From Acetofilamentum sp. (GTDB lineage Bacteria; Bacteroidota; Bacteroidia; Bacteroidales; DYOH01), in contig DYOH01000010.1 of NCBI GenBank assembly GCA_020720625.1, positions 1-64,000 on the forward strand: 64,000 nt of DNA. Reading direction: 5' to 3'. A program made the translations under genes and the position numbers. The stretch's first letter is position 1. The number at the start of each line of letters is the position of its first letter. The notes under the pieces were generated by a model. It saw only the letters and a list, made by a program, of their open reading frames with translations. It made no database searches and was not told the origin of the DNA. This document shows positions 1 through 64,000 of this stretch, one piece after another.

Positions 1-179
1 AACTGTTTAGTACAGTTACAGCATTTTATAAAAATCAACGCTGGCAGGGTTTTTTAGACTAGACTCTTTAAAGATAGTGATACTTAATGAAATTAAAAAA
101 ATATCAGACAGTTTATACTCAAAATTATGTTGTAAAAATTAAATCATTATTTTTGCCCTAAAAATTAGCTTTATTAAGC

Positions 180-2360
180 ATGAATAAAGAAAAACTCGAA
201 GAGGTATTTGGTCAGTTAACGGGTTATGTGGCCGAAAACGACATAAGAACAGCGTTCGATAGAATTGTGCAGCTTGTAGACAGAGTTGGCGATGGAGAAT
301 ATGCAGTTCGCTACGAACAATTAAACGAAACCTATCAGTTAATATTGAGATATTTTGCTCAGGGCGTAAGAGATCCTGAGCGCCCGATGCTTATTATGCA
401 TCTTAAAAAGGATATTTTAAAATTAGCCGACGATTTAAAAGAACGAATTTTTTATCACAGTGCAGAAATTCCAACCATTCATCTGGAAAAACTACATCAG
501 AATCATGTAAGTTTGGCTGCCGAAAAACTTGAGGAATTATTTAAGCAAATGCTTGTTTTTGAAAAATACTCGGAGGAAAGAACAACCTTGCTTCATTCAT
601 TTTTTATGCGTTTTTGGCTAGTAAGTCATTACAACGAATTAGAATTGGCACTTTTTGCCAAAATGATTGCTGACAAAAGTATGAGCTGGCAGGAAAAATC
701 CTTATTGGTTTCGTCATTAACTTTGGGATTATTAAGGAGTTTCGATAGTGGTAAGTTTCATCTACTAATAAATATTGTCGACGATAAACAAGAGCAAGTA
801 TGGCAACGCGCCTTGGTAGGTCTTGTTTTTGCGCTCCATCGTTACGACAGAAGATTACATATTTATGGCGATTTGTATAATCGGCTGAAAATGTGGGATA
901 ACCCAATTATTGAGTCTGCTGTGGAAAAAATTGCGCTGCAGATTATCCGAACACAGGAAACAGATAAAATTGCCAAAAAATTACAGGAAGAAATTCTTCC
1001 GGAAATGGTAAAATTAAGTCCAAAGATTGCCGAAAGATTAGATTTAGACAATATCTTGTCGGAGGAATTGAATGAAGACAGTAATCCGGATTGGGAAAGT
1101 ATTTTTCGCGACAAACAGGATATTCTTGATAAAATGAGTGAGTTATCTACCATGCAAATGGAAGGCTCCGATGTGTTTATGAGTACTTTTTCTGCATTAA
1201 AAAACTTTAGTTTCTTTCAAAAAATTCCCAATTGGTTCTTGCCTTTTTTTAAAGAGAACATTTCGGTGCAGGAAGCCAGCGAAGCTATTGGCGACGAGGT
1301 AAAGGCCATTCGCTTTCTGGAAACATTGGAAAAAATTCCGATAATTTGTAATTCCGATAAATATTCGTTTTGTTTAAACCTGAAAAATATTCCGGAACAA
1401 CAAACCAAGTGGATGACCAATATTTTTATGGCCGAACTTGAGCAGGTGAATGAGCTTTATGAGAGTGAGAAGAAGGTAAATATTAATGAAAAAGACCGTT
1501 TTATTTTTACGCAATATATACAAGACTTGTATCGCTTCTTTAAATTAAGTCCAAACCGCAATTTTTTTACAGATTTGTTTACTCAGAGTTTAAAACTGCA
1601 CGATAAAGAGTTTTTCAAGCTTATTTCAAAGGGAAAAGAATCTATAAAGCGAATTGCACAGTTTTATTTTGAGAAACAAGATTTTTCCAAAGCAATAGAA
1701 GTGTTTTCACTCATGCTCGAGAATGGTGAAAGTAGCTATGAAATATATCAGAAAATTGGATTTTCTTATCAAAAATTGCACGATTATGCCACAGCACTTG
1801 ATTATTATCTAAAGGCAGAGCTTTTTGATGAAAATCAGGTTTGGAATATGAAAAAAATTGCTTACTGCTATTTGAAACTAAAGAAACCCAAAAGGGCTTT
1901 AAAATATTATTTGCAATTAGAAGCCAACGAGCCCGATAATCTTAGTTTACAATTACAAATTGGGAGGACGTATCTGGATTTAAAGAAATTTGATGAAGCA
2001 TTAAAACGTTTTTTTAGGGTAGAATATCTTGATGCGAATAATTTTAAGGTTTGGCGACCAATTGCTTGGTGCAGTTTTATGCTCGGAAAATTTCAGAGTG
2101 CCGAAAAATATTTACAGAAAGTAATTGATAAAGATGCAAATAAGCACGATTACTTAAATATGGGCCATGTTCAGTTATGTTCGAGCAATCTGATAAAAGC
2201 CATAGAAAATTATAAGCTGAGTATTGAACAGCACGACAATGATTACGAGGCATTTGTTGATGAAATTGCCCAAGACTATAAAGTTTTGCACAAGCATGGT
2301 ATCGATAAATACAAAATTAAACTAATCCAGGACCATTTGTATTTTGAAACAGAAAGTTAA
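180..2360 (+). CDS. TPR-repeat protein, function unknown
   Basis: 726 aa ORF; C-terminal third contains consecutive TPR-like helical repeats (AQFYFEKQDFSKAIEVFSLMLENGESSYEIYQKIGFSYQKLHDYATALDYYLKAELF...). Confidence 0.85.
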   Translation: MNKEKLEEVFGQLTGYVAENDIRTAFDRIVQLVDRVGDGEYAVRYEQLNETYQLILRYFAQGVRDPERPMLIMHLKKDILKLADDLKERIFYHSAEIPTIHLEKLHQNHVSLAAEKLEELFKQMLVFEKYSEERTTLLHSFFMRFWLVSHYNELELALFAKMIADKSMSWQEKSLLVSSLTLGLLRSFDSGKFHLLINIVDDKQEQVWQRALVGLVFALHRYDRRLHIYGDLYNRLKMWDNPIIESAVEKIALQIIRTQETDKIAKKLQEEILPEMVKLSPKIAERLDLDNILSEELNEDSNPDWESIFRDKQDILDKMSELSTMQMEGSDVFMSTFSALKNFSFFQKIPNWFLPFFKENISVQEASEAIGDEVKAIRFLETLEKIPIICNSDKYSFCLNLKNIPEQQTKWMTNIFMAELEQVNELYESEKKVNINEKDRFIFTQYIQDLYRFFKLSPNRNFFTDLFTQSLKLHDKEFFKLISKGKESIKRIAQFYFEKQDFSKAIEVFSLMLENGESSYEIYQKIGFSYQKLHDYATALDYYLKAELFDENQVWNMKKIAYCYLKLKKPKRALKYYLQLEANEPDNLSLQLQIGRTYLDLKKFDEALKRFFRVEYLDANNFKVWRPIAWCSFMLGKFQSAEKYLQKVIDKDANKHDYLNMGHVQLCSSNLIKAIENYKLSIEQHDNDYEAFVDEIAQDYKVLHKHGIDKYKIKLIQDHLYFETES

Positions 2361-2500
2361 TCTACCTTTACTAAACATTTTAGTTTAGAATTTATGGGCA
2401 TAGCTGAACTAGATTTTTTTCGCAATCGAAGATAGAAATTTTTTTAAATATTGGTATCACTTAGCAGAGGCAATTCTAAGGGGTTAAAAATATAATGAAG

Positions 2501-2542
2501 AAAATAAAAGACTTTGCTTATTATGTCAAAGTCTTTTATTTT
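2501..2542. terminator. Bidirectional intrinsic terminator between convergent genes
   Basis: Perfect 16-bp inverted repeat aaaataaaagactttg / caaagtcttttatttt with 10-nt loop, between convergent TPR and ALDH genes. Confidence 0.8.
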
Positions 2543-2561
2543 TAGTAGTATAAATAATCGT

Positions 2562-3980
2562 TTAGCTTGGCTTAACCAAGATTTTGGGTTCCATTTGTTC
2601 AAAAATAGCGTATTTAACTCCTTCGCGTCCGAATCCGGAGTTTTTTAACCCGCCGTAGGGCATGTGATCTACCCTAAATGAAGGCACATCGTTGATAATA
2701 ACGCCGCCTACCTGCAATTCGTTAAAGGCATAATTCATTTCGTCTATACTATCGGTAAAAATACCCGCTTGCAATCCATATTGCGAATCGTTAATCTCTG
2801 CAATACCCTTGGTAAAGTTATCTACTTTTTCTAAGGTAACCACCGGACCAAAAATTTCTAAAGCACAAACATTCATTTGTTTGTGTGTGTTAGTAATAAT
2901 AGTTGGTTCAAAGTAATTACCTTTTCTGTTTCCACCCAGGAGAATTTTAGCGCCGTCATTTACAGAATCTTTTACCCACGATTCAACTCGTAAGGCATTA
3001 TCTTCGTCGATCATGGCCGAAATTTCGGTATCCTGATTTTGTGGATCGCCAAATTTTAGTTTTTTCGTAGCATCTACAAATTTTTCGGCAAATTGGTCGA
3101 AAATGCTTGCATGCACGTATATACGCTGCACATGAATACACACTTGTCCAGAATATGCAAAACTACCAACTAAGCATTTATTAACGGCCACATCAATGTT
3201 GGCCGAATGTGATACTAATACGCCAGCATTTCCACCAAGTTCGAGCAATACTTTTTTCTTTCCGGCCTGCTGTTTCATTTGCCAACCGATTTCGGGCGAT
3301 CCGGTAAAGCTGAGCATTTTTATTCTCAGGTCGGTTATGAGCTGGTTACCAGCTTTGCGATCGAGCGGTAAAACACTAAAGGCTCCTTTGGGCAATTCTG
3401 TATTGTCAATAATTTTAGCTAATTCTAAGGTAGAAAGTGGAGTAGATCGGGCTGGTTTAAGAATAATGGCATTTCCGGCAGCAATGGCAGGCGCAATTTT
3501 ATGTACGGCCAGGTTTAGCGGAAAATTAAAGGGCGCTATTCCGGCTACTAATCCAATTGGAAAGTATTTTACCAATCCTTCTTTGCCTGCTCCAGCAGCT
3601 GTCCAGTCGAGAGATAGAAATTCTTTGGGGAGTCGTTTTGCTTCTTCAGCGGCAATAAGAAAAACCTGTGCAGCTCTTTCTATTTCGCCTATGGCATATC
3701 GCATAGGCTTGCCCGATTCCATAGCCAGTACCGATGCCAAATAGCTTTTGTTTGCCAATAATTCTTCGGAAATTTGTCTGAGAATAGCAAATTTTTTATA
3801 AGAAGGCAGATACTTCATTTCGTTTTCTACTGCCAAAGCAGCTTCAATTGCATTGTTTAACTCGACTTGAGTGGCTTGCCAGGTTTGGGCAAAATTTTCA
3901 CGTGTAAACGGATTTTCCACCATAAGCGGAATATCTGTTTTTTGGAACTTTCCCCCTACATAAATATCATAGTAATTCAT
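2562..3980 (-). CDS. NAD(P)-dependent aldehyde dehydrogenase
   Basis: ALDH family motifs: APFNFPLNLAVHKIAPAIAAGNAIILKPA, LSFTGSPEIGWQM, LELGGNAGVLV, SGQVCIHVQRIYV, EIFGPVV. Start trimmed from the ORF-track 4184 to the Met of MNYYDIYVGGKF (3980), because the upstream extension is low-complexity repeat. Confidence 0.92.
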   Translation of the reverse strand: MNYYDIYVGGKFQKTDIPLMVENPFTRENFAQTWQATQVELNNAIEAALAVENEMKYLPSYKKFAILRQISEELLANKSYLASVLAMESGKPMRYAIGEIERAAQVFLIAAEEAKRLPKEFLSLDWTAAGAGKEGLVKYFPIGLVAGIAPFNFPLNLAVHKIAPAIAAGNAIILKPARSTPLSTLELAKIIDNTELPKGAFSVLPLDRKAGNQLITDLRIKMLSFTGSPEIGWQMKQQAGKKKVLLELGGNAGVLVSHSANIDVAVNKCLVGSFAYSGQVCIHVQRIYVHASIFDQFAEKFVDATKKLKFGDPQNQDTEISAMIDEDNALRVESWVKDSVNDGAKILLGGNRKGNYFEPTIITNTHKQMNVCALEIFGPVVTLEKVDNFTKGIAEINDSQYGLQAGIFTDSIDEMNYAFNELQVGGVIINDVPSFRVDHMPYGGLKNSGFGREGVKYAIFEQMEPKILVKPS

Positions 3981-4065
3981 AGTAGTATGCTGAGATTTGA
4001 TGGTAATACGTTGTAATTCATAGTAATATGTTGAGATATGATAGTGATTTGTGGTGATTTGTTGT
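3975..4065. repeat. Imperfect ~41-bp tandem duplication over the ALDH start region
   Basis: attcatagtagtatgctgagatttgatggtaat... (from 3975) and attcatagtaatatgttgagatatgatagtgat... (from 4016). Confidence 0.6.
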
Positions 4066-4199
4066 ATTATGTTGAAAAACTTTGTTATACGATTTATTAT
4101 ACTGTAATATGAAAACTCATCATGTAAACATTGTAAACAAAAAAAACAATTCGCCCGACAATTGATTATCACAAAGTAATTCAATAAGTTATCCGGATA

Positions 4200-4862
4200 T
4201 TATTTAAGATTTTGCAGCATTTTGTCAACTTCATCTTTATAGGCCAATGCACCCGAATAGTTTTCTTTGTCGTCGAACTCGAGTGATAGTTTTTCGAGCT
4301 GATTAAGGTATTCTTCTCTAAATAGCACCTCGTTTTTAATATCTTCCAGCTCGTTTGATTGTACATATCCTTCGGCCAGATGCTCAGAACTTTCGTCCAT
4401 TGATTTTAATCGCTCTTCGTGCTCTTTTAGTTCGTTACGTCTTTTTTCTTGTTCCGAAGCAGCTTTCATTTTAAGTTTTAATCCTTCGTATTGCTCAAGC
4501 AATTTATCGTATAGAGCCATTTTCGATTTTGCTAATTCAATCTGATTTAGGTACCCGTTAACGATTCTATCGCATTGTGCGGCAACTTCAGCATCCATTT
4601 TTGCTTTGTATTTCTCTTTCATCTTGGCATATTCTTCCAAAGCTGTTTTTTTGTGCTGGTCTTTATAATATGAAAATTTTGCGTTTTCGAAAAATGCAGA
4701 ATAAGCGTCAACAATAGCATCCCGTGCAAAAGAATCAAGTCTTTTTATGCTTGCTTCGGCGTCTCTTTTGTCTTGTCTTGCTTTTTGTAAACTAGCGTTT
4801 ATCCTGTTTTCCAAATCCTGATTTGGGTCTGGTTCATCCTTTTTAAATAAATTCCATGCCAT
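4200..4862 (-). CDS. Coiled-coil-rich hypothetical protein
   Basis: 220 aa, highly charged, heptad-rich ORF; no recognised catalytic motif. Confidence 0.75.
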   Translation of the reverse strand: MAWNLFKKDEPDPNQDLENRINASLQKARQDKRDAEASIKRLDSFARDAIVDAYSAFFENAKFSYYKDQHKKTALEEYAKMKEKYKAKMDAEVAAQCDRIVNGYLNQIELAKSKMALYDKLLEQYEGLKLKMKAASEQEKRRNELKEHEERLKSMDESSEHLAEGYVQSNELEDIKNEVLFREEYLNQLEKLSLEFDDKENYSGALAYKDEVDKMLQNLK

Positions 4863-5019
4863 TTTATATATATTTTAGTTTGAATGTAAATATACGATTT
4901 TTTCAGAAATCAGGCCTAAGTTGAATGATAGATTCTTGAGCATAGATGAAAAAATATTTTGATAAACAGTTTTTTTTGAATGAATAAAAATTCTTTTGTT
5001 TGCATGAAAATTGAAGCAC

Positions 5020-5802
5020 ATGCTAATAGAATATTTGCAGTCTTTAGACATAACAAGTTTTCCGATTGTTTTTTTGTTGCTTTTTGCCGGATTTGCTGGT
5101 GGAGTGGTTAATACCTTTGCAGGTAGCGGCACAGCCATACCTTATAGTATTTTTATGCTCTTGGGATTACCTCCACAATTGGCCAATGGTACAGTACGTT
5201 TTGGGGTGGTAATGCAAACACTTGCCGCATCGGTAAGTTTTTACAAAAAAGATAAACTCGATATGCTCAACGGCTGGCGTATTGCTATTCCCAACCTAAT
5301 TGGCTCACTTGTGGGAGCACAAATTGCGGTAAGTATCGATCCGGAAATTTTCCGAAAAATTTTGATTGTAATCATGCTGCTTTTACTAATCCTGATTTTT
5401 TATAAGCCCGAGAAATGGCTACGCGAGCATCATGATGCTAAGGGAAAAAAACCGCTATGGTGGCACTATGTAATTTACTTAATTATAGGTGTTTATGGCG
5501 GATTTATTCATATAGGTGTTGGCATTTTTTTGTTGGCAGCCTTGGTACTCATTTCGGGCTACGATTTAGTAAATGCAAATGGTATAAAGGTATTTGTGGT
5601 ATTTGTTTATAGTCCATTTGTTTTAGCTGTATTTATGTTGAATGGTGATGTAAATTATTTGATTGGCATAATTACAGCCATTGGAAATCTGGCAGGCGGA
5701 ATTGCCGCCTCCTATTTTGCCGTAAAGAAAGGTTCCGGGCTTGTGCGATACATTTTAGTGGCAGTAATAATCATTTTTGTAATTAAATTAATTTATTTTT
5801 AA
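5020..5802 (+). CDS. TauE/SafE family permease
   Basis: About 260 aa polytopic protein with GFAGGVVNTFAGSGTAI...LG.P...ANGTVR and GVYGGFIHIGVGIF...NAN..K motifs typical of TauE/SafE; ATG at 5020 preferred over TTG at 5011. Confidence 0.85.
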   Translation: MLIEYLQSLDITSFPIVFLLLFAGFAGGVVNTFAGSGTAIPYSIFMLLGLPPQLANGTVRFGVVMQTLAASVSFYKKDKLDMLNGWRIAIPNLIGSLVGAQIAVSIDPEIFRKILIVIMLLLLILIFYKPEKWLREHHDAKGKKPLWWHYVIYLIIGVYGGFIHIGVGIFLLAALVLISGYDLVNANGIKVFVVFVYSPFVLAVFMLNGDVNYLIGIITAIGNLAGGIAASYFAVKKGSGLVRYILVAVIIIFVIKLIYF

Positions 5803-5935
5803 AAAAATTGAAAAAAAGAACTTTTGTAGTAAATTAGGGTTTGAAATTTGCATAGCTCTGTATTAAAAATATATTAGTAAACATGCAGAAATTGTTTAAA
5901 ATGTATGTATCTTTATTTACTCTAAAAATATTAGA

Positions 5936-8383
5936 ATGCATAAACAAAAAATAAGCATATTATTGATTCTAATTTTAAGCACACTTGTTGCCATATCGCA
6001 GAATTCTGTTGATTCTATAAAGAAAATACTGGAAGTAGAAAAGGATCCCATTAAACAAGCTGAGTTAATGCTTGAATTAAGTAATCTGCTTAGAAACACA
6101 GATATTTCGCAATCAACACAAATAGCATTAAATGCACTGGATATTTCTAAAAGTGAAAATGATAAGTATTTATTATCCAGGGCCAGTTATGTAGTTGGAA
6201 AAGCATATTTGGCGCAATATGCCTACAGCAAAGCATTAGAGTATTTTCAAAAGAGTATACAAATAAAAAGCAGATTAATTGAGGCAAATCCCAATGATAA
6301 AGAAGTAATAAAAGAGCTGGCTTTGGTGTATTATAATACCGGAAATGCATTGGCCGCGATGGGAATGCTCGATTCTTCGCTATTCTATCACCATCAGTCG
6401 CTCCAGGTGAATAAATCAATAGACAATAAAATAGAAATTGCATGGAGTTATTATAGTTTAAGTGAAACATATAATCATCGCGGAGATATTACCAACTCTG
6501 GCTTATATTTAGATTCAGCCATAAGCATTTTTCAGGAATTGAATGATCTTACCGGACTTGGATATTCGTGGAATGCATTTGGCAATTTTTACCGCGATCA
6601 AGGAAACTACCCAATGGCCTTGCAGTATTATTTACAAAGCAAACAAATAAATGAGGATAATAGAGATTTGGCCGGTTTAGCAACAGCCAATAACAATATT
6701 GCCAATGTATACAAATTTCAGGGCGATTTGCACGAAGCACTTGCCAATTATATTACCAGTTTAGATATCAGGTTAAAAATTGGAGATATTCCCGGACAAA
6801 CCGAGAGTTACAACAACATCGGGAGTATCTATTTTCAGTTGTCAAAGGATTCTTTAAAATATTTGGATTCGGCTGCTTTTTACTATGCAAAATGTATAGA
6901 GTACAGCGAATTGATAAATAGTTACAGTCTTTTAGCAACTGCCACAAATAATTTGGGCGGAGTATACTTATATAAAAATGAACTCGATTCCGCTTTGCTT
7001 TACTTCAACAGAGCCAAAGATTTAAGCTTATTTACGGGAAATATGCAAATATATGCTCAGGCCCTAATGAGTACAGGAGATTTATATAATAGGCAAAAAA
7101 AATATAAGGAAGCACTTACAACACTCGACGAAGCAAAATTAATAGCCCAACTTAGCGATGCGCAAGAACTTGTGCGCGATATTGCCTTTATGCAAAGTCA
7201 GGCCTATTATTCGTTAGGCGACTATAAGAAAGCCTTTTCGCTTCTGGTAGAATATCAAAATGTTGCCGATAGATTAAAGAACGAAGAAAATACGAAGAAA
7301 ATAACCAAACTAAATTTACGATACGAGTTTGAGCAAAAGCAAAAAGAACTCGAATTTCAAAAAAAACAAAGCGATTTAAAAGCGCAGGCAGAATTAAAAC
7401 AACAAAAATTAATCAGAAATGTGTTTGTGCTGGCTTTTGGTTTTGTTGTGTTGTTAGCTATTGTGTTGTATAAAAACTTTAAGCGTAAAAAACGAGACAA
7501 TCAAATTTTGCAAATTCAAAAACACGAAATAGAAAAGCAACGCGACGAAATACAGAAGAAAAATGGCTTTATTACCATACAAAATGAAAAATTAGTAGAA
7601 CAGCGCGACGAGATTCAATCGCAGAAACAATCTATCATTGATAGCATAAACTATGCATCGCGCATACAGAAAGCAGTGCTTCCGCCCGAGAATGGGCTGG
7701 TTACTTTTTTCGACGATAGTTTTATCTATTATAAGCCCCGAGACATTGTAAGCGGCGATTTTTTCTGGTATCGACATACCCACAACCGCTTTATCCTTGT
7801 AGCCGCCGATTGCACCGGGCATGGTGTTCCCGCCGGGTTTATGAGTATGCTTGGAGTTTCTTTGCTTAATCAGATTATTGGGCAAAATCCTAATCTGCAT
7901 GCCAACGAAATTCTCAATCAGTTAAGAGCAATGGTTATTAGTTCGCTGCATCAGGAAGGAACTCTGGTGGAGACAAAAGACGGTATGGATTTGAGTTTAC
8001 TAATTTTCGACAAAGAGCTAAAAAACATGGAGTTTGCTGCTGCTAATAATCCTTTGTTTTTAATAAGGAATAAAGAAATTTTGATTTACAAAGCCGATAA
8101 AATGCCAATTGGAGTGTCTTTTCGCCGTGAATACGATTTCGCGCTGCATAACATCGATTTGCAAAAAGGTGATAAATGCTATATCTTTTCCGACGGGTAT
8201 GTAGACCAGTTTGGCGGCGATAGGAATGGAAAGTTTCTTGTAAAAAGATTTCGCGAGCTTCTAGTAGAAATAAACTACCTTGATATGAGTGCTCAAAGAG
8301 AACGTTTGCATGCGGAGTTTTTAAACTGGAAAGGTGAAAACGAGCAGGTAGACGATATTCTAATAATTGGTGTTAGTGTTTAA
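5936..8383 (+). CDS. TPR sensor with C-terminal SpoIIE/PP2C-type serine phosphatase domain
   Basis: Signal peptide, TPR repeats, single TM helix (RNVFVLAFGFVVLLAIVLYKNF), coiled coil, then RDIVSGDFFWY...AADCTGHGVPAGFMSMLG...SDGYVDQFGG. Confidence 0.9.
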   Translation: MHKQKISILLILILSTLVAISQNSVDSIKKILEVEKDPIKQAELMLELSNLLRNTDISQSTQIALNALDISKSENDKYLLSRASYVVGKAYLAQYAYSKALEYFQKSIQIKSRLIEANPNDKEVIKELALVYYNTGNALAAMGMLDSSLFYHHQSLQVNKSIDNKIEIAWSYYSLSETYNHRGDITNSGLYLDSAISIFQELNDLTGLGYSWNAFGNFYRDQGNYPMALQYYLQSKQINEDNRDLAGLATANNNIANVYKFQGDLHEALANYITSLDIRLKIGDIPGQTESYNNIGSIYFQLSKDSLKYLDSAAFYYAKCIEYSELINSYSLLATATNNLGGVYLYKNELDSALLYFNRAKDLSLFTGNMQIYAQALMSTGDLYNRQKKYKEALTTLDEAKLIAQLSDAQELVRDIAFMQSQAYYSLGDYKKAFSLLVEYQNVADRLKNEENTKKITKLNLRYEFEQKQKELEFQKKQSDLKAQAELKQQKLIRNVFVLAFGFVVLLAIVLYKNFKRKKRDNQILQIQKHEIEKQRDEIQKKNGFITIQNEKLVEQRDEIQSQKQSIIDSINYASRIQKAVLPPENGLVTFFDDSFIYYKPRDIVSGDFFWYRHTHNRFILVAADCTGHGVPAGFMSMLGVSLLNQIIGQNPNLHANEILNQLRAMVISSLHQEGTLVETKDGMDLSLLIFDKELKNMEFAAANNPLFLIRNKEILIYKADKMPIGVSFRREYDFALHNIDLQKGDKCYIFSDGYVDQFGGDRNGKFLVKRFRELLVEINYLDMSAQRERLHAEFLNWKGENEQVDDILIIGVSV

Positions 8384-8398
8384 CAGTATAAATTTTAT

Positions 8399-11215
8399 AT
8401 GTCATTACATTTGCAGAGTCAATTGGATTCAAACTTTTTTTTAATTTCGGTCGACGAGATTTTTGCTATCTTCAATCAAATATATACGGATGATGCTGTA
8501 TTTATTCTTGATTATGAATTAAACATTAAATATATCAATACCAAATTCTTATCATTCTCTGCGGATGTTTTGCAAGCCATTCCCGAGGTAAATCAAAATA
8601 TTCAAGAGATAAAAGCATTCAGCCCTTTTTTATCATACCTAAGTGATTACTTTACCAACGGAAAAAAGCATTTGTTGTTTCTTCAGCAAAATCTTTATCA
8701 GTTGCAAGTTCGTAAAACCTATATCAAGGAGCAAAATTACATCTATTTGTTCAGAATTATTTTTGAAAAGAACTGTGGCCTAATTTCCCGCTTTGATCAA
8801 TTATTAAGAGATATTTCCGAAAGCTCCAGCATCAAACAAAATATCTATTCTGTTCATCATTTGTTCGATTTACTTTTTCCGAATCAGGAATTTATATATA
8901 CCTTTAGGAGAGGCGACCAAATAGAGGTAAGAGAATTTTGGCGAAATCCCGAAAATGAATTAAGCCGCAATTTCACCTGCTCAAATTTTTTTACAAAATT
9001 AGGAAAAGATTTTCCGGCCAAACTAAAATTAAATCAAATAAATCTCAGTGAGCTTAATTACAATGATGATTGCTTGAGCAATAAAGCACCGGATAGATAT
9101 ATAAAAGCATTAATATATAGAGATTATGTAGCTGATAATGATGTACGCTTTATGTTGTTTTTTGGCCATACGGAAATTCAGGAAACAGAGAAGCATCTTT
9201 TCGAAAACCTAAGTCGTTTGGTAATAACACTCTTTCAAAAGAAACAAGAAGAATTATATTTGGCTCATAGCGTAGAAAAGGAAGAGTTTGTGCGTAGGGT
9301 TACAGATTTTTTTCTTTGGGAATATCATCATTCAACGCAATCAATATATCTTCATTATCACGATATTAAGAATCTGGCTCAGGCCATAATACACAGCAAA
9401 ATAAGCCTTTCCGATTTTTTGAATTTTTTTATACAAAACGATTCAGAATTGTTTCGGATTGAATTAGACCGCATTGTGCAGGCAGAAATAAATTTGTTAA
9501 ATGTGGAAGTTCAGATAAAGCCAAATGCCTTGTTTAGTTCACAATATGCTCGTTTTAGTGCCGGTAGATTTTTCGATAAATATCAGAACGAGAATATCAT
9601 AATAGGAAATTTTCAAGATATTTCGATGCAAAAAATCAACGAAATAAAGCTGGAACAAGCAAAATTTAAAGCCGAAGAAAGCGATAAACTGAAATCTTCT
9701 TTCCTTGCCAACATGTCGCACGAAATACGTACCCCATTAAATGGAATTCTTGGGTTTAGTCGTCTGCTAAGCAGCCCCGATTTGGAACCCGAAAAGCGCA
9801 ACAGATATCTTGATTATATCAATAAAAGCGGGCAAAATTTATTATATTTAATCAACGATATTTTAGATGTTGCCAAGATTGAATCCGGTAAATTCTCCAT
9901 AAAAATAAAAGACTGTTTGGTAAATGAAATGCTCGACGAATTACACCAGAATTTTATACACCAACTTGGAGCGCGCGATAAATCAAACATAGAACTAAAA
10001 CTTATTAAAGGTGTTGACGATCAGGATTTTGCAATAAAGACAGATCCGCTCAGATTACGTCAGGTATTTAACAATTTAATAGGAAATTCTTTAAAATTTA
10101 CGGAGTATGGGTATATTAGATATGGATATTCCATGTCAAAAGATATGAAATATATTCATTTTTTTGTAGAAGATACAGGAATTGGCATACCTGCCGATAA
10201 AATCGATATTATTTTTAGCAGATTTGGCAAAATAGAAAACGGACGTATTGTAAATCCGGGAGGTACCGGACTTGGACTATCTATTGTAAAACAAATTATT
10301 GAATTTCTTGAAGGTACAATTAATGTGCACTCAATAGAGGGCAAGGGGAGCAGATTTGATTTCAAATTAAAATATCGTGCAGGCAATAAGCAAAAAGAAA
10401 TAGAAGATACCCAAAATTTTAGTTTAGATAAATACCAAAACATTAGGATGTTAGTAGTTGAAGATAATATGATAAATCAACAATTGATATTAGATACTTT
10501 GATGACATCGACAAAAAATTTGCGCATAACCATTGCCGAAAATGGGCAAATAGCTATTGATAAGGTGAATAACGAGAACTTCGACATCATATTAATGGAT
10601 ATTCAGATGCCAGTAATGGATGGATGCCAGGCAACTGAAGCCATTAGGGCAATGACTGACCCGGTAAAAGCCGGAATTCCCATAATTGGACTTTCGGCAC
10701 ATGCCATTAAAAGCGAAGCGGATAAATGCATGCTACTAGGGATGAACTCCTATCTCACAAAACCTTTTATTCCGGATGTGGTTTTGCGCGAAATTGCAAA
10801 AGTGTTGAATAATAGTAAATTGAAAATTGCAGAGAAAACAGATATTATTTTTGCGGAACCATTAAAAAACAGAAAAATGATAGATTTATCTACACTCATT
10901 CAGATGTACGGCGATGATAAAAGCAAATTGAAATCTATTTTAAATTTGTATGCCGAACAAATTCCTCCGTTAATGAAAGAATTGGACAAGAATTTGGTTG
11001 AAAAAGATTGGGCGAATTCAATGATAAATGCTCATACCTTAAAAGGAAATTTATCTTATCTTGGCAACGATTTATTAAGGGAATATGCCTTGGAAATCGA
11101 GAAAAATGCAAAAAGCAATAAAGATTGTAGCTTGGCCAGGCAAAGCTATCAAAAACTAGTAAATCTATGGAATATAGTTTATTCAGAAATTATAGATTTT
11201 AATACCAATGCATAA
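8399..11215 (+). CDS. Hybrid sensor histidine kinase with receiver and HPt domains
   Basis: H-box FLANMSHEIRTPLNGILGFSRLL, N-box NNLIGNSLKFT, G-box GGTGLGLSIV, receiver ILMDIQMPVMDG, HPt NAHTLKGNLSYLG. Confidence 0.95.
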   Translation: MSLHLQSQLDSNFFLISVDEIFAIFNQIYTDDAVFILDYELNIKYINTKFLSFSADVLQAIPEVNQNIQEIKAFSPFLSYLSDYFTNGKKHLLFLQQNLYQLQVRKTYIKEQNYIYLFRIIFEKNCGLISRFDQLLRDISESSSIKQNIYSVHHLFDLLFPNQEFIYTFRRGDQIEVREFWRNPENELSRNFTCSNFFTKLGKDFPAKLKLNQINLSELNYNDDCLSNKAPDRYIKALIYRDYVADNDVRFMLFFGHTEIQETEKHLFENLSRLVITLFQKKQEELYLAHSVEKEEFVRRVTDFFLWEYHHSTQSIYLHYHDIKNLAQAIIHSKISLSDFLNFFIQNDSELFRIELDRIVQAEINLLNVEVQIKPNALFSSQYARFSAGRFFDKYQNENIIIGNFQDISMQKINEIKLEQAKFKAEESDKLKSSFLANMSHEIRTPLNGILGFSRLLSSPDLEPEKRNRYLDYINKSGQNLLYLINDILDVAKIESGKFSIKIKDCLVNEMLDELHQNFIHQLGARDKSNIELKLIKGVDDQDFAIKTDPLRLRQVFNNLIGNSLKFTEYGYIRYGYSMSKDMKYIHFFVEDTGIGIPADKIDIIFSRFGKIENGRIVNPGGTGLGLSIVKQIIEFLEGTINVHSIEGKGSRFDFKLKYRAGNKQKEIEDTQNFSLDKYQNIRMLVVEDNMINQQLILDTLMTSTKNLRITIAENGQIAIDKVNNENFDIILMDIQMPVMDGCQATEAIRAMTDPVKAGIPIIGLSAHAIKSEADKCMLLGMNSYLTKPFIPDVVLREIAKVLNNSKLKIAEKTDIIFAEPLKNRKMIDLSTLIQMYGDDKSKLKSILNLYAEQIPPLMKELDKNLVEKDWANSMINAHTLKGNLSYLGNDLLREYALEIEKNAKSNKDCSLARQSYQKLVNLWNIVYSEIIDFNTNA

Positions 11216-11246
11216 ATAATAAATTAATTAATCAAGTGTACAATTT

Positions 11247-11633
11247 ATGAAGAAAAGTACCATTTTTGTAATTGATGATGATAGTTTGATTCTTGAGATG
11301 TTGAAAGCAGTGCTTTCAGAAGATAATTCAATGGATGTAATATCGTTTTTATCTGGTGAAGACGCACTATTGAACCTCGATTTGAATCCTGAAATTGTAG
11401 TTTTAGATTATTACCTGAATTCTGTAAACAATAAGGCAATGAATGGCCTTACTGTTCTCAAAGAAATAAAGAAAAATTTGCCATCATCAAAAGTTATAAT
11501 CTTTTCCGGTCAAGAAGATTTAGAAGTTGTTTACAAGTTAAATCATTATAACGCAGATGATTACGTCGTTAAGGATAAAAACGCAGTATTAAATGTAAAA
11601 AAAATAATTGATGCAATTATGCAAAAGAGGTAA
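11247..11633 (+). CDS. Stand-alone response regulator receiver protein
   Basis: 128 aa; FVIDDDSLILEMLK, VVLDYYLN (phospho-acceptor Asp), IIFSGQED, DDYVVKD. Confidence 0.9.
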   Translation: MKKSTIFVIDDDSLILEMLKAVLSEDNSMDVISFLSGEDALLNLDLNPEIVVLDYYLNSVNNKAMNGLTVLKEIKKNLPSSKVIIFSGQEDLEVVYKLNHYNADDYVVKDKNAVLNVKKIIDAIMQKR

Positions 11634-11700
11634 ACTTAATTTTTGCAAAAGTTAAAATAATTATAAATTTATACACAAAAAGAAGAAAATTGCGCAAAGC

Positions 11701-14700
11701 ATGCTAAAGATTCAGTTTCAATCTGTCAGAAGTAAAATATACTTTACTGTGGCACTTACAGGCTCCATTGTAATGCTATTGGTGCTAATTTATTCTTTTA
11801 TGATTCTTAATCAACTGAGGTTGGAAAGAATGAAAAGTAGTTTTTTTGAAAAGGGCACTTACAATTCATCCATATTAGCATCAGAATTAAACTCCACATC
11901 AACAAATCTTTACAGCACCGCAAATATTATTAGTAGATTCGAAAATTCGAGCGATTCTATACTTAGCGAAGTGCTCAGCGGCAGCGCAATAAGCTTGCTC
12001 GAAAATACCCCTTTTTATTCAGGAGCCTGGGTTATTTATAATGTAAGTACGGAGAACAATCAAAACTTTTCTGATCACGAAAAATTTCAAATTCATTATT
12101 ATTATAGCTTAAACCAATTTATTGGCAAGCGAAATTTAAGCAGTACGCAAAGAAAGGACTTGATTAATAGTTCGTTATATACTGTTCCGGTGAGCGAACA
12201 AATAGGCATGGTACTCGATATGCGCGAAGAAAGCTATACCGGAAACGTATTTGATAATTTTAATGTTATTAGCATTGTTGCTCCTATAATAAAAAATAAT
12301 ATATCTGTTGGCGTAGTTGGCGTTGATATTCCTGTAAATTATTTTAATCGATTTTTGCTTCCTTACTCACAGTATTCATTTTCGCTGTTTTTTAACGATA
12401 AAAATAAAATACTTTGTCACTCTTCAACCGATTTAGTGGGAGTTAGGTTTTCCGATTATTATGTAAAATTCAATTCAGACGAAAACATAATACAACGCAT
12501 AGAATCACAGTCAAAAAACTTTCAGGTAGATTACAATCTCGATGGCGAAGATTATATTTTCTATTTTTTTCCTGTAAAATTAGGCAAAAAATCGCAGATT
12601 TTTACATATACTTTAGCCGTTAAGCCCGATTATGCATCCGTTGCAACAAACGAAAATACAAAAACTTACATATTTTTAATATTCTTGTTTGGTATAGCAG
12701 CTTCGTTTTTTATAGGAAAAATACTCTCCGATCAGATATTTCAACCATTAATAAAGATTAATAGGGCTTTAAGATATATGACCCTTGGCGATATAGATGC
12801 GGTAGAAGAATTAAGAAGTAATAGAAGAGACGAAATAAGCCGGGCTTATAAGTATATAAATACCATAGTAGGTGGATTTAGAAACGTGGTTAAATTTGCC
12901 GACAAAATTAAAAGCGGCGAATTCGATTATCAATACAGCTCATTCGGAGAAGCCGACAGGCTTGGCAATACATTATTGTCTATGCAGTTAAGTATACGTG
13001 AGCTAATCGAAAAGCAAAACGAAATCCGGAAACAAGAAGAAAACCGTAACTGGATAAATGTGGGTATAAGTTATTTTTCGAATTCGCTTCGCCGTCATTC
13101 AAAAAATATAAAGGTTTTTGCTGCCGATTTAATTCAGGAATTAGTTGAATATCTTGATGTACAGGTGGGTGGATTATACTTAATGCAAAAAGATAAAAGA
13201 AATAGGGATGTATTAGAACTTATTGCTGCTTATGCATACGACAGAAACAAATTTGTGCAAAAAACAATTATGCTCAAAGAAGGCTTGGTAGGAACATGTG
13301 CTGCCGAGGAGCAGATTGTGCATTTAAAGAAAGTACCCAAGGATTATATCTCAATTGTTTCGGGTCTGGGTGAAACTCAGCCACAGTCTTTGATACTTAT
13401 ACCATTAAAAGTAGAAGATCGGGTTTTAGGCGTACTCGAATTAGCTTCTATAAAGCAATTTGAAAAACACCAAATTGAGTTTCTCGAAAAATTATCAGAC
13501 AATATTGCACTCACAATTGCAAGTGTTACCATTAACGAGCGCACAGATAATCTGGTAGATCAATTGAGATCCAGTTCCGACGAACTTAGATCACAAGAAG
13601 AAGAATTGCGCCAAAATTTAGAAGAACTTCAAGCAACACAAGATGAAGCTGCCAAACGTCAGTTTCATCTCGACAATCTAATAAAGGCAATAGATAATTC
13701 GGCATTAACCTTGCAAATGAATCATGTAGGTAAATTGCTAGAAATAAATGAACAATTTTTGCGATTGCTTAATGAACCTGAAAGCAAAATAAAGGGTTTG
13801 TTCTATAGCGAATTTTTTAAGTTTGATAATATTAAGATTGATGCTGCGCAATTTTGGTCCGAAATAGAGAAGGGATACATACAGCGCCAGATACTGCATT
13901 GTCGTTTTAGCGAACATAGTTTGTATATTCTTGGCACATTTACGCCATTATACGACATCGAAGGTAATATGGATAAAGTTTTCATGATTGGTTACGACTA
14001 TACCGATAATGTAAACGCCGAAATTATGCTAAAAGAAAAATCAGCATCGAATTTATTGCTCGAAAAGAAACAGAATGAGCTAAACAAAGAACACAAACAT
14101 TTACAAAACGTGTATAACGAATTATTTGAAAGACACGATATTTACGATAATTTAGTTAATAAGGTTATTGCAAGGGCAGTATTAGATAAAAATGCCACTA
14201 TACTGGAGGTAAATACTACACTATATGAGCTTTTGGAACTAAAAGAAACCAATATCACAGGTCGAAATCTTGTTGAATTCTCGACTTTTGCCACATCAAA
14301 CGAATTCAGAGACTTTTGGCAAAACCTGCTCACAAAGAAATACTACGATCGAACTTTTGTTTTCAACAACAAATTATTCAAAGAATTTTACTACTTGAAG
14401 AAAGATAAAGTTCACGATATACTTGTGTACAACTTTGTTTTAGATACAAGTGCAAGAAATCAAGAAAACATGGCCGACCAAAGCAGTGCGGCAATGATTA
14501 AAATGCTTAATTCAAATCTTTTAATTACTGAGTTTGATGCCGAAGGTCAATATAAACTCATGAACGATAAGCTTTTGCAACTATTTAAACTCACAGAAAA
14601 AGATTTTCACAGGAAAAACCATAAAGACTTTGCTGTTGTTGATAATGTGCTCAAATATCATGTTTTATGGAGTAAGCTAAGGTCGGGCGAACCGCAAGTT

Positions 14701-14883
14701 CGTGAAATGGCTTACGAAATAAATGCTGTTCGTTATGTTTTTATGGATCACTATTTCCCAACAAAAAACGAAAAACACGAAATAGAAAAGATTGTTGTTT
14801 ATAGTGTAGATATAACAACATTAAGAGATAGAATTATAAATCTAACAAAATCGCTCGACGATTATAAGAAAAATAGAAAATAA
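11701..14883 (+). CDS. Cache-HAMP-GAF-PAS sensor protein without recognised output domain
   Basis: N-terminal TM, extracytoplasmic Cache-like region, second TM, HAMP-like segment, GAF-like region (LDVQVGGLYLMQKD...GLVGTCAAEEQIVHL...LIPLKVEDRVLGVLELAS), signalling helix SQEEELRQNLEELQATQDE, PAS-like C-terminus. Confidence 0.85.
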   Translation: MLKIQFQSVRSKIYFTVALTGSIVMLLVLIYSFMILNQLRLERMKSSFFEKGTYNSSILASELNSTSTNLYSTANIISRFENSSDSILSEVLSGSAISLLENTPFYSGAWVIYNVSTENNQNFSDHEKFQIHYYYSLNQFIGKRNLSSTQRKDLINSSLYTVPVSEQIGMVLDMREESYTGNVFDNFNVISIVAPIIKNNISVGVVGVDIPVNYFNRFLLPYSQYSFSLFFNDKNKILCHSSTDLVGVRFSDYYVKFNSDENIIQRIESQSKNFQVDYNLDGEDYIFYFFPVKLGKKSQIFTYTLAVKPDYASVATNENTKTYIFLIFLFGIAASFFIGKILSDQIFQPLIKINRALRYMTLGDIDAVEELRSNRRDEISRAYKYINTIVGGFRNVVKFADKIKSGEFDYQYSSFGEADRLGNTLLSMQLSIRELIEKQNEIRKQEENRNWINVGISYFSNSLRRHSKNIKVFAADLIQELVEYLDVQVGGLYLMQKDKRNRDVLELIAAYAYDRNKFVQKTIMLKEGLVGTCAAEEQIVHLKKVPKDYISIVSGLGETQPQSLILIPLKVEDRVLGVLELASIKQFEKHQIEFLEKLSDNIALTIASVTINERTDNLVDQLRSSSDELRSQEEELRQNLEELQATQDEAAKRQFHLDNLIKAIDNSALTLQMNHVGKLLEINEQFLRLLNEPESKIKGLFYSEFFKFDNIKIDAAQFWSEIEKGYIQRQILHCRFSEHSLYILGTFTPLYDIEGNMDKVFMIGYDYTDNVNAEIMLKEKSASNLLLEKKQNELNKEHKHLQNVYNELFERHDIYDNLVNKVIARAVLDKNATILEVNTTLYELLELKETNITGRNLVEFSTFATSNEFRDFWQNLLTKKYYDRTFVFNNKLFKEFYYLKKDKVHDILVYNFVLDTSARNQENMADQSSAAMIKMLNSNLLITEFDAEGQYKLMNDKLLQLFKLTEKDFHRKNHKDFAVVDNVLKYHVLWSKLRSGEPQVREMAYEINAVRYVFMDHYFPTKNEKHEIEKIVVYSVDITTLRDRIINLTKSLDDYKKNRK

Positions 14884-14888
14884 GCAAA

Positions 14889-17162
14889 ATGTTGATAAAA
14901 TCTATAAAGGCTGAATTTTCGCAAAAACTGATTATCCTTGCAATAGGATTTACTGTAATATTGTTTGGAATTGTGTTTTTACTTTATACCATCATTAAGT
15001 CCAAAACCGGCCCTGCACTCTATAATTCTTACCTAATGGCATATCGCGTGCATTTTGAATCTACTATTAAAAGCGATTTGCAGAAAGCATTGCAGCTAAA
15101 ACAATTTGTTGAGTCAGAAATTCTTGAGCGCGACACACTTAGTGCTGCTCAAATTGAAAAGGTTCTACGATTAAGTAATATTGAAAACTCGTTATTCTAT
15201 AGTTTAGGCATCTATCTGAAAGAAAATGTAGAAATTGATACATCAGGAGGGTTCGGAATTTACGTTGGCGAATCGGGAGAGTATACCCAAGAAATTCTTA
15301 ATACATACCTGGGATTGCTGAAAATTCAATCATTCGATAAAATTTCGAAAATAAATCAATCTCAGGCATACAATAAAGTGCTCAATGCTGGTGCTCCATT
15401 AATGATAAATCCTTATGAAGTTACTGAATTTGATGATATTAAAATTTTTGTAAGCTTTTTCTGGCCCATTAAGATCGAAAACAAAACCATTGGATTTGTA
15501 AAACTCGACTTGAATATTTCATCAATCGATATGAATGCTTTTGATGGGGCAAATTTTTTTAGCGAGATTAAGTTGTTAAGCAATAATGGAATAATTGCAG
15601 CAAATACAAGAGATTATTTTATTGGAAGGTCCATTTCGGAAATTGAACGAAACTACAAAACCCGATTAATAGAAATTCATGAAGGTATTTCAAAAGCCGA
15701 AATAAGCAATGGGAAAGAAATAAAAATAATTTTGCCATTTGATTTGTTTGGAAAAGATATTTTATGGCAGCTAGAAGCAATAATAGACGATCCTCCTATT
15801 TTTATACAATTCAGGAAGAATATAATTGTAATTACATTGGTATTAGCCGTGGTTTTGATTGTTTTTCAGCAAATTGTAAATTTCTTTTTTAAAAGGCATT
15901 TAGCTCAAATATATGATTTAGTGGAAATTGCGCAAAAAGTGGAGAATGGTGAAATAGATATTTCTACCAAGAAATTTCCGAATAATGAATTAGGTTTAGT
16001 ATATAATAGTTTCATCAAAATAATACAAAACCTGAAACATCTTGCAACAATTGCAGTGGAAATAGGCAATGGTAATTTAAACCTTTCTTATGGTCTGCGT
16101 TCAGAAAAGGATCTTCTTGGCAAATCTATTATGGAGATGGAGAAACGCCTAAAATCTTCGAAGGAAGAAGAGCAGCAGCTTAAAGAAGAATCAACAAACC
16201 GCTCCTGGATTTCGGGTGGACTTGCTGAGTTTGGTATGCGTTTAAAAAATACTAACGTTGATACAAACGAATTATTAAACTCTTTTCTTTCTGGCTTGGT
16301 AGAATATGTTGGGGCTGTGCAAGGTTCCATTTTTAAACTTTTTCGTTTGGGGGGTACTGAAAATAATTGGTATTTGGAATTGCTTTCTGCTTATGCATAT
16401 CATCAGAATAAATTTTTGGAGAAAAAAGTACATTTGGGAGAAGGGCTTGTTGGAATGTGTGCTAAAGAGCGACAACCTGTTATTATTAAAGATGTTCCGG
16501 GAAATTATATCTTTATAAAATCGGCTTTTGGTGGAACCGTGCCCCAAAATATTGTACTTATACCATTGATTTTTAATGATTTGGTTTATGGGGTATTAGA
16601 ATTGGCTACATTGGCGGAATTTGAAAATTACAAAGTTGAGTTTCTTGAGCAACTGGCCGAGAATATTGCAAACACTCTGGCTATTGACGAAACAAACGAG
16701 CAAACCAAAAAACTTTTGGAGCAGACCCAAAAGCAGTCTCAGGAGCTGCTTTCACGCGAAGAAGAGTTACGTCAGAATTTAGAGGAATTGCAATCTACTC
16801 AAGATAGATTTTTATTAAATCAGGCTGAAATGAATTCATACATGAATGCGTTGAATTTAAATCAAATGGTATTTGAGTTAAATGCATCTTTTTTAATTAC
16901 CCATACGAATGCCAATTTTGCCGATTTTTTGGAGTTACCAACTGACGTGCTATTCAAATTTGCAATTGATACTGCTTTAGGCTTTGATTCAAAATTATTG
17001 GACGAGTTAAAGCGATCTATCTTTAATGGTGATGTATATACTTTGAAGCATACACTTGTAGTTGGTAATAAAAACAAGAGATTTAAGGCGGTTTTAAGCC
17101 CTGTTTTTAACGATAGGTCTGTTCTTGTAAAGATAGTTGGGGTAGGATACGAAATAGTTTAA
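14889..17162 (+). CDS. Cache-HAMP-GAF sensor protein, paralogue of upstream gene
   Basis: Same architecture; GAF-like GAVQGSIFKLFR...GLVGMCAKERQPVIIKDVP...LIPLIFNDLVYGVLELAT and SREEELRQNLEELQSTQD; no kinase or cyclase domain. Confidence 0.85.
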   Translation: MLIKSIKAEFSQKLIILAIGFTVILFGIVFLLYTIIKSKTGPALYNSYLMAYRVHFESTIKSDLQKALQLKQFVESEILERDTLSAAQIEKVLRLSNIENSLFYSLGIYLKENVEIDTSGGFGIYVGESGEYTQEILNTYLGLLKIQSFDKISKINQSQAYNKVLNAGAPLMINPYEVTEFDDIKIFVSFFWPIKIENKTIGFVKLDLNISSIDMNAFDGANFFSEIKLLSNNGIIAANTRDYFIGRSISEIERNYKTRLIEIHEGISKAEISNGKEIKIILPFDLFGKDILWQLEAIIDDPPIFIQFRKNIIVITLVLAVVLIVFQQIVNFFFKRHLAQIYDLVEIAQKVENGEIDISTKKFPNNELGLVYNSFIKIIQNLKHLATIAVEIGNGNLNLSYGLRSEKDLLGKSIMEMEKRLKSSKEEEQQLKEESTNRSWISGGLAEFGMRLKNTNVDTNELLNSFLSGLVEYVGAVQGSIFKLFRLGGTENNWYLELLSAYAYHQNKFLEKKVHLGEGLVGMCAKERQPVIIKDVPGNYIFIKSAFGGTVPQNIVLIPLIFNDLVYGVLELATLAEFENYKVEFLEQLAENIANTLAIDETNEQTKKLLEQTQKQSQELLSREEELRQNLEELQSTQDRFLLNQAEMNSYMNALNLNQMVFELNASFLITHTNANFADFLELPTDVLFKFAIDTALGFDSKLLDELKRSIFNGDVYTLKHTLVVGNKNKRFKAVLSPVFNDRSVLVKIVGVGYEIV

Positions 17163-17184
17163 CAAGCATTTATGCACGCTTTTT

Positions 17185-17229
17185 AAAAAGTACTGCCGAA
17201 GTAAAAATTCTCCGACAGTACTTTTTTTT
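17185..17229. terminator. Bidirectional intrinsic terminator
   Basis: Inverted repeat aaaaagtactg / cagtacttttt plus T-tract between convergent sensor and ferritin genes. Confidence 0.75.
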
Positions 17230-17253
17230 AAAGGCAATCATCCTATTAGGCAT

Positions 17254-17763
17254 TTACTGTGCCGTTGGAGCGTTAACCATAAAATTCTCCATATCACGGT
17301 CGAATAAATACAGGCGTGCTTTATCGTCGCCAAGCAAATTAAGTTTATCTATGATTGTTTGGGCATTGCGTTCTTCTTCAACTTGTTCTGCAACATACCA
17401 TTGTAAAAACTGGTTAGTTGTATAGTCTTTTTCTGTCATGCAAACTTCAACGCATTCGTTAATAGATTCGGTAATAAACCTTTCGTGTTCGAGAACTTTT
17501 GAGAACAACTCGCGAATAGAACCAAATTCGCAGGCCGGTTTGTCGAGAGTGTCTACAATTGCATGACTTCCTCGATCGTTTATGTAATGCAGCAGTTTAA
17601 GCATGTGCATTCTCTCTTCGTCGCTTTGTCTGTATAAAAAGCTTGCGCTGCCGTTGTAGCCCTCTTTTTCGCACCACGAGGCCATTGCCAAATATAGTTG
17701 CGAAGAATATGCTTCTTTGGTAATTTGCAAATTAAGAATTTTTTCTACTTTTTCCTTTAACAT
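17254..17763 (-). CDS. Ferritin (non-haem, bacterial Ftn)
   Basis: 169 aa; YSSQLYLAMASWCEKEGYNGSASFLYRQSDEERMHMLKLLHYIND and EQVEEERNAQTIIDKL ferroxidase-type motifs. Confidence 0.95.
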   Translation of the reverse strand: MLKEKVEKILNLQITKEAYSSQLYLAMASWCEKEGYNGSASFLYRQSDEERMHMLKLLHYINDRGSHAIVDTLDKPACEFGSIRELFSKVLEHERFITESINECVEVCMTEKDYTTNQFLQWYVAEQVEEERNAQTIIDKLNLLGDDKARLYLFDRDMENFMVNAPTAQ

Positions 17764-17810
17764 AATGATAGATTTATCAGTTAAACAATTTAATTTCTAT
17801 AAAAATATAA

Positions 17811-17836
17811 AAAAGCCCGCAAAAAACGAGCTTTTA
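17811..17836 (-). terminator. Probable intrinsic terminator downstream of icd
   Basis: aaaagcccg / cgagctttt imperfect stem; T-rich tract on the minus strand. Confidence 0.55.
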
Positions 17837-17843
17837 ATAAAAA

Positions 17844-20102
<2,259 letters not shown>

Positions 20103-20260
20103 TTAAATGATACTTAGTTTATTCTCAAGCCCAAAAGTACTAAAAGCTGGTATATCTTGGAAGTACTTTGACTGATATATTTTATTTATATAGATTCAAT
20201 TTAAAGCTTAAGAGATTGATTGTAAGTATTTTATATAGTTACTTATGTTGATAAGCATAC

Positions 20261-20794
20261 TTATTGATTCGAAGTGGCACCATATTTTGACCACTTTTGA
20301 ATTAATTTTTTTGATTTTCTTTGTAATGAATCCGTGGCAAAATTGATAGACGCTAATTTTAGTGTTTCTGTTAATTCGGTAATTAATTCGGGATATTTTT
20401 TTGCAAATATTTCAAAAACATCTAATATATAGTATTTTACTGCACTTTTATGGCTCGAAATTAGTTTTTCGATTGCAAAATCGAGTATTTCTGATTCATT
20501 TTCGGTATCTATTCCTAGAATTATGATGGTTTTCAAAAGATTAGCCAAACTACTTTCATCCTTGATTGAGAAAATGTTTACAAAAATAATTGGTTTATAG
20601 GGTAGTAATAAGTCTTTGTCTTTTTCGGCCAAATGTCGCAACATCCAGCAAAATCGCCAACTTGTTTTATGCTGTTCAAAAAGTGCTTCATTTACTGTAG
20701 TTTCTATTTTTTCCGGATGTTCCAATAGATAATCCACAACATTGTTTATGGCTTCAATACTTGATATTTTTAGTTTCTCGCGTATAAAGTCCAT
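20261..20794 (-). CDS. Hypothetical alpha-helical (HEAT-like) protein
   Basis: 177 aa helical ORF, 3 bp from the lnt gene; fold guess only. Confidence 0.65.
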   Translation of the reverse strand: MDFIREKLKISSIEAINNVVDYLLEHPEKIETTVNEALFEQHKTSWRFCWMLRHLAEKDKDLLLPYKPIIFVNIFSIKDESSLANLLKTIIILGIDTENESEILDFAIEKLISSHKSAVKYYILDVFEIFAKKYPELITELTETLKLASINFATDSLQRKSKKLIQKWSKYGATSNQ

Positions 20795-20797
20795 GAA

Positions 20798-22414
20798 TTA
20801 AATTCTATTTTTTTTAGGTACAATGGTTTTCACAATTACGTAAAATAGCATTAAAACGGCCATAAATAAACTTATTCTTCCGATGGCATCTCCAAACTTT
20901 ACATAGAAGGTTATTTCGTCGTTTGCAATTAACTTTTGTCGTATTACATTTTCTTCCCAGTATTTGGTGGCTTGCGAAATCTTACCTTTTTGGCTGATAA
21001 AGCAAGAAACGCCTGTATTGGCCGATCGTGCAACACTCCGACGAGTCTCTATGGCTCGCAGTTGACTGTGCATTAAATGCATACGGTGGCCTGGGGTGTT
21101 GTCCCACCAACCATCGTTAGTAATTACAAACAGCAGGTTGGCCCCCTTTTTTATGTATTCTGTAACAAATTGGCCATAAACCGATTCGTAGCAAATTATT
21201 GGTCCAACCCTAAATTCGTCCGAATAGTATTCAAAAGTTTTTCTTTCATTATCGCTGCCTAAACTTCCAATAATTCCGCCAAAATCCATAGCCAGTTTCT
21301 CTAATGCCGGAATTAAATGCAAAAATGGCATTTTTTCAACACCTATAACAAATTTAGATTTATGGTATAATTCGAATTTTTGTGTCGAATCAACCTGTAT
21401 GGCAGTATTATATCTATCGTAGTATCTCGCAGTATTTCCATTTAATGGTCTTGCGGTTGCTGGTATTTGTTCTCCTGGCTCATAAAGTCGGTAGCTCGAT
21501 AATCCGATAATGTATTTGGCTCCGGGATAATTTTTTAAAAATTTGCGCAATGTCAAAAGTGTATTATTGTTTGAAAGATTGTTTTCCCAATCACCTCTAG
21601 GAAAAGCCGTTTCGGGGCCAACGAAATAATCAACATTGGTGTCGGCAATGCTTGCCGATAATCTTAATATATTGGCAAGTTGCTTTTTATGTAATTCATT
21701 GTCGTATTTCTCGCGATAAGGGTCTACGTTTGGCTGAATTACAACAACATCTGCTTCACGGCCTTTTTCGTGGTAATTAGTATACATCAAAACCGAAATA
21801 AGCGAAGGAATTATCAACAAAGCAAGGAATGTTGATATGGCAATATTAATTTCTCTTTTATTTCCGCCGGAAATAGTTTTTTGAACAATGAATAATAGTA
21901 GCAAATTCGAAAGAATAATCCATAGTGAGCCGCCTTCTACGCCGGTAAATTCATACCATTGAATAAAATAGATGCTTTTTCCAAGCCAGTTTCCCAAATT
22001 CATCCAAGGCCAGGAGAGCTCCCAATAAGTATGAATATACTCGAAACTTATCCAAATGAGTAAGAAGAATGCGTATCCTGTAGATTTATTTGTGTTGCGC
22101 TTAGCCCAGTGAAATAACCAGAAAACGCTGGCATAAAAAAAGGAATTAAGAAAAATTACCATTATTACTCCGGCAACGCTGGCATGGCCAATCCACCAGT
22201 TTGTAATGGCGTGCCATAATATAAAAACCAGAAAACTTTGCCTATAAACAACTCCGCTTTTGTATTTTTCTTTGTTTCTCTCATAATAATCTTCGACCAA
22301 TAAAATGGGCACAAGCGCAATAAATAGCGAAAAACCACCGCTAATCCATGCTGCACTCAGCATTATTACGGTAGATAATAAGAGTAGCAAACGTTGTTTG
22401 ACGGAAAATTCCAT
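20798..22414 (-). CDS. lnt: Apolipoprotein N-acyltransferase
   Basis: Polytopic N-terminus plus nitrilase-like domain: VVVIQPNVDPYREKY, VGPETAFPRG, GPIICYESVYGQFV, ITNDGWWDNTPGHRMHLMHSQLRAIETRRSVARSANTGVSCFI. Confidence 0.93.
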   Translation of the reverse strand: MEFSVKQRLLLLLSTVIMLSAAWISGGFSLFIALVPILLVEDYYERNKEKYKSGVVYRQSFLVFILWHAITNWWIGHASVAGVIMVIFLNSFFYASVFWLFHWAKRNTNKSTGYAFFLLIWISFEYIHTYWELSWPWMNLGNWLGKSIYFIQWYEFTGVEGGSLWIILSNLLLLFIVQKTISGGNKREINIAISTFLALLIIPSLISVLMYTNYHEKGREADVVVIQPNVDPYREKYDNELHKKQLANILRLSASIADTNVDYFVGPETAFPRGDWENNLSNNNTLLTLRKFLKNYPGAKYIIGLSSYRLYEPGEQIPATARPLNGNTARYYDRYNTAIQVDSTQKFELYHKSKFVIGVEKMPFLHLIPALEKLAMDFGGIIGSLGSDNERKTFEYYSDEFRVGPIICYESVYGQFVTEYIKKGANLLFVITNDGWWDNTPGHRMHLMHSQLRAIETRRSVARSANTGVSCFISQKGKISQATKYWEENVIRQKLIANDEITFYVKFGDAIGRISLFMAVLMLFYVIVKTIVPKKNRI

Positions 22415-22749
22415 ATTACTTTTAGATTAAATTTCCGGCTAATTTATAAACTTAATTTTTAGTCGGGAAAATATCATTTGCCAAATTGTGCAGATTTTAC
22501 ATAAAAGTAATAATTTTAAGTAAAGAGTTTTTTATTGTAACAAAAAATTGATAATTAATCAAGAATCGAATTGCAAATTTGGTATATGATATTTTTGAAC
22601 TAATAAATATGCTTTTTTTTTAAAAAAAACTTGGCATTTACAATTTTGAGATATAAAAATCCACAAAATCATAATGCGTACTTTGGCTTAAAACGAGAAA
22701 CAAACTAAAAGTAACCCATTTTTTTGCTAATGCAATAAATTATAGGTAT

Positions 22750-23148
22750 TTATTCGTCTTTTGCCAGCCATTCAAGAGCTTCTTCTTTGGAATTAAAAGC
22801 AACAATATCTTTACCTATAAGGCTGTTTACAAAGTTTAATAAAAATTGTTTTGCTTTTGAATTTACACCAATAATGGCTTTTTTCTTACTAAATGGCTTT
22901 GTAAGTTCTGCTGCTTTTTTGGCGGCGGCCAAACCATCTCTTAATCCATAAGAGTTTGAAACATCTACCAGTTCAAGTAAATGATATTCTTTTTTTTCAA
23001 GAATGTAGTTGGTCGTGTAATTCGCAACTTCAACCATTTTTTTTGGATCATCCAAGCCAGTCCAATCGGAATAAATAATTCTTTTCCCTTTATATTCAAT
23101 CGGGTAAATTTTATTGCTCAAATCCATACGATATATTTTAATGGTCAA
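22750..23148 (-). CDS. Hypothetical STAS/SpoIIAA-like protein
   Basis: 132 aa; pattern resembles small STAS-like proteins (KRIIYSDWTGL...LLELVDVSNSYGL...KKKAIIGVNSKAKQFLLNFVN); not verifiable without a profile search. Confidence 0.6.
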   Translation of the reverse strand: MTIKIYRMDLSNKIYPIEYKGKRIIYSDWTGLDDPKKMVEVANYTTNYILEKKEYHLLELVDVSNSYGLRDGLAAAKKAAELTKPFSKKKAIIGVNSKAKQFLLNFVNSLIGKDIVAFNSKEEALEWLAKDE

Positions 23149-23345
23149 AAATAGTAATTGTTTTCCTTTTACGTTAAAAAAGCAATATAGGTTTTATTTT
23201 GATTGCAAAATTTTTTAATTTATTTTAAAACTGATTGTTACGTCTATTTTTATTAATTATATATTTATTTCATATAAAGTTCGAAAGCCGTTTTTTATTC
23301 TGCTAATAAATGCGTAATTTATGCTACCGAAAAAAAAATAAAACT

Positions 23346-26300
23346 ATGAAAAATGTAAAACTAATTTTGTTATGTATTTTCTTGATTAATATAACTTTAA
23401 GTATGAAAGCTCAGAAAAGTGATTATGAAAAAGGGTGGAAGCTCGTCGAAAAATATGACTATGAGTCTTTACCAAAATCTGCAATAGCCGAGGTGGATAA
23501 AATACTTTCCGCTAGTATTACCGAAAGCAACACTCCACAACTAGTAAAAGCGGTTTTGTATAGAACAAAATATACTAATTTATTGGTTGACAATGGAATA
23601 GATTCTACGATGCTTTTTCTTGAGAATCTAATCAGGGCTTCAGAAAATGAGCAAAAAGCTTTGCTGTTTTACCTTTCAGCAAATTATTATTATCAATATT
23701 ATTTGAATAACAAATGGGAAATAATTCGACGCACTGCCTTACTTGAACCCACTAAGGACTTTAAAACATGGACAGTGGCCGATTTTGCGGCTAAAATTCA
23801 TTCCGATTTTGAAAATGTTTTTAAGAACGCCGAGACCCTGAAAAGTATACCAATGGATGAATATAAAGCATTGATTGATATTTTGAATCTGCCCAAGGAG
23901 TTTATTCCATCGGTCTACGATTTTCTGCTTTTCGATGCCATCAGGTTTTATTCCAATTCAGATATGTCGCTGGTAAAGCCCAAAGAAGAATTTTCGGTAA
24001 ACGATAAATCATTTTTTAAGCCACTTGACGAATTTTGTAAAATATCTCTGAATACTGATGATTCCGCTTCGTTTTTGTTTCGAACTATCCATTATTATCA
24101 GGTTTTACTACGAAATTTGCAAATTACAAAAAATCGCAATGCAATATTGTATGCCGATTTGGAACGCTTAAATTTTATTCGGCGTAATAATAAGAATGAA
24201 TACGCACCCACCTGGTATCTTGATGCTTTAAACGAATTAATTGCCAAAAACAACGATTTATCTTACGTTTCTGTTTTACATTTTCAAAAGGCTAATTTAT
24301 TGGTCGAAAAAGCAAATGAATATAATTCGGTAAATCCGGTATTGGCTTATCTAAAAAATCATTTTGTAAAGGCCGATAGTATTTGTGATGAAATTATTTT
24401 GAAATATCCAAAATCTTATGGCGCAGAACAAGCTTTGGCTTTAAAAGACAAAATCAGGTACAAATCACTTTCATTCGATATGGAACAAATGGTGGCGCCT
24501 GCAAAAGTTTTCCCTTTAAAAATAACTTATCGAAATACCCAAAAAATTCATATTCGCATTGCCAGCATAAAAAAATCGGAGGTGGATGCTATCAATAACA
24601 AGTATTATTCCAACGAAAGATATGCTAAAATACTGAAAGCTGCCGTTAAAATTTACGATTATACACTTGATTTGCCAGATGATAAAGACTTTAGAGTACA
24701 TTCGGTGGAGTTTTTGCTCGATAGTTTGCCTATTGGATATTATGCGGTTTTTGTAGCCGATAATGCCGAATTTAGTTTTTCCAAAGCACAAGCTTCTTAT
24801 CAGTTTTTATCGGTTACCGAAATTAGCTATTTTGTTCAGAATTTAAGAAATAGCCAAGTTTCCGTTTCTGTGCTCAATCGTTCAACTGGTCTCGGAATGG
24901 AAGGCGTAAAAGCAGAAGCATATTCTATTGAATACGATTATCGCAAAAGTAAATATATTAGAACCGATTTGGGCGTTTTTGAAACCGATAAGAACGGCCA
25001 GTTTTCTTTTAATTACAACGAAAATAATTATAGATATATCAATTTTGATTTCACAAAAGCTAATGATTTTCTTTCTACCGCATCGCGCTATTATGTTAGC
25101 GCCCAAGGAGAGCAAGTGATTTGGAATATGAATGTGCATTTATTTACGGACAGAGCCATTTATAGGCCTGGGCAAGTAGTTTATTTTAAGGGTATTATGA
25201 TTAAATCTGATGGAAAAAACCATCAAATAGTATCAAACGAAAATATAAAGATTACATTACTCGATTTTAATGGCCAGATGCACAGCGAGCTAACTGCAAA
25301 ATCAAACGAATACGGCTCATTCAGTGGTCAGTTTGTGCTTCCACAGGGTCAGTTAAATGGACGTTTTATAATTGAAACATCCTATGGCTCCTTGGGTATT
25401 CAGGTGGAAGAATATAAGCGACCCAAATTCGAAGTTAATATTTTGCCTTTTGATAAAAATTATCGCTTAGGCGAAGTGGCTGTGGCCGAAGGAAAGGCTA
25501 TGGCATATTCCGGTGCATCAATTTCGGGTGCAAAGGTTAAATATCGCATTACCAGAGAGCCTTTGTGGTCGGGCTGGTGGTGGTGGGATTTGCCATCTAA
25601 AGCTACGGAAATAGCTCAAGGTGAGACTATTACGGCAGATGATGGCACTTTTTCTATACAATTTGATGCAGTGCTGGATCCAAATATTGCCGAAAATGAA
25701 TTTTTGTCTTTCAATTATAATATTTATGCTGATGTAATTGATATTAATGGTGAAACTCATTCGGCAACTGGCAGTTTGAGAGTGGGATACCGCGATTTAC
25801 TTATAAATCTCGATTTACCCGCTGAGTTAGATTTAGCCACTTATGAATCAGTTAATGGCGTATTTATTTCTGCTACAAATCTTAATTATCAAGAGATTAA
25901 AGCCGAAGGCAAAATACAGATTTCGCTATTGGAAGCTGCCGAAATGCCATTTAGAAAACGCTATTGGAATGCTCCGGATATGCATTATTATACAGAGGCT
26001 GAGTGGAAATCCAAATTCCCTGGAAATCCTTATGCCAATGAAGATAATTTTCAAAATCGAAAGATAGACTCATTGTTTCTGAATGTGGATTTTAATACCG
26101 GGGAGAACAAGTATTTTGATGCCAAAAATTTACTTAATTTACCTGAAGGCGATTACGTAGTTGATGTTTTTTCAAAGGATATTTATGGAAATCCTGTTTT
26201 GAATAAGCGTTTCCTTAGCGTTTTTAGATCTAATTCTATCAATTGTACAATCAACGAGCCTTTGTATGTAAAATCTTTGGTAGATATAGCCGAACCGGGC

Positions 26301-29300
26301 GATACAGCGGCCATTCTCATCGGCTCTGCATATACATCTGCATTGGTTCTCATTAGTGTTGAACATCAGGGTGTAATTATTCATCAGGAAAACAGATTGT
26401 TAAATAAAGAGCAACAATTGTTCGAATGGCCAGTGGAAGAGAAATATCGCGGAAATTTTGGAATTCATGTGGCTATGATTAATCAAAATAGGGAATATCG
26501 GGAATCGAGCTTAATAACCGTGCCATATTCCAATAAAAAACTTGATATCGAATTTGCCACTTTCAGAGATAAATTATTACCCGGACAACAGGAAGAGTGG
26601 TTGATTAAAATTAAAGGTCCACAAGGCGAGAAGATTGCTGCCGAGATGTTGGCTACACTTTACGATGCTTCTTTAGACCAGTTCAGGCAAAATTATTGGA
26701 ATTTTAATATTTTCAGAAGCTATTACTTATCGCTATACTACAACACTTCTTATTTTTCGATGGTTTCTTCCACAAATTATGCCGAAAACATTAACGATAT
26801 TCACAGGGTAGTTTATTATCAAATGCCTCAATTCAAATGGTATGGTTCTTTGAATTATTTTGGCGGTTATGATGATTACATACTCGATGAAATGATCGTA
26901 ACCAAGAGTATTTCCAGAAAGAATGCCCGCCCGGTTTCTGTAAATACATTTACAGGATCTATTGAAAGTGAAGAGGAAATACAACCGGCACCAACAGAAG
27001 AAATGAAATTGGAAGTCGATGATCAGGAAACTAACATGGAAGATAAACCTGAAGCAGCGGTTGGCGGTGTTGAAAATGTGGAAGAAGTTAAAGTTAGAAC
27101 CAATTTTAATGAAACCGCATTTTTTTATCCACATTTAAAAACGGATGCTGATGGAAATATTACAGTAAAATTTACCATTCCGGAGTCGCTCACCAAATGG
27201 AAAATGATGGGAATGGCTACCACAAGCGATTTAAAATATGCCATAACCACTAACTGGCTGGTTACGCAAAAAGAATTAATGGTAGTGCCAAATGCGCCTC
27301 GTTTTTTTCGCGAAAACGATGTAATTGTTTTTCCTGTAAAAATATCCAATTTATCGAAAAATTCTTTGTCGGGAAAAGTGAGGGCGCAATTTTTCGATGC
27401 AACTACAGATAAACCCATACAGATATTGGTTAAAGGAGAAAAAGAAGAGCAAAGTTTTGAAGTAGCTTCGGGAAAAAATACATTACATACCTTTAAGCTC
27501 GAAATTCCACAAGGTGTTAATGCCATTAGTTATAAAGTAGTGGCAGTAAGCAATGATTTTTCAGACGGCGAACAAATGGCACTTCCGGTGCTAAGCAACA
27601 GAATGATGGTTACCGAAAGTATGCCTTTAAATGTGAGAGGAAAAGAGCAAAAAGAATTTGTTTTTGAAAAGCTTCTTCAATCCGGCAAATCAAAAACTCT
27701 TGTAAATCATAAACTCGTACTTGAATTTAGTTCAAATCCGGCATGGTACGCTATACAGGCATTGCCTTATCTTATGGAATATCCTTACGAATGTAACGAA
27801 CAAATATTTAATAGGTTTTACGCCAATTCATTAGCTTCGTATATTGCCAACTCCAGCCCAAGAATTAAAGCCGTGTTTGAATCATGGAAAAATTTGGCCG
27901 GTGGTGAAGCATTGCTTTCAAATTTGGAAAAAAATCAGGAATTAAAAGCTGTTCTCTTACAGGAAACCCCATGGGTTATGGATGGTAAAGACGAATCGGA
28001 GCGAAAAAAGCGAATTGCGTTATTATTCGATTTGAATAAAATGGCCTCAGAAAATCAGCAGGCACTCGAAAAGTTAATGAATAATCAAGGCGGAAATGGC
28101 GGATTTTCATGGTTCGTTGGAATGCCCGAAAGTTGGTATATCTCGCAGTACATTGTTACGGGAATTGGGCATCTGAAACAAATAGGCTTAAATACAGTTG
28201 CCGAGCCTGAAGTAAACAAAATGTTGCAAAAAGCGGTTAAGTATATCGATAATAAAATTGCAGAACATTATTCCGATTTAAAACGTTATCTAAAACCTTC
28301 CGAATTAGAAGATAATCATTTATCTTATATGGCAATTCACTATCTGTATGCAAGGAGCTTTTTTGCTTCTTTGCCTATGGATGCATCAACAAAAAAAGCA
28401 TTCGATTATTTTATTAATCAGGGTTCAAAATACTGGCAATCGCAAAATTTGCACATGCGGGCAATTTTAGCAATTTCTTTACATCGTTTTAACAAGCATA
28501 ATGATGCTGTGGGCATAATAAATTCATTGAAAGAACACGCCATAACTAGTCAGGAGATGGGAATGTTCTGGAAGGATAATGAATCGGGTTATTATTGGTA
28601 CCAGGCACCCATCGAAACTCAAGCAGTACTTATCGAAGCATTTTCTGAGATTACAAAGGATAAGGCAGCTGTAGAGGAAATGAAAATATGGTTATTAAAA
28701 CAAAAGCAAACCCAGGATTGGAAAACTACCAAAGCCACAGCTGATGCAATTTATGCCCTAATTTTAGAAGGTGTAAATATCTTAGAATCATCAGAGCTGG
28801 TTGAGATTAAGTTAGGTGGACAAAAAATTGACCCCAATGGATCTACGGAAACAAAAGTAGAAGCCGGAACCGGATATTTTAAAACTTCGTGGAGTGGGGC
28901 AGATATTAAACCCGGAATGGCCAAAGTACATTTGAATAAAACCGACGATGGAATTGCTTGGGGGGCTATGTATTGGCAATATTTTGAAGACTTAGAGAAA
29001 ATTACTTCACACGAAACCCCATTAAAATTGAAAAAAGAATTGTTTGTGGAGCAGAAAACACCAAATGGCTTGGTGCTGGTTCCTATCAAGAATAATCTGA
29101 AAGTGGGCGACAGAGTAATTGTGCGGATAGAACTGAGAGTAGATCGGGGTATGGAATTTGTGCACATGAAAGACATGCGTGCATCAGGATTCGAGCCCGA
29201 AAATGTTATTTCGCGCTTTAAATATCAGGGTGGTTTAGGATATTATGAAGAAACCAAAGATGCTGCCACAAATTTCTTTTTCGACTATCTTCCAAAAGGA

Positions 29301-29432
29301 ACTTATGTTTTTGAATATCCTTTGAGAGCTATTCACGAAGGCGAATTTTCTAATGGAATTACCCAAATTCAATGTATGTATGCACCCGAATTTTCATCTC
29401 ATTCCGAAGGAATAAAAGTTGAAATTAAGTAA
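23346..29432 (+). CDS. Bacterial alpha-2-macroglobulin family protein, thioester-type
   Basis: About 2028 aa; signal peptide, MG domains (TDRAIYRPGQVVYFKGI, ETSYGSLGIQVEEYKRPKFEV), bait/linker-like region, NETAFFYPHLKTDADGNITVKFTIPESLTKWKMMGMA, thioester-like YPYECNEQ. ATG at 23346 preferred because it begins a clean signal peptide. Confidence 0.93.
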   Translation: MKNVKLILLCIFLINITLSMKAQKSDYEKGWKLVEKYDYESLPKSAIAEVDKILSASITESNTPQLVKAVLYRTKYTNLLVDNGIDSTMLFLENLIRASENEQKALLFYLSANYYYQYYLNNKWEIIRRTALLEPTKDFKTWTVADFAAKIHSDFENVFKNAETLKSIPMDEYKALIDILNLPKEFIPSVYDFLLFDAIRFYSNSDMSLVKPKEEFSVNDKSFFKPLDEFCKISLNTDDSASFLFRTIHYYQVLLRNLQITKNRNAILYADLERLNFIRRNNKNEYAPTWYLDALNELIAKNNDLSYVSVLHFQKANLLVEKANEYNSVNPVLAYLKNHFVKADSICDEIILKYPKSYGAEQALALKDKIRYKSLSFDMEQMVAPAKVFPLKITYRNTQKIHIRIASIKKSEVDAINNKYYSNERYAKILKAAVKIYDYTLDLPDDKDFRVHSVEFLLDSLPIGYYAVFVADNAEFSFSKAQASYQFLSVTEISYFVQNLRNSQVSVSVLNRSTGLGMEGVKAEAYSIEYDYRKSKYIRTDLGVFETDKNGQFSFNYNENNYRYINFDFTKANDFLSTASRYYVSAQGEQVIWNMNVHLFTDRAIYRPGQVVYFKGIMIKSDGKNHQIVSNENIKITLLDFNGQMHSELTAKSNEYGSFSGQFVLPQGQLNGRFIIETSYGSLGIQVEEYKRPKFEVNILPFDKNYRLGEVAVAEGKAMAYSGASISGAKVKYRITREPLWSGWWWWDLPSKATEIAQGETITADDGTFSIQFDAVLDPNIAENEFLSFNYNIYADVIDINGETHSATGSLRVGYRDLLINLDLPAELDLATYESVNGVFISATNLNYQEIKAEGKIQISLLEAAEMPFRKRYWNAPDMHYYTEAEWKSKFPGNPYANEDNFQNRKIDSLFLNVDFNTGENKYFDAKNLLNLPEGDYVVDVFSKDIYGNPVLNKRFLSVFRSNSINCTINEPLYVKSLVDIAEPGDTAAILIGSAYTSALVLISVEHQGVIIHQENRLLNKEQQLFEWPVEEKYRGNFGIHVAMINQNREYRESSLITVPYSNKKLDIEFATFRDKLLPGQQEEWLIKIKGPQGEKIAAEMLATLYDASLDQFRQNYWNFNIFRSYYLSLYYNTSYFSMVSSTNYAENINDIHRVVYYQMPQFKWYGSLNYFGGYDDYILDEMIVTKSISRKNARPVSVNTFTGSIESEEEIQPAPTEEMKLEVDDQETNMEDKPEAAVGGVENVEEVKVRTNFNETAFFYPHLKTDADGNITVKFTIPESLTKWKMMGMATTSDLKYAITTNWLVTQKELMVVPNAPRFFRENDVIVFPVKISNLSKNSLSGKVRAQFFDATTDKPIQILVKGEKEEQSFEVASGKNTLHTFKLEIPQGVNAISYKVVAVSNDFSDGEQMALPVLSNRMMVTESMPLNVRGKEQKEFVFEKLLQSGKSKTLVNHKLVLEFSSNPAWYAIQALPYLMEYPYECNEQIFNRFYANSLASYIANSSPRIKAVFESWKNLAGGEALLSNLEKNQELKAVLLQETPWVMDGKDESERKKRIALLFDLNKMASENQQALEKLMNNQGGNGGFSWFVGMPESWYISQYIVTGIGHLKQIGLNTVAEPEVNKMLQKAVKYIDNKIAEHYSDLKRYLKPSELEDNHLSYMAIHYLYARSFFASLPMDASTKKAFDYFINQGSKYWQSQNLHMRAILAISLHRFNKHNDAVGIINSLKEHAITSQEMGMFWKDNESGYYWYQAPIETQAVLIEAFSEITKDKAAVEEMKIWLLKQKQTQDWKTTKATADAIYALILEGVNILESSELVEIKLGGQKIDPNGSTETKVEAGTGYFKTSWSGADIKPGMAKVHLNKTDDGIAWGAMYWQYFEDLEKITSHETPLKLKKELFVEQKTPNGLVLVPIKNNLKVGDRVIVRIELRVDRGMEFVHMKDMRASGFEPENVISRFKYQGGLGYYEETKDAATNFFFDYLPKGTYVFEYPLRAIHEGEFSNGITQIQCMYAPEFSSHSEGIKVEIK

Positions 29433-29434
29433 AT

Positions 29435-30382
29435 ATGAAAGCTACAGCAGAGCAGATAAAGTCTGCGTTTTTAGGATTAATTATCGGAGATGAATTAGGC
29501 GTGCCGGTTGAATTTCGGGAAAGAACTTATTTGGCTAACATGCCCCTTACGGATATGATAGGATATGGAACTTATAATCAGCCGCCTGGTACTTGGTCCG
29601 ACGATAGCTCTATGATGCTTTGTCTGGCAGAAAGTCTTATTTCAGGCTTTGATATTGACCACATGGGGCGATTATTTGTAAAATGGTATAAAGAAGGATA
29701 TTGGACCCCTTATAATCATACTTTTGATATTGGAAACGCAACAGCTGAAGCGCTGACAAAAATTATGAATGGAGTTTCGGCTGCAGAATCGGGCGGAAAT
29801 AGCTCACATCATTATGGAAACGGCGCTTTGATGAGAATTTTGCCCTTGGTTTTTGCGCTCGATGGATATACAGAAAAGCAAAAATTTGACATGATTAACA
29901 AAGCTGCATCGATTACGCATGCACATATTCGCTCGACGATGGGATGTTATATCTACGCAAAATATGCTGAATTACTCATAAGCGAAAAAAATCAGTTTAA
30001 AGCTTACGAATTAATGCAATCTAATGTTTATGAGTTATTTAATGAACTGAATATACCAAAGGACGAGATTTCGGTCTATCATAGAATTTTGAAGAAAGAG
30101 ATTCATAATCTTGATGAGAACCAAATTGAAAGCAAAGGTTATGTTGTTTATACATTAGAAGCTGCATTGTGGTCGTTTCTCAACAGCAACAGTTATCGCG
30201 AAACAGTGCTTAAAGCCATAAATTTAGGCGAGGATACTGATACAACCGCAGCAGTGGTTGGCGGATTAGCAGGTTTGTTTTATGGAAGCGAAAAAATTCC
30301 CAAATCGTGGATTGAAAAAACTGCTCGCTTAAATGATATTCTGGAGCTTATAAATAAATTTTCTTTGGTTTACACAAAGTAA
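29435..30382 (+). CDS. ADP-ribosylglycohydrolase family protein
   Basis: FLGLIIGDELGVPVEFRER, GTWSDDSSMMLCLAESL, GNGALMRILPL, NLGEDTDTTAAVVGGLAGLFYG. Confidence 0.93.
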   Translation: MKATAEQIKSAFLGLIIGDELGVPVEFRERTYLANMPLTDMIGYGTYNQPPGTWSDDSSMMLCLAESLISGFDIDHMGRLFVKWYKEGYWTPYNHTFDIGNATAEALTKIMNGVSAAESGGNSSHHYGNGALMRILPLVFALDGYTEKQKFDMINKAASITHAHIRSTMGCYIYAKYAELLISEKNQFKAYELMQSNVYELFNELNIPKDEISVYHRILKKEIHNLDENQIESKGYVVYTLEAALWSFLNSNSYRETVLKAINLGEDTDTTAAVVGGLAGLFYGSEKIPKSWIEKTARLNDILELINKFSLVYTK

Positions 30383-30402
30383 GAATATCAATTTAAAAAT
30401 AG

Positions 30403-30440
30403 AATATTCCTGTTGGCCATTGCCTGCAGGAATATTTTTT
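30403..30440 (+). terminator. Intrinsic terminator
   Basis: aatattcctg / caggaatatt stem followed by T-run; overlaps the ORF-track start at 30420, supporting a downstream start for the next gene. Confidence 0.75.
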
Positions 30441-30470
30441 TTGTATATTCACCAAAATTTATTCAGAGCA

Positions 30471-31247
30471 ATGGGCAATAAAATTGGTATTATTGGCGCA
30501 GGCAATCTGGCTTGGCATCTGGCTAAAATGTTTAGCTTGCATAAAGTCGAATTACAATCAATATTTGTTCGTTCTGTAAGTCAAGTAATTGATTTCCAAT
30601 TTTTAAATGAGACTGTTTTTTATCATCAAATTCCACAACTGATAGCAAAAAGCGAAATCATATTTTTTGCAGTTCCGGATAAAACAATTGCAGAATTACT
30701 AAGAGATTATCAGTGGTACAACAAATATTTGGTGCATTCGGCAGGCAGTGTTTCTATAGATGTATTTAGGCATCGTACCGAAAATTTTGGGGTATTTTAT
30801 CCTATGCAAACTTTTACCAAGAATCGAATGCTCGATTATGCAGAGATTCCTATTTTTGTAGAAGCTAATTCTTCCAGGAATGAGCAAATTTTAGTAAATC
30901 TGGCATCAAAAATCAGTACAAAAACCATGATTTTAGATTCGGAAAAAAGAAAACAGATGCATCTGGCAGCCGTTTTTGTTAATAACTTTGCCAATCGAAT
31001 GTGGAGTATTGGTCAGGAATTATGCGCAGAAAATGATATTCCTTTTGAATATTTGCAGGCATTGTTGCAGGAGACATACTTAAAGGCATTGGAAAACAGT
31101 GCATTAAATAGCCAGACAGGGCCGGCAAAGCGCCAAGATTATCAAACCATGCAATTGCATTTGGAGATGCTTAAAAATAAGGCCTTGTTGAAAAAAATAT
31201 ATAGTTTTGTCAGTGAAAGTATCATTCAAACACAAAAAAACGCATGA
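30471..31247 (+). CDS. DUF2520 / NADP oxidoreductase, Rossmann-fold protein
   Basis: MGNKIGIIGAGNLAWHLAKMF N-terminal Rossmann motif; VHSAGSVSIDVF...GVFYPMQTFTK; start chosen after the terminator. Confidence 0.85.
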   Translation: MGNKIGIIGAGNLAWHLAKMFSLHKVELQSIFVRSVSQVIDFQFLNETVFYHQIPQLIAKSEIIFFAVPDKTIAELLRDYQWYNKYLVHSAGSVSIDVFRHRTENFGVFYPMQTFTKNRMLDYAEIPIFVEANSSRNEQILVNLASKISTKTMILDSEKRKQMHLAAVFVNNFANRMWSIGQELCAENDIPFEYLQALLQETYLKALENSALNSQTGPAKRQDYQTMQLHLEMLKNKALLKKIYSFVSESIIQTQKNA

Positions 31248-31762
31248 GCAATTTTAAAGAAGCATTAAAGAACGTAAAAGCTTTTGTTTTCGATATTGAT
31301 GGAGTTTTTTCCAAACAACTTTATTTAACTCCTGATGGTCATTTTTTACGCACAATGAATGTAAAAGATGGTTTTGCAGTAAAATTAGCTGCAGAATTAA
31401 AATATCCGATAGGCATTATTACCGGAGGAAAAGAAATTTCGATAGTGGAAAGGTTTAAAGCTCTTGGACTTACCGATTTTTACCTAAACTCGCATCATAA
31501 GGCCGAAGATTTGAAAGATTTTATTTACAAATATGATTTAGATCCCAAAGAAATTCTTTACATGGGCGATGATTTGCCTGATTACGAGCCTATGCAGATG
31601 GTTGGGGTGCCTACATGCCCTGCCGACGCTGTAGAAGAAATAAAACAAATAGCCTACTACATTTCTGATAGGAATGGAGGAGATGCTTGTGTTAGGGATG
31701 TTATTGAACAGGTTTTGAGAGTGCAAGGAAATTGGCCTAAACTGTCTAATTCTAGCAAATGA
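31244..31762 (+). CDS. HAD-family phosphatase, KdsC-like (KDO-8-P phosphatase)
   Basis: FVFDIDGVFSKQ, GIITGGKEISIVERF, ILYMGDDLPDYEPMQMVGVPTCPADAVEEIK. Confidence 0.88.
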   Translation: MSNFKEALKNVKAFVFDIDGVFSKQLYLTPDGHFLRTMNVKDGFAVKLAAELKYPIGIITGGKEISIVERFKALGLTDFYLNSHHKAEDLKDFIYKYDLDPKEILYMGDDLPDYEPMQMVGVPTCPADAVEEIKQIAYYISDRNGGDACVRDVIEQVLRVQGNWPKLSNSSK

Positions 31763-32835
31763 AAGCAATTTTAAAACTAATTCGATGGCCAAATTTGCTC
31801 ATTATTGTTTTTGCAATGAGTGCCATGCATTACGCTTTGATTGGCGGAATGATTAAACATTATACCATTCAGCATTATAGCTTTTTGCGCAAAGAATTTC
31901 AGATATTAAGTTTCAATTTTGAGCTACAGTATAATCACTTAGGTTTTGGTTTATTGGTTTTATCTGTGGTGCTTGTAGCAATTGGCGGCTATATAATAAA
32001 CGATATTTTCGACAGAAAAAGCGACGCATTGAACAAAAAAAAACGGAATATGGTCGGAACAGAAATCTCTGAAAAACTTGCCTATCTGCTTTACATATCA
32101 TCTACATTTGCGGGTGTTATTTTGGGTTTTTTTCTTTCTTACCAGCTCGGTGTATGGCAAATTGGTTTCATTTTTGCCCTCACTGCCGGATTATTGTATT
32201 TTTATAGTGCAGATTATCAGTCTGTTCCGGTATTAGGTAATTTTTTTGTTGCCATTATGTTGGCTATAGTACCAATGCTGGTGCCCGCTTTTGATATTCT
32301 GGCACTTAATAAAGTATATAAACCAACTCTTTTGAATTATGGTTTTACTTTTAATTTTTTATGGTATTGGACAGGGGGGTTTGCTTTTTTTGCATTTCTT
32401 TCGTCATTTATAAGAGAAATAATAAAGGATACCCAGGATTTTGAAGGAGATAAAGCCATTGGACAAAATACATTGCCTATTTTTATTGGAACAACTTATA
32501 CAAAAGTCATCATAATATCTTTATCTATATTGCTCTTATCTTGTGTTTTAGTCTTAAATTACGTCTATTTCCCTGAGCATTTAATGGTTAAATATAATTA
32601 TTCTCCAGAGGATGTATGGTGGCAGAAAATATCACCTTCCATGTTATCGGGTTTATATATTTGGCTTTTTATTGTATTACCATCAATTCTATTAATCTAT
32701 GTAGTTTGGCGAGCCGATAATGCAAAAGATTACCACTTTGCATCGGCTTTGGTAAAACTGCTCATGATTTTTGGCATATCTTATACTTTTATAATTGCAT
32801 TCACTTTTTTGAATTTTCAAATTTTAATCCAATGA
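31759..32835 (+). CDS. UbiA-family prenyltransferase (geranylgeranylglycerol-phosphate geranylgeranyltransferase-like)
   Basis: LIRWPNLLIIVFAM, YIINDIFDRKSDALNKKKR, SSFIREIIKDTQDFEGDKAIGQNTLPI. Confidence 0.88.
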   Translation: MKAILKLIRWPNLLIIVFAMSAMHYALIGGMIKHYTIQHYSFLRKEFQILSFNFELQYNHLGFGLLVLSVVLVAIGGYIINDIFDRKSDALNKKKRNMVGTEISEKLAYLLYISSTFAGVILGFFLSYQLGVWQIGFIFALTAGLLYFYSADYQSVPVLGNFFVAIMLAIVPMLVPAFDILALNKVYKPTLLNYGFTFNFLWYWTGGFAFFAFLSSFIREIIKDTQDFEGDKAIGQNTLPIFIGTTYTKVIIISLSILLLSCVLVLNYVYFPEHLMVKYNYSPEDVWWQKISPSMLSGLYIWLFIVLPSILLIYVVWRADNAKDYHFASALVKLLMIFGISYTFIIAFTFLNFQILIQ

Positions 32836-33428
32836 GCAAAGATCTCGACCGTTTAAAAAACTTTCGCATTATACTTGGTTCACAGTCTACAAGACGTCAG
32901 AAGTTGTTGGCCGAACTAGGAATAAAATTTAATATTTTTGCAAAGCGAAATATTATCGAAACCTTTCCTTCCGAAATGCCTATTGAAGAAGTTCCGCTAT
33001 ACTTAGCCAAAATTAAGTCAAAAGCATACGAATCGGAAATAAAGAATAATACAATTTTAATTACTGCCGATACAGTGGTGGTTTGTAATCACGAAATTGT
33101 TGGCAAGCCAAAATCTCTGCAGGAAGCTAAAACTATTCTGTCCAAATTAAGCGGAAAAAGGCATACAGTTGTAACCGGAGTTTCAATACGTAGCCTAAAT
33201 AAAGAACATTTATTTTCTATTTCTACCTATGTATATTTTAGGGAATTAACCGCCGATGAAATAAATTATTACGTAGATACATATAAGCCCTTGGATAAAG
33301 CCGGGGCCTATGGTATTCAGGAATGGATTGGCTATATTGCCGTTGAAAAAATCGAAGGCTCTTATTATAATGTTGTGGGGCTTCCGGTGCACGAATTATA
33401 CCTGGAACTAATTAAATTTGTGAATTAA
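32832..33428 (+). CDS. maf: Maf-like nucleotide pyrophosphatase
   Basis: ILGSQSTRRQKLLAELG, TADTVVVCNHEIVGKP, DKAGAYGIQ. Confidence 0.92.
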   Translation: MSKDLDRLKNFRIILGSQSTRRQKLLAELGIKFNIFAKRNIIETFPSEMPIEEVPLYLAKIKSKAYESEIKNNTILITADTVVVCNHEIVGKPKSLQEAKTILSKLSGKRHTVVTGVSIRSLNKEHLFSISTYVYFRELTADEINYYVDTYKPLDKAGAYGIQEWIGYIAVEKIEGSYYNVVGLPVHELYLELIKFVN

Positions 33429-33438
33429 ACTAAATAAA

Positions 33439-35598
33439 ATGAAAGCAAAATTATTATTCATGTTGATGGTGAGTATAATCGGCCTGAGAACAATGCGTGC
33501 CGACGAAGGTATGTGGGTACCTTTGCTACTGCACAAATATACCATTGATGATATGCAAAAAAAGGGGTTCAAGCTTACAGCCGAAGATATTTATAGTATC
33601 AATAAAGCCAGTTTAAAAGATGCAGTGATGATTTTTGGCGGTGGTTGTACTGCCGAACTTATTTCTGAGCAAGGACTTATAATTACAAATCACCATTGCG
33701 GATATGGTGCCATTCAACACCATAGTAGTTTAGAGCACGATTATCTTACGAATGGTTTTTATGCTCCGAAAATGGGTGATGAGCTTGAAAATCAAAATCT
33801 TACAGTTACTTTCTTAGTTCGCATGGAAGACGTTACTGATAAAGTGATGGCTGTGATAGATCCAAAAATGACTGAAAATCAAAGAAATAGCGCCATTAAC
33901 AAACTTATTGCAGACCTAAGCATGGCAGCATCTGAAGAAGGTAAGTATAATGTGGCAATAAAACCATTTTTTAATGGTAACCAGTATTTTATGTTTATTC
34001 AGAAAGTTTACCGCGATGTTCGATTGGTTTTAGCACCACCCTCGGCCATCGGAAAATTTGGCGGCGATACAGACAACTGGATGTGGCCCAGGCACACTGG
34101 CGATTTTTCGGTATTTAGAATTTATGCCGATAACAACAACGAGCCTTCCGAATTTAATGTTGAAAATAGGCCTTACAAACCAATAAAATCTTTCGAAGTT
34201 TCTACCAAGGGAATTAAGGAAGGAGATTTTACAATGGTTTTTGGTTATCCCGGGCGCACACAGCAGTATCTTACATCATTTGCCGTAAGAATGATTAGCG
34301 AAATTCAAAATCCGGTTAGAATCGTCTTACGTCAAAACCGAATTGATATTATGTCGAAATACATGAACGAATCGGATTTAATTAGAATTCAATATGCAGC
34401 CAAATATGCAAGAGTAAGCAATGCTTGGAAAAAATGGATTGGCGAAAACCGTGGTTTAAAAAGACTTAATGCTATTGAAAAGAAAGAAGAATTAGAAAAA
34501 GAATTTGAAAAGTGGGCTAATTCAAAACAAGTAAAGAAGAAATACGATTATGTGGGGATTCTCAACGAGTACAAACAACTTTATACCGAACTTTCACCCA
34601 TTAATCTTACGCTCGACTATATTTTTGAAGCAGCTTTTGCAGTAGAAATAATTAATCTTTCGCGCTCCTTTACTGCTTTGCTTGATGCAACCGGCGAAAA
34701 TGCACTCCTTGGTGCAAAAAAACGGTTGAATGCTGCTGCCGATGCTTTTTTTAAAGACTATAACGCTGATATTGATAAAGAAACATTTGCAGCCGTTTTT
34801 GCACCTTATGCATTGAATGCTCCAACTGAATACAGACCGGATGTTTTAAATGTCTTGAATACTGAGTTTGGCGGGGATGCTATGCAATGGGCTAAATATG
34901 TTTTTGATAAAACTATATTTAGTAAGAAAGATGAACTTATCAAATTTGTTGAAGAATTTGATGGCTCAGAGCAAAAAATACAAATGCTTGTTTCAGATCC
35001 GGCGTTTGAAATTATGGAGTCTGTTGTAAATATTTACAATGACAAAATCCGGATTAAACAAATGGCTCTCGAAGCCAAGGAGGATAGTCTCGACCGAATA
35101 TGGATGCAGGCTTTGATGAATTTTCAGACTGATAGAAATTTTTATCCTGATGCCAATTCCACCTTACGTGTTTCCTATGGAAAAATTGAAAGCGCTTATC
35201 CTTATAATGGAGTTAAGTATTTGTTTCAGACAACTTTAGAAGGATATATGGAAAAAGATAATCCCGAAATTTACGATTATCGCGTACCCGAAAAACTGAA
35301 AGAATTATATTTGGCAAAGGACTACGGAAAATGGGGCGAAAATGGTCAAATGCCCGTTGCTTTTATTGCAACAAACCACACCACTGGAGGAAATTCCGGT
35401 AGTCCGGTTTTAAATGCAAATGGCCAATTAATTGGAGTTAATTTCGACCGTTCGTGGGAAAGCACCATGAGCGATATTATGTTCGATCCGGAACAATGCC
35501 GTAACATATCGCTTGATATTCGGTTTGCCCTGTTTATCATGGAAAAATATTTTGGAGCTGAAAGGCTTATTAATGAAATTAACTTTGCAAAAGAATAA
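33439..35598 (+). CDS. S46 family serine dipeptidyl peptidase (DPP7/DPP11-like)
   Basis: TNHHCGYGAIQHHSSLEHDYLTNGFYA catalytic His region; NHTTGGNSGSPVLNANGQLIGVNFDR catalytic Ser region; signal peptide. Confidence 0.93.
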   Translation: MKAKLLFMLMVSIIGLRTMRADEGMWVPLLLHKYTIDDMQKKGFKLTAEDIYSINKASLKDAVMIFGGGCTAELISEQGLIITNHHCGYGAIQHHSSLEHDYLTNGFYAPKMGDELENQNLTVTFLVRMEDVTDKVMAVIDPKMTENQRNSAINKLIADLSMAASEEGKYNVAIKPFFNGNQYFMFIQKVYRDVRLVLAPPSAIGKFGGDTDNWMWPRHTGDFSVFRIYADNNNEPSEFNVENRPYKPIKSFEVSTKGIKEGDFTMVFGYPGRTQQYLTSFAVRMISEIQNPVRIVLRQNRIDIMSKYMNESDLIRIQYAAKYARVSNAWKKWIGENRGLKRLNAIEKKEELEKEFEKWANSKQVKKKYDYVGILNEYKQLYTELSPINLTLDYIFEAAFAVEIINLSRSFTALLDATGENALLGAKKRLNAAADAFFKDYNADIDKETFAAVFAPYALNAPTEYRPDVLNVLNTEFGGDAMQWAKYVFDKTIFSKKDELIKFVEEFDGSEQKIQMLVSDPAFEIMESVVNIYNDKIRIKQMALEAKEDSLDRIWMQALMNFQTDRNFYPDANSTLRVSYGKIESAYPYNGVKYLFQTTLEGYMEKDNPEIYDYRVPEKLKELYLAKDYGKWGENGQMPVAFIATNHTTGGNSGSPVLNANGQLIGVNFDRSWESTMSDIMFDPEQCRNISLDIRFALFIMEKYFGAERLINEINFAKE

Positions 35599-35634
35599 GA
35601 TTTTATAGTATTTAGAGATTAAAGTAAATTATAA

Positions 35635-36612
35635 ATGAAAAAAATTTTAGGAATAGGCAATGCGCTTGTGGATGCGCTGGTGAGAGTAGAAGATGAATCA
35701 ATGCTCAAAAGCTTAGGTTTTGCCAAAGGTAGCATGACTCTGATTGATGCTCAGAAAAATAAAGAAATAGCACAACTTACTGCTCGAATTCCAAAGGCTC
35801 TTGCCTCGGGAGGGTCGGCAGCTAATACAATTCATGGATTAGCAAAACTTGGTGTTTCAACCGGTTTTATAGGAACAATTGGCGACGATGAATTTGGCCG
35901 TTTTTATAAAAAGGATATGGAAAAGGTTGGTATTTTTCCATTTATGGCGGTTTCTGAAAATACTTCCACCGGAATTGCCAACGCTTTTATTACTCCGGAT
36001 AGCGAGCGCACTTTTGGTACCTATCTGGGAGCAGCTGTAGAATTATCGGCCTCTGATTTATCTGCAAATCATTTTACTGGTTATGATATAATGCACATAG
36101 AAGGTTATTTAGTTCAGAACTATGAGCTTATTGAAACTGCCTGCAAGCTGGCAAAAGAAAATAAGCTTTTGGTTTCTTTAGATTTAGCCAGTTTTAATGT
36201 TGTAGAGATGCATCTGGATTTTCTGCGAAGAATAATTGAGCAACATGTTGATATCGTTTTTGCTAATGAGGAAGAAGCAAAAGCGTTTACCGGAAAAAAT
36301 CCGGATGAAGCTTTAGACGAAATTGCTGCAATCTGCGATTTGGCTGTTGTAAAATTGGGTGCTAAAGGCTCAATGGCTAAATATAAAGGAGAAAAGTTTA
36401 CTGCTTCTTCAATCAGGGTTAATCCATTAGACACTACAGGCGCGGGAGATTTGTTCGCTTCCGGTTTCTTATGGGCTTTTATCAACAAAAAAAGCATTCA
36501 TTATGCGCTAAGCGCTGGTGCTGTTCTGGGTGGGAAAGTAGTTGAAATAATGGGGCCAAAAATGACCGACGAAATGTGGGGCGATGCAAAAAAAATGATT
36601 GAGGCTATTTAG
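35635..36612 (+). CDS. PfkB-family carbohydrate/adenosine kinase
   Basis: GSAANTIHGLAKLGVSTGFIGTIGDDEFG, NPLDTTGAGDLFASGFLWAF. Confidence 0.92.
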   Translation: MKKILGIGNALVDALVRVEDESMLKSLGFAKGSMTLIDAQKNKEIAQLTARIPKALASGGSAANTIHGLAKLGVSTGFIGTIGDDEFGRFYKKDMEKVGIFPFMAVSENTSTGIANAFITPDSERTFGTYLGAAVELSASDLSANHFTGYDIMHIEGYLVQNYELIETACKLAKENKLLVSLDLASFNVVEMHLDFLRRIIEQHVDIVFANEEEAKAFTGKNPDEALDEIAAICDLAVVKLGAKGSMAKYKGEKFTASSIRVNPLDTTGAGDLFASGFLWAFINKKSIHYALSAGAVLGGKVVEIMGPKMTDEMWGDAKKMIEAI

Positions 36613-36624
36613 CTCCAATGATTG

Positions 36625-38250
36625 ATGCTTAAAGATTATCTATTTATATGGAAAGAGGTTTTCAGATTGTATTTTCTGACACCTCTTTTTTTATGTTTGT
36701 TTTTTTTTTCTATAAATGCACAGCATACTAAATTAAGTGTTTATATAGATGGAGAAAATACCCATAATTATAGAAAAGTAACTCCTTTGCAAATAGACTC
36801 CCTTGTAAAGAACGAAATAAAAAGGCTTATTTTTTTGAATTTTATCGATGCTAGCATCGATAGTCTTATATTTTCGCAAAGCAGTTCTGTAAAAGTGTAT
36901 ATTTCCTCTAATAAAAAATGGGATATCAATTTTCGGGTTTCTTTTCCGGATAGTTTTTTTATTGCTATGCACCAAAGTTCAATAAAATGGAATACAATAC
37001 ACCAATTTCGTTCGGAAAATATACTTGTTCTTGATAAATTGCAAAATCAAGCGTACCCTTTTGCACAGTTGAATTTTTATTTTTTTTGGCAAGATTCCGT
37101 GTATGAATATCAAGCCGTTTTTTCTAATCTAAAGAAGATTCTTATACAGGATATTATTATTAAGTCTGATGAGAAAATTGTAAAAAAAGGCGTATTATCT
37201 TCCTTTCTTCATTTGTATCCCCAAAAACCACTTAATATGAACCAATGGAATAATGCTTGCACACTCGCCGGTCAAAACCGATTTTTTAGCACAACTGCTC
37301 CATCTCAGTTAGAAATTACCACCAAAGGGGCATTACTCTATTTTTGGTTAAAGAAAAATAAATTAAACACAGTGGCAGGACTACTCGGATTTTCGTCGAA
37401 TGATAATGAAATTAAGGTTTTGGGACAAATGGATATTAAACTGGAGAATACTTTTGGAAATATGGAGAAATTAGATTTTTTTTATTTTTCTGGCAATAAA
37501 TCAGTGCGGAAACTAAATCTATCCATATCCTGGCCCTATATATTTTCTTCAGCTTTTTCAACCAATGCGCAGGCTTTGTTCAATCAGCCCGATAGTTTAT
37601 CCTTAAGCATTAAATATCAGCAGAATGTAGGGTACCAACTAAACCAAAAGCTTACGTTTTTTACCGGAGCCAAATATTTTACTTTTTTTCAAACTGGTGC
37701 TAGCGAAAACATAGATAATTATTGGATGAACGGCATAGGAATGGAATATTTTTACGCTCCTTCTGCACGTTTCAAGGGAAGTGTAAAGATTAGTATATTC
37801 TCGGAAACCAAGCTTCATTATTCCAGAAATAAATCTGAATTAAGCATTGAACATGCATTGGAGTATTTGTATCAATCTAAATGGCTCTTTAGTAATGCGT
37901 TTGAACTAGTTGGCCGATTTGGCGAATTTAGCGAATCAGAGGAATTAAGCAAAATTGGCGGAATTAATAGTTTTATTGGGGTGGCAGAGAATGCCTATTC
38001 CGCAAGAGATTATTTACTCAACAGGACAAGCATTGCTTTTCAAAAATCGATACGTCCGTTTATTATTTTCGATGCCATTTATTTTGATGAATTAAAGGCG
38101 AAGCCAAAATTTCTTTTTTCCGGTGGAGCCGGCATCGAAATCCGGAAAAAGAATACATCCGTGCAATTGATAAATGGACTATTATTATCAAAAAATACAA
38201 TCAATCTTCAAGATTATAAGCTACATCTCAAATTAATTAATTATTTTTGA
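36625..38250 (+). CDS. Hypothetical exported protein, possible outer-membrane beta-barrel
   Basis: Signal-like N-terminus (LFLCLFFFSINAQH); C-terminal half of alternating aromatic beta-strands. Family not recognised. Confidence 0.6.
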   Translation: MLKDYLFIWKEVFRLYFLTPLFLCLFFFSINAQHTKLSVYIDGENTHNYRKVTPLQIDSLVKNEIKRLIFLNFIDASIDSLIFSQSSSVKVYISSNKKWDINFRVSFPDSFFIAMHQSSIKWNTIHQFRSENILVLDKLQNQAYPFAQLNFYFFWQDSVYEYQAVFSNLKKILIQDIIIKSDEKIVKKGVLSSFLHLYPQKPLNMNQWNNACTLAGQNRFFSTTAPSQLEITTKGALLYFWLKKNKLNTVAGLLGFSSNDNEIKVLGQMDIKLENTFGNMEKLDFFYFSGNKSVRKLNLSISWPYIFSSAFSTNAQALFNQPDSLSLSIKYQQNVGYQLNQKLTFFTGAKYFTFFQTGASENIDNYWMNGIGMEYFYAPSARFKGSVKISIFSETKLHYSRNKSELSIEHALEYLYQSKWLFSNAFELVGRFGEFSESEELSKIGGINSFIGVAENAYSARDYLLNRTSIAFQKSIRPFIIFDAIYFDELKAKPKFLFSGGAGIEIRKKNTSVQLINGLLLSKNTINLQDYKLHLKLINYF

Positions 38251-38280
38251 GAAATTATAAATATAACCGAACATAGCTAT

Positions 38281-39111
38281 ATGATAAAAGATTATAAAAA
38301 TGCAACGGAAAAAATCCGAAACGAATTTAAAACCTATATCGAAAACAATGGTTTAAAATCAATAGTTTGCGGAATTAGTGGAGGAATAGATAGTGCGCTA
38401 ACGGTGGCATTGGCCAAACCTGTTTGCGACGAGCTAAATATTAAACTTATTGGCAGAAGTATTACAATTGCCACAAATAAACCCGAAGAAATCGATAGAG
38501 CGCGGAATATTGGTCGATTTTTTACCACAGATTTCGAAGATGTAGACCTTACTAGTGTTTTTGAAATGATGGCTCCTTTGATGATGGAAAGCGATGAGAA
38601 AGACGATAAAAACATAATGCCTTTTAAAATCAGGATTGGAAATTTAAAGGCCAGAATGCGAATGATATATTTATACGATTTAGCTGCAAAGTATCGTGGA
38701 ATGGTTATGTCAACCGACAACTATACTGAGTTAATGCTTGGATTCTGGACACTGCATGGCGATGTTGGCGACTACGGGTTAATACAAAATTTGTGGAAAA
38801 CGGAAGTATATGAAATGTCGGTTTATCTGGCAGATAATATGGAAGATCAGGAAGCCGCAAATGCTTTAAGAGCATGTGTATATGCCGTTCCAACAGATGG
38901 TTTGGGCATTACAAACTCAGATTTAGACCAGATTAAAGCCAAGTCTTATGCAGAGGTAGATCAAATTTTGATTCAGTTACTCGATAAAAGCCGCGATATT
39001 GGTGAATTTGCCAACCATCCTGTGGTATTAAGGAAATTATCGTCAGAATTTAAGCGCAATAATCCGTATAATATTCCAAGGGCGAATATTACCAGTGAGC
39101 CACTTTTTTAA
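38281..39111 (+). CDS. nadE: NAD+ synthase
   Basis: GISGGIDSALTVALAKPV PP-loop; MSTDNYTELMLGFWTLHGDVGDYGLIQNLWKTEVYEM. Confidence 0.93.
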   Translation: MIKDYKNATEKIRNEFKTYIENNGLKSIVCGISGGIDSALTVALAKPVCDELNIKLIGRSITIATNKPEEIDRARNIGRFFTTDFEDVDLTSVFEMMAPLMMESDEKDDKNIMPFKIRIGNLKARMRMIYLYDLAAKYRGMVMSTDNYTELMLGFWTLHGDVGDYGLIQNLWKTEVYEMSVYLADNMEDQEAANALRACVYAVPTDGLGITNSDLDQIKAKSYAEVDQILIQLLDKSRDIGEFANHPVVLRKLSSEFKRNNPYNIPRANITSEPLF

Positions 39112-39124
39112 TGAGATATAAAAA

Positions 39125-39739
39125 ATGTTAGTTAAGATTTATCCCGAAAATCCGCGTCAGAGCATCTTAGATCAAATTACCGATAATTTAAGAGCCGGAG
39201 GGCTTATTATTCTTCCCACCGACACTGTGTATAGCTTTGCCTGTGATATGAAAAACATAAAAGCTGCTCAAAAAATGGCCGAAATGAAGGGAGTAAATCT
39301 TGAAAAGGCTTCATTTTCTATAGCCTGTAAGGATTTAAGCGATTTGTCGAAATATAGTAGGCAAATTGGAAATCATGTTTTTAAGGTAATGAAAAAAAAT
39401 CTTCCCGGACCACACACCTTTATCTTAAATGCCAGCAGCGAAGTTCCCAAAATATTTCAATCCAAGAAAAAAACCATTGGAATTAGGGTGCCAAACAACG
39501 CAATTGTTCAATTGATAACAGGAAATCTTGGTAATCCACTTATGGTTACATCTTTAAAGATTGATGATGAAATTGTTGAATATTTAACTGATCCTGAATT
39601 GATACACGAAAAATTTGGCGAATTAGTTGCATTGGTGGTGGATGGGGGCTATGGCTCTTTAAATCCTTCTACAATAATTGATTGCACAAACGACGAAATA
39701 GAAATTATTCGCGAAGGAGCTACTCCTTTAATTTTTTAA
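39125..39739 (+). CDS. Sua5/YciO/YrdC family threonylcarbamoyl-AMP synthase-like protein
   Basis: GGLIILPTDTVYSFACD, LPGPHTFILNAS, IGIRVPNN, STIIDCTNDEIEIIREGA. Confidence 0.9.
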   Translation: MLVKIYPENPRQSILDQITDNLRAGGLIILPTDTVYSFACDMKNIKAAQKMAEMKGVNLEKASFSIACKDLSDLSKYSRQIGNHVFKVMKKNLPGPHTFILNASSEVPKIFQSKKKTIGIRVPNNAIVQLITGNLGNPLMVTSLKIDDEIVEYLTDPELIHEKFGELVALVVDGGYGSLNPSTIIDCTNDEIEIIREGATPLIF

Positions 39740-39758
39740 TTTTATAAAATTATTGTCT

Positions 39759-40232
39759 ATGAATACCTATTGGAATGCATTACGCATTATGTATTTTGGA
39801 TTACTTGGCGGAACTCTCATTTATCTGGGTGTGGTATTGGCTATGTCGCAAAGCCTGGATCTAAATTTTAATATCAATGAATTTACAGCAAATATTCTCA
39901 ATACCCTTGGAATTGTTATCGGATTTGGTGCTTATTTTGGAGTAAGACAGATAGATGACATGCAGTTGAAAAAACTTGACCAAAATTGGCCTATTGTCGA
40001 AAAATTGCATTGGTTTAAGAATACTTTAATTATGGAAGTGGCCATTTTAGAAGGCGCTTCATTTATTATTATTACTTTCTTTTTAATCACTAAATCCTAT
40101 TTAAGTATCACCGGATTAATACTCACCATTCCATACATGATATTATTAAGGCCTGATATATATAAAGTTTCTGAAGTATTTAAAGTTTCCAAAGACGAAA
40201 TAGAAAAAGTTGAGAATGTCATTAAAAAATAG
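39759..40232 (+). CDS. Hypothetical membrane protein
   Basis: About 157 aa with about 4 hydrophobic helices; ATG at 39759 (or 39753). Confidence 0.65.
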   Translation: MNTYWNALRIMYFGLLGGTLIYLGVVLAMSQSLDLNFNINEFTANILNTLGIVIGFGAYFGVRQIDDMQLKKLDQNWPIVEKLHWFKNTLIMEVAILEGASFIIITFFLITKSYLSITGLILTIPYMILLRPDIYKVSEVFKVSKDEIEKVENVIKK

Positions 40233-41316
40233 TCTGCTTAATGGGCTTGAGAGCAATAACTTAAATCTACGCAACAGAGTTGCAATGGCTCCTCTTACCC
40301 GAAGTAGAGCTACAGTCAATAATTTGCCAACGCCATTGATGAAAACTTATTACGAGCAACGGAGTAGTGCCGGATTAATTATTTCGGAGGCGGCACCCAT
40401 TTCTGAAATGGGCATTGGCTATTTACGTGTTCCCGGAATTTTTACGAAAGACCAGATAAAGGCCTGGAAAAATATTACCGAAGGAGTACACAAAAAAGAT
40501 GGGCAAATTTTTATGCAGCTATGGCACGTTGGCCGGAATTCGCATCCCGATTTTTTATCAGGAAAATCTCCGGTATCGGCTTCAGCAATTGCCCTGAATG
40601 GCAACAAGGAAACCCCATTAGGCCTAAAGCCTTATACTATCCCAAAGGCTCTTTCAATGGCCGAAATTAATAAAACAATTAAAGATTATGCAAATGCCGC
40701 AGCAAATGCCATTGATGCTGGTTTTGATGGCGTGCAGATACATGCAGCAAATGGATATCTGATTGATCAGTTTTTAAACGACAATACCAACTTTCGTAAT
40801 GATGCTTATGGCGGAAGCATTGAGAATAAATGCCGCTTGGCTATTGAAATCTGCGATGCAGTTTGCAGTTCAGTAGGGCACGAGAAAGTTGCAATTCGCT
40901 TGTCGCCAATTGGTATTAGCGGCCAGGTTTTTAATCAGCAGCCAATTGAAACGCATCAGTATTTGGTCAAAATGCTCAACAATTTTGATTTGGCCTTTCT
41001 CGAAATACTAGAATCGCTGGTTCCTATCGAAAAATTGCCTGGGAATTATCCATCCAAAGCACTTTCATTTTTCCGACCTATATATAATGGTGTGCTTATG
41101 TCGAATGGGGGCTATTCGGCAGAATTTGCCGAAAATGAGATTAGAGCAGGTTTGGCAGATATTATCTCTTTTGGTAAAGCCTATATTTCTAATCCAGATT
41201 TGGTAAAGAGAATTGAGAATAATTGGCCTTTGGAAAAGTGGAATAAAGATACATTTTATAGTGAGGGACCAGAGGGGTATATTGATTATCCGTTTTATGA
41301 TGAAACCCAACGATAA
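40216..41316 (+). CDS. NADH:flavin oxidoreductase, old yellow enzyme family
   Basis: RVAMAPLTRSRA, FMQLWHVGRNSHPDF, FDGVQIHAANGYLIDQFLNDNTNFRNDAYGGS. Confidence 0.93.
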   Translation: MSLKNSLLNGLESNNLNLRNRVAMAPLTRSRATVNNLPTPLMKTYYEQRSSAGLIISEAAPISEMGIGYLRVPGIFTKDQIKAWKNITEGVHKKDGQIFMQLWHVGRNSHPDFLSGKSPVSASAIALNGNKETPLGLKPYTIPKALSMAEINKTIKDYANAAANAIDAGFDGVQIHAANGYLIDQFLNDNTNFRNDAYGGSIENKCRLAIEICDAVCSSVGHEKVAIRLSPIGISGQVFNQQPIETHQYLVKMLNNFDLAFLEILESLVPIEKLPGNYPSKALSFFRPIYNGVLMSNGGYSAEFAENEIRAGLADIISFGKAYISNPDLVKRIENNWPLEKWNKDTFYSEGPEGYIDYPFYDETQR

Positions 41317-41696
41317 TGCTGAAGACTTATATATTAATAGGTGTAGGTGGATTTTTGGGAAGCATTTCACGTTTTGCAGCTGGCCAATTTATTCAAAATT
41401 TGCTTCAAAGCACCTTGCCATTTGGCACTTTTTCGGTAAATCTGTTAGGAAGCTTTATTATTGGCTTAATTTATGGATTAAGTGAATACCACAACTGGTT
41501 TCATCCCGATTTACGTATGCTTTTGGCGGTGGGTTTTTGTGGCGGATTTACTACTTTTTCCTCGTTCTCTTATGAGAATTTGGCTCTTTTGCGCGATTCT
41601 CAGTATCTAGCTTCGGCCATATACTCAGTTTCGAGTATGATTTTGGGGATTGTGGCAGCTTTTGGTGGATATTTTCTTATTAAATATTTGTCGTAA
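41316..41696 (+). CDS. crcB: Fluoride ion channel CrcB/Fluc
   Basis: GGFLGSISRFAAGQFI, GTFSVNLLGSFIIGL, GFCGGFTTFSSFSYE. Confidence 0.93.
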   Translation: MLKTYILIGVGGFLGSISRFAAGQFIQNLLQSTLPFGTFSVNLLGSFIIGLIYGLSEYHNWFHPDLRMLLAVGFCGGFTTFSSFSYENLALLRDSQYLASAIYSVSSMILGIVAAFGGYFLIKYLS

Positions 41697-42053
41697 ATGA
41701 TAATACAGGGAACAGCCAAACTGCTTCGTATCTTTATTGGCGAAAGTGATCAGCTGCATGGAAGGCCACTTTACGAAGAAATAATTTTTGAAGCAAAAAA
41801 AAACGGACTTGCAGGCGCCACTGCTTTGCGCGGATTGATGGGCTTTGGAGCAAACAGCAAAATCCATAGTTCTAAAATACTAGCCTTGAGCAGTGATTTG
41901 CCCATTGTGGTAGAAATTGTAGATACCGAAGAAAAGATTCAGCAATTTATTCCAATAGTAAACGAGATTTTTGAAAAAGCTGCATGTGGTGGTCTTGTTA
42001 CCCTCGAGAAAGTTGATGTAATAAGATATCATTCAGCAAAAAATAATAGATAA
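41697..42053 (+). CDS. DUF190 family protein
   Basis: LLRIFIGESDQLHGRPLYEEIIFEAKKNGLAGATALRGLMGFGANSKIHSSKILALSSDLPIVVEIVDTEEKI; typical DUF190 sequence beside crcB. Confidence 0.9.
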   Translation: MIIQGTAKLLRIFIGESDQLHGRPLYEEIIFEAKKNGLAGATALRGLMGFGANSKIHSSKILALSSDLPIVVEIVDTEEKIQQFIPIVNEIFEKAACGGLVTLEKVDVIRYHSAKNNR

Positions 42054-42134
42054 TTTTTTCAGTTTAGCATCTCAATTTTTTGTAATCAATTTTAGAGCTA
42101 CTATAAAAAAATGAATAAAATTTTTTTAGACATA

Positions 42135-42163
42135 AAAAGGCTGCCCAAAAAGAGCAGCCTTTG
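42135..42163 (-). terminator. Intrinsic terminator of cytochrome b/octaheme gene set
   Basis: aaaaggctgc / gcagcctttt-type stem; T-tract on the minus strand. Confidence 0.65.
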
Positions 42164-42183
42164 GATTGAATATACAAAAAATA

Positions 42184-43512
42184 CTAAGCTTTAACATCAT
42201 CTAAATTACTGATATCAAGGATAAAACCTTCCATGCCAATAATTTCGCTTCCTTCATAAACCGGATTTGCCGACAAAATATGCTTACCAAGGCTGCCATC
42301 AGAACAACGTCGGCGAGCTACCTCGGAGGTAATAGTAGCACCATTTTTAAGTACATTGTTGAAAATCTCGTTTAATCTCCCAAGATTTTTTTCGTCGCGA
42401 GTAACAGAGAAGTGCTTTCCAATAATGCTTTCTTTGTCTTTACATTTATACATAGCAAGCCAAGCATCATTAACTTCCACAATGTAACCATTTTTGTCGA
42501 TTCTATAGTATCCTGCATTGCTGTTTCTTACGATATTGTCCATTTGAGGTTGCAATGCACCCACATCCGGTAAATCGATAATAAATCCTTCTACGCCAGT
42601 AATAACATCCCCTTCTAAAGTAGGATTCATAGAAAGCACATGTTTTCCGAAAGAACCGTCGTGACATTTGCGCATAACCGGTTTTCCAATTACAGTTTCG
42701 CCTGCTAAAACGCGATTAAATGTATCTTCAAGGTCTTTCAGATCTTTTGCGTCTCTTGTTATAGCAAAGTGTTTTCCTAAAACTTCATCAGAACTTGCAT
42801 ATTTATGCATTCTTAACCAAGCTTTGTTTACATCCATAAAAATGCCACTTTTATTAACCCGGTAATATCCTGCAATACTCTTATCAACAGCTTTTTGCAT
42901 GTGTTTTTTATGTTCTTCTTTTGGGTCTACATGCAGTTCTTCCCATCCTGTAATCATGGCTACAATGCTTTCCGTTGCATTGTGGTTTGTTGATAACAAA
43001 TATAAGTGAGCGATTAGGAATGCAATTAGAACAAATGCTCCCAATGTATGTAATACAGGAATAATGCTACTTCCCTTTAGCATTGGAAATAAACCAGGAA
43101 ACATGTATAATATTCCTGAAAAAACCATTAGCGGGATAATAAGCGCCTTAAATCCAAAGTAAGTTAAACGTTGTAAAGGATTGAATTTGTTGTAGGATGT
43201 TTTTTTGGTAGGGTGTGGTGCACCGCGGAAAATTCCTGTTATGTAATATTCAATCTGCTCCTTCACAAGCTTAGACGATGGCACATATTGTTTCCATTCT
43301 CCAACAGCTAAATGCCAGAAAATAGCGAATACAATAAGTATTAATAGCATCCATGCAGAAATATCGTGCAGATTTACTGCATTTTCGTAACCCATTAAAT
43401 TATAAGAGGCATGAATCTCGAATCCGGTAACTGCAAGAAACATAATCAGCAGAGCTTGTGTCCAGTGCCAGAATCGCTCAAAACCTTTATATATATATGT
43501 TCGTTTTTTCAT
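42184..43512 (-). CDS. Membrane cytochrome b (b561/hydrogenase-type) fused to two tandem PAS domains
   Basis: N-terminal ~195 aa: ~4 TM helices with candidate haem-ligand His (FERFWHWTQALLIMFLAVTGFEIHA, NLHDISAWMLL, LHTLGAFVLIAFLIAHLYLL); then two homologous PAS-like units (SIAGYYRVNKSGIFMDVNKAWLRM... and SNAGYYRIDKNGYIVEVNDAWLAM...). Confidence 0.88.
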   Translation of the reverse strand: MKKRTYIYKGFERFWHWTQALLIMFLAVTGFEIHASYNLMGYENAVNLHDISAWMLLILIVFAIFWHLAVGEWKQYVPSSKLVKEQIEYYITGIFRGAPHPTKKTSYNKFNPLQRLTYFGFKALIIPLMVFSGILYMFPGLFPMLKGSSIIPVLHTLGAFVLIAFLIAHLYLLSTNHNATESIVAMITGWEELHVDPKEEHKKHMQKAVDKSIAGYYRVNKSGIFMDVNKAWLRMHKYASSDEVLGKHFAITRDAKDLKDLEDTFNRVLAGETVIGKPVMRKCHDGSFGKHVLSMNPTLEGDVITGVEGFIIDLPDVGALQPQMDNIVRNSNAGYYRIDKNGYIVEVNDAWLAMYKCKDKESIIGKHFSVTRDEKNLGRLNEIFNNVLKNGATITSEVARRRCSDGSLGKHILSANPVYEGSEIIGMEGFILDISNLDDVKA

Positions 43513-43557
43513 TATCTTATCTGTTTAGTAATCAATTAATATTTTTGATTTTTTTGT

Positions 43558-45192
43558 TTAATCAACATCGCAAGCAATACAATCCTTTTTGATGTATCTG
43601 ATTGTTCCGTGAATAATTACACCCATAATAGCAATGGCAATCATGGCAATACCAAAAATGTCGAAAAGCATACTTCTATCGCGTCCGGGCATGTAAAATC
43701 CGGCTACATTTTTCAATCGGCCTTCTCTGGAGTGGCAATCGGTGCATGTAAGTGCTTTATCGGATGTTGATACCATGTGGTTTAAAGGCCAATACATCTC
43801 AGTTGCAATAAACGAATATTTTCCGCTAAATGGTAAGCCAGCTATTCTCATACCGTGTGCAGCAGCTTTAACCCAATCTAAATTTTCTTGATAAGCAGCA
43901 CTATCATGTCCGTAGATATGGGGTACTATCAATATCATGTTCTCCGGATCAAAAGGTTGTTTTCCGCGATGCACTTTCATCGGAATAATTTTCGATGTAG
44001 GATCATCATAGCTGCCGTATAATTTATTGATTTGAAATATTCCGGATGTATCCTGTATCTTATCGCCATATACATAATTATAAGCATTTCCATTAAACCA
44101 TGCATATTCTGGTTCTACATTGGTGGCCCATACAAATCTACCTTTGGGGGTATTATAAGTAATAAATCCGAGGCTGTCTTTTTCTGTGATTCTTTTACCT
44201 GTTTCGGTTAATTTACCACTTTCCGACCAATCCCAAACCATTTTTGTTGGCACACCTTTGGCATAGACTGGTATATGGCAAGTTTGGCATGCAATGCGCT
44301 CAGTATGCGTATTTAAAGTAGCGTTTTGGTGAGGAGTTTCGGTATGGCATTGAGTACAATATAAACGATTTTCGTTACTGTTCGAAACACTATGTGCTTT
44401 ACCAAGCATAACATGTCTTTCTGTTTTATGGCAACTAACGCAGTTCATTTTGTTTCCGTTTTCATCCATGTGTACATCCATATCTTTATTAGCGTGGAAT
44501 AGATCGCTCGACAAATCACCATGTTTTACATTGTCGCCGCCGCCGCCAAAGAAGTGGCATTTTCCGCAGTTGTTAATCTCGGGTGAACCCACATTCTGTG
44601 CGATATAGTTATAATTTGGAGGAAAATATGTTTTTCCTTCAAAATTTTCTTTTTTTGTAACCGGATATCCTGAACCCAATGGCTGTTTTTCATAAGTACC
44701 TGTATTATCGTGGCAGGCCATGCAGTCTATTTTTGTAGAATCGCTAAAATCGTAATTTTTGTCTTTGTATCCATATCCTGTGTGGCAACTTGTACATTTC
44801 CATGAGTTTGTATTTGTAGCAATACAATAATTGTTGATAATGTTTCTTTTTCCGATTCTGGTTTTTTCACCATTTTCTCTTACAACTTCCCTGTCCCAGC
44901 GCCAGTGATTGCCAGCCATTACCTCTTTATGTCGTTCGTTATGGCAAGTTAAGCATGCTGCTGTAACCTCTTCGGGGGTATTAAATACTTGCTTCAAAAT
45001 TTCAAATTGACTATGATCTACCTGCTTTGGCAGAGTATCTGCCTTATAGCTCACAATTTTGATATCGTGAGTAGAAAAATTATTCTTATCAATATTGTTT
45101 TTGATAGCAAAAATGATAATCCAAGGGCTGATAATCAGTATAGCTGAAAATATAAACCTCATGAATTTTGTATTTTTTCTGTTATCTTGCAT
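43558..45192 (-). CDS. Octaheme c-type cytochrome, tetrathionate reductase (OTR) family
   Basis: Eight CxxCH motifs counted (CLTCH, CTSCH, CMACH, CGKCH, CVSCH, CTQCH, CQTCH, CTDCH); NNCGKCHFFGGGGDNVKHGDL is typical of OTR; N- and C-terminal TM helices. Confidence 0.9.
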   Translation of the reverse strand: MQDNRKNTKFMRFIFSAILIISPWIIIFAIKNNIDKNNFSTHDIKIVSYKADTLPKQVDHSQFEILKQVFNTPEEVTAACLTCHNERHKEVMAGNHWRWDREVVRENGEKTRIGKRNIINNYCIATNTNSWKCTSCHTGYGYKDKNYDFSDSTKIDCMACHDNTGTYEKQPLGSGYPVTKKENFEGKTYFPPNYNYIAQNVGSPEINNCGKCHFFGGGGDNVKHGDLSSDLFHANKDMDVHMDENGNKMNCVSCHKTERHVMLGKAHSVSNSNENRLYCTQCHTETPHQNATLNTHTERIACQTCHIPVYAKGVPTKMVWDWSESGKLTETGKRITEKDSLGFITYNTPKGRFVWATNVEPEYAWFNGNAYNYVYGDKIQDTSGIFQINKLYGSYDDPTSKIIPMKVHRGKQPFDPENMILIVPHIYGHDSAAYQENLDWVKAAAHGMRIAGLPFSGKYSFIATEMYWPLNHMVSTSDKALTCTDCHSREGRLKNVAGFYMPGRDRSMLFDIFGIAMIAIAIMGVIIHGTIRYIKKDCIACDVD

Positions 45193-45244
45193 GATTTCGT
45201 TCTTTTTATTTAGTTTGATATGCTATTTTTACCTTAGCCTAAAA

Positions 45245-45274
45245 GAAAGTCCGAAGCATTATTTGCTTCGGACT
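45245..45274 (-). terminator. Intrinsic terminator/attenuator between rhodanese and octaheme genes
   Basis: agtccgaagca / tgcttcggact 11-bp stem; T-rich on the minus strand. Confidence 0.65.
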
Positions 45275-45285
45275 AATTGAAAAAA

Positions 45286-46335
45286 TTAGCAACCACCAGC
45301 TTTTACTTCGCCTTCTTCGACGTAAACCGATGTTTCAAATTTGAAATTGTTTATTTCTGATTTTTTGAAGGCATGGCCAATTTCTTCGTTCTCTTGCATT
45401 ACGTTGTGCATAAATCCATTAGCACCATATTTTAGCGATTTTGCATCATATCCGAGCATTCTTAAATAGGGTACTACAAAAGCGCTGTGTTGTCCGGTAA
45501 AGCAATATACTACAATGGTTTTGTCTGTAGGTAATGTAAGTAATTCTGTATTTAATCCCAAAGAAGCTTTGGGGGTATATTGCACTGAGCCTCCTAAATG
45601 ACCTAAATTGTATAGTGCAGCAGGCCAGTAATTTACTATGTAATAACCGCCCGGATTGGCTATAATTTCGTCGATATCAATAGAGCCTTTGGCAAAACCT
45701 TCGTTCATAATTAAGGCTGCTCTTTCGTTTAGAATATCGGTTGCACTTTGTTTAATTGTAGAAAAATCAGGCAATTTGGTTTTCTCATTTTTAGGAGTAG
45801 CGCTTGTCGATAATTTATCTTCAAGTTTGTTGGTCGAATTTTTTACCCAACGGTCGCTAAATTTTGCATTCCACGAGCACATTCCGTATTTTAAGGCATA
45901 CACATTATCATAACCCATCATTTGTAAAATTGATGCAGCGTAGCTGGCTGTTTGTCCTGTATAACAGGCTATTACAACTTTCTGAAAAGTTTGTCCTTGC
46001 AAGGATTTCATGTAATCAATCAATTCGTTCATCTTGATATTTACTGCGCCTGGTACATGTCCTTCCGAAAAGGCTTTTCCATCTCTGATATCAATTACGT
46101 GAATATTTCCGGCTGGTTCTTTGTTTACATCGGCTGCCGAAATAAGTGTTGGAACCTTGGCATTGTTTATTAAATCGCCGTTGGCTACAATTTTCTCTAA
46201 AAGTAATTCAGCGTTGGCTTTTTTTACTTCAACAACTTCTTCTTTTTTTTCATCTGATTTTGCTCCAGAATTGCATTTTGTGAATACTAATGTAAATGAA
46301 AATGCGAGTACTAATAATAAAACTGATTTTTTCAT
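45286..46335 (-). CDS. Double-rhodanese lipoprotein with C-terminal GGC
   Basis: Lipobox LVFTKC; two rhodanese active-site loops VVIACYTGQTAS and IVVYCFTGQHSA; ends ...EEGEVKAGGC-stop. Confidence 0.88.
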   Translation of the reverse strand: MKKSVLLLVLAFSFTLVFTKCNSGAKSDEKKEEVVEVKKANAELLLEKIVANGDLINNAKVPTLISAADVNKEPAGNIHVIDIRDGKAFSEGHVPGAVNIKMNELIDYMKSLQGQTFQKVVIACYTGQTASYAASILQMMGYDNVYALKYGMCSWNAKFSDRWVKNSTNKLEDKLSTSATPKNEKTKLPDFSTIKQSATDILNERAALIMNEGFAKGSIDIDEIIANPGGYYIVNYWPAALYNLGHLGGSVQYTPKASLGLNTELLTLPTDKTIVVYCFTGQHSAFVVPYLRMLGYDAKSLKYGANGFMHNVMQENEEIGHAFKKSEINNFKFETSVYVEEGEVKAGGC

Positions 46336-46440
46336 AAGATTGTATTTTAAAAACTTTTATTTCGTTTGAATTCTTATTTAGAATTGGTGTAAAATTCGGC
46401 CTATTCTGGGAATTTTTGGATGCTGTGTAACTTTTTTTTT

Positions 46441-46456
46441 TGTGACATTGCGCACA
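46441..46456. promoter_or_regulatory. Candidate Crp/Fnr-family binding site
   Basis: TGTGAcattgcGCACA, one mismatch from TGTGA-N6-TCACA, located in the divergent intergenic region about 106 bp upstream of the 46335 start. Confidence 0.3.
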
Positions 46457-46908
46457 TAGTATTGTGCTGTAAAATTGTTGGGATTTATCTGTTGTGTCTA
46501 ACCTAAAGTATTTAAATATAATAATTTAATAGTATTTATGATGGATATGTTATGTAAAAAGTGCTTACTAAATTGGAGTCTTCATACAAAAAATATTTGA
46601 TATAAAAAAATTTTGAGTTTAATTAAAAATAATTTAGAACATAATAAGGTATACATCGAAAATTTGATGTGCAGAATTTGATTCTCAGATATTTTTATTC
46701 TGCATTACTCTCTTGATTTATAGCGCAAAAGCCTGACTAAAGAAAATATGCATAAAATAATATGTTCTTTGGCATGCAAGCTTATTTGTATTCTTTCTAA
46801 ATTACTGTAACTTTCATTCAAATAGTACTTTATATTTTTATTTAGAATGATTAAGAATAAGAAATCCGAATATGTGTTTTATACAATATTTATTCATATA
46901 GCAATATT

Positions 46909-46916
46909 TACCTTTG
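46909..46916 (+). promoter_or_regulatory. Candidate Bacteroidota -7 promoter element
   Basis: TACCTTTG matches TAnnTTTG about 55 bp upstream of 46971; no clear -33 TTG seen. Confidence 0.35.
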
Positions 46917-46970
46917 TGTTTCGTGCAATAGCATGAGGAATTTAATGAATAATACTAAGCATATATTTGA

Positions 46971-49208
46971 ATGAAAACAACTAGGCGACAATTCATCAAA
47001 ATTTCAGGTTTAGGAGCTGGAAGTCTGGCACTTGCAACTCCAACCTTTAATCTTTTGAGTGGTAAGCAAAAACCTCAGGATGATATTAAGTCTAAAAGGT
47101 ATCCCAATTATTGTGAGATATGCTTTTGGAACTGTGCAGGCTGGGTGTATACCAACGAAGAAGGAAAAATCTGGAAAATTATCGGTCATGATGATGACCC
47201 AAATTCAAACGGACGTTTTTGTCCTCGCGGAACTGGCGGTGTTGGTTCTTACTACGACGATGATCGTTTAAAGACGCCACTAATTCGATATACAAAAGAG
47301 GATGGTAGTCAGGATTACAGAGAAGCGACTTGGGATGAAGCGCTTGATTTGATCGCCACAAAAGTGAGCGAAATAAAGAACAAGTATGGTGCAGAAAGCA
47401 TTGCCTTGTTTAATCATGGTTCTGCCGGTAAGCATTTTACTCATTTGTTTAGAGCAATGGGATCTTCTAATATCGCTGCGCCTGCCAATGCTCAGTGTAA
47501 AACTCCCCGCGAAAATGCTTTTAAACTGACATTTGGCCACGAATTGCATTCACCAGAACCTTTGGATATACAAAATGCAGATTGCATGGTGCTGATAGGT
47601 TCACATTTAGGCGAGAACATGCATAATGGTCAGGTACAGGAGATGTCGATGCTAATAGAGAGGGGGGGAACCATTATTACCGTGGATCCGAGATATTCTG
47701 TAGTAGCCAGTAAATCAAAGATTTGGTTACCAATTAAACCTTCTACTGATATTGCTTTGTTGTTAGCCTGGATAAATGTGATTATTAACGAAAACCGATA
47801 CGATAAAGAATACATTGAGAAACATGCTCATGGATTCAATGAACTTAAAGAGTACATTCAACCATTTACACCGGAGTGGGCTTCTTTAATTACAACCCTA
47901 GATCCTACCCAAATTGTTTTAGCGGCCCGCGAAATGGCAGCAGCAGCCCCGGCTGTTATTGTTCATCCTGGTCGACATGTTACATGGTATGGTGATGATA
48001 CCCAAAGATTAAGGGCTGTAGCTATTTTAAATGCTCTTTTAGGCAGTTGGGGGCGAAAAGGTGGATTTTTCTTTTCTTCATCGGCCAGCGTCGGAAAACA
48101 TCCGGCCTATAAAGTGCCATATCCCAAACCAAAATGGAGCTGGATGGATATTCGTCCGGGCGATTTTCCTTTGGCAAATACAGGCATTACCAATGTTTTA
48201 GTCGATGGTTCGCATCCTGATTATACAGGTGAAAACAAAATTAAGGCCTGGTTTGTTGTAGGTTCTAACCTGCCAGTTTCTATACCCAACAAACAAAGAA
48301 CTTTAGAGGCAATGGATAACATGGAGTTTATCGTAGTTGTGGATACTATGCCTATGGAAATTACAAGTTATGCCGATGTGGTTCTTCCAGAAGCTACTTA
48401 CCTGGAAAGATACGATATTTTAAGGCTTGCAGAGAATCGATACCCCACAGTTGCGCTCAGGATGCCTGCTGCGGAGCCCAGATGGGAGTCTAAACCAGGA
48501 TGGTGGATGGCAAAACAATTGGGCGATCGTATGGGCCTAAATCAATACTTTGCATTCGAAAGCTACGAAGAAGTGCTCGAGGCTGAACTTAGCAAGCTTG
48601 GAGTTACTTTGGAGCAAATGAAAGAAATTGGGGTTTTGAAACTAGAACGACCTTATGATGATGCATATATGCATGAAGGTGATGAGATTGAATTTGAAAC
48701 ACCAACAGGTAAAATTGAACTACTTTCTACTGAATTGGCCGCTTTAGGTTTTGACCCGTTTCCTAAATACACAGCTCACGCCGAACCTCCGGCAGGTTAT
48801 TATTATCTGAATTATGGCAGGGTGCCAATGCATACTTTTAGTCGTACAAGTAATAACCCAAATCTTAGTGATTTGAAAAAAGAACACGATGTTTGGATAA
48901 ATCCTATTGTGGCAAATGATTGGGGGATAAAAAACGGACAATATATTTGGCTGCAAAATCAAGCCGGCGTAATATCCGATTTTCCGGTAAAAGTAAGAGT
49001 AACCGAAAGAATTCGTTGGGATTCTGTTTTTCTTCCACACGGTTTCGGACATAACAATCCAAAGCTTTCCCGTGCGCATGGAAAAGGTGTGTCTGATACT
49101 CAATTAATCAGTAATGTAATGCACGATCCGATAAATGGAAGTACAGGAATGCGCTTAAATTTTGTAACATTTTTAACAGAAGACCCAAGAAAGGAGACTG
49201 AAGCATGA
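46971..49208 (+). CDS. Molybdopterin oxidoreductase, polysulfide/thiosulfate reductase catalytic subunit (PsrA/PhsA-like)
   Basis: Tat signal TTRRQFIKISGLGAG; N-terminal 4Fe-4S CEICFWNCAGWVY...GRFCPRG; NAQCKTPRENA; PTGKIELLSTELA; followed by ferredoxin and NrfD-type subunits. Confidence 0.92.
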   Translation: MKTTRRQFIKISGLGAGSLALATPTFNLLSGKQKPQDDIKSKRYPNYCEICFWNCAGWVYTNEEGKIWKIIGHDDDPNSNGRFCPRGTGGVGSYYDDDRLKTPLIRYTKEDGSQDYREATWDEALDLIATKVSEIKNKYGAESIALFNHGSAGKHFTHLFRAMGSSNIAAPANAQCKTPRENAFKLTFGHELHSPEPLDIQNADCMVLIGSHLGENMHNGQVQEMSMLIERGGTIITVDPRYSVVASKSKIWLPIKPSTDIALLLAWINVIINENRYDKEYIEKHAHGFNELKEYIQPFTPEWASLITTLDPTQIVLAAREMAAAAPAVIVHPGRHVTWYGDDTQRLRAVAILNALLGSWGRKGGFFFSSSASVGKHPAYKVPYPKPKWSWMDIRPGDFPLANTGITNVLVDGSHPDYTGENKIKAWFVVGSNLPVSIPNKQRTLEAMDNMEFIVVVDTMPMEITSYADVVLPEATYLERYDILRLAENRYPTVALRMPAAEPRWESKPGWWMAKQLGDRMGLNQYFAFESYEEVLEAELSKLGVTLEQMKEIGVLKLERPYDDAYMHEGDEIEFETPTGKIELLSTELAALGFDPFPKYTAHAEPPAGYYYLNYGRVPMHTFSRTSNNPNLSDLKKEHDVWINPIVANDWGIKNGQYIWLQNQAGVISDFPVKVRVTERIRWDSVFLPHGFGHNNPKLSRAHGKGVSDTQLISNVMHDPINGSTGMRLNFVTFLTEDPRKETEA

Positions 49209-49738
49209 GATACGGAATGGTAATAGATACCATCAAATGTGTTGGATGCACCGATTGTGTGGTGGCATGCCAAACAGAAAATAACGTACCACTTGGATAC
49301 GCCCGTGATTGGGTAGTAGAGGCTGTAGTAGGTACTTATCCCGAATTGCATTTGGAAATTAGAACAGAGAGATGTAATCACTGTATTGATACACCATGCG
49401 TTAGAACTTGCCCAACTGGTGCAAGCCACATTATTGAAGGTGGCATAGTAAAAGTAACTGCTAACGAATGTATTGGATGCGGGGCTTGCATTGAATCTTG
49501 TCCTTACGACGCACGTTATGTGCATCCGAATGGTTATGTAGATAAATGTACTTTCTGCGATCATCGGGTGGCAAATGGGCAGGATCCTGCATGTGTTTCT
49601 GTTTGTCCTACTTATTGTATGCATTTTGGCGATTTGGACGATCCTAATAGCGAAGTTTCTAAACTATTAGCAACCAGAAACAGTAAAGTATTGGCTCCTG
49701 AAGCCGGAACAAAGCCTCAAATATTTTATCTAATTTAA
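49205..49738 (+). CDS. 4Fe-4S ferredoxin-type electron transfer subunit (PsrB/PhsB-like)
   Basis: Four Cys clusters: CVGCTDCVVACQ, CNHCIDTPCVRTCP, CIGCGACIESCP, CTFCDHRV...PACVSVCP; 4-bp overlap with upstream gene. Confidence 0.95.
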   Translation: MRYGMVIDTIKCVGCTDCVVACQTENNVPLGYARDWVVEAVVGTYPELHLEIRTERCNHCIDTPCVRTCPTGASHIIEGGIVKVTANECIGCGACIESCPYDARYVHPNGYVDKCTFCDHRVANGQDPACVSVCPTYCMHFGDLDDPNSEVSKLLATRNSKVLAPEAGTKPQIFYLI

Positions 49739-49756
49739 TTTATTCTGTTTAATATT

Positions 49757-50770
49757 ATGGAAGAAATAATTGTAAGTGGCAGATCTATACCTCATGTTGA
49801 TCCGATTTTGGATATCTGGGGGCTGCCGATTTCCTTGTATTTATTTTTAGGAGGACTGGCTGCCGGCATTACTATTTTTGCTGCTGTGGTTACTATCTTG
49901 AAGAAAGATGAACAATATTCCACCGCTGCTAAGATTGCTCCGATTATTACTCCTATTGCATTGGCCGTTGGTTTATTATTTTTACTAGTCGACTTGCATC
50001 ATATATTATATGCTTGGCAATTGTTTACTACTATTCGCCTAGACTCTCCAATGTCGTGGGGGGCTTGGACATTGCTCATTATTACGCCATTATCTATTAT
50101 CTGGGTAGCTATGCACATGAAAAGCATTATGCCAATGCTTAATATGGGAGGATGCTGTTTGGGTGTGCTGGGTTTTTTTATTGTTGAGAAAAATGATGGT
50201 AGTCAGGTAAATTGGGAATGGAGATATCCGTTTTTAATTAATTTCGAGAAGTTTGTTATTGCTCAAAAACAAGTTTTTGCATGGATTATGCTAGTACTTG
50301 GATTAGTGGTAGGGGTATATACTGGTATATTGTTATCAGCTTTTAATGCCAGACCTCTTTGGAATACAGCAATCTTAGGCCCATTGTTCCTTACTTCCGG
50401 ATTGTCAACCGGAGCTGCTGCCATTATGTGGCTTTCAAGCGATCATCACGAGGTAAAACTTTTTAGTAAAATCGATTTATTCCTGATTTTAATTGAGTTA
50501 TTTCTTATCGTGCACATGATAATGGGCTTTAGAGCAGGTTCAGAAATTCAGATTTATGCAGCTACTTTTTTCCTTGGTGGAGACTTTACTGTTATTTTCT
50601 GGGTATTCTTTGTTGGTCTTGGATTACTAATCCCATTAGTTTTAGAGTCAATGGAGCTTGTAGGTAAAAAAGTACCGGTAGCTATTGTGGCATTTCTTAT
50701 TCTTTCGGGAGGTTTATTATTCCGAATTATTATGGTTGATGCCGGACAGGTAATTAGATTTTTATACTAA
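49757..50770 (+). CDS. NrfD/PsrC-type membrane anchor subunit
   Basis: 337 aa, multiple TM helices, SLYLFLGGLAAGITIFA...SPMSWGAWTLL typical of NrfD/PsrC. Confidence 0.92.
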   Translation: MEEIIVSGRSIPHVDPILDIWGLPISLYLFLGGLAAGITIFAAVVTILKKDEQYSTAAKIAPIITPIALAVGLLFLLVDLHHILYAWQLFTTIRLDSPMSWGAWTLLIITPLSIIWVAMHMKSIMPMLNMGGCCLGVLGFFIVEKNDGSQVNWEWRYPFLINFEKFVIAQKQVFAWIMLVLGLVVGVYTGILLSAFNARPLWNTAILGPLFLTSGLSTGAAAIMWLSSDHHEVKLFSKIDLFLILIELFLIVHMIMGFRAGSEIQIYAATFFLGGDFTVIFWVFFVGLGLLIPLVLESMELVGKKVPVAIVAFLILSGGLLFRIIMVDAGQVIRFLY

Positions 50771-50785
50771 AAAAATTCAATTAGA

Positions 50786-51301
50786 ATGGAAAAAATGAAA
50801 TATATGAACCCATATCTTGCCGGATTTTTTCTTGGCTTGGTATTGCTGGCTGCCTTTTATTTTTCTGCTGAAGGATTAGGTGGTAGTGGCGCTCCCAAAA
50901 GATTGGTTGTGGGGGCTGTAGAGGCCGTTGCTCCAAATCATGCTTATAACAATGAGTTTTATAATAGTTATACTCAAAACGGTGAACGAAATCCATTATC
51001 TAACTGGGTTGTTGTTCAGGTTGTGGGCTTATTGGCCGGTGGTTTTCTTTCGGGAACTTTTAGCGGCAGATTAAAACTAGTTACTGAGCATTCTCCCAAA
51101 ATAACTGCCAAAAGAAGACTATATATGGCTTTAATTGGCGGAATATTGTTTGGAATAGGCTCTCAATTCGGACGAGGATGCACCAGCGGCGCTGCTTTAA
51201 GTGGAATGGCTGTTTTTTCGGCTGCCGGATATCTTACACTGATTGCCATTTTTGGCACGGCCTTTATTGTGGGAAAATTTGTTAAAAAATTATGGATTTA
51301 A
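50786..51301 (+). CDS. YeeE/YedE (TsuA/PmpA-like) sulfur transporter half
   Basis: GGILFGIGSQFGRGCTSGAALSGMAVFSAAGYLTLIAIFGTAFI; conserved GRGCTSG. Confidence 0.88.
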   Translation: MEKMKYMNPYLAGFFLGLVLLAAFYFSAEGLGGSGAPKRLVVGAVEAVAPNHAYNNEFYNSYTQNGERNPLSNWVVVQVVGLLAGGFLSGTFSGRLKLVTEHSPKITAKRRLYMALIGGILFGIGSQFGRGCTSGAALSGMAVFSAAGYLTLIAIFGTAFIVGKFVKKLWI

Positions 51302-51318
51302 TAGAGAGGAAATAAATT

Positions 51319-51921
51319 ATGGGACCATTAGTAAAAATGGGAGAGATAGCCGCCGGTTGGGATTTTGTAATTGCATTTATCATCGGAATATTCTTTGGTA
51401 TTGTAATGGAGCAAGCCGGATTTTCATCCAGTAAAAAAATTACCGGATGGATTTATGGATATGATTTTACAGTTATTCGCGTATTTTTCACTGCCGCCAT
51501 TGTAGCCATGATAGGACTAGTTTTTATGCAGTATTTAGGCTGGATAAATTTTGGCGAATTATTTATTAATCCAAGTTATATTTGGTCTATACTATTAGGC
51601 GGAGCCTTAATGGGTGCTGGATTTGCCATTGGTGGATTTTGTCCGGGTACAAGCATTGCGGCGGCTGCAATTGGTAAGATTGATGCCATGGTTTTTGTTT
51701 TGGGCATAATGATTGGAGTATTTATTTTTGCCGAAGGTTTCCCTATTTGGGACGATTTATATACAGCTGCTAATCATGGACCATTATTAATTACCGATTT
51801 ATTAGGTATAAGCAAAGGTGTATGGACATTTATTTTTATTCTGATTGCTTTTGCTACGTTTTGGGGAACTGCCGCACTTAGAAAAAAATACGCGCACAAA
51901 GAGTTGGATTATAATAATTAA
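51319..51921 (+). CDS. YeeE/YedE (TsuA/PmpB-like) sulfur transporter half
   Basis: FGIVMEQAGFSSSKKI..., GGALMGAGFAIGGFCPGTSIAAAAIGKIDAMVFVLGIMIGVFIF. Confidence 0.88.
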   Translation: MGPLVKMGEIAAGWDFVIAFIIGIFFGIVMEQAGFSSSKKITGWIYGYDFTVIRVFFTAAIVAMIGLVFMQYLGWINFGELFINPSYIWSILLGGALMGAGFAIGGFCPGTSIAAAAIGKIDAMVFVLGIMIGVFIFAEGFPIWDDLYTAANHGPLLITDLLGISKGVWTFIFILIAFATFWGTAALRKKYAHKELDYNN

Positions 51922-51926
51922 TAGTT

Positions 51927-52589
51927 ATGGAACATAAAAAACAATTGAGAATATATTTGCTCTTAACTGCCGTATTTATGGTATTGGCTATCATCATGTT
52001 TTTCTTGCCTGATAAACGTGTAGATAAAGAGCTTTCTCCCAGAACGCTTATCAAACTTTATAATCATGGCAATGCCTATTATTCTGTTGATAAAGTCGCC
52101 AAAATGATAATTGATGAAAATCCTGCTTTGCAATTGGTTGATGTAAGAAGCGAAGCTGAGTTTGCAGAGTTCTCACTGCCGGGTGCTATTAATATTCCCT
52201 TAGAAAAAATTCTTGAAAAGGATGAGCATAACAATTATGTTTGGAAAGAGTATCTGCGTCCGGAGAAAAAAATTACAGTTTTTTATTCTAACGGCGATTT
52301 AAAAGCTGCACAGGCATGGACATTAGCAACGCGTTTGAGAATGGATAAAGTTTTTATGCTTGAAGGTGGATTAAATAATTGGTTTGATAAAATTATGACT
52401 CCCGAGGCCCCAAAGGCAACTACTGCTACACCCGAAGAATATGCAGCTTATGAATTTCGCAAGATGGCCAAAACATTTTTTGGCAGAGCTAATGCCGGAC
52501 AGGCTGCTTCTATTACTGCGGAAGAAAATGCAAATTCGGCACCGGTGGTTAAGAAGAAAAAGGTTGTGTCGGAAGGCGGAGGTTGTTAA
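51927..52589 (+). CDS. Membrane-anchored rhodanese-like protein lacking the catalytic Cys, C-terminal GGC
   Basis: N-terminal TM anchor; rhodanese signature LQLVDVRSEAEFAEFSLPGAINIPLEKI; loop TVFYSNGDLKAAQAW has Ser at the Cys position; tail VVKKKKVVSEGGGC-stop. Confidence 0.88.
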   Translation: MEHKKQLRIYLLLTAVFMVLAIIMFFLPDKRVDKELSPRTLIKLYNHGNAYYSVDKVAKMIIDENPALQLVDVRSEAEFAEFSLPGAINIPLEKILEKDEHNNYVWKEYLRPEKKITVFYSNGDLKAAQAWTLATRLRMDKVFMLEGGLNNWFDKIMTPEAPKATTATPEEYAAYEFRKMAKTFFGRANAGQAASITAEENANSAPVVKKKKVVSEGGGC

Positions 52590-52597
52590 ACCATAAA

Positions 52598-53263
52598 ATG
52601 GATTTTAAAATGGAAGAAAGAAAAGATTATGGACCAGTTACAATTGGTCATTTAGTTGGAGTAATCATATTCTCACTTATATTACTTATTGGCTTAGTGG
52701 CGTATAATTCAAAATCGCCCAGATATGTACTTAGCCCCGATGAATCGTTGGCTCACATAAGTGCAGAAGCCAAACAACTTGACGCTCCTATGATGGCAGA
52801 GGTTGTAATTTCTAATGATTCTCTTTACAGGATTATAGATTTGCGTTCTCCAAGATTATTTATGAATAAACATATTCCCGGTTCTGTGAACATTCCAATG
52901 GGAAGATTATTCGATAAAGAGTTTGAATCGATTTTTAATCAGCACGAAAGAATCAATATCTTGATTGGCGGCACATCTGCTGAGTCAGCCATAGCTTATA
53001 TGATGCTTAACGACGAGGGCTTTAAAAATATACGATTGGTTTCTTTTGGAGTAGATTTTGTTCTGACTAATATCATTGCAAAATTTGCGCCGCTTAACGG
53101 AAAATACGACGAGGAAAGAAGCATTTATAATTACGCCAAAATCGTGAATGAAACTCCCGGATTTTCTATAGATGCAACTGCTGCACCTGCTTCTGTTGAA
53201 GAGACTTCTGCACCTGTGAAGAAGAAGAAAAGTTCTGGGAATCAAGAATCCGGTGGATGCTAA
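52598..53263 (+). CDS. Membrane-anchored rhodanese-like protein lacking the catalytic Cys, C-terminal GGC
   Basis: N-terminal TM anchor; YRIIDLRSPRLFMNKHIPGSVNIPMGRL; loop INILIGGTSAESA has no Cys; tail VKKKKSSGNQESGGC-stop. ATG at 52598 chosen over TTG at 52583. Confidence 0.85.
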   Translation: MDFKMEERKDYGPVTIGHLVGVIIFSLILLIGLVAYNSKSPRYVLSPDESLAHISAEAKQLDAPMMAEVVISNDSLYRIIDLRSPRLFMNKHIPGSVNIPMGRLFDKEFESIFNQHERINILIGGTSAESAIAYMMLNDEGFKNIRLVSFGVDFVLTNIIAKFAPLNGKYDEERSIYNYAKIVNETPGFSIDATAAPASVEETSAPVKKKKSSGNQESGGC

Positions 53264-53280
53264 ATTCAAAAATTTAAAAA

Positions 53281-54402
53281 ATGAGAAAATTTAATTTTAT
53301 ATTAATTGTATTAATTGCGGGAGTATTTTCATTTTTCGCCTGCAATAATCAGGCTGCTCAGGAAGAAATTGTCGTTGGTCAGACAAATCTTGCCAATGAA
53401 TCGGAGGCTCTTGTTAATTTTCTTGAAAAATCCGGTGATTATATTAACTCAGCCGAATCGCCTTCATTGATTGACGCAAATGATGTGTCTGAAAATGGAA
53501 AAAAATATTTGGTGCTGGATATCCGCATAAACGAAGATTATGTGGCCGGACATATCGATGGTGCGATTAACACTCCTGCGAACGAGGTGCTTCAATATCT
53601 GGAGCTAACTGAGAGTGCGGCTGCTTATGAAAAAGTAGTTATTGCTTGTTATTCTGGTCAGAATGCTAGCTATATTACTTCAGTACTAAGAATGTTGGGA
53701 TACGGAAATGTATATGCCTTGAAATTTGGCATGAGTAGCTGGAATAAAGCCACGGCTTCGCATTGGCTGGAAAATATTTCCAACAAATTTGTAGCCCAAC
53801 TTGAGCAAAATGGAAATCCGAAAAATGCTAAATCGGCTTTGCCTCAGCTGAATACAGAGAGCGCCAATGCTTATGATGTGTTGTATAAGCAGGCATTTAA
53901 AGTGCTCGATGAAGGATTAAATCCGGCTAAAATAAAAGCAGAGGAAGTGTTTGCTGATCCTTCTAAATATTACATTATTAATTACTGGCCATTAGAGCAA
54001 TATGCTGTTGGGCATATTCCTGGTGCTGTTCAGTATCAGCCTAAAAAAACACTTGCAACGTCGCGCGACTTAACTACTTTGCCATCGGATAAACCTATTG
54101 TGGTATATTGCTATACCGGACAAAATGCTGCTTTTGTTACTGCTTTTTTGAGAGTTTTAGGATATGATGCAAAGGTATTATTGTATGGAGCAAATTTTTT
54201 TATGAATGGAAAAATGAAATCTGATCCTATTCTTGGGAATGCTTTCTCGGTAGAGAAAATTAATAATTTTCCGTTAACGGAGGGCGAGGAGCCATCTAAA
54301 ATGGTGGTTAAGGCTGGTTTGGCTTCTCAGAAAGCTGATGAGCCAAAAGCCGGAGTGCCTGTGAAGAAGAAAAAAGAAGTGTCGGAAGCCGGTGGTTGTT
54401 AA
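53281..54402 (+). CDS. Double-rhodanese lipoprotein with C-terminal GGC
   Basis: Lipobox FSFFAC; two active-site loops VVIACYSGQNAS and IVVYCYTGQNAA; tail VKKKKEVSEAGGC-stop. Confidence 0.9.
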   Translation: MRKFNFILIVLIAGVFSFFACNNQAAQEEIVVGQTNLANESEALVNFLEKSGDYINSAESPSLIDANDVSENGKKYLVLDIRINEDYVAGHIDGAINTPANEVLQYLELTESAAAYEKVVIACYSGQNASYITSVLRMLGYGNVYALKFGMSSWNKATASHWLENISNKFVAQLEQNGNPKNAKSALPQLNTESANAYDVLYKQAFKVLDEGLNPAKIKAEEVFADPSKYYIINYWPLEQYAVGHIPGAVQYQPKKTLATSRDLTTLPSDKPIVVYCYTGQNAAFVTAFLRVLGYDAKVLLYGANFFMNGKMKSDPILGNAFSVEKINNFPLTEGEEPSKMVVKAGLASQKADEPKAGVPVKKKKEVSEAGGC

Positions 54403-54496
54403 GTTCAAACTTAACACGGATTATATCTGCCTGACTTTGGAGATTTCATGCATTAGATAAATTTGATAAATGCAGATGTAAAAATGTTTATTATTT

Positions 54497-54533
54497 AAAA
54501 AAGGCTGAAAGTATTTTCTTTCAGCCTTTTTTT
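54497..54533 (+). terminator. Intrinsic terminator ending the psr/rhodanese gene set
   Basis: aaaaaaggctgaaag / ctttcagccttttttt perfect stem, 6-nt loop, T-tract. Confidence 0.88.
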
Positions 54534-54574
54534 ATAATTATTTATTGCATAAGGAAATTTCTTTGGGGAATTTT

Positions 54575-55669
54575 CTAGTTTGATTTCTCGAAAATTTCTA
54601 TTTCAAAAATAAGTGGCCATTTTTTACCTGTTACGAAAATTTTGTTTTGGTTTTTATCAAAGGCAATACCGTTAAGTACATCTGTATCTGGTAAATATAA
54701 TTTTTTGTCTAATATATTATCTAATTCTATGTAGGCTTCTACATTTCCCAAAGTCGGATCGATAATGGCAATTTTATCAGTTAAATAGATATTTGCCCAG
54801 ATTTTGCCTTCGATGTATTCAAGTTCATTTAACTGGTCTACAGCTTTTTTGTTATCATATACCTGAAGTCTTTTTACCTCTGTGTAGTTATTGGGGTCAA
54901 GAAAGTAAAGAATATTAGTTCCATCGCTCATTATCAGAAAAGTAGAATCTGTTGTTAGCCCCCAACCTTCTGTAGAATAATTAAACTGCTCAATCAACTT
55001 AAAATCAGACTTATTGTAAACAAATCCAATACCCGAACGCCAGCTAAGTTGAATAATTTTGTTGTGGATAGCCGTAATTCCCTCTCCAAAAATATTTGCA
55101 GGAATAGAAAAACTATTAAGTACTTGCCCGCTTGCCGGATTTACTTTTCTTAAACTAGATTCTCCTTTTAAGCCAGTGGCTTCGTAAAAGAAACCATTTT
55201 CGTAGAAAAAGCCTTGGGTAAAGGCCGTTTTGTCGTGTGGTAATGTTTTTATTACTATATAATCGTAAATTACTGGTTTATTGGCAGCATACACAACAAA
55301 ATTAGCAGAACAAATCGAGAAACTACTGTCTTTATATGCTTTTAATAAGAAACTATGATTTCCTGTTTTTGCATTTTGCAAGGCAAAACTCATTGTATCG
55401 GCAATTGTCGAAAAAAATCTACTTAACTTATTGTCTAATAATAAACTAAATGAATCTGGAAGAATTTCATTTTTAAGTTCGATAGAAATTATTAGGGTGT
55501 CGTTAGGAATTGCCTTTGATTTATTGAGCGAGATACTCGTTTTAGGTAGATTTTTCTGTAAATCTTCTGTCTCCACTTTTTTTTGAGTGGATGCATTATT
55601 TTTCTGATTACAAGCTGATATGCCTAGTGCTGAAAGCACCATGATATTTAAAACTAGTTTGATGCTCAT
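54575..55669 (-). CDS. Glutaminyl-peptide cyclotransferase-like lipoprotein
   Basis: Lipobox ALGISAC; KTLPHDKTAFTQGFFYENGFFYEATGLKGESSLRKVN, typical of the glutamine cyclotransferase family. Confidence 0.88.
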   Translation of the reverse strand: MSIKLVLNIMVLSALGISACNQKNNASTQKKVETEDLQKNLPKTSISLNKSKAIPNDTLIISIELKNEILPDSFSLLLDNKLSRFFSTIADTMSFALQNAKTGNHSFLLKAYKDSSFSICSANFVVYAANKPVIYDYIVIKTLPHDKTAFTQGFFYENGFFYEATGLKGESSLRKVNPASGQVLNSFSIPANIFGEGITAIHNKIIQLSWRSGIGFVYNKSDFKLIEQFNYSTEGWGLTTDSTFLIMSDGTNILYFLDPNNYTEVKRLQVYDNKKAVDQLNELEYIEGKIWANIYLTDKIAIIDPTLGNVEAYIELDNILDKKLYLPDTDVLNGIAFDKNQNKIFVTGKKWPLIFEIEIFEKSN

Positions 55670-55670
55670 T

Positions 55671-56168
55671 TTACAATTCTTTGGGTTTCAGTATAAAGTT
55701 CAGAATCCCTAGGTTTGGCAATACTTTGTTCCAATTTTCCGTTTCGAAAACAAAGTAGGCAGCTGCGGCCGTGGGCATTGCTTCAGATTTTTCTTTATTT
55801 TGGGCTAATATGTTCACAATATTTTCTATATGCGGATTATGCCCAATAATGAGCGCTCTGTTTATTTCATTCGGAATTTGTTGAATAAATTGAAGGTAAT
55901 CTGCTTTAACGCCAAAGTAGAATCGCATGTCGAATTCGATTGCTTTAAGCTCAATATTTAGTTTTTTCGCTACGAGTTTTGCCGTTTCTTTAGCTCTTAT
56001 GGCCGTGCTCGAAAATATTTTGTCGGGAACAATATTTCGGTTTATAAACTCCTGCGCAATAATTGGTGCAGCAAGTTTTCCTCGTTCATTCAGAGGCCTG
56101 TCAAAATCAGACTGAGATTCGGTATCCCAATCTGATTTTGCATGACGCATTATTATTAATTCTTTCAT
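55671..56168 (-). CDS. Histidine phosphatase family protein (SixA-like)
   Basis: LIIMRHAKSDW...DFDRPLNERGKLAAP; ALIIGHNPHIENI. Confidence 0.9.
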   Translation of the reverse strand: MKELIIMRHAKSDWDTESQSDFDRPLNERGKLAAPIIAQEFINRNIVPDKIFSSTAIRAKETAKLVAKKLNIELKAIEFDMRFYFGVKADYLQFIQQIPNEINRALIIGHNPHIENIVNILAQNKEKSEAMPTAAAAYFVFETENWNKVLPNLGILNFILKPKEL

Positions 56169-56202
56169 TTTTAGTAGGATATAGATGTTTTAGGAGACAT
56201 TA

Positions 56203-57300
56203 TTATACATTAAATCTGATATTTAGAATATCGCCGTCTTGTACAATATAATTTTTACCTTCTACAAAAAATTTACCAGCTGCTTTAACGGCAGGCTCTG
56301 TTTTGTAGTGAATAAAATCATTGTATTTCATTACCTCGGCCCTGATAAAACCTCTTTCTAAGTCGGAGTGAATAACCCCTGCAGCCACAGGAGCCGTTGA
56401 ACCTTTGCGAATTGTCCATGCACGAATTTCTTTGGGCCCAACAGTAAAAAAGGTTTGCAGGTTAAGCAGGCTATATGCCGAACGTAATAGTTTGTTTACG
56501 CCTGGCTCCGAAAGCCCTGCGTCTGCCAGAAATACTTTTCGGTCTTCAGGGTCTTCTAGTTCTGCAATTTCGGCATCCAATCTGGCTGCAATGGTTAAAA
56601 TTTCAGTGTTTTGTCCGCTTAAATGTGTTTTTACGGCTTCAACGTATGCATTTCCGTTAGCGGCAGAGGCATCGTCTACATTACAAACGTAAATAATCGG
56701 TTTTTCGGTGAGTAAAAACATATCATAAAGGAATTTTTTGTCGTCATCGGAGACTTCATAATCGCGCACATTTTTAAAATCTTCGATATGTTCTTTGAGT
56801 TTTTCCAACACTTCTATGCCTTTTTTGGCTTCTTTATCGCCCGATTTTGCTACTTTTTGCAGGCGTACAATTTTCTTTTCTACCGATTCTAAATCTTGTA
56901 CTTGTAGTTCAAGGTCAAGAATTTCAATATCGCGCACTGGGTCTATAGAACCTTCTACATGGGGCAATTCCGGGTCGTCGAAGCATCTTAAAACATGAAT
57001 TACGGCATCGGCATTGCGCATATCGCCCAAAAACCTATTTCCAACACCTTCGCCTTTACTCGAACCCTTGGTTAATCCAGGAAGGTCTATGATATCTACC
57101 GTTGCCGGTATTATTCGTTCGGTGGGCTGACATTTTTCCAACTCATATAATCTAGGGTCGGGTACGTCTACTTTTCCAATGTTTGATTTTGATGCACTAA
57201 ATGCATAATTGGTGGCCTCTGCTTTGGTTTCGGAGAAGCAGTTAAAAATGGTTGTTTTGCCTACATTGGTTAGGCCTACTATGGCGCAGTGTAATCCCAT
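56203..57300 (-). CDS. ychF: YchF/OLA1 family GTP/ATPase
   Basis: CAIVGLTNVGKTTIFNCFS, DIIDLPGLTKGSSKGEGVGNRFLGDMRNADAVIHVLRCF, C-terminal TGS-like region. Confidence 0.95.
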   Translation of the reverse strand: MGLHCAIVGLTNVGKTTIFNCFSETKAEATNYAFSASKSNIGKVDVPDPRLYELEKCQPTERIIPATVDIIDLPGLTKGSSKGEGVGNRFLGDMRNADAVIHVLRCFDDPELPHVEGSIDPVRDIEILDLELQVQDLESVEKKIVRLQKVAKSGDKEAKKGIEVLEKLKEHIEDFKNVRDYEVSDDDKKFLYDMFLLTEKPIIYVCNVDDASAANGNAYVEAVKTHLSGQNTEILTIAARLDAEIAELEDPEDRKVFLADAGLSEPGVNKLLRSAYSLLNLQTFFTVGPKEIRAWTIRKGSTAPVAAGVIHSDLERGFIRAEVMKYNDFIHYKTEPAVKAAGKFFVEGKNYIVQDGDILNIRFNV

Positions 57301-57372
57301 TATTGTGTATTTGTTAGTTAAAAAATTTTGCGCAAAGTTAATTTTTTTTTCTTTTTTTTGTCGTATTATTCG

Positions 57373-57406
57373 TGCATCAAAAAAAAAGACTGTCGGAAAA
57401 GCAGTC
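57373..57406 (-). terminator. Possible intrinsic terminator
   Basis: Minus strand agactg-cttttccga-cagtct followed by a T-run. Confidence 0.4.
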
Positions 57407-57497
57407 TGCTTGCTGAAAAATAATCTTTTTGGTTTTAAGATTTGTTTTCAACAGACTTGTTAATCCAACAGTCCTGGTTTTAATGAAAATGAAATGT

Positions 57498-57863
57498 TTA
57501 GATTTTTTCAATCATAATCTTGGTCATTTCGTGTGTATTGGCGTTAAAAATAAGCTTATACGAAATCATTTTTTCTAAATCTCTAATTTCTACATGTATA
57601 ATATAATCATTTGGGGTATGGTACAGCATTTCGTAGATTTCCGGTTCCGGATTAAACATTTGAATTTCAATAATTTTTCCTAAATCAGTTTCGTAAGAGA
57701 TTCCCAATGGAAGCACAAGCACATCTGCTTCAAATGTAAGCAAGTGTCTTAATTCTTCGCTGTAAATAAGTTCTACCGAAATGTTTTTTTCGGGTATGCT
57801 ATTGTTTGCATTTATCTGCAATCCAAATATCATAAATAAGGTAATAAGCAACAAGTTTTTCAT
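57498..57863 (-). CDS. Small exported hypothetical protein
   Basis: 121 aa with signal peptide (MKNLLLITLFMIFGLQINANN). Confidence 0.65.
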   Translation of the reverse strand: MKNLLLITLFMIFGLQINANNSIPEKNISVELIYSEELRHLLTFEADVLVLPLGISYETDLGKIIEIQMFNPEPEIYEMLYHTPNDYIIHVEIRDLEKMISYKLIFNANTHEMTKIMIEKI

Positions 57864-58123
57864 GGTTTTTTAATTTATGGTTAATTGTAGTATTCAAACC
57901 TTATGCCATGATTGTGTATGTTTCTGTATATTAATCAGTTGATTTTTCCTATTAACATCTCATTAAAGTGAAAAACGTACGGAAATGAACATTTCAATCT
58001 CCATTTTTGTACAAATAAGTAATTTTTAAATGATAGAATGGATAATTTTCTAATTTACAATATCTTATGTGGATTGTGAAAATATTTTCATTGTACTATA
58101 AAATCAAATTTTGTATTTCTCGA

Positions 58124-61100
58124 TTAAGGTTTGATTTTGATTGTGCTAAATCCGTGCGATTCTTTTCTTACTTCAATTTGGGTTAAAATTCGTTCTTTCA
58201 AGGATTCCACATGCGAAATAATGCCAATAATTCTGCCACTTGTAATTTGAAGTTTTTCTAATGCGTCCATGGCTGTATCAAGTGTATTTTGGTCGAGCGA
58301 GCCAAAGCCTTCGTCTATAAACAAGCTGTTTATTTTAGTTTTTGCACCGGCCAGGTCTGCCAATGCTAAAGCCAAGGCAAGACTAATTAAGAAAGTTTCG
58401 CCTCCGGATAGTGTAGCTGTGCTTCTTACAGAATCTCCTTGGTATGAGTCGCTAATCATTAGGTCTTTTTCTATGCTGTCGCCAATAATGGTATATCTAT
58501 CCGAGAAATGTGCTATATGCTTGTTCGATAAACTTATAAGATGTTTAAGCGTATATTCTTGAGCAAACTGACTGTATTTTTTTCCTTCTTTATCACCTAT
58601 TAATTCTTTGAGTTGAGTCCATACAAGCAATTCTTTTTTTTGATTTTCTATTTTGGTGTTGATATCGCCTGCCAGAATTAGATTTTTTTCGTGGTTTTGT
58701 AGTTTTTCTTTTTGGGCACCGAGCAATTCGTTTAGCGATTGTCTGTTTGTTTTTAGTAGCATTATTGTTTCATCCGGATTTTCATTAGACACTTCATGGT
58801 TTATTTTCTCGAATATCTTTAGCTGTTCCGATTTTTTATTGTTCAGTAAAATCTCTGATTCCGTTTTTTTTATTGCTAAGGCTAAACGGGTTTGTTTTAT
58901 TTTTTCTGCTTCCGAATTACTTAAAATTAGCATGCTAGCTTCTTCAGTAGTCGATATTTCGATGGCCCTAAGATGTAAAATAAGTTCCGATTCCGATTTA
59001 CGCAATTTTTGGTCTTTTATTTCTGTTTCTTTAAGTAAATCAATAATTTGATGATTAGTTTCCAATAGTGAAGTGTCGGTTTGGGTTAATTGTTGCTGTA
59101 GATTTTTTACGTTTGTTTTCTGCAAATCAAGTTCGGTAAATAATTTATTTTGATATTTCAATGGATTATCACTTGGAATCAGCTCTTTTCGCTTGTTTTT
59201 TAGTTTTTCAATTGTGGGAGTTTGTTCTCGGAAATAATCAGTTAAACTCTTTATTTGCCTGTCTAGCAGGCTTATATTTTTAAGTAAGTTTTCAGCTTCT
59301 TTTCCTTTAAACACGGCATCTGCATCGTTCTGAGTTTTCTGTTTTTGTTTTGATTGATAGATTTCTAGTTTATTCTGAAGAGCCGCTATTTGCGCAAAAA
59401 TTTCTATTCGTGGTAAATAGTATTCTGCGTAGGGCGCCATAATTTTGCTTAGTTCGATATAAGTTGCCATGCTTTTTTCCGATTTTTCTATCATTTTATC
59501 AAGCATTTGTAGCAGATATTCGGCCGAGATTTGGTTCTCGAGCATTTTTTTTGTTTCGGACAATTTCAAACCATTGGCTTCAGTTTTTTTGAATTCTATA
59601 AAAAGTGCATCGGTTTCCTTCACAAAGTATTGTGCTAAAATTTGGTCGATTTCATTTTGCCATTTCTTTTTTTCATCGAGCAGTCTTTTTATCTCATTTT
59701 GATGATGTTCACAATTGGTTTTAAATGCTGATATATTTTCGTTAATTTTCTGTAAATTTATTTGCCATTGGGTAATCTCCGTTTTGGTTTGTCCAATAAG
59801 GTTTTCGGTGTCTGAAAGTAGCTTAGGTTTGTATGATTTTTTATAAGGATGGTGCTCCGAGCCGCAAAGTGGGCAGGCTTCGTTTTCTTTAAGATTTTCG
59901 CGGTATTTTTCGAGTTTTTTTTCTTCGTTTTCCCGTTCCTTTCTTTTTTGTAATTCTTCTAATTTTAATACTTTTACGTTTAATTCAATATTTGTTCTTT
60001 CTTTTTCAGTTTCTTTCCTTACCAAATTTTCTTTATTTTGAGCAAGTGTTTCGCTTATTTCGGATTGCCTTTTTGTTAATTCTTTCAAAATTTCTACTTT
60101 TTTGAGCGTATCGCGCAGCAAACTGTATTTATCTCTTTGATAATTTAACTCATTTTCAATACTTTCTCTAGTAATTCCGGCAGGTATATTTGTTTTTATG
60201 CTCTCAAGTTTTTCTATTGTTTCCGATTTTTTGTGTAAAAGCTGATTGTGTATTTTTTCTATGGGTTGCTTCATGTCAAAGCCGTTATTTTTTAATTCTT
60301 GGGCTTCTTTTTGGAATGTATCATAAAAAAACTGCCAGTTTTTGTATTCGTTTTTTATTTTGTGAATATCTTCCGATAAATCTGCAATTTTTTTATTTTC
60401 GTTTAACCATTGTGTATCGTCTAAAATTAGATTTTTAAGATTTTGAATTTTTATATGCAGCTTTTCTTTTTCTTTTTGTTTTTCATGCAGTTCTTTCGTA
60501 ATTATTAATTCAGCATCTTTCTTTTCGTTAAAGAGAAGCTGATGTTTTTCTATTTCGCTTTGCAAACTAAGGGCATCTTGAATTTTTGGTAATTCATTTT
60601 GGTAAAACTCCGATTTTTCATTCAACCAAGCATTTTCGGAATCAAGTTTTTTCGCAATTTCTTGTTTTTTAGTGTTTAGTAATCTATCGGATTCTTTGAG
60701 TCTTTCAAGTTTTGTATTGCTTTCTTTTACGCTTATTTTTAGGTTTTTAATTTCTTCAAGTGCCTGTATGAAGGGCACAATTTGTTCGTGTTTTTTTAAT
60801 TTCTCAAAATCTTTTTCATGTTCGCTTATTTGCTTTTCTGCCTGAAAAATTGCAGCCGAAATAGCTAGTATCTCTTGCTCTATAAGTTTTTTTTGCTCTA
60901 GCAGTTGTTGCTGATTAAGCCAATAGCTCAATTGGTTGTCTATTAGCACAAGTTCAGATGTTGTGTTTTTCAAACTTTGATGTATTATTTCAACATCTTC
61001 GTTGGTCAGCAAATCTATTCCAACAAGTTGTTGGTTTATTAGCTGTAACTTATTTTCTTCGGCTCTATACCTTTCGAAAACTGCAGTGCCTATGTTTCTA

Positions 61101-61666
61101 TATATTTCTGTACCGGTAATTCTTTCTAGTAAAGCACCTCTTTCTTCGTGTTTTGATTTTAGAAATCGCGCAAATTCTCCTTGCGAAAGAAGGGTCGATT
61201 TTACAAATTGCTCGTAATTTAAGCCAATTAGCTCTTCGTTTTTTGTTGGAACTTCACTTTTTTTCAAATCCAATATTTCTCCGGATGGCATTAGCGCTAT
61301 TTTCATTTCGTAATCGCGCAAATTTCCGTTTCTGGCTTTAGAAATAGTCCACGAAGATAGGTATCTATGGTTATTAGCTTCGTATTCCACTTCGGAGAAA
61401 GATTCGTTTTGCCCATGCGTAATTATCGCATTTTTTTCGAGCACTATTGCTTTAGATATGCTGGTTTTCATATTATCACCACTTAGACGCGGAATTTTGT
61501 TGAAAAGTGCCAGTGTTATTGCATCAAGAATAGACGATTTGCCTGCACCTGTTGGACCGGTTATAGCAAAAATGCCTGTTTTTGAAAGTGGTCCGTTGGC
61601 AAAATCGATAAAATGTTCTCCTTTTAACGAATGGAAATTTTTTATTCTGATGCTAAGAATTTTCAT
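58124..61666 (-). CDS. sbcC: SbcC-type SMC-like exonuclease subunit
   Basis: Walker [16 protein letters not shown]; zinc hook [35 protein letters not shown] signature and Walker [13 protein letters not shown]. Confidence 0.95.
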
Positions 61667-61753
61667 GATTCAAATCTTTTGTTTTGTGCAATGCAATTTC
61701 AATTTGCTAATCAGGAATATTTGTAGCAAACTATTTTTTTTTTACCATCAAAT

Positions 61754-62056
61754 TTAACTCAATAATTCAATGGCTTTTCGTTTAATTTCTTTTTCTACAA
61801 TATTTCTAAATGGTATTAGAATTATAGGATAAGAAATTTCCAGGAATGCTTCGTCTTCTATTAGCTTTACTATGCCGTCTACTCTTCCTCCCGATATTTC
61901 GAAGCTAAAATGGGCAATATAATCTGTCCAGCTTTCTTTTGGATTGCGGATAAATGAACCAAAATCAATTTTTAGTTCTTCAATTAGCTTAGATAGCCTG
62001 TATTTGGCATCGTCTATGGTAAGCTGATGTTTGTGTTTAAATGTAAATTTAGGCAT
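61754..62056 (-). CDS. Small protein resembling the polyhydroxyalkanoic acid system (PHA_gran_rgn) family
   Basis: 100 aa; FKHKHQLTIDDAKYRLSKLIEELKID...WTDYIAHFSFEISGGRVDGIVKLIEDEAFLEISYPIILIPFRNIVEKEIKRKAIELL; 8-bp overlap with sbcD. Family guess from pattern only. Confidence 0.6.
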   Translation of the reverse strand: MPKFTFKHKHQLTIDDAKYRLSKLIEELKIDFGSFIRNPKESWTDYIAHFSFEISGGRVDGIVKLIEDEAFLEISYPIILIPFRNIVEKEIKRKAIELLS

Positions 62057-63251
62057 TTTCTTTTTTTTCGGTTAATATTTGTTGTACAATTTCTTTGTAG
62101 GCCGATATTATTTCATTATTTAAAGCAATTCCTTTTTTTGAAGCGAAATAGTTAAATAAATCGTCTGCAGAAATATCTTCTAATTTTTCAGGAATTGGCT
62201 GGTCTAGTGTTTTTGTGTTTGTACTTTCGAATTTGTATTTTAAAACCTCGCAGTTTTTTAAGTTTTCCAAATATTCCTTAAAATCTGATATTTGCTGAGC
62301 GTCAATTTCTTCTTCACTTATCACTATTTCTAACCAAGGCATTGAATTATGGGTTTCGATTTTGATTTTTTCGAGTTCATTGCCTACTTCTTTAAAACTA
62401 CCTTTGATACGTTTTAACAATCGGTATGCAGGTATTTCGATATTTTGTGTGTTCAATTTTCCGTCTTCGATATTTATCAATACGACACTCTTCTTGTCGG
62501 CTCTTTCACTAAAACTTAAGGGAATTGGTGAACCTGAATATCGAATAAATTCATTGCCCGCAATTATTTGGGGTTTATGAATATGTCCAAGTGCCCAATA
62601 ATCTGCTTTCGGAAGCTTTCCCGCATTTACAACTCCTAGATTTCCGAAATGTATTTCTCTTTCGCTTTCCGATAATAAACTTCCATCAGTATGAAAGTGA
62701 CCCATGAAAATTTTTATGCTTTTGTTATATTTTTCTTCAGAGATTTGGTAAACACTTTGATATAAGTTAATTAGTTCATTTCTAATAGAATCTTGCCGGG
62801 CTTCGTAAGTTTGGCCTGGAACTGACTTTATTAGGTCTTTTTCGCGTAAAAATGGTATGGCGGCAACCACACAATCTTCATTATCTTTTCGAAAATGAAT
62901 TAAATGCCTGGATAGCTCAGATTCTAGTCCTCCAAAAATATATATATTTAGATGCTGTAAAATCTTCTGTGGCGCATTTAAGGTCGAAATTGAATCATGA
63001 TTTCCTCCGGTTATGATAATGGTTCGGCAATTGGTTTTTATCAGTTTAGTTAGAAAATTATAATAAATCTCTTCTGATGAATTTGATGGATACGCGACAT
63101 CGAAAATATCTCCCGAAACGAGCAAAGCATCAATTTCGAGTTCAGAAATTTTGCTTAACAAAAAATCGAAAAAAAACTGATGTTCCTCTTGTCGCTCTTT
63201 GCTATAAAGTCTTTGGCCAATGTGCCAATCCGAAGTATGTATAATTCTCAT
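62049..63251 (-). CDS. sbcD: SbcD-type exonuclease subunit
   Basis: MRIIHTSDWHIGQRLYSKERQEEH, LLVSGDIFDVAYPS, ITGGNHDSISTLNAP, MGHFHTDG, ALGHIHKPQ. Confidence 0.95.
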   Translation of the reverse strand: MRIIHTSDWHIGQRLYSKERQEEHQFFFDFLLSKISELEIDALLVSGDIFDVAYPSNSSEEIYYNFLTKLIKTNCRTIIITGGNHDSISTLNAPQKILQHLNIYIFGGLESELSRHLIHFRKDNEDCVVAAIPFLREKDLIKSVPGQTYEARQDSIRNELINLYQSVYQISEEKYNKSIKIFMGHFHTDGSLLSESEREIHFGNLGVVNAGKLPKADYWALGHIHKPQIIAGNEFIRYSGSPIPLSFSERADKKSVVLINIEDGKLNTQNIEIPAYRLLKRIKGSFKEVGNELEKIKIETHNSMPWLEIVISEEEIDAQQISDFKEYLENLKNCEVLKYKFESTNTKTLDQPIPEKLEDISADDLFNYFASKKGIALNNEIISAYKEIVQQILTEKKENA

Positions 63252-63295
63252 GTCATTAATTACTCAATTTAGATTTACAAATTAGCAAAAATACT

Positions 63296-63303
63296 TACAT
63301 TTG
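63296..63303 (+). promoter_or_regulatory. Candidate Bacteroidota -7 promoter element
   Basis: TACATTTG, matches TAnnTTTG, 19 bp before the transketolase ATG. Confidence 0.35.
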
Positions 63304-63321
63304 TACAAAAAAATATTGCAA

Positions 63322-64000
63322 ATGAGTAAAATTATCGAATTAGAAAAATTGGCATCTCAGGTTCGCCGCGATATCATCAGAATGGTTAGTGCTATAAATT
63401 CAGGTCATCCGGGTGGTTCTTTGGGAGCCACCGATTTTATGGTTGCTTTATATTTTGATGTAATGAATTGTCAGCCTGATAATTTTGAAATGAATGGAGT
63501 TGGCGAAGATATGTTTTTTCTTTCCAATGGACATGTTTCGCCATTGTGGTATAGTGTTTTAGCCCGCAGAGGTTATTTCTCTGTTTCCGAGCTTTCAACA
63601 TTTCGTAAGCTTCATAGTCGTTTGCAAGGTCATCCGACAACCGCCGAGGGTTTGCCCGGAATCAGAATTGCATCAGGCTCTTTGGGACAAGGTCTTTCTG
63701 CTGCAATTGGTGCCGCACTTGGAAAAAAACTCAGCAAAGACCAAAATCTTATTTACACACTTCATGGCGATGGCGAATTGCAAGAGGGGCAGATTTGGGA
63801 AGCGGCTATGTTTGCGGCAGCGCACAAAGTTGATAATTTAATTGCTACAGTGGATTATAATGGCCAACAAATCGACGGACCTACTGAAAAAGTGCTCTCT
63901 TTGGGTAATTTAAAAGCCAAATGGGAAGCCTTTGGATGGACTGTTTTAGAATCGGAAGGTAATAATATGCTGGCAGTTATAAATATTCTTAAGGAAGCCA
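63322..64000 (+). CDS. Transketolase, N-terminal part (truncated by window edge)
   Basis: Open frame from ATG 63322 to the window end: MSKIIELEKLASQVRRDIIRMVSAINSGHPGGSLGATDFMVALYF...HGDGELQEGQIWEAAMFAAAHKVDNLIATVDYNGQQIDGPT; missing from the ORF track because it has no stop in the window. Confidence 0.93.
   Translation, partial: MSKIIELEKLASQVRRDIIRMVSAINSGHPGGSLGATDFMVALYFDVMNCQPDNFEMNGVGEDMFFLSNGHVSPLWYSVLARRGYFSVSELSTFRKLHSRLQGHPTTAEGLPGIRIASGSLGQGLSAAIGAALGKKLSKDQNLIYTLHGDGELQEGQIWEAAMFAAAHKVDNLIATVDYNGQQIDGPTEKVLSLGNLKAKWEAFGWTVLESEGNNMLAVINILKEA

Follow-up and report, generated by a model that had tools for sequence, protein, structure and literature searches.

The locus lies at positions 45286-54402 of a stretch of 64,000 nt, hereafter the window (contig DYOH01000010.1, positions 1 to 64,000, forward strand), from Acetofilamentum sp. 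(Bacteroidota; Bacteroidales; DYOH01), assembly GCA_020720625.1. It encodes four rhodanese-fold proteins, designated P1, P2, P3, and P4, together with reductase genes and the two halves of a YeeE-type transporter. The features are listed below, including the minus-strand genes that accompany P1.

42184..43512, minus strand: cytochrome b561 (thiosulfate reductase cytochrome b-like) fused to two PAS domains (PF01292 and two PAS matches; NF011582 match below cut-off)
43558..45192, minus strand: octaheme tetrathionate reductase-family cytochrome c (OTR), membrane-anchored, periplasmic (TIGR04315, 583 bits against a cut-off of 375)
45286..46335, minus strand: P1, tandem rhodanese, probable lipoprotein (PF00581; EVKAGGC-stop end; orthologues)
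46971..49208, plus strand: PhsA/PsrA-type molybdopterin reductase with a Tat-like signal, MKTTRRQFIK (PF00384; NF012032 (PhsA) the best match, below cut-off)
49205..49738, plus strand: PhsB/PsrB-type iron-sulfur subunit (four-cluster Cys pattern; constant neighbour in relatives' loci)
49757..50770, plus strand: NrfD/PsrC-type membrane subunit (PF03916)
50786..51301, plus strand: YeeE_a, C-terminal half of a YeeE/YedE sulfur transporter (PmpA-like), with an invariant Cys132 (PF04143 profile 175-309; aligns to StYeeE 8k1r 239-327)
51319..51921, plus strand: YeeE_b, N-terminal half of the transporter (PmpB-like) (PF04143 profile 5-157; fusions aligned)
51927..52589, plus strand: P2, TM-anchored single rhodanese without an active-site Cys (PF00581; AF2 model; tip the sole Cys, VVKKKKVVSEGGGC-stop)
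52530..52589, plus strand: C-terminal arm of P2, a Lys-rich linker predicted to be disordered, and GGC (AF2 model; tip invariant in the family alignment)
52598..53263, plus strand: P3, TM-anchored single rhodanese, tip the sole Cys (PF00581; VKKKKSSGNQESGGC-stop end)
53281..54402, plus strand: P4, tandem rhodanese lipoprotein, both active-site Cys kept (PF00581; VKKKKEVSEAGGC-stop end)

The cytochrome b561-PAS gene is the third of an operon formed by P1, OTR, and cytochrome b. The OTR candidate passes the cut-off of its family model, and the PhsA candidate scores 459 bits against the NF012032 equivalog and does not reach the cut-off of 694. PF00581 is above cut-off in all four rhodaneses; Pfam returns rhodanese matches only for P2 and P3, and weak extra matches besides for P1 and P4. 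Active-site cysteines are present in both domains of P1 (ACYTGQ, YCFTGQ) and of P4 (ACYSGQ, YCYTGQ). A preliminary description of this DNA had reported four exported rhodanese-fold proteins ending in GGC-stop, and the ORF scan, the reading of the DNA, and the PF00581 matches bear this out. The lipobox or TM anchor that it assigned to all four is likewise present at each N-terminus, but the lipobox of P1 (..FTKC) is atypical at -1.

Exactly four ORFs of at least 60 aa in the window end in GGC-stop, with stops at 45286 on the minus strand and at 52589, 53263, and 54402 on the plus strand. Their ends read gct ggt ggt tgc taa, ggc gga ggt tgt taa, tcc ggt gga tgc taa, and gcc ggt ggt tgt taa, and this use of different codons indicates that the four tails are not copies of one another at the DNA level. 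A census of the 3.8 Mb genome by pattern search and ORF check counted 13 occurrences of GGNGGNTGYTRR, five of which form the in-frame GGC end of an ORF of at least 30 aa, namely the four in the window and C28:49202, a fifth copy that lies outside the window without adjoining sulfur genes. All five of these ORFs encode exported rhodaneses, from about ten rhodanese-domain proteins in the genome. As controls, two genomes from the same order that lack a close P4 homologue yielded no GGC-ended ORF longer than 60 aa among the 20 of 22 matches inspected. The GGC ends on the four rhodanese-fold proteins are real and far beyond chance.

Relatives' loci were fetched with the neighbouring YeeE_a (YeeE/PmpA-like) as the query, blind to the tail, which avoids a bias toward tailed relatives; the sample combined this query, profile matches across Bacteroidota, and two other phyla. 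One layout recurs in Bacteroidota (including Ignavibacteria), Marinimicrobia, Acidobacteriota, and Myxococcota, in which PhsA-FeS-NrfD or OTR-cytochrome b genes are followed by the two YeeE halves and then by a membrane-anchored rhodanese, either separate or fused; fusions of YeeE_b to the tailed rhodanese are found in OTR loci of other genomes. The partner genes in the sampled loci are always sulfur reductases and YeeE, and OTR is also a neighbour in L072, L076, L080, L091, L093, L104, and many others. A Gly-Cys end (followed by 0-2 aa) is carried by 126 of the 127 distinct rhodaneses that lie directly after, or are fused to, YeeE_b, and the tip Cys is the sole Cys of the rhodanese part in 95 of these 126. 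All 40 loci from the Bacteroidota profile matches end in GC with 0-1 further aa, and 17 of 18 from the two other phyla do so directly. Across loci L064-L183, the GGC end (+0-2 aa) occurs in 153 of 189 rhodanese ORFs vs none of 1268 other ORFs.

GGC as a motif, as first described, holds for all four proteins here but not for distant members, which end in EGC, DGC, or MGC, showing that the constant element is Gly-Cys-stop; the linker before it is usually Lys-rich. An exact GGCGG end is found in the acidobacterial loci L148 and L267 and in the small rhodaneses of L095, the others ending in GC-stop or in GGC with 0-2 further aa. L089 contains a tail-less YeeE_b-rhodanese fusion, L271 a tail-less fusion plus a separate tailed rhodanese, and L179 a second copy that ends in GGH beside a first that ends in GGCS. 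L172 was discarded as an exception on account of a run of N in the assembly. Tandem rhodaneses near sulfur genes carry the tail in 23 of 37 cases, so that it is optional there, as it is in P4 orthologues. The preliminary description had held that loss of the terminal Cys from a retained locus would speak against its proposal; such loss was found for accessory tandem rhodaneses only, and not for the core carrier.

P2 and P3 lack the active-site Cys, as do 130 of the 138 single or fused domains with a GGC tail, its position aligning with Ser; the loop Cys is retained in the other eight. The main carriers are probably catalytically dead rhodaneses. Members of the tailed family are about 30% identical and share few invariant columns, which include Asp, Arg, the tip Gly, and the tip Cys. 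Structural comparison aligns the AF2 model of P2 with rhodanese structures such as 3gk5 (TMt 0.83). In this model an ordered domain is followed by unstructured residues 200-220, and beyond residue 199 the pLDDT lies at 58-65 and secondary structure is lacking. The tail is disordered in both AF2 models (two monomers), predicted disorder not being proof of motion.

Tail linkers from one locus share 45% identity, those from different loci 19% (0 of 2000 permutations), and identical tail residues are encoded by the same codon in 339 cases and by different codons in 306. A peptide that is alike while its codons differ indicates selection on the amino-acid sequence, as would be expected if the tails dock to a common partner. 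Given the differing codons, recent gene conversion is not supported as the source of the matching tails; the likeness within loci may owe something to duplication history. Three genomes contain both locus types, and in these the tail of the PhsA type carries Lys3-4 and that of the OTR type does not.

Sud of Wolinella succinogenes is a periplasmic single rhodanese that serves a Psr-type reductase and works via its active-site Cys. In the window, PhsA-FeS-NrfD lies directly upstream of the YeeE halves and P2/P3, so that here too a periplasmic rhodanese is encoded with a Psr-type reductase, and Sud (1qxn) is weakly matched by the P2/P3 profile (E 6e-4) and by the fusion profile (1.1e-5). Unlike Sud, however, P2 and P3 are TM-anchored and have a C-terminal Cys instead of the loop Cys. 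DsrC/TusE, in which a C-terminal Cys arm moves sulfur between proteins, had been named as a parallel; these proteins are cytoplasmic, with another fold and a two-Cys arm, and gave no Pfam or NCBIfam match at the locus. The closest functional parallel is SoxY, whose GGCGG arm carries sulfane intermediates (PMC6067878; PMC5336275). A divergent soxY adjoins otr (PMC11237559), SoxYZ fusions have been reported near pmpAB (PMC11237559, PMC11582611), and the YeeE-like SoxT is a proposed recipient of SoxYZ sulfur (PMC11582611). SoxY and the tailed rhodaneses alike occur in the company of sulfur enzymes, and the tailed rhodaneses would share with SoxY the build of a periplasmic carrier with a flexible C-terminal arm and a Gly-flanked Cys. 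In contrast to SoxY, the tailed proteins have a rhodanese fold without a PF13501 match, a Lys-rich linker, and a membrane tether, and they accompany quinol-linked reductases rather than SoxAXBCD; no SoxZ was seen in their loci. The best explanation of the tail would be an arm functionally like the GGCGG arm of SoxY, placed on an unrelated and mostly inactivated rhodanese. YeeE_a and YeeE_b correspond to the C- and N-terminal halves of YeeE/TsuA, SoxT, and PmpAB and keep the conserved Cys of each (C132, invariant in YeeE_a; C107, L127 numbering, in YeeE_b fusions), but in these loci they are encoded by two genes, C-half then N-half, and a tailed periplasmic rhodanese is linked or fused to them. 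The reductase modules of the two locus types are of the PhsABC/PsrABC and the OTR kind. No prior description of the tail, or of carrier-arm rhodaneses in PhsABC/PsrABC/OTR systems, was found in the open-access papers searched.

The tails are likely to act as flexible thiol arms in extracytoplasmic sulfur transfer, passing sulfur among the tandem rhodaneses, the two YeeE halves, and the reductase. We infer the loading of sulfur, the direction of its flow, and the docking into the reductase or YeeE as follows. P2, P3, and the YeeE_b::rhodanese fusions would be membrane-tethered carriers built on a rhodanese domain that has lost its catalytic Cys, their working thiol being the terminal Cys on a mostly basic, disordered linker of about 20 residues. 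Thiosulfate, polysulfide, or tetrathionate would supply sulfane sulfur to P1 and P4, whose active sites are intact, and the sulfur would then be held on the tip Cys as a persulfide or S-thiosulfonate. The reach of the arm may take in both the PmpA/PmpB-like split YeeE and, on the periplasmic side, the active site of the quinol-coupled reductase, whether of PhsABC/Psr type or an octaheme OTR with cytochrome b; the reductase would reduce the bound sulfur to sulfide and regenerate the thiol. The dedication of a swinging sulfur-carrier arm to sulfur respiration loci, as originally proposed, is well supported by the near-invariant tip Cys, the lost loop Cys, the disordered tail, and the constant company of PhsA or OTR with YeeE, but the tailed copy away from sulfur genes does not conform to it. 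A bolder reading, to which we give somewhat less than an even chance, is that the Phs/Psr-type and octaheme reductases here act in truth on sulfur bound covalently to the Gly-Cys arm of a dedicated pseudo-rhodanese, rather than on free thiosulfate, polysulfide, or tetrathionate; this would constitute protein-bound sulfur respiration, an independently evolved reductive counterpart of Sox spread over several phyla.

The tip Cys might instead serve the YeeE halves only, as the periplasmic loading arm of a thiosulfate/zero-valent sulfur transporter, the reductase being merely co-operonic. The rhodanese always lies directly after, or is fused to, YeeE_b, Cys91/Cys293-type residues are kept in the YeeE halves, and SoxT, itself a YeeE protein, has been proposed as the acceptor of sulfur from SoxYZ (PMC11582611). 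We nevertheless consider this unlikely: the reductase module (PhsABC or OTR-cytochrome b) is likewise constant, tail charge tracks the reductase type, and P1 and its GGC-ended orthologues beside OTR (L076, L077, L091, L093) are encoded with OTR-cytochrome b without YeeE; moreover, TusA, the usual cytoplasmic partner, was not found in this genome by a search whose positive control worked. A tip Cys that links P2, P3, and P4 into a complex through mixed disulfides, or that senses polysulfide, would suit the several tailed paralogues per operon with their matching tails, the PAS domains in the locus, and the SoxY-SoxY disulfides known in vitro (PMC5336275), but many loci contain only a single tailed protein, so that disulfides between paralogues are not the general function, and little probability attaches to this reading.

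A short conserved C-terminal motif behind a linker on exported proteins could also be an anchoring or sorting tag, with the Cys lipidated or joined to another envelope component. In GlyGly-CTERM and MYXO-CTERM signals, a TM and a basic segment follow the motif, whereas the Cys here is the last or near-last residue with neither after it. Every protein has an attachment to the membrane already, with a TM at the N-terminus of P2 and P3, a lipobox in P1 and P4, and several membrane passes in the fusions, and the motif is absent from the non-rhodanese ORFs of the loci, making such a tag, which the preliminary description had entertained, very unlikely. The chance is slighter still that the tip Cys ligates the Mo, heme iron, or Cu of a partner or scavenges metal: a redox centre might be within reach of a lone accessible thiolate on a basic linker, and the partners are metalloenzymes, but family alignments contain no conserved His or second Cys near this one Cys, and the same tail accompanies two unrelated reductases, one Mo-dependent and one octaheme. 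In QbsE-type carriers, trimming exposes Gly-Gly for thiocarboxylate formation, and GG does precede the last residue in most tailed rhodaneses. Such processing of a ubiquitin-like carrier by removal of the Cys is nonetheless refuted as a general mechanism and has almost no probability here, as whole lineages keep the Cys but have Glu, Asp, or Met in place of the first Gly, leaving no invariant Gly-Gly of the ThiS/MoaD/Urm1 type, and as the proteins are periplasmic, without ATP, and have a rhodanese rather than a beta-grasp fold.

If the carrier-arm reading is true, a second, unrelated scaffold joins the few known swinging arms that carry sulfur (SoxY, DsrC, LbpA), the rhodanese subfamily without a catalytic Cys gains a role, and one carrier ties two unrelated respiratory reductases, Mo-dependent and octaheme, to YeeE/PmpAB transporters. 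A rhodanese that follows YeeE_b and ends in GC-stop would provide a sequence signature for finding such metabolism, and protein-bound sulfur may be what OTR, and many proteins annotated as PhsA/PsrA in metagenomes, reduce in vivo.

An ORF scan placed four rhodanese ORFs with GGC-stop ends exactly where the preliminary description had them, and the nucleotide sequence agrees with the stop codons read there, the same tripeptide being written in differing codons. All four proteins (P1–P4) carry a Pfam rhodanese domain. The expected envelope signals were recovered as a transmembrane (TM) helix in P2 and P3 and a lipobox-like start in P4, while the lipobox of P1 is atypical, with Lys at −1. The plus-strand gene order is PhsA/PsrA-like, FeS, NrfD, YeeE_a, YeeE_b, P2, P3, P4; the minus-strand operon comprises P1, an octaheme tetrathionate reductase (OTR)-family cytochrome (TIGR04315), and a cytochrome b561 with two PAS domains.

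45286–46335, minus strand: P1, tandem rhodanese, both active-site cysteines, lipobox-like N-terminus, GGC tail
46971, plus strand: PhsA/PsrA-like protein, first gene of the operon
49205, plus strand: FeS subunit, same operon
49757, plus strand: NrfD, same operon
50786, plus strand: YeeE_a, C-terminal half of the YeeE transporter, same operon
51319, plus strand: YeeE_b, N-terminal half of the YeeE transporter, same operon
51927–52589, plus strand: P2, one TM helix, one rhodanese domain, single cysteine as last residue
52598–53263, plus strand: P3, one TM helix, one rhodanese domain, single cysteine as last residue
53281–54402, plus strand: P4, tandem rhodanese, both active-site cysteines, lipobox-like N-terminus, GGC tail

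The two YeeE genes (50786–51921, plus strand) lie in swapped order, the C-half ahead of the N-half, like PmpA/PmpB, whose published description fits them (PMC11582611). The PAS domains fused to the cytochrome b561 (42184–43512, minus strand) resemble each other; relatives in loci L076, L091, and L093 likewise have the length needed for such a fusion, and the cytochrome b of YeeE-type OTR loci is mostly ~220 aa, without PAS. The window PhsA scores under the NCBIfam equivalog threshold for thiosulfate reductase, so family assignment does not fix its substrate.

The 3.8 Mb source genome contains 13 occurrences of the pattern GGNGGNTGYTRR, of which only five end an ORF of at least 30 aa. These five ORFs, one of them outside the window on contig C28, all encode exported rhodaneses, out of about ten rhodanese-domain proteins. 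No GGC-ended protein appeared among the matches inspected in two control genomes that lack a close relative of P4. Across loci L064–L183, the tail is found on 153 of 189 rhodanese ORFs vs. 0 of 1268 other ORFs.

Eighty loci were collected with YeeE_a, which carries no information on the tail, as the query, and were supplemented with further relatives, a phylum-wide profile search, and searches of two additional phyla. Among these loci, three layouts are seen repeatedly: PhsA-FeS-NrfD-YeeE_a-YeeE_b-rhodanese(s), OTR-cyt b-YeeE_a-YeeE_b::rhodanese fusion, and P1-type rhodanese-OTR-cyt b. Members are known from Bacteroidota (including Ignavibacteria), Marinimicrobia, Acidobacteriota (including Holophagaceae), and Myxococcota. 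A strict set of rhodaneses encoded immediately after YeeE_b, or fused to it, comprises 127 distinct cases, of which 126 terminate in Gly-Cys followed by 0–2 residues (80 GGC, 16 EGC, 15 GGCS, and other endings, one of them GGCGG); the gene following the sole exception, in L089, encodes a tailed rhodanese. The YeeE_b-linked rhodanese is tailed in 17 of 18 further Myxococcota and Acidobacteriota loci (two of the 18 being repeats of L148 and L176); in the remaining locus, a separate tailed rhodanese is encoded within the same gene cluster. The proposed GGC motif therefore holds for its Gly-Cys tip but not for its first Gly, which EGC members lack; this variation, with that in further loci, leaves Gly-Cys as the invariant part, on a usually Lys-rich linker. 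One genome from the Myxococcota search has the order PhsA-FeS-YeeE_a-YeeE_b::rhodanese(GGGCG)-NrfD (L277:658–6179).

The ten residues preceding GGC are 45% identical between same-locus paralogues vs. 19% between loci, a within-locus value reached in 0 of 2000 permutations, as in L162 (VIRKKKKRVAGGC, IIRKKKKRVAGGC) and L092 (three tails VPVKKKQVGGGCE); identical tail residues use the same codon in 339 cases vs. a different one in 306. Same-operon paralogues thus retain matching peptides, as would be expected with one common docking partner, and duplication history may be a partial source of the likeness. Where a genome contains both locus types (three cases), a Lys block is present in the PhsA-type tail and absent from the OTR-type ones.

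The active-site loop Cys is absent in 130 of 138 GGC-tailed single or fused domains, the catalytic Cys of 6mxv pairing with Ser in a profile alignment, and 95 of the 126 tailed proteins have no Cys in the rhodanese part other than the one at the tip. Only Asp72, Arg74, Trp131, Gly218, Gly219, and Cys220 are invariant in the P2/P3-type alignment (members 18–41% identical to P2). The AlphaFold model of P2 comprises a TM helix, a rhodanese domain (pLDDT mostly >90), a long helix, and an unstructured tail; a YeeE_b fusion has the same architecture (domain mostly 80–91, tail 33–44), and Foldseek places the modelled domain among rhodaneses.

A swinging thiol arm is the most economical reading of the tail. 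The conserved tip and the tail disordered in models favor it; against it, tandem rhodaneses carry the tail optionally (23 of 37 near sulfur genes vs. 4 of 16 elsewhere, Fisher p = 0.018), and the C28 copy lacks sulfur neighbours. That tandem rhodanese (L029:9203–10267, minus strand) lies among MutS-like, TatD-like, asparaginase, and mechanosensitive channel genes; the L069 and L070 relatives share the GGC end, with no sulfur neighbour seen. A second, tailless cluster (L030:8012–10919) encodes a tandem rhodanese, a porin-like protein, and a second rhodanese; its version in related genomes (L095, L096, L099, and L170) includes a 160–190 aa rhodanese ending in GGCGG or GGC, possibly a fourth context of the Cys arm.

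SoxY offers the precedent: the Cys of its C-terminal GGCGG binds sulfur intermediates (PMC6067878) on a swinging arm bearing the sulfane conjugate (PMC5336275). Lucinid symbionts have a divergent soxY adjoining otr (PMC11237559); Hyphomicrobium has pmpAB near a SoxYZ fusion, and the YeeE-like SoxT is a proposed recipient of sulfur from SoxYZ (PMC11582611). The tailed rhodaneses take up the equivalent position but are built on a different fold, and in our reading, P2 and P3 would work like SoxY without being SoxY. They have the rhodanese fold but, lacking the active-site Cys, are probably not active rhodaneses, and judged by sequence they are none of SoxY, DsrC, Sud, or GG-thiocarboxylate carriers. 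P1 and P4 would be the active sulfurtransferases that load the arms, with P2, P3, and the YeeE_b fusions as carriers, and a loaded arm would be offered both to the YeeE pair and the periplasmic reductase; we infer the loading step, the direction, and the docking. The TusA family (PF01206) has no match in the whole source genome, where positive controls were detected; this absence, which is not usual when a YeeE pair is present, counts mildly against import to a TusA partner as the main role.

No description of the tail was found in the open-access literature searched. Set against that literature, the tail would represent an undescribed form of swinging sulfur-carrier arm, conserved across several phyla, and this hypothesis is directly testable.
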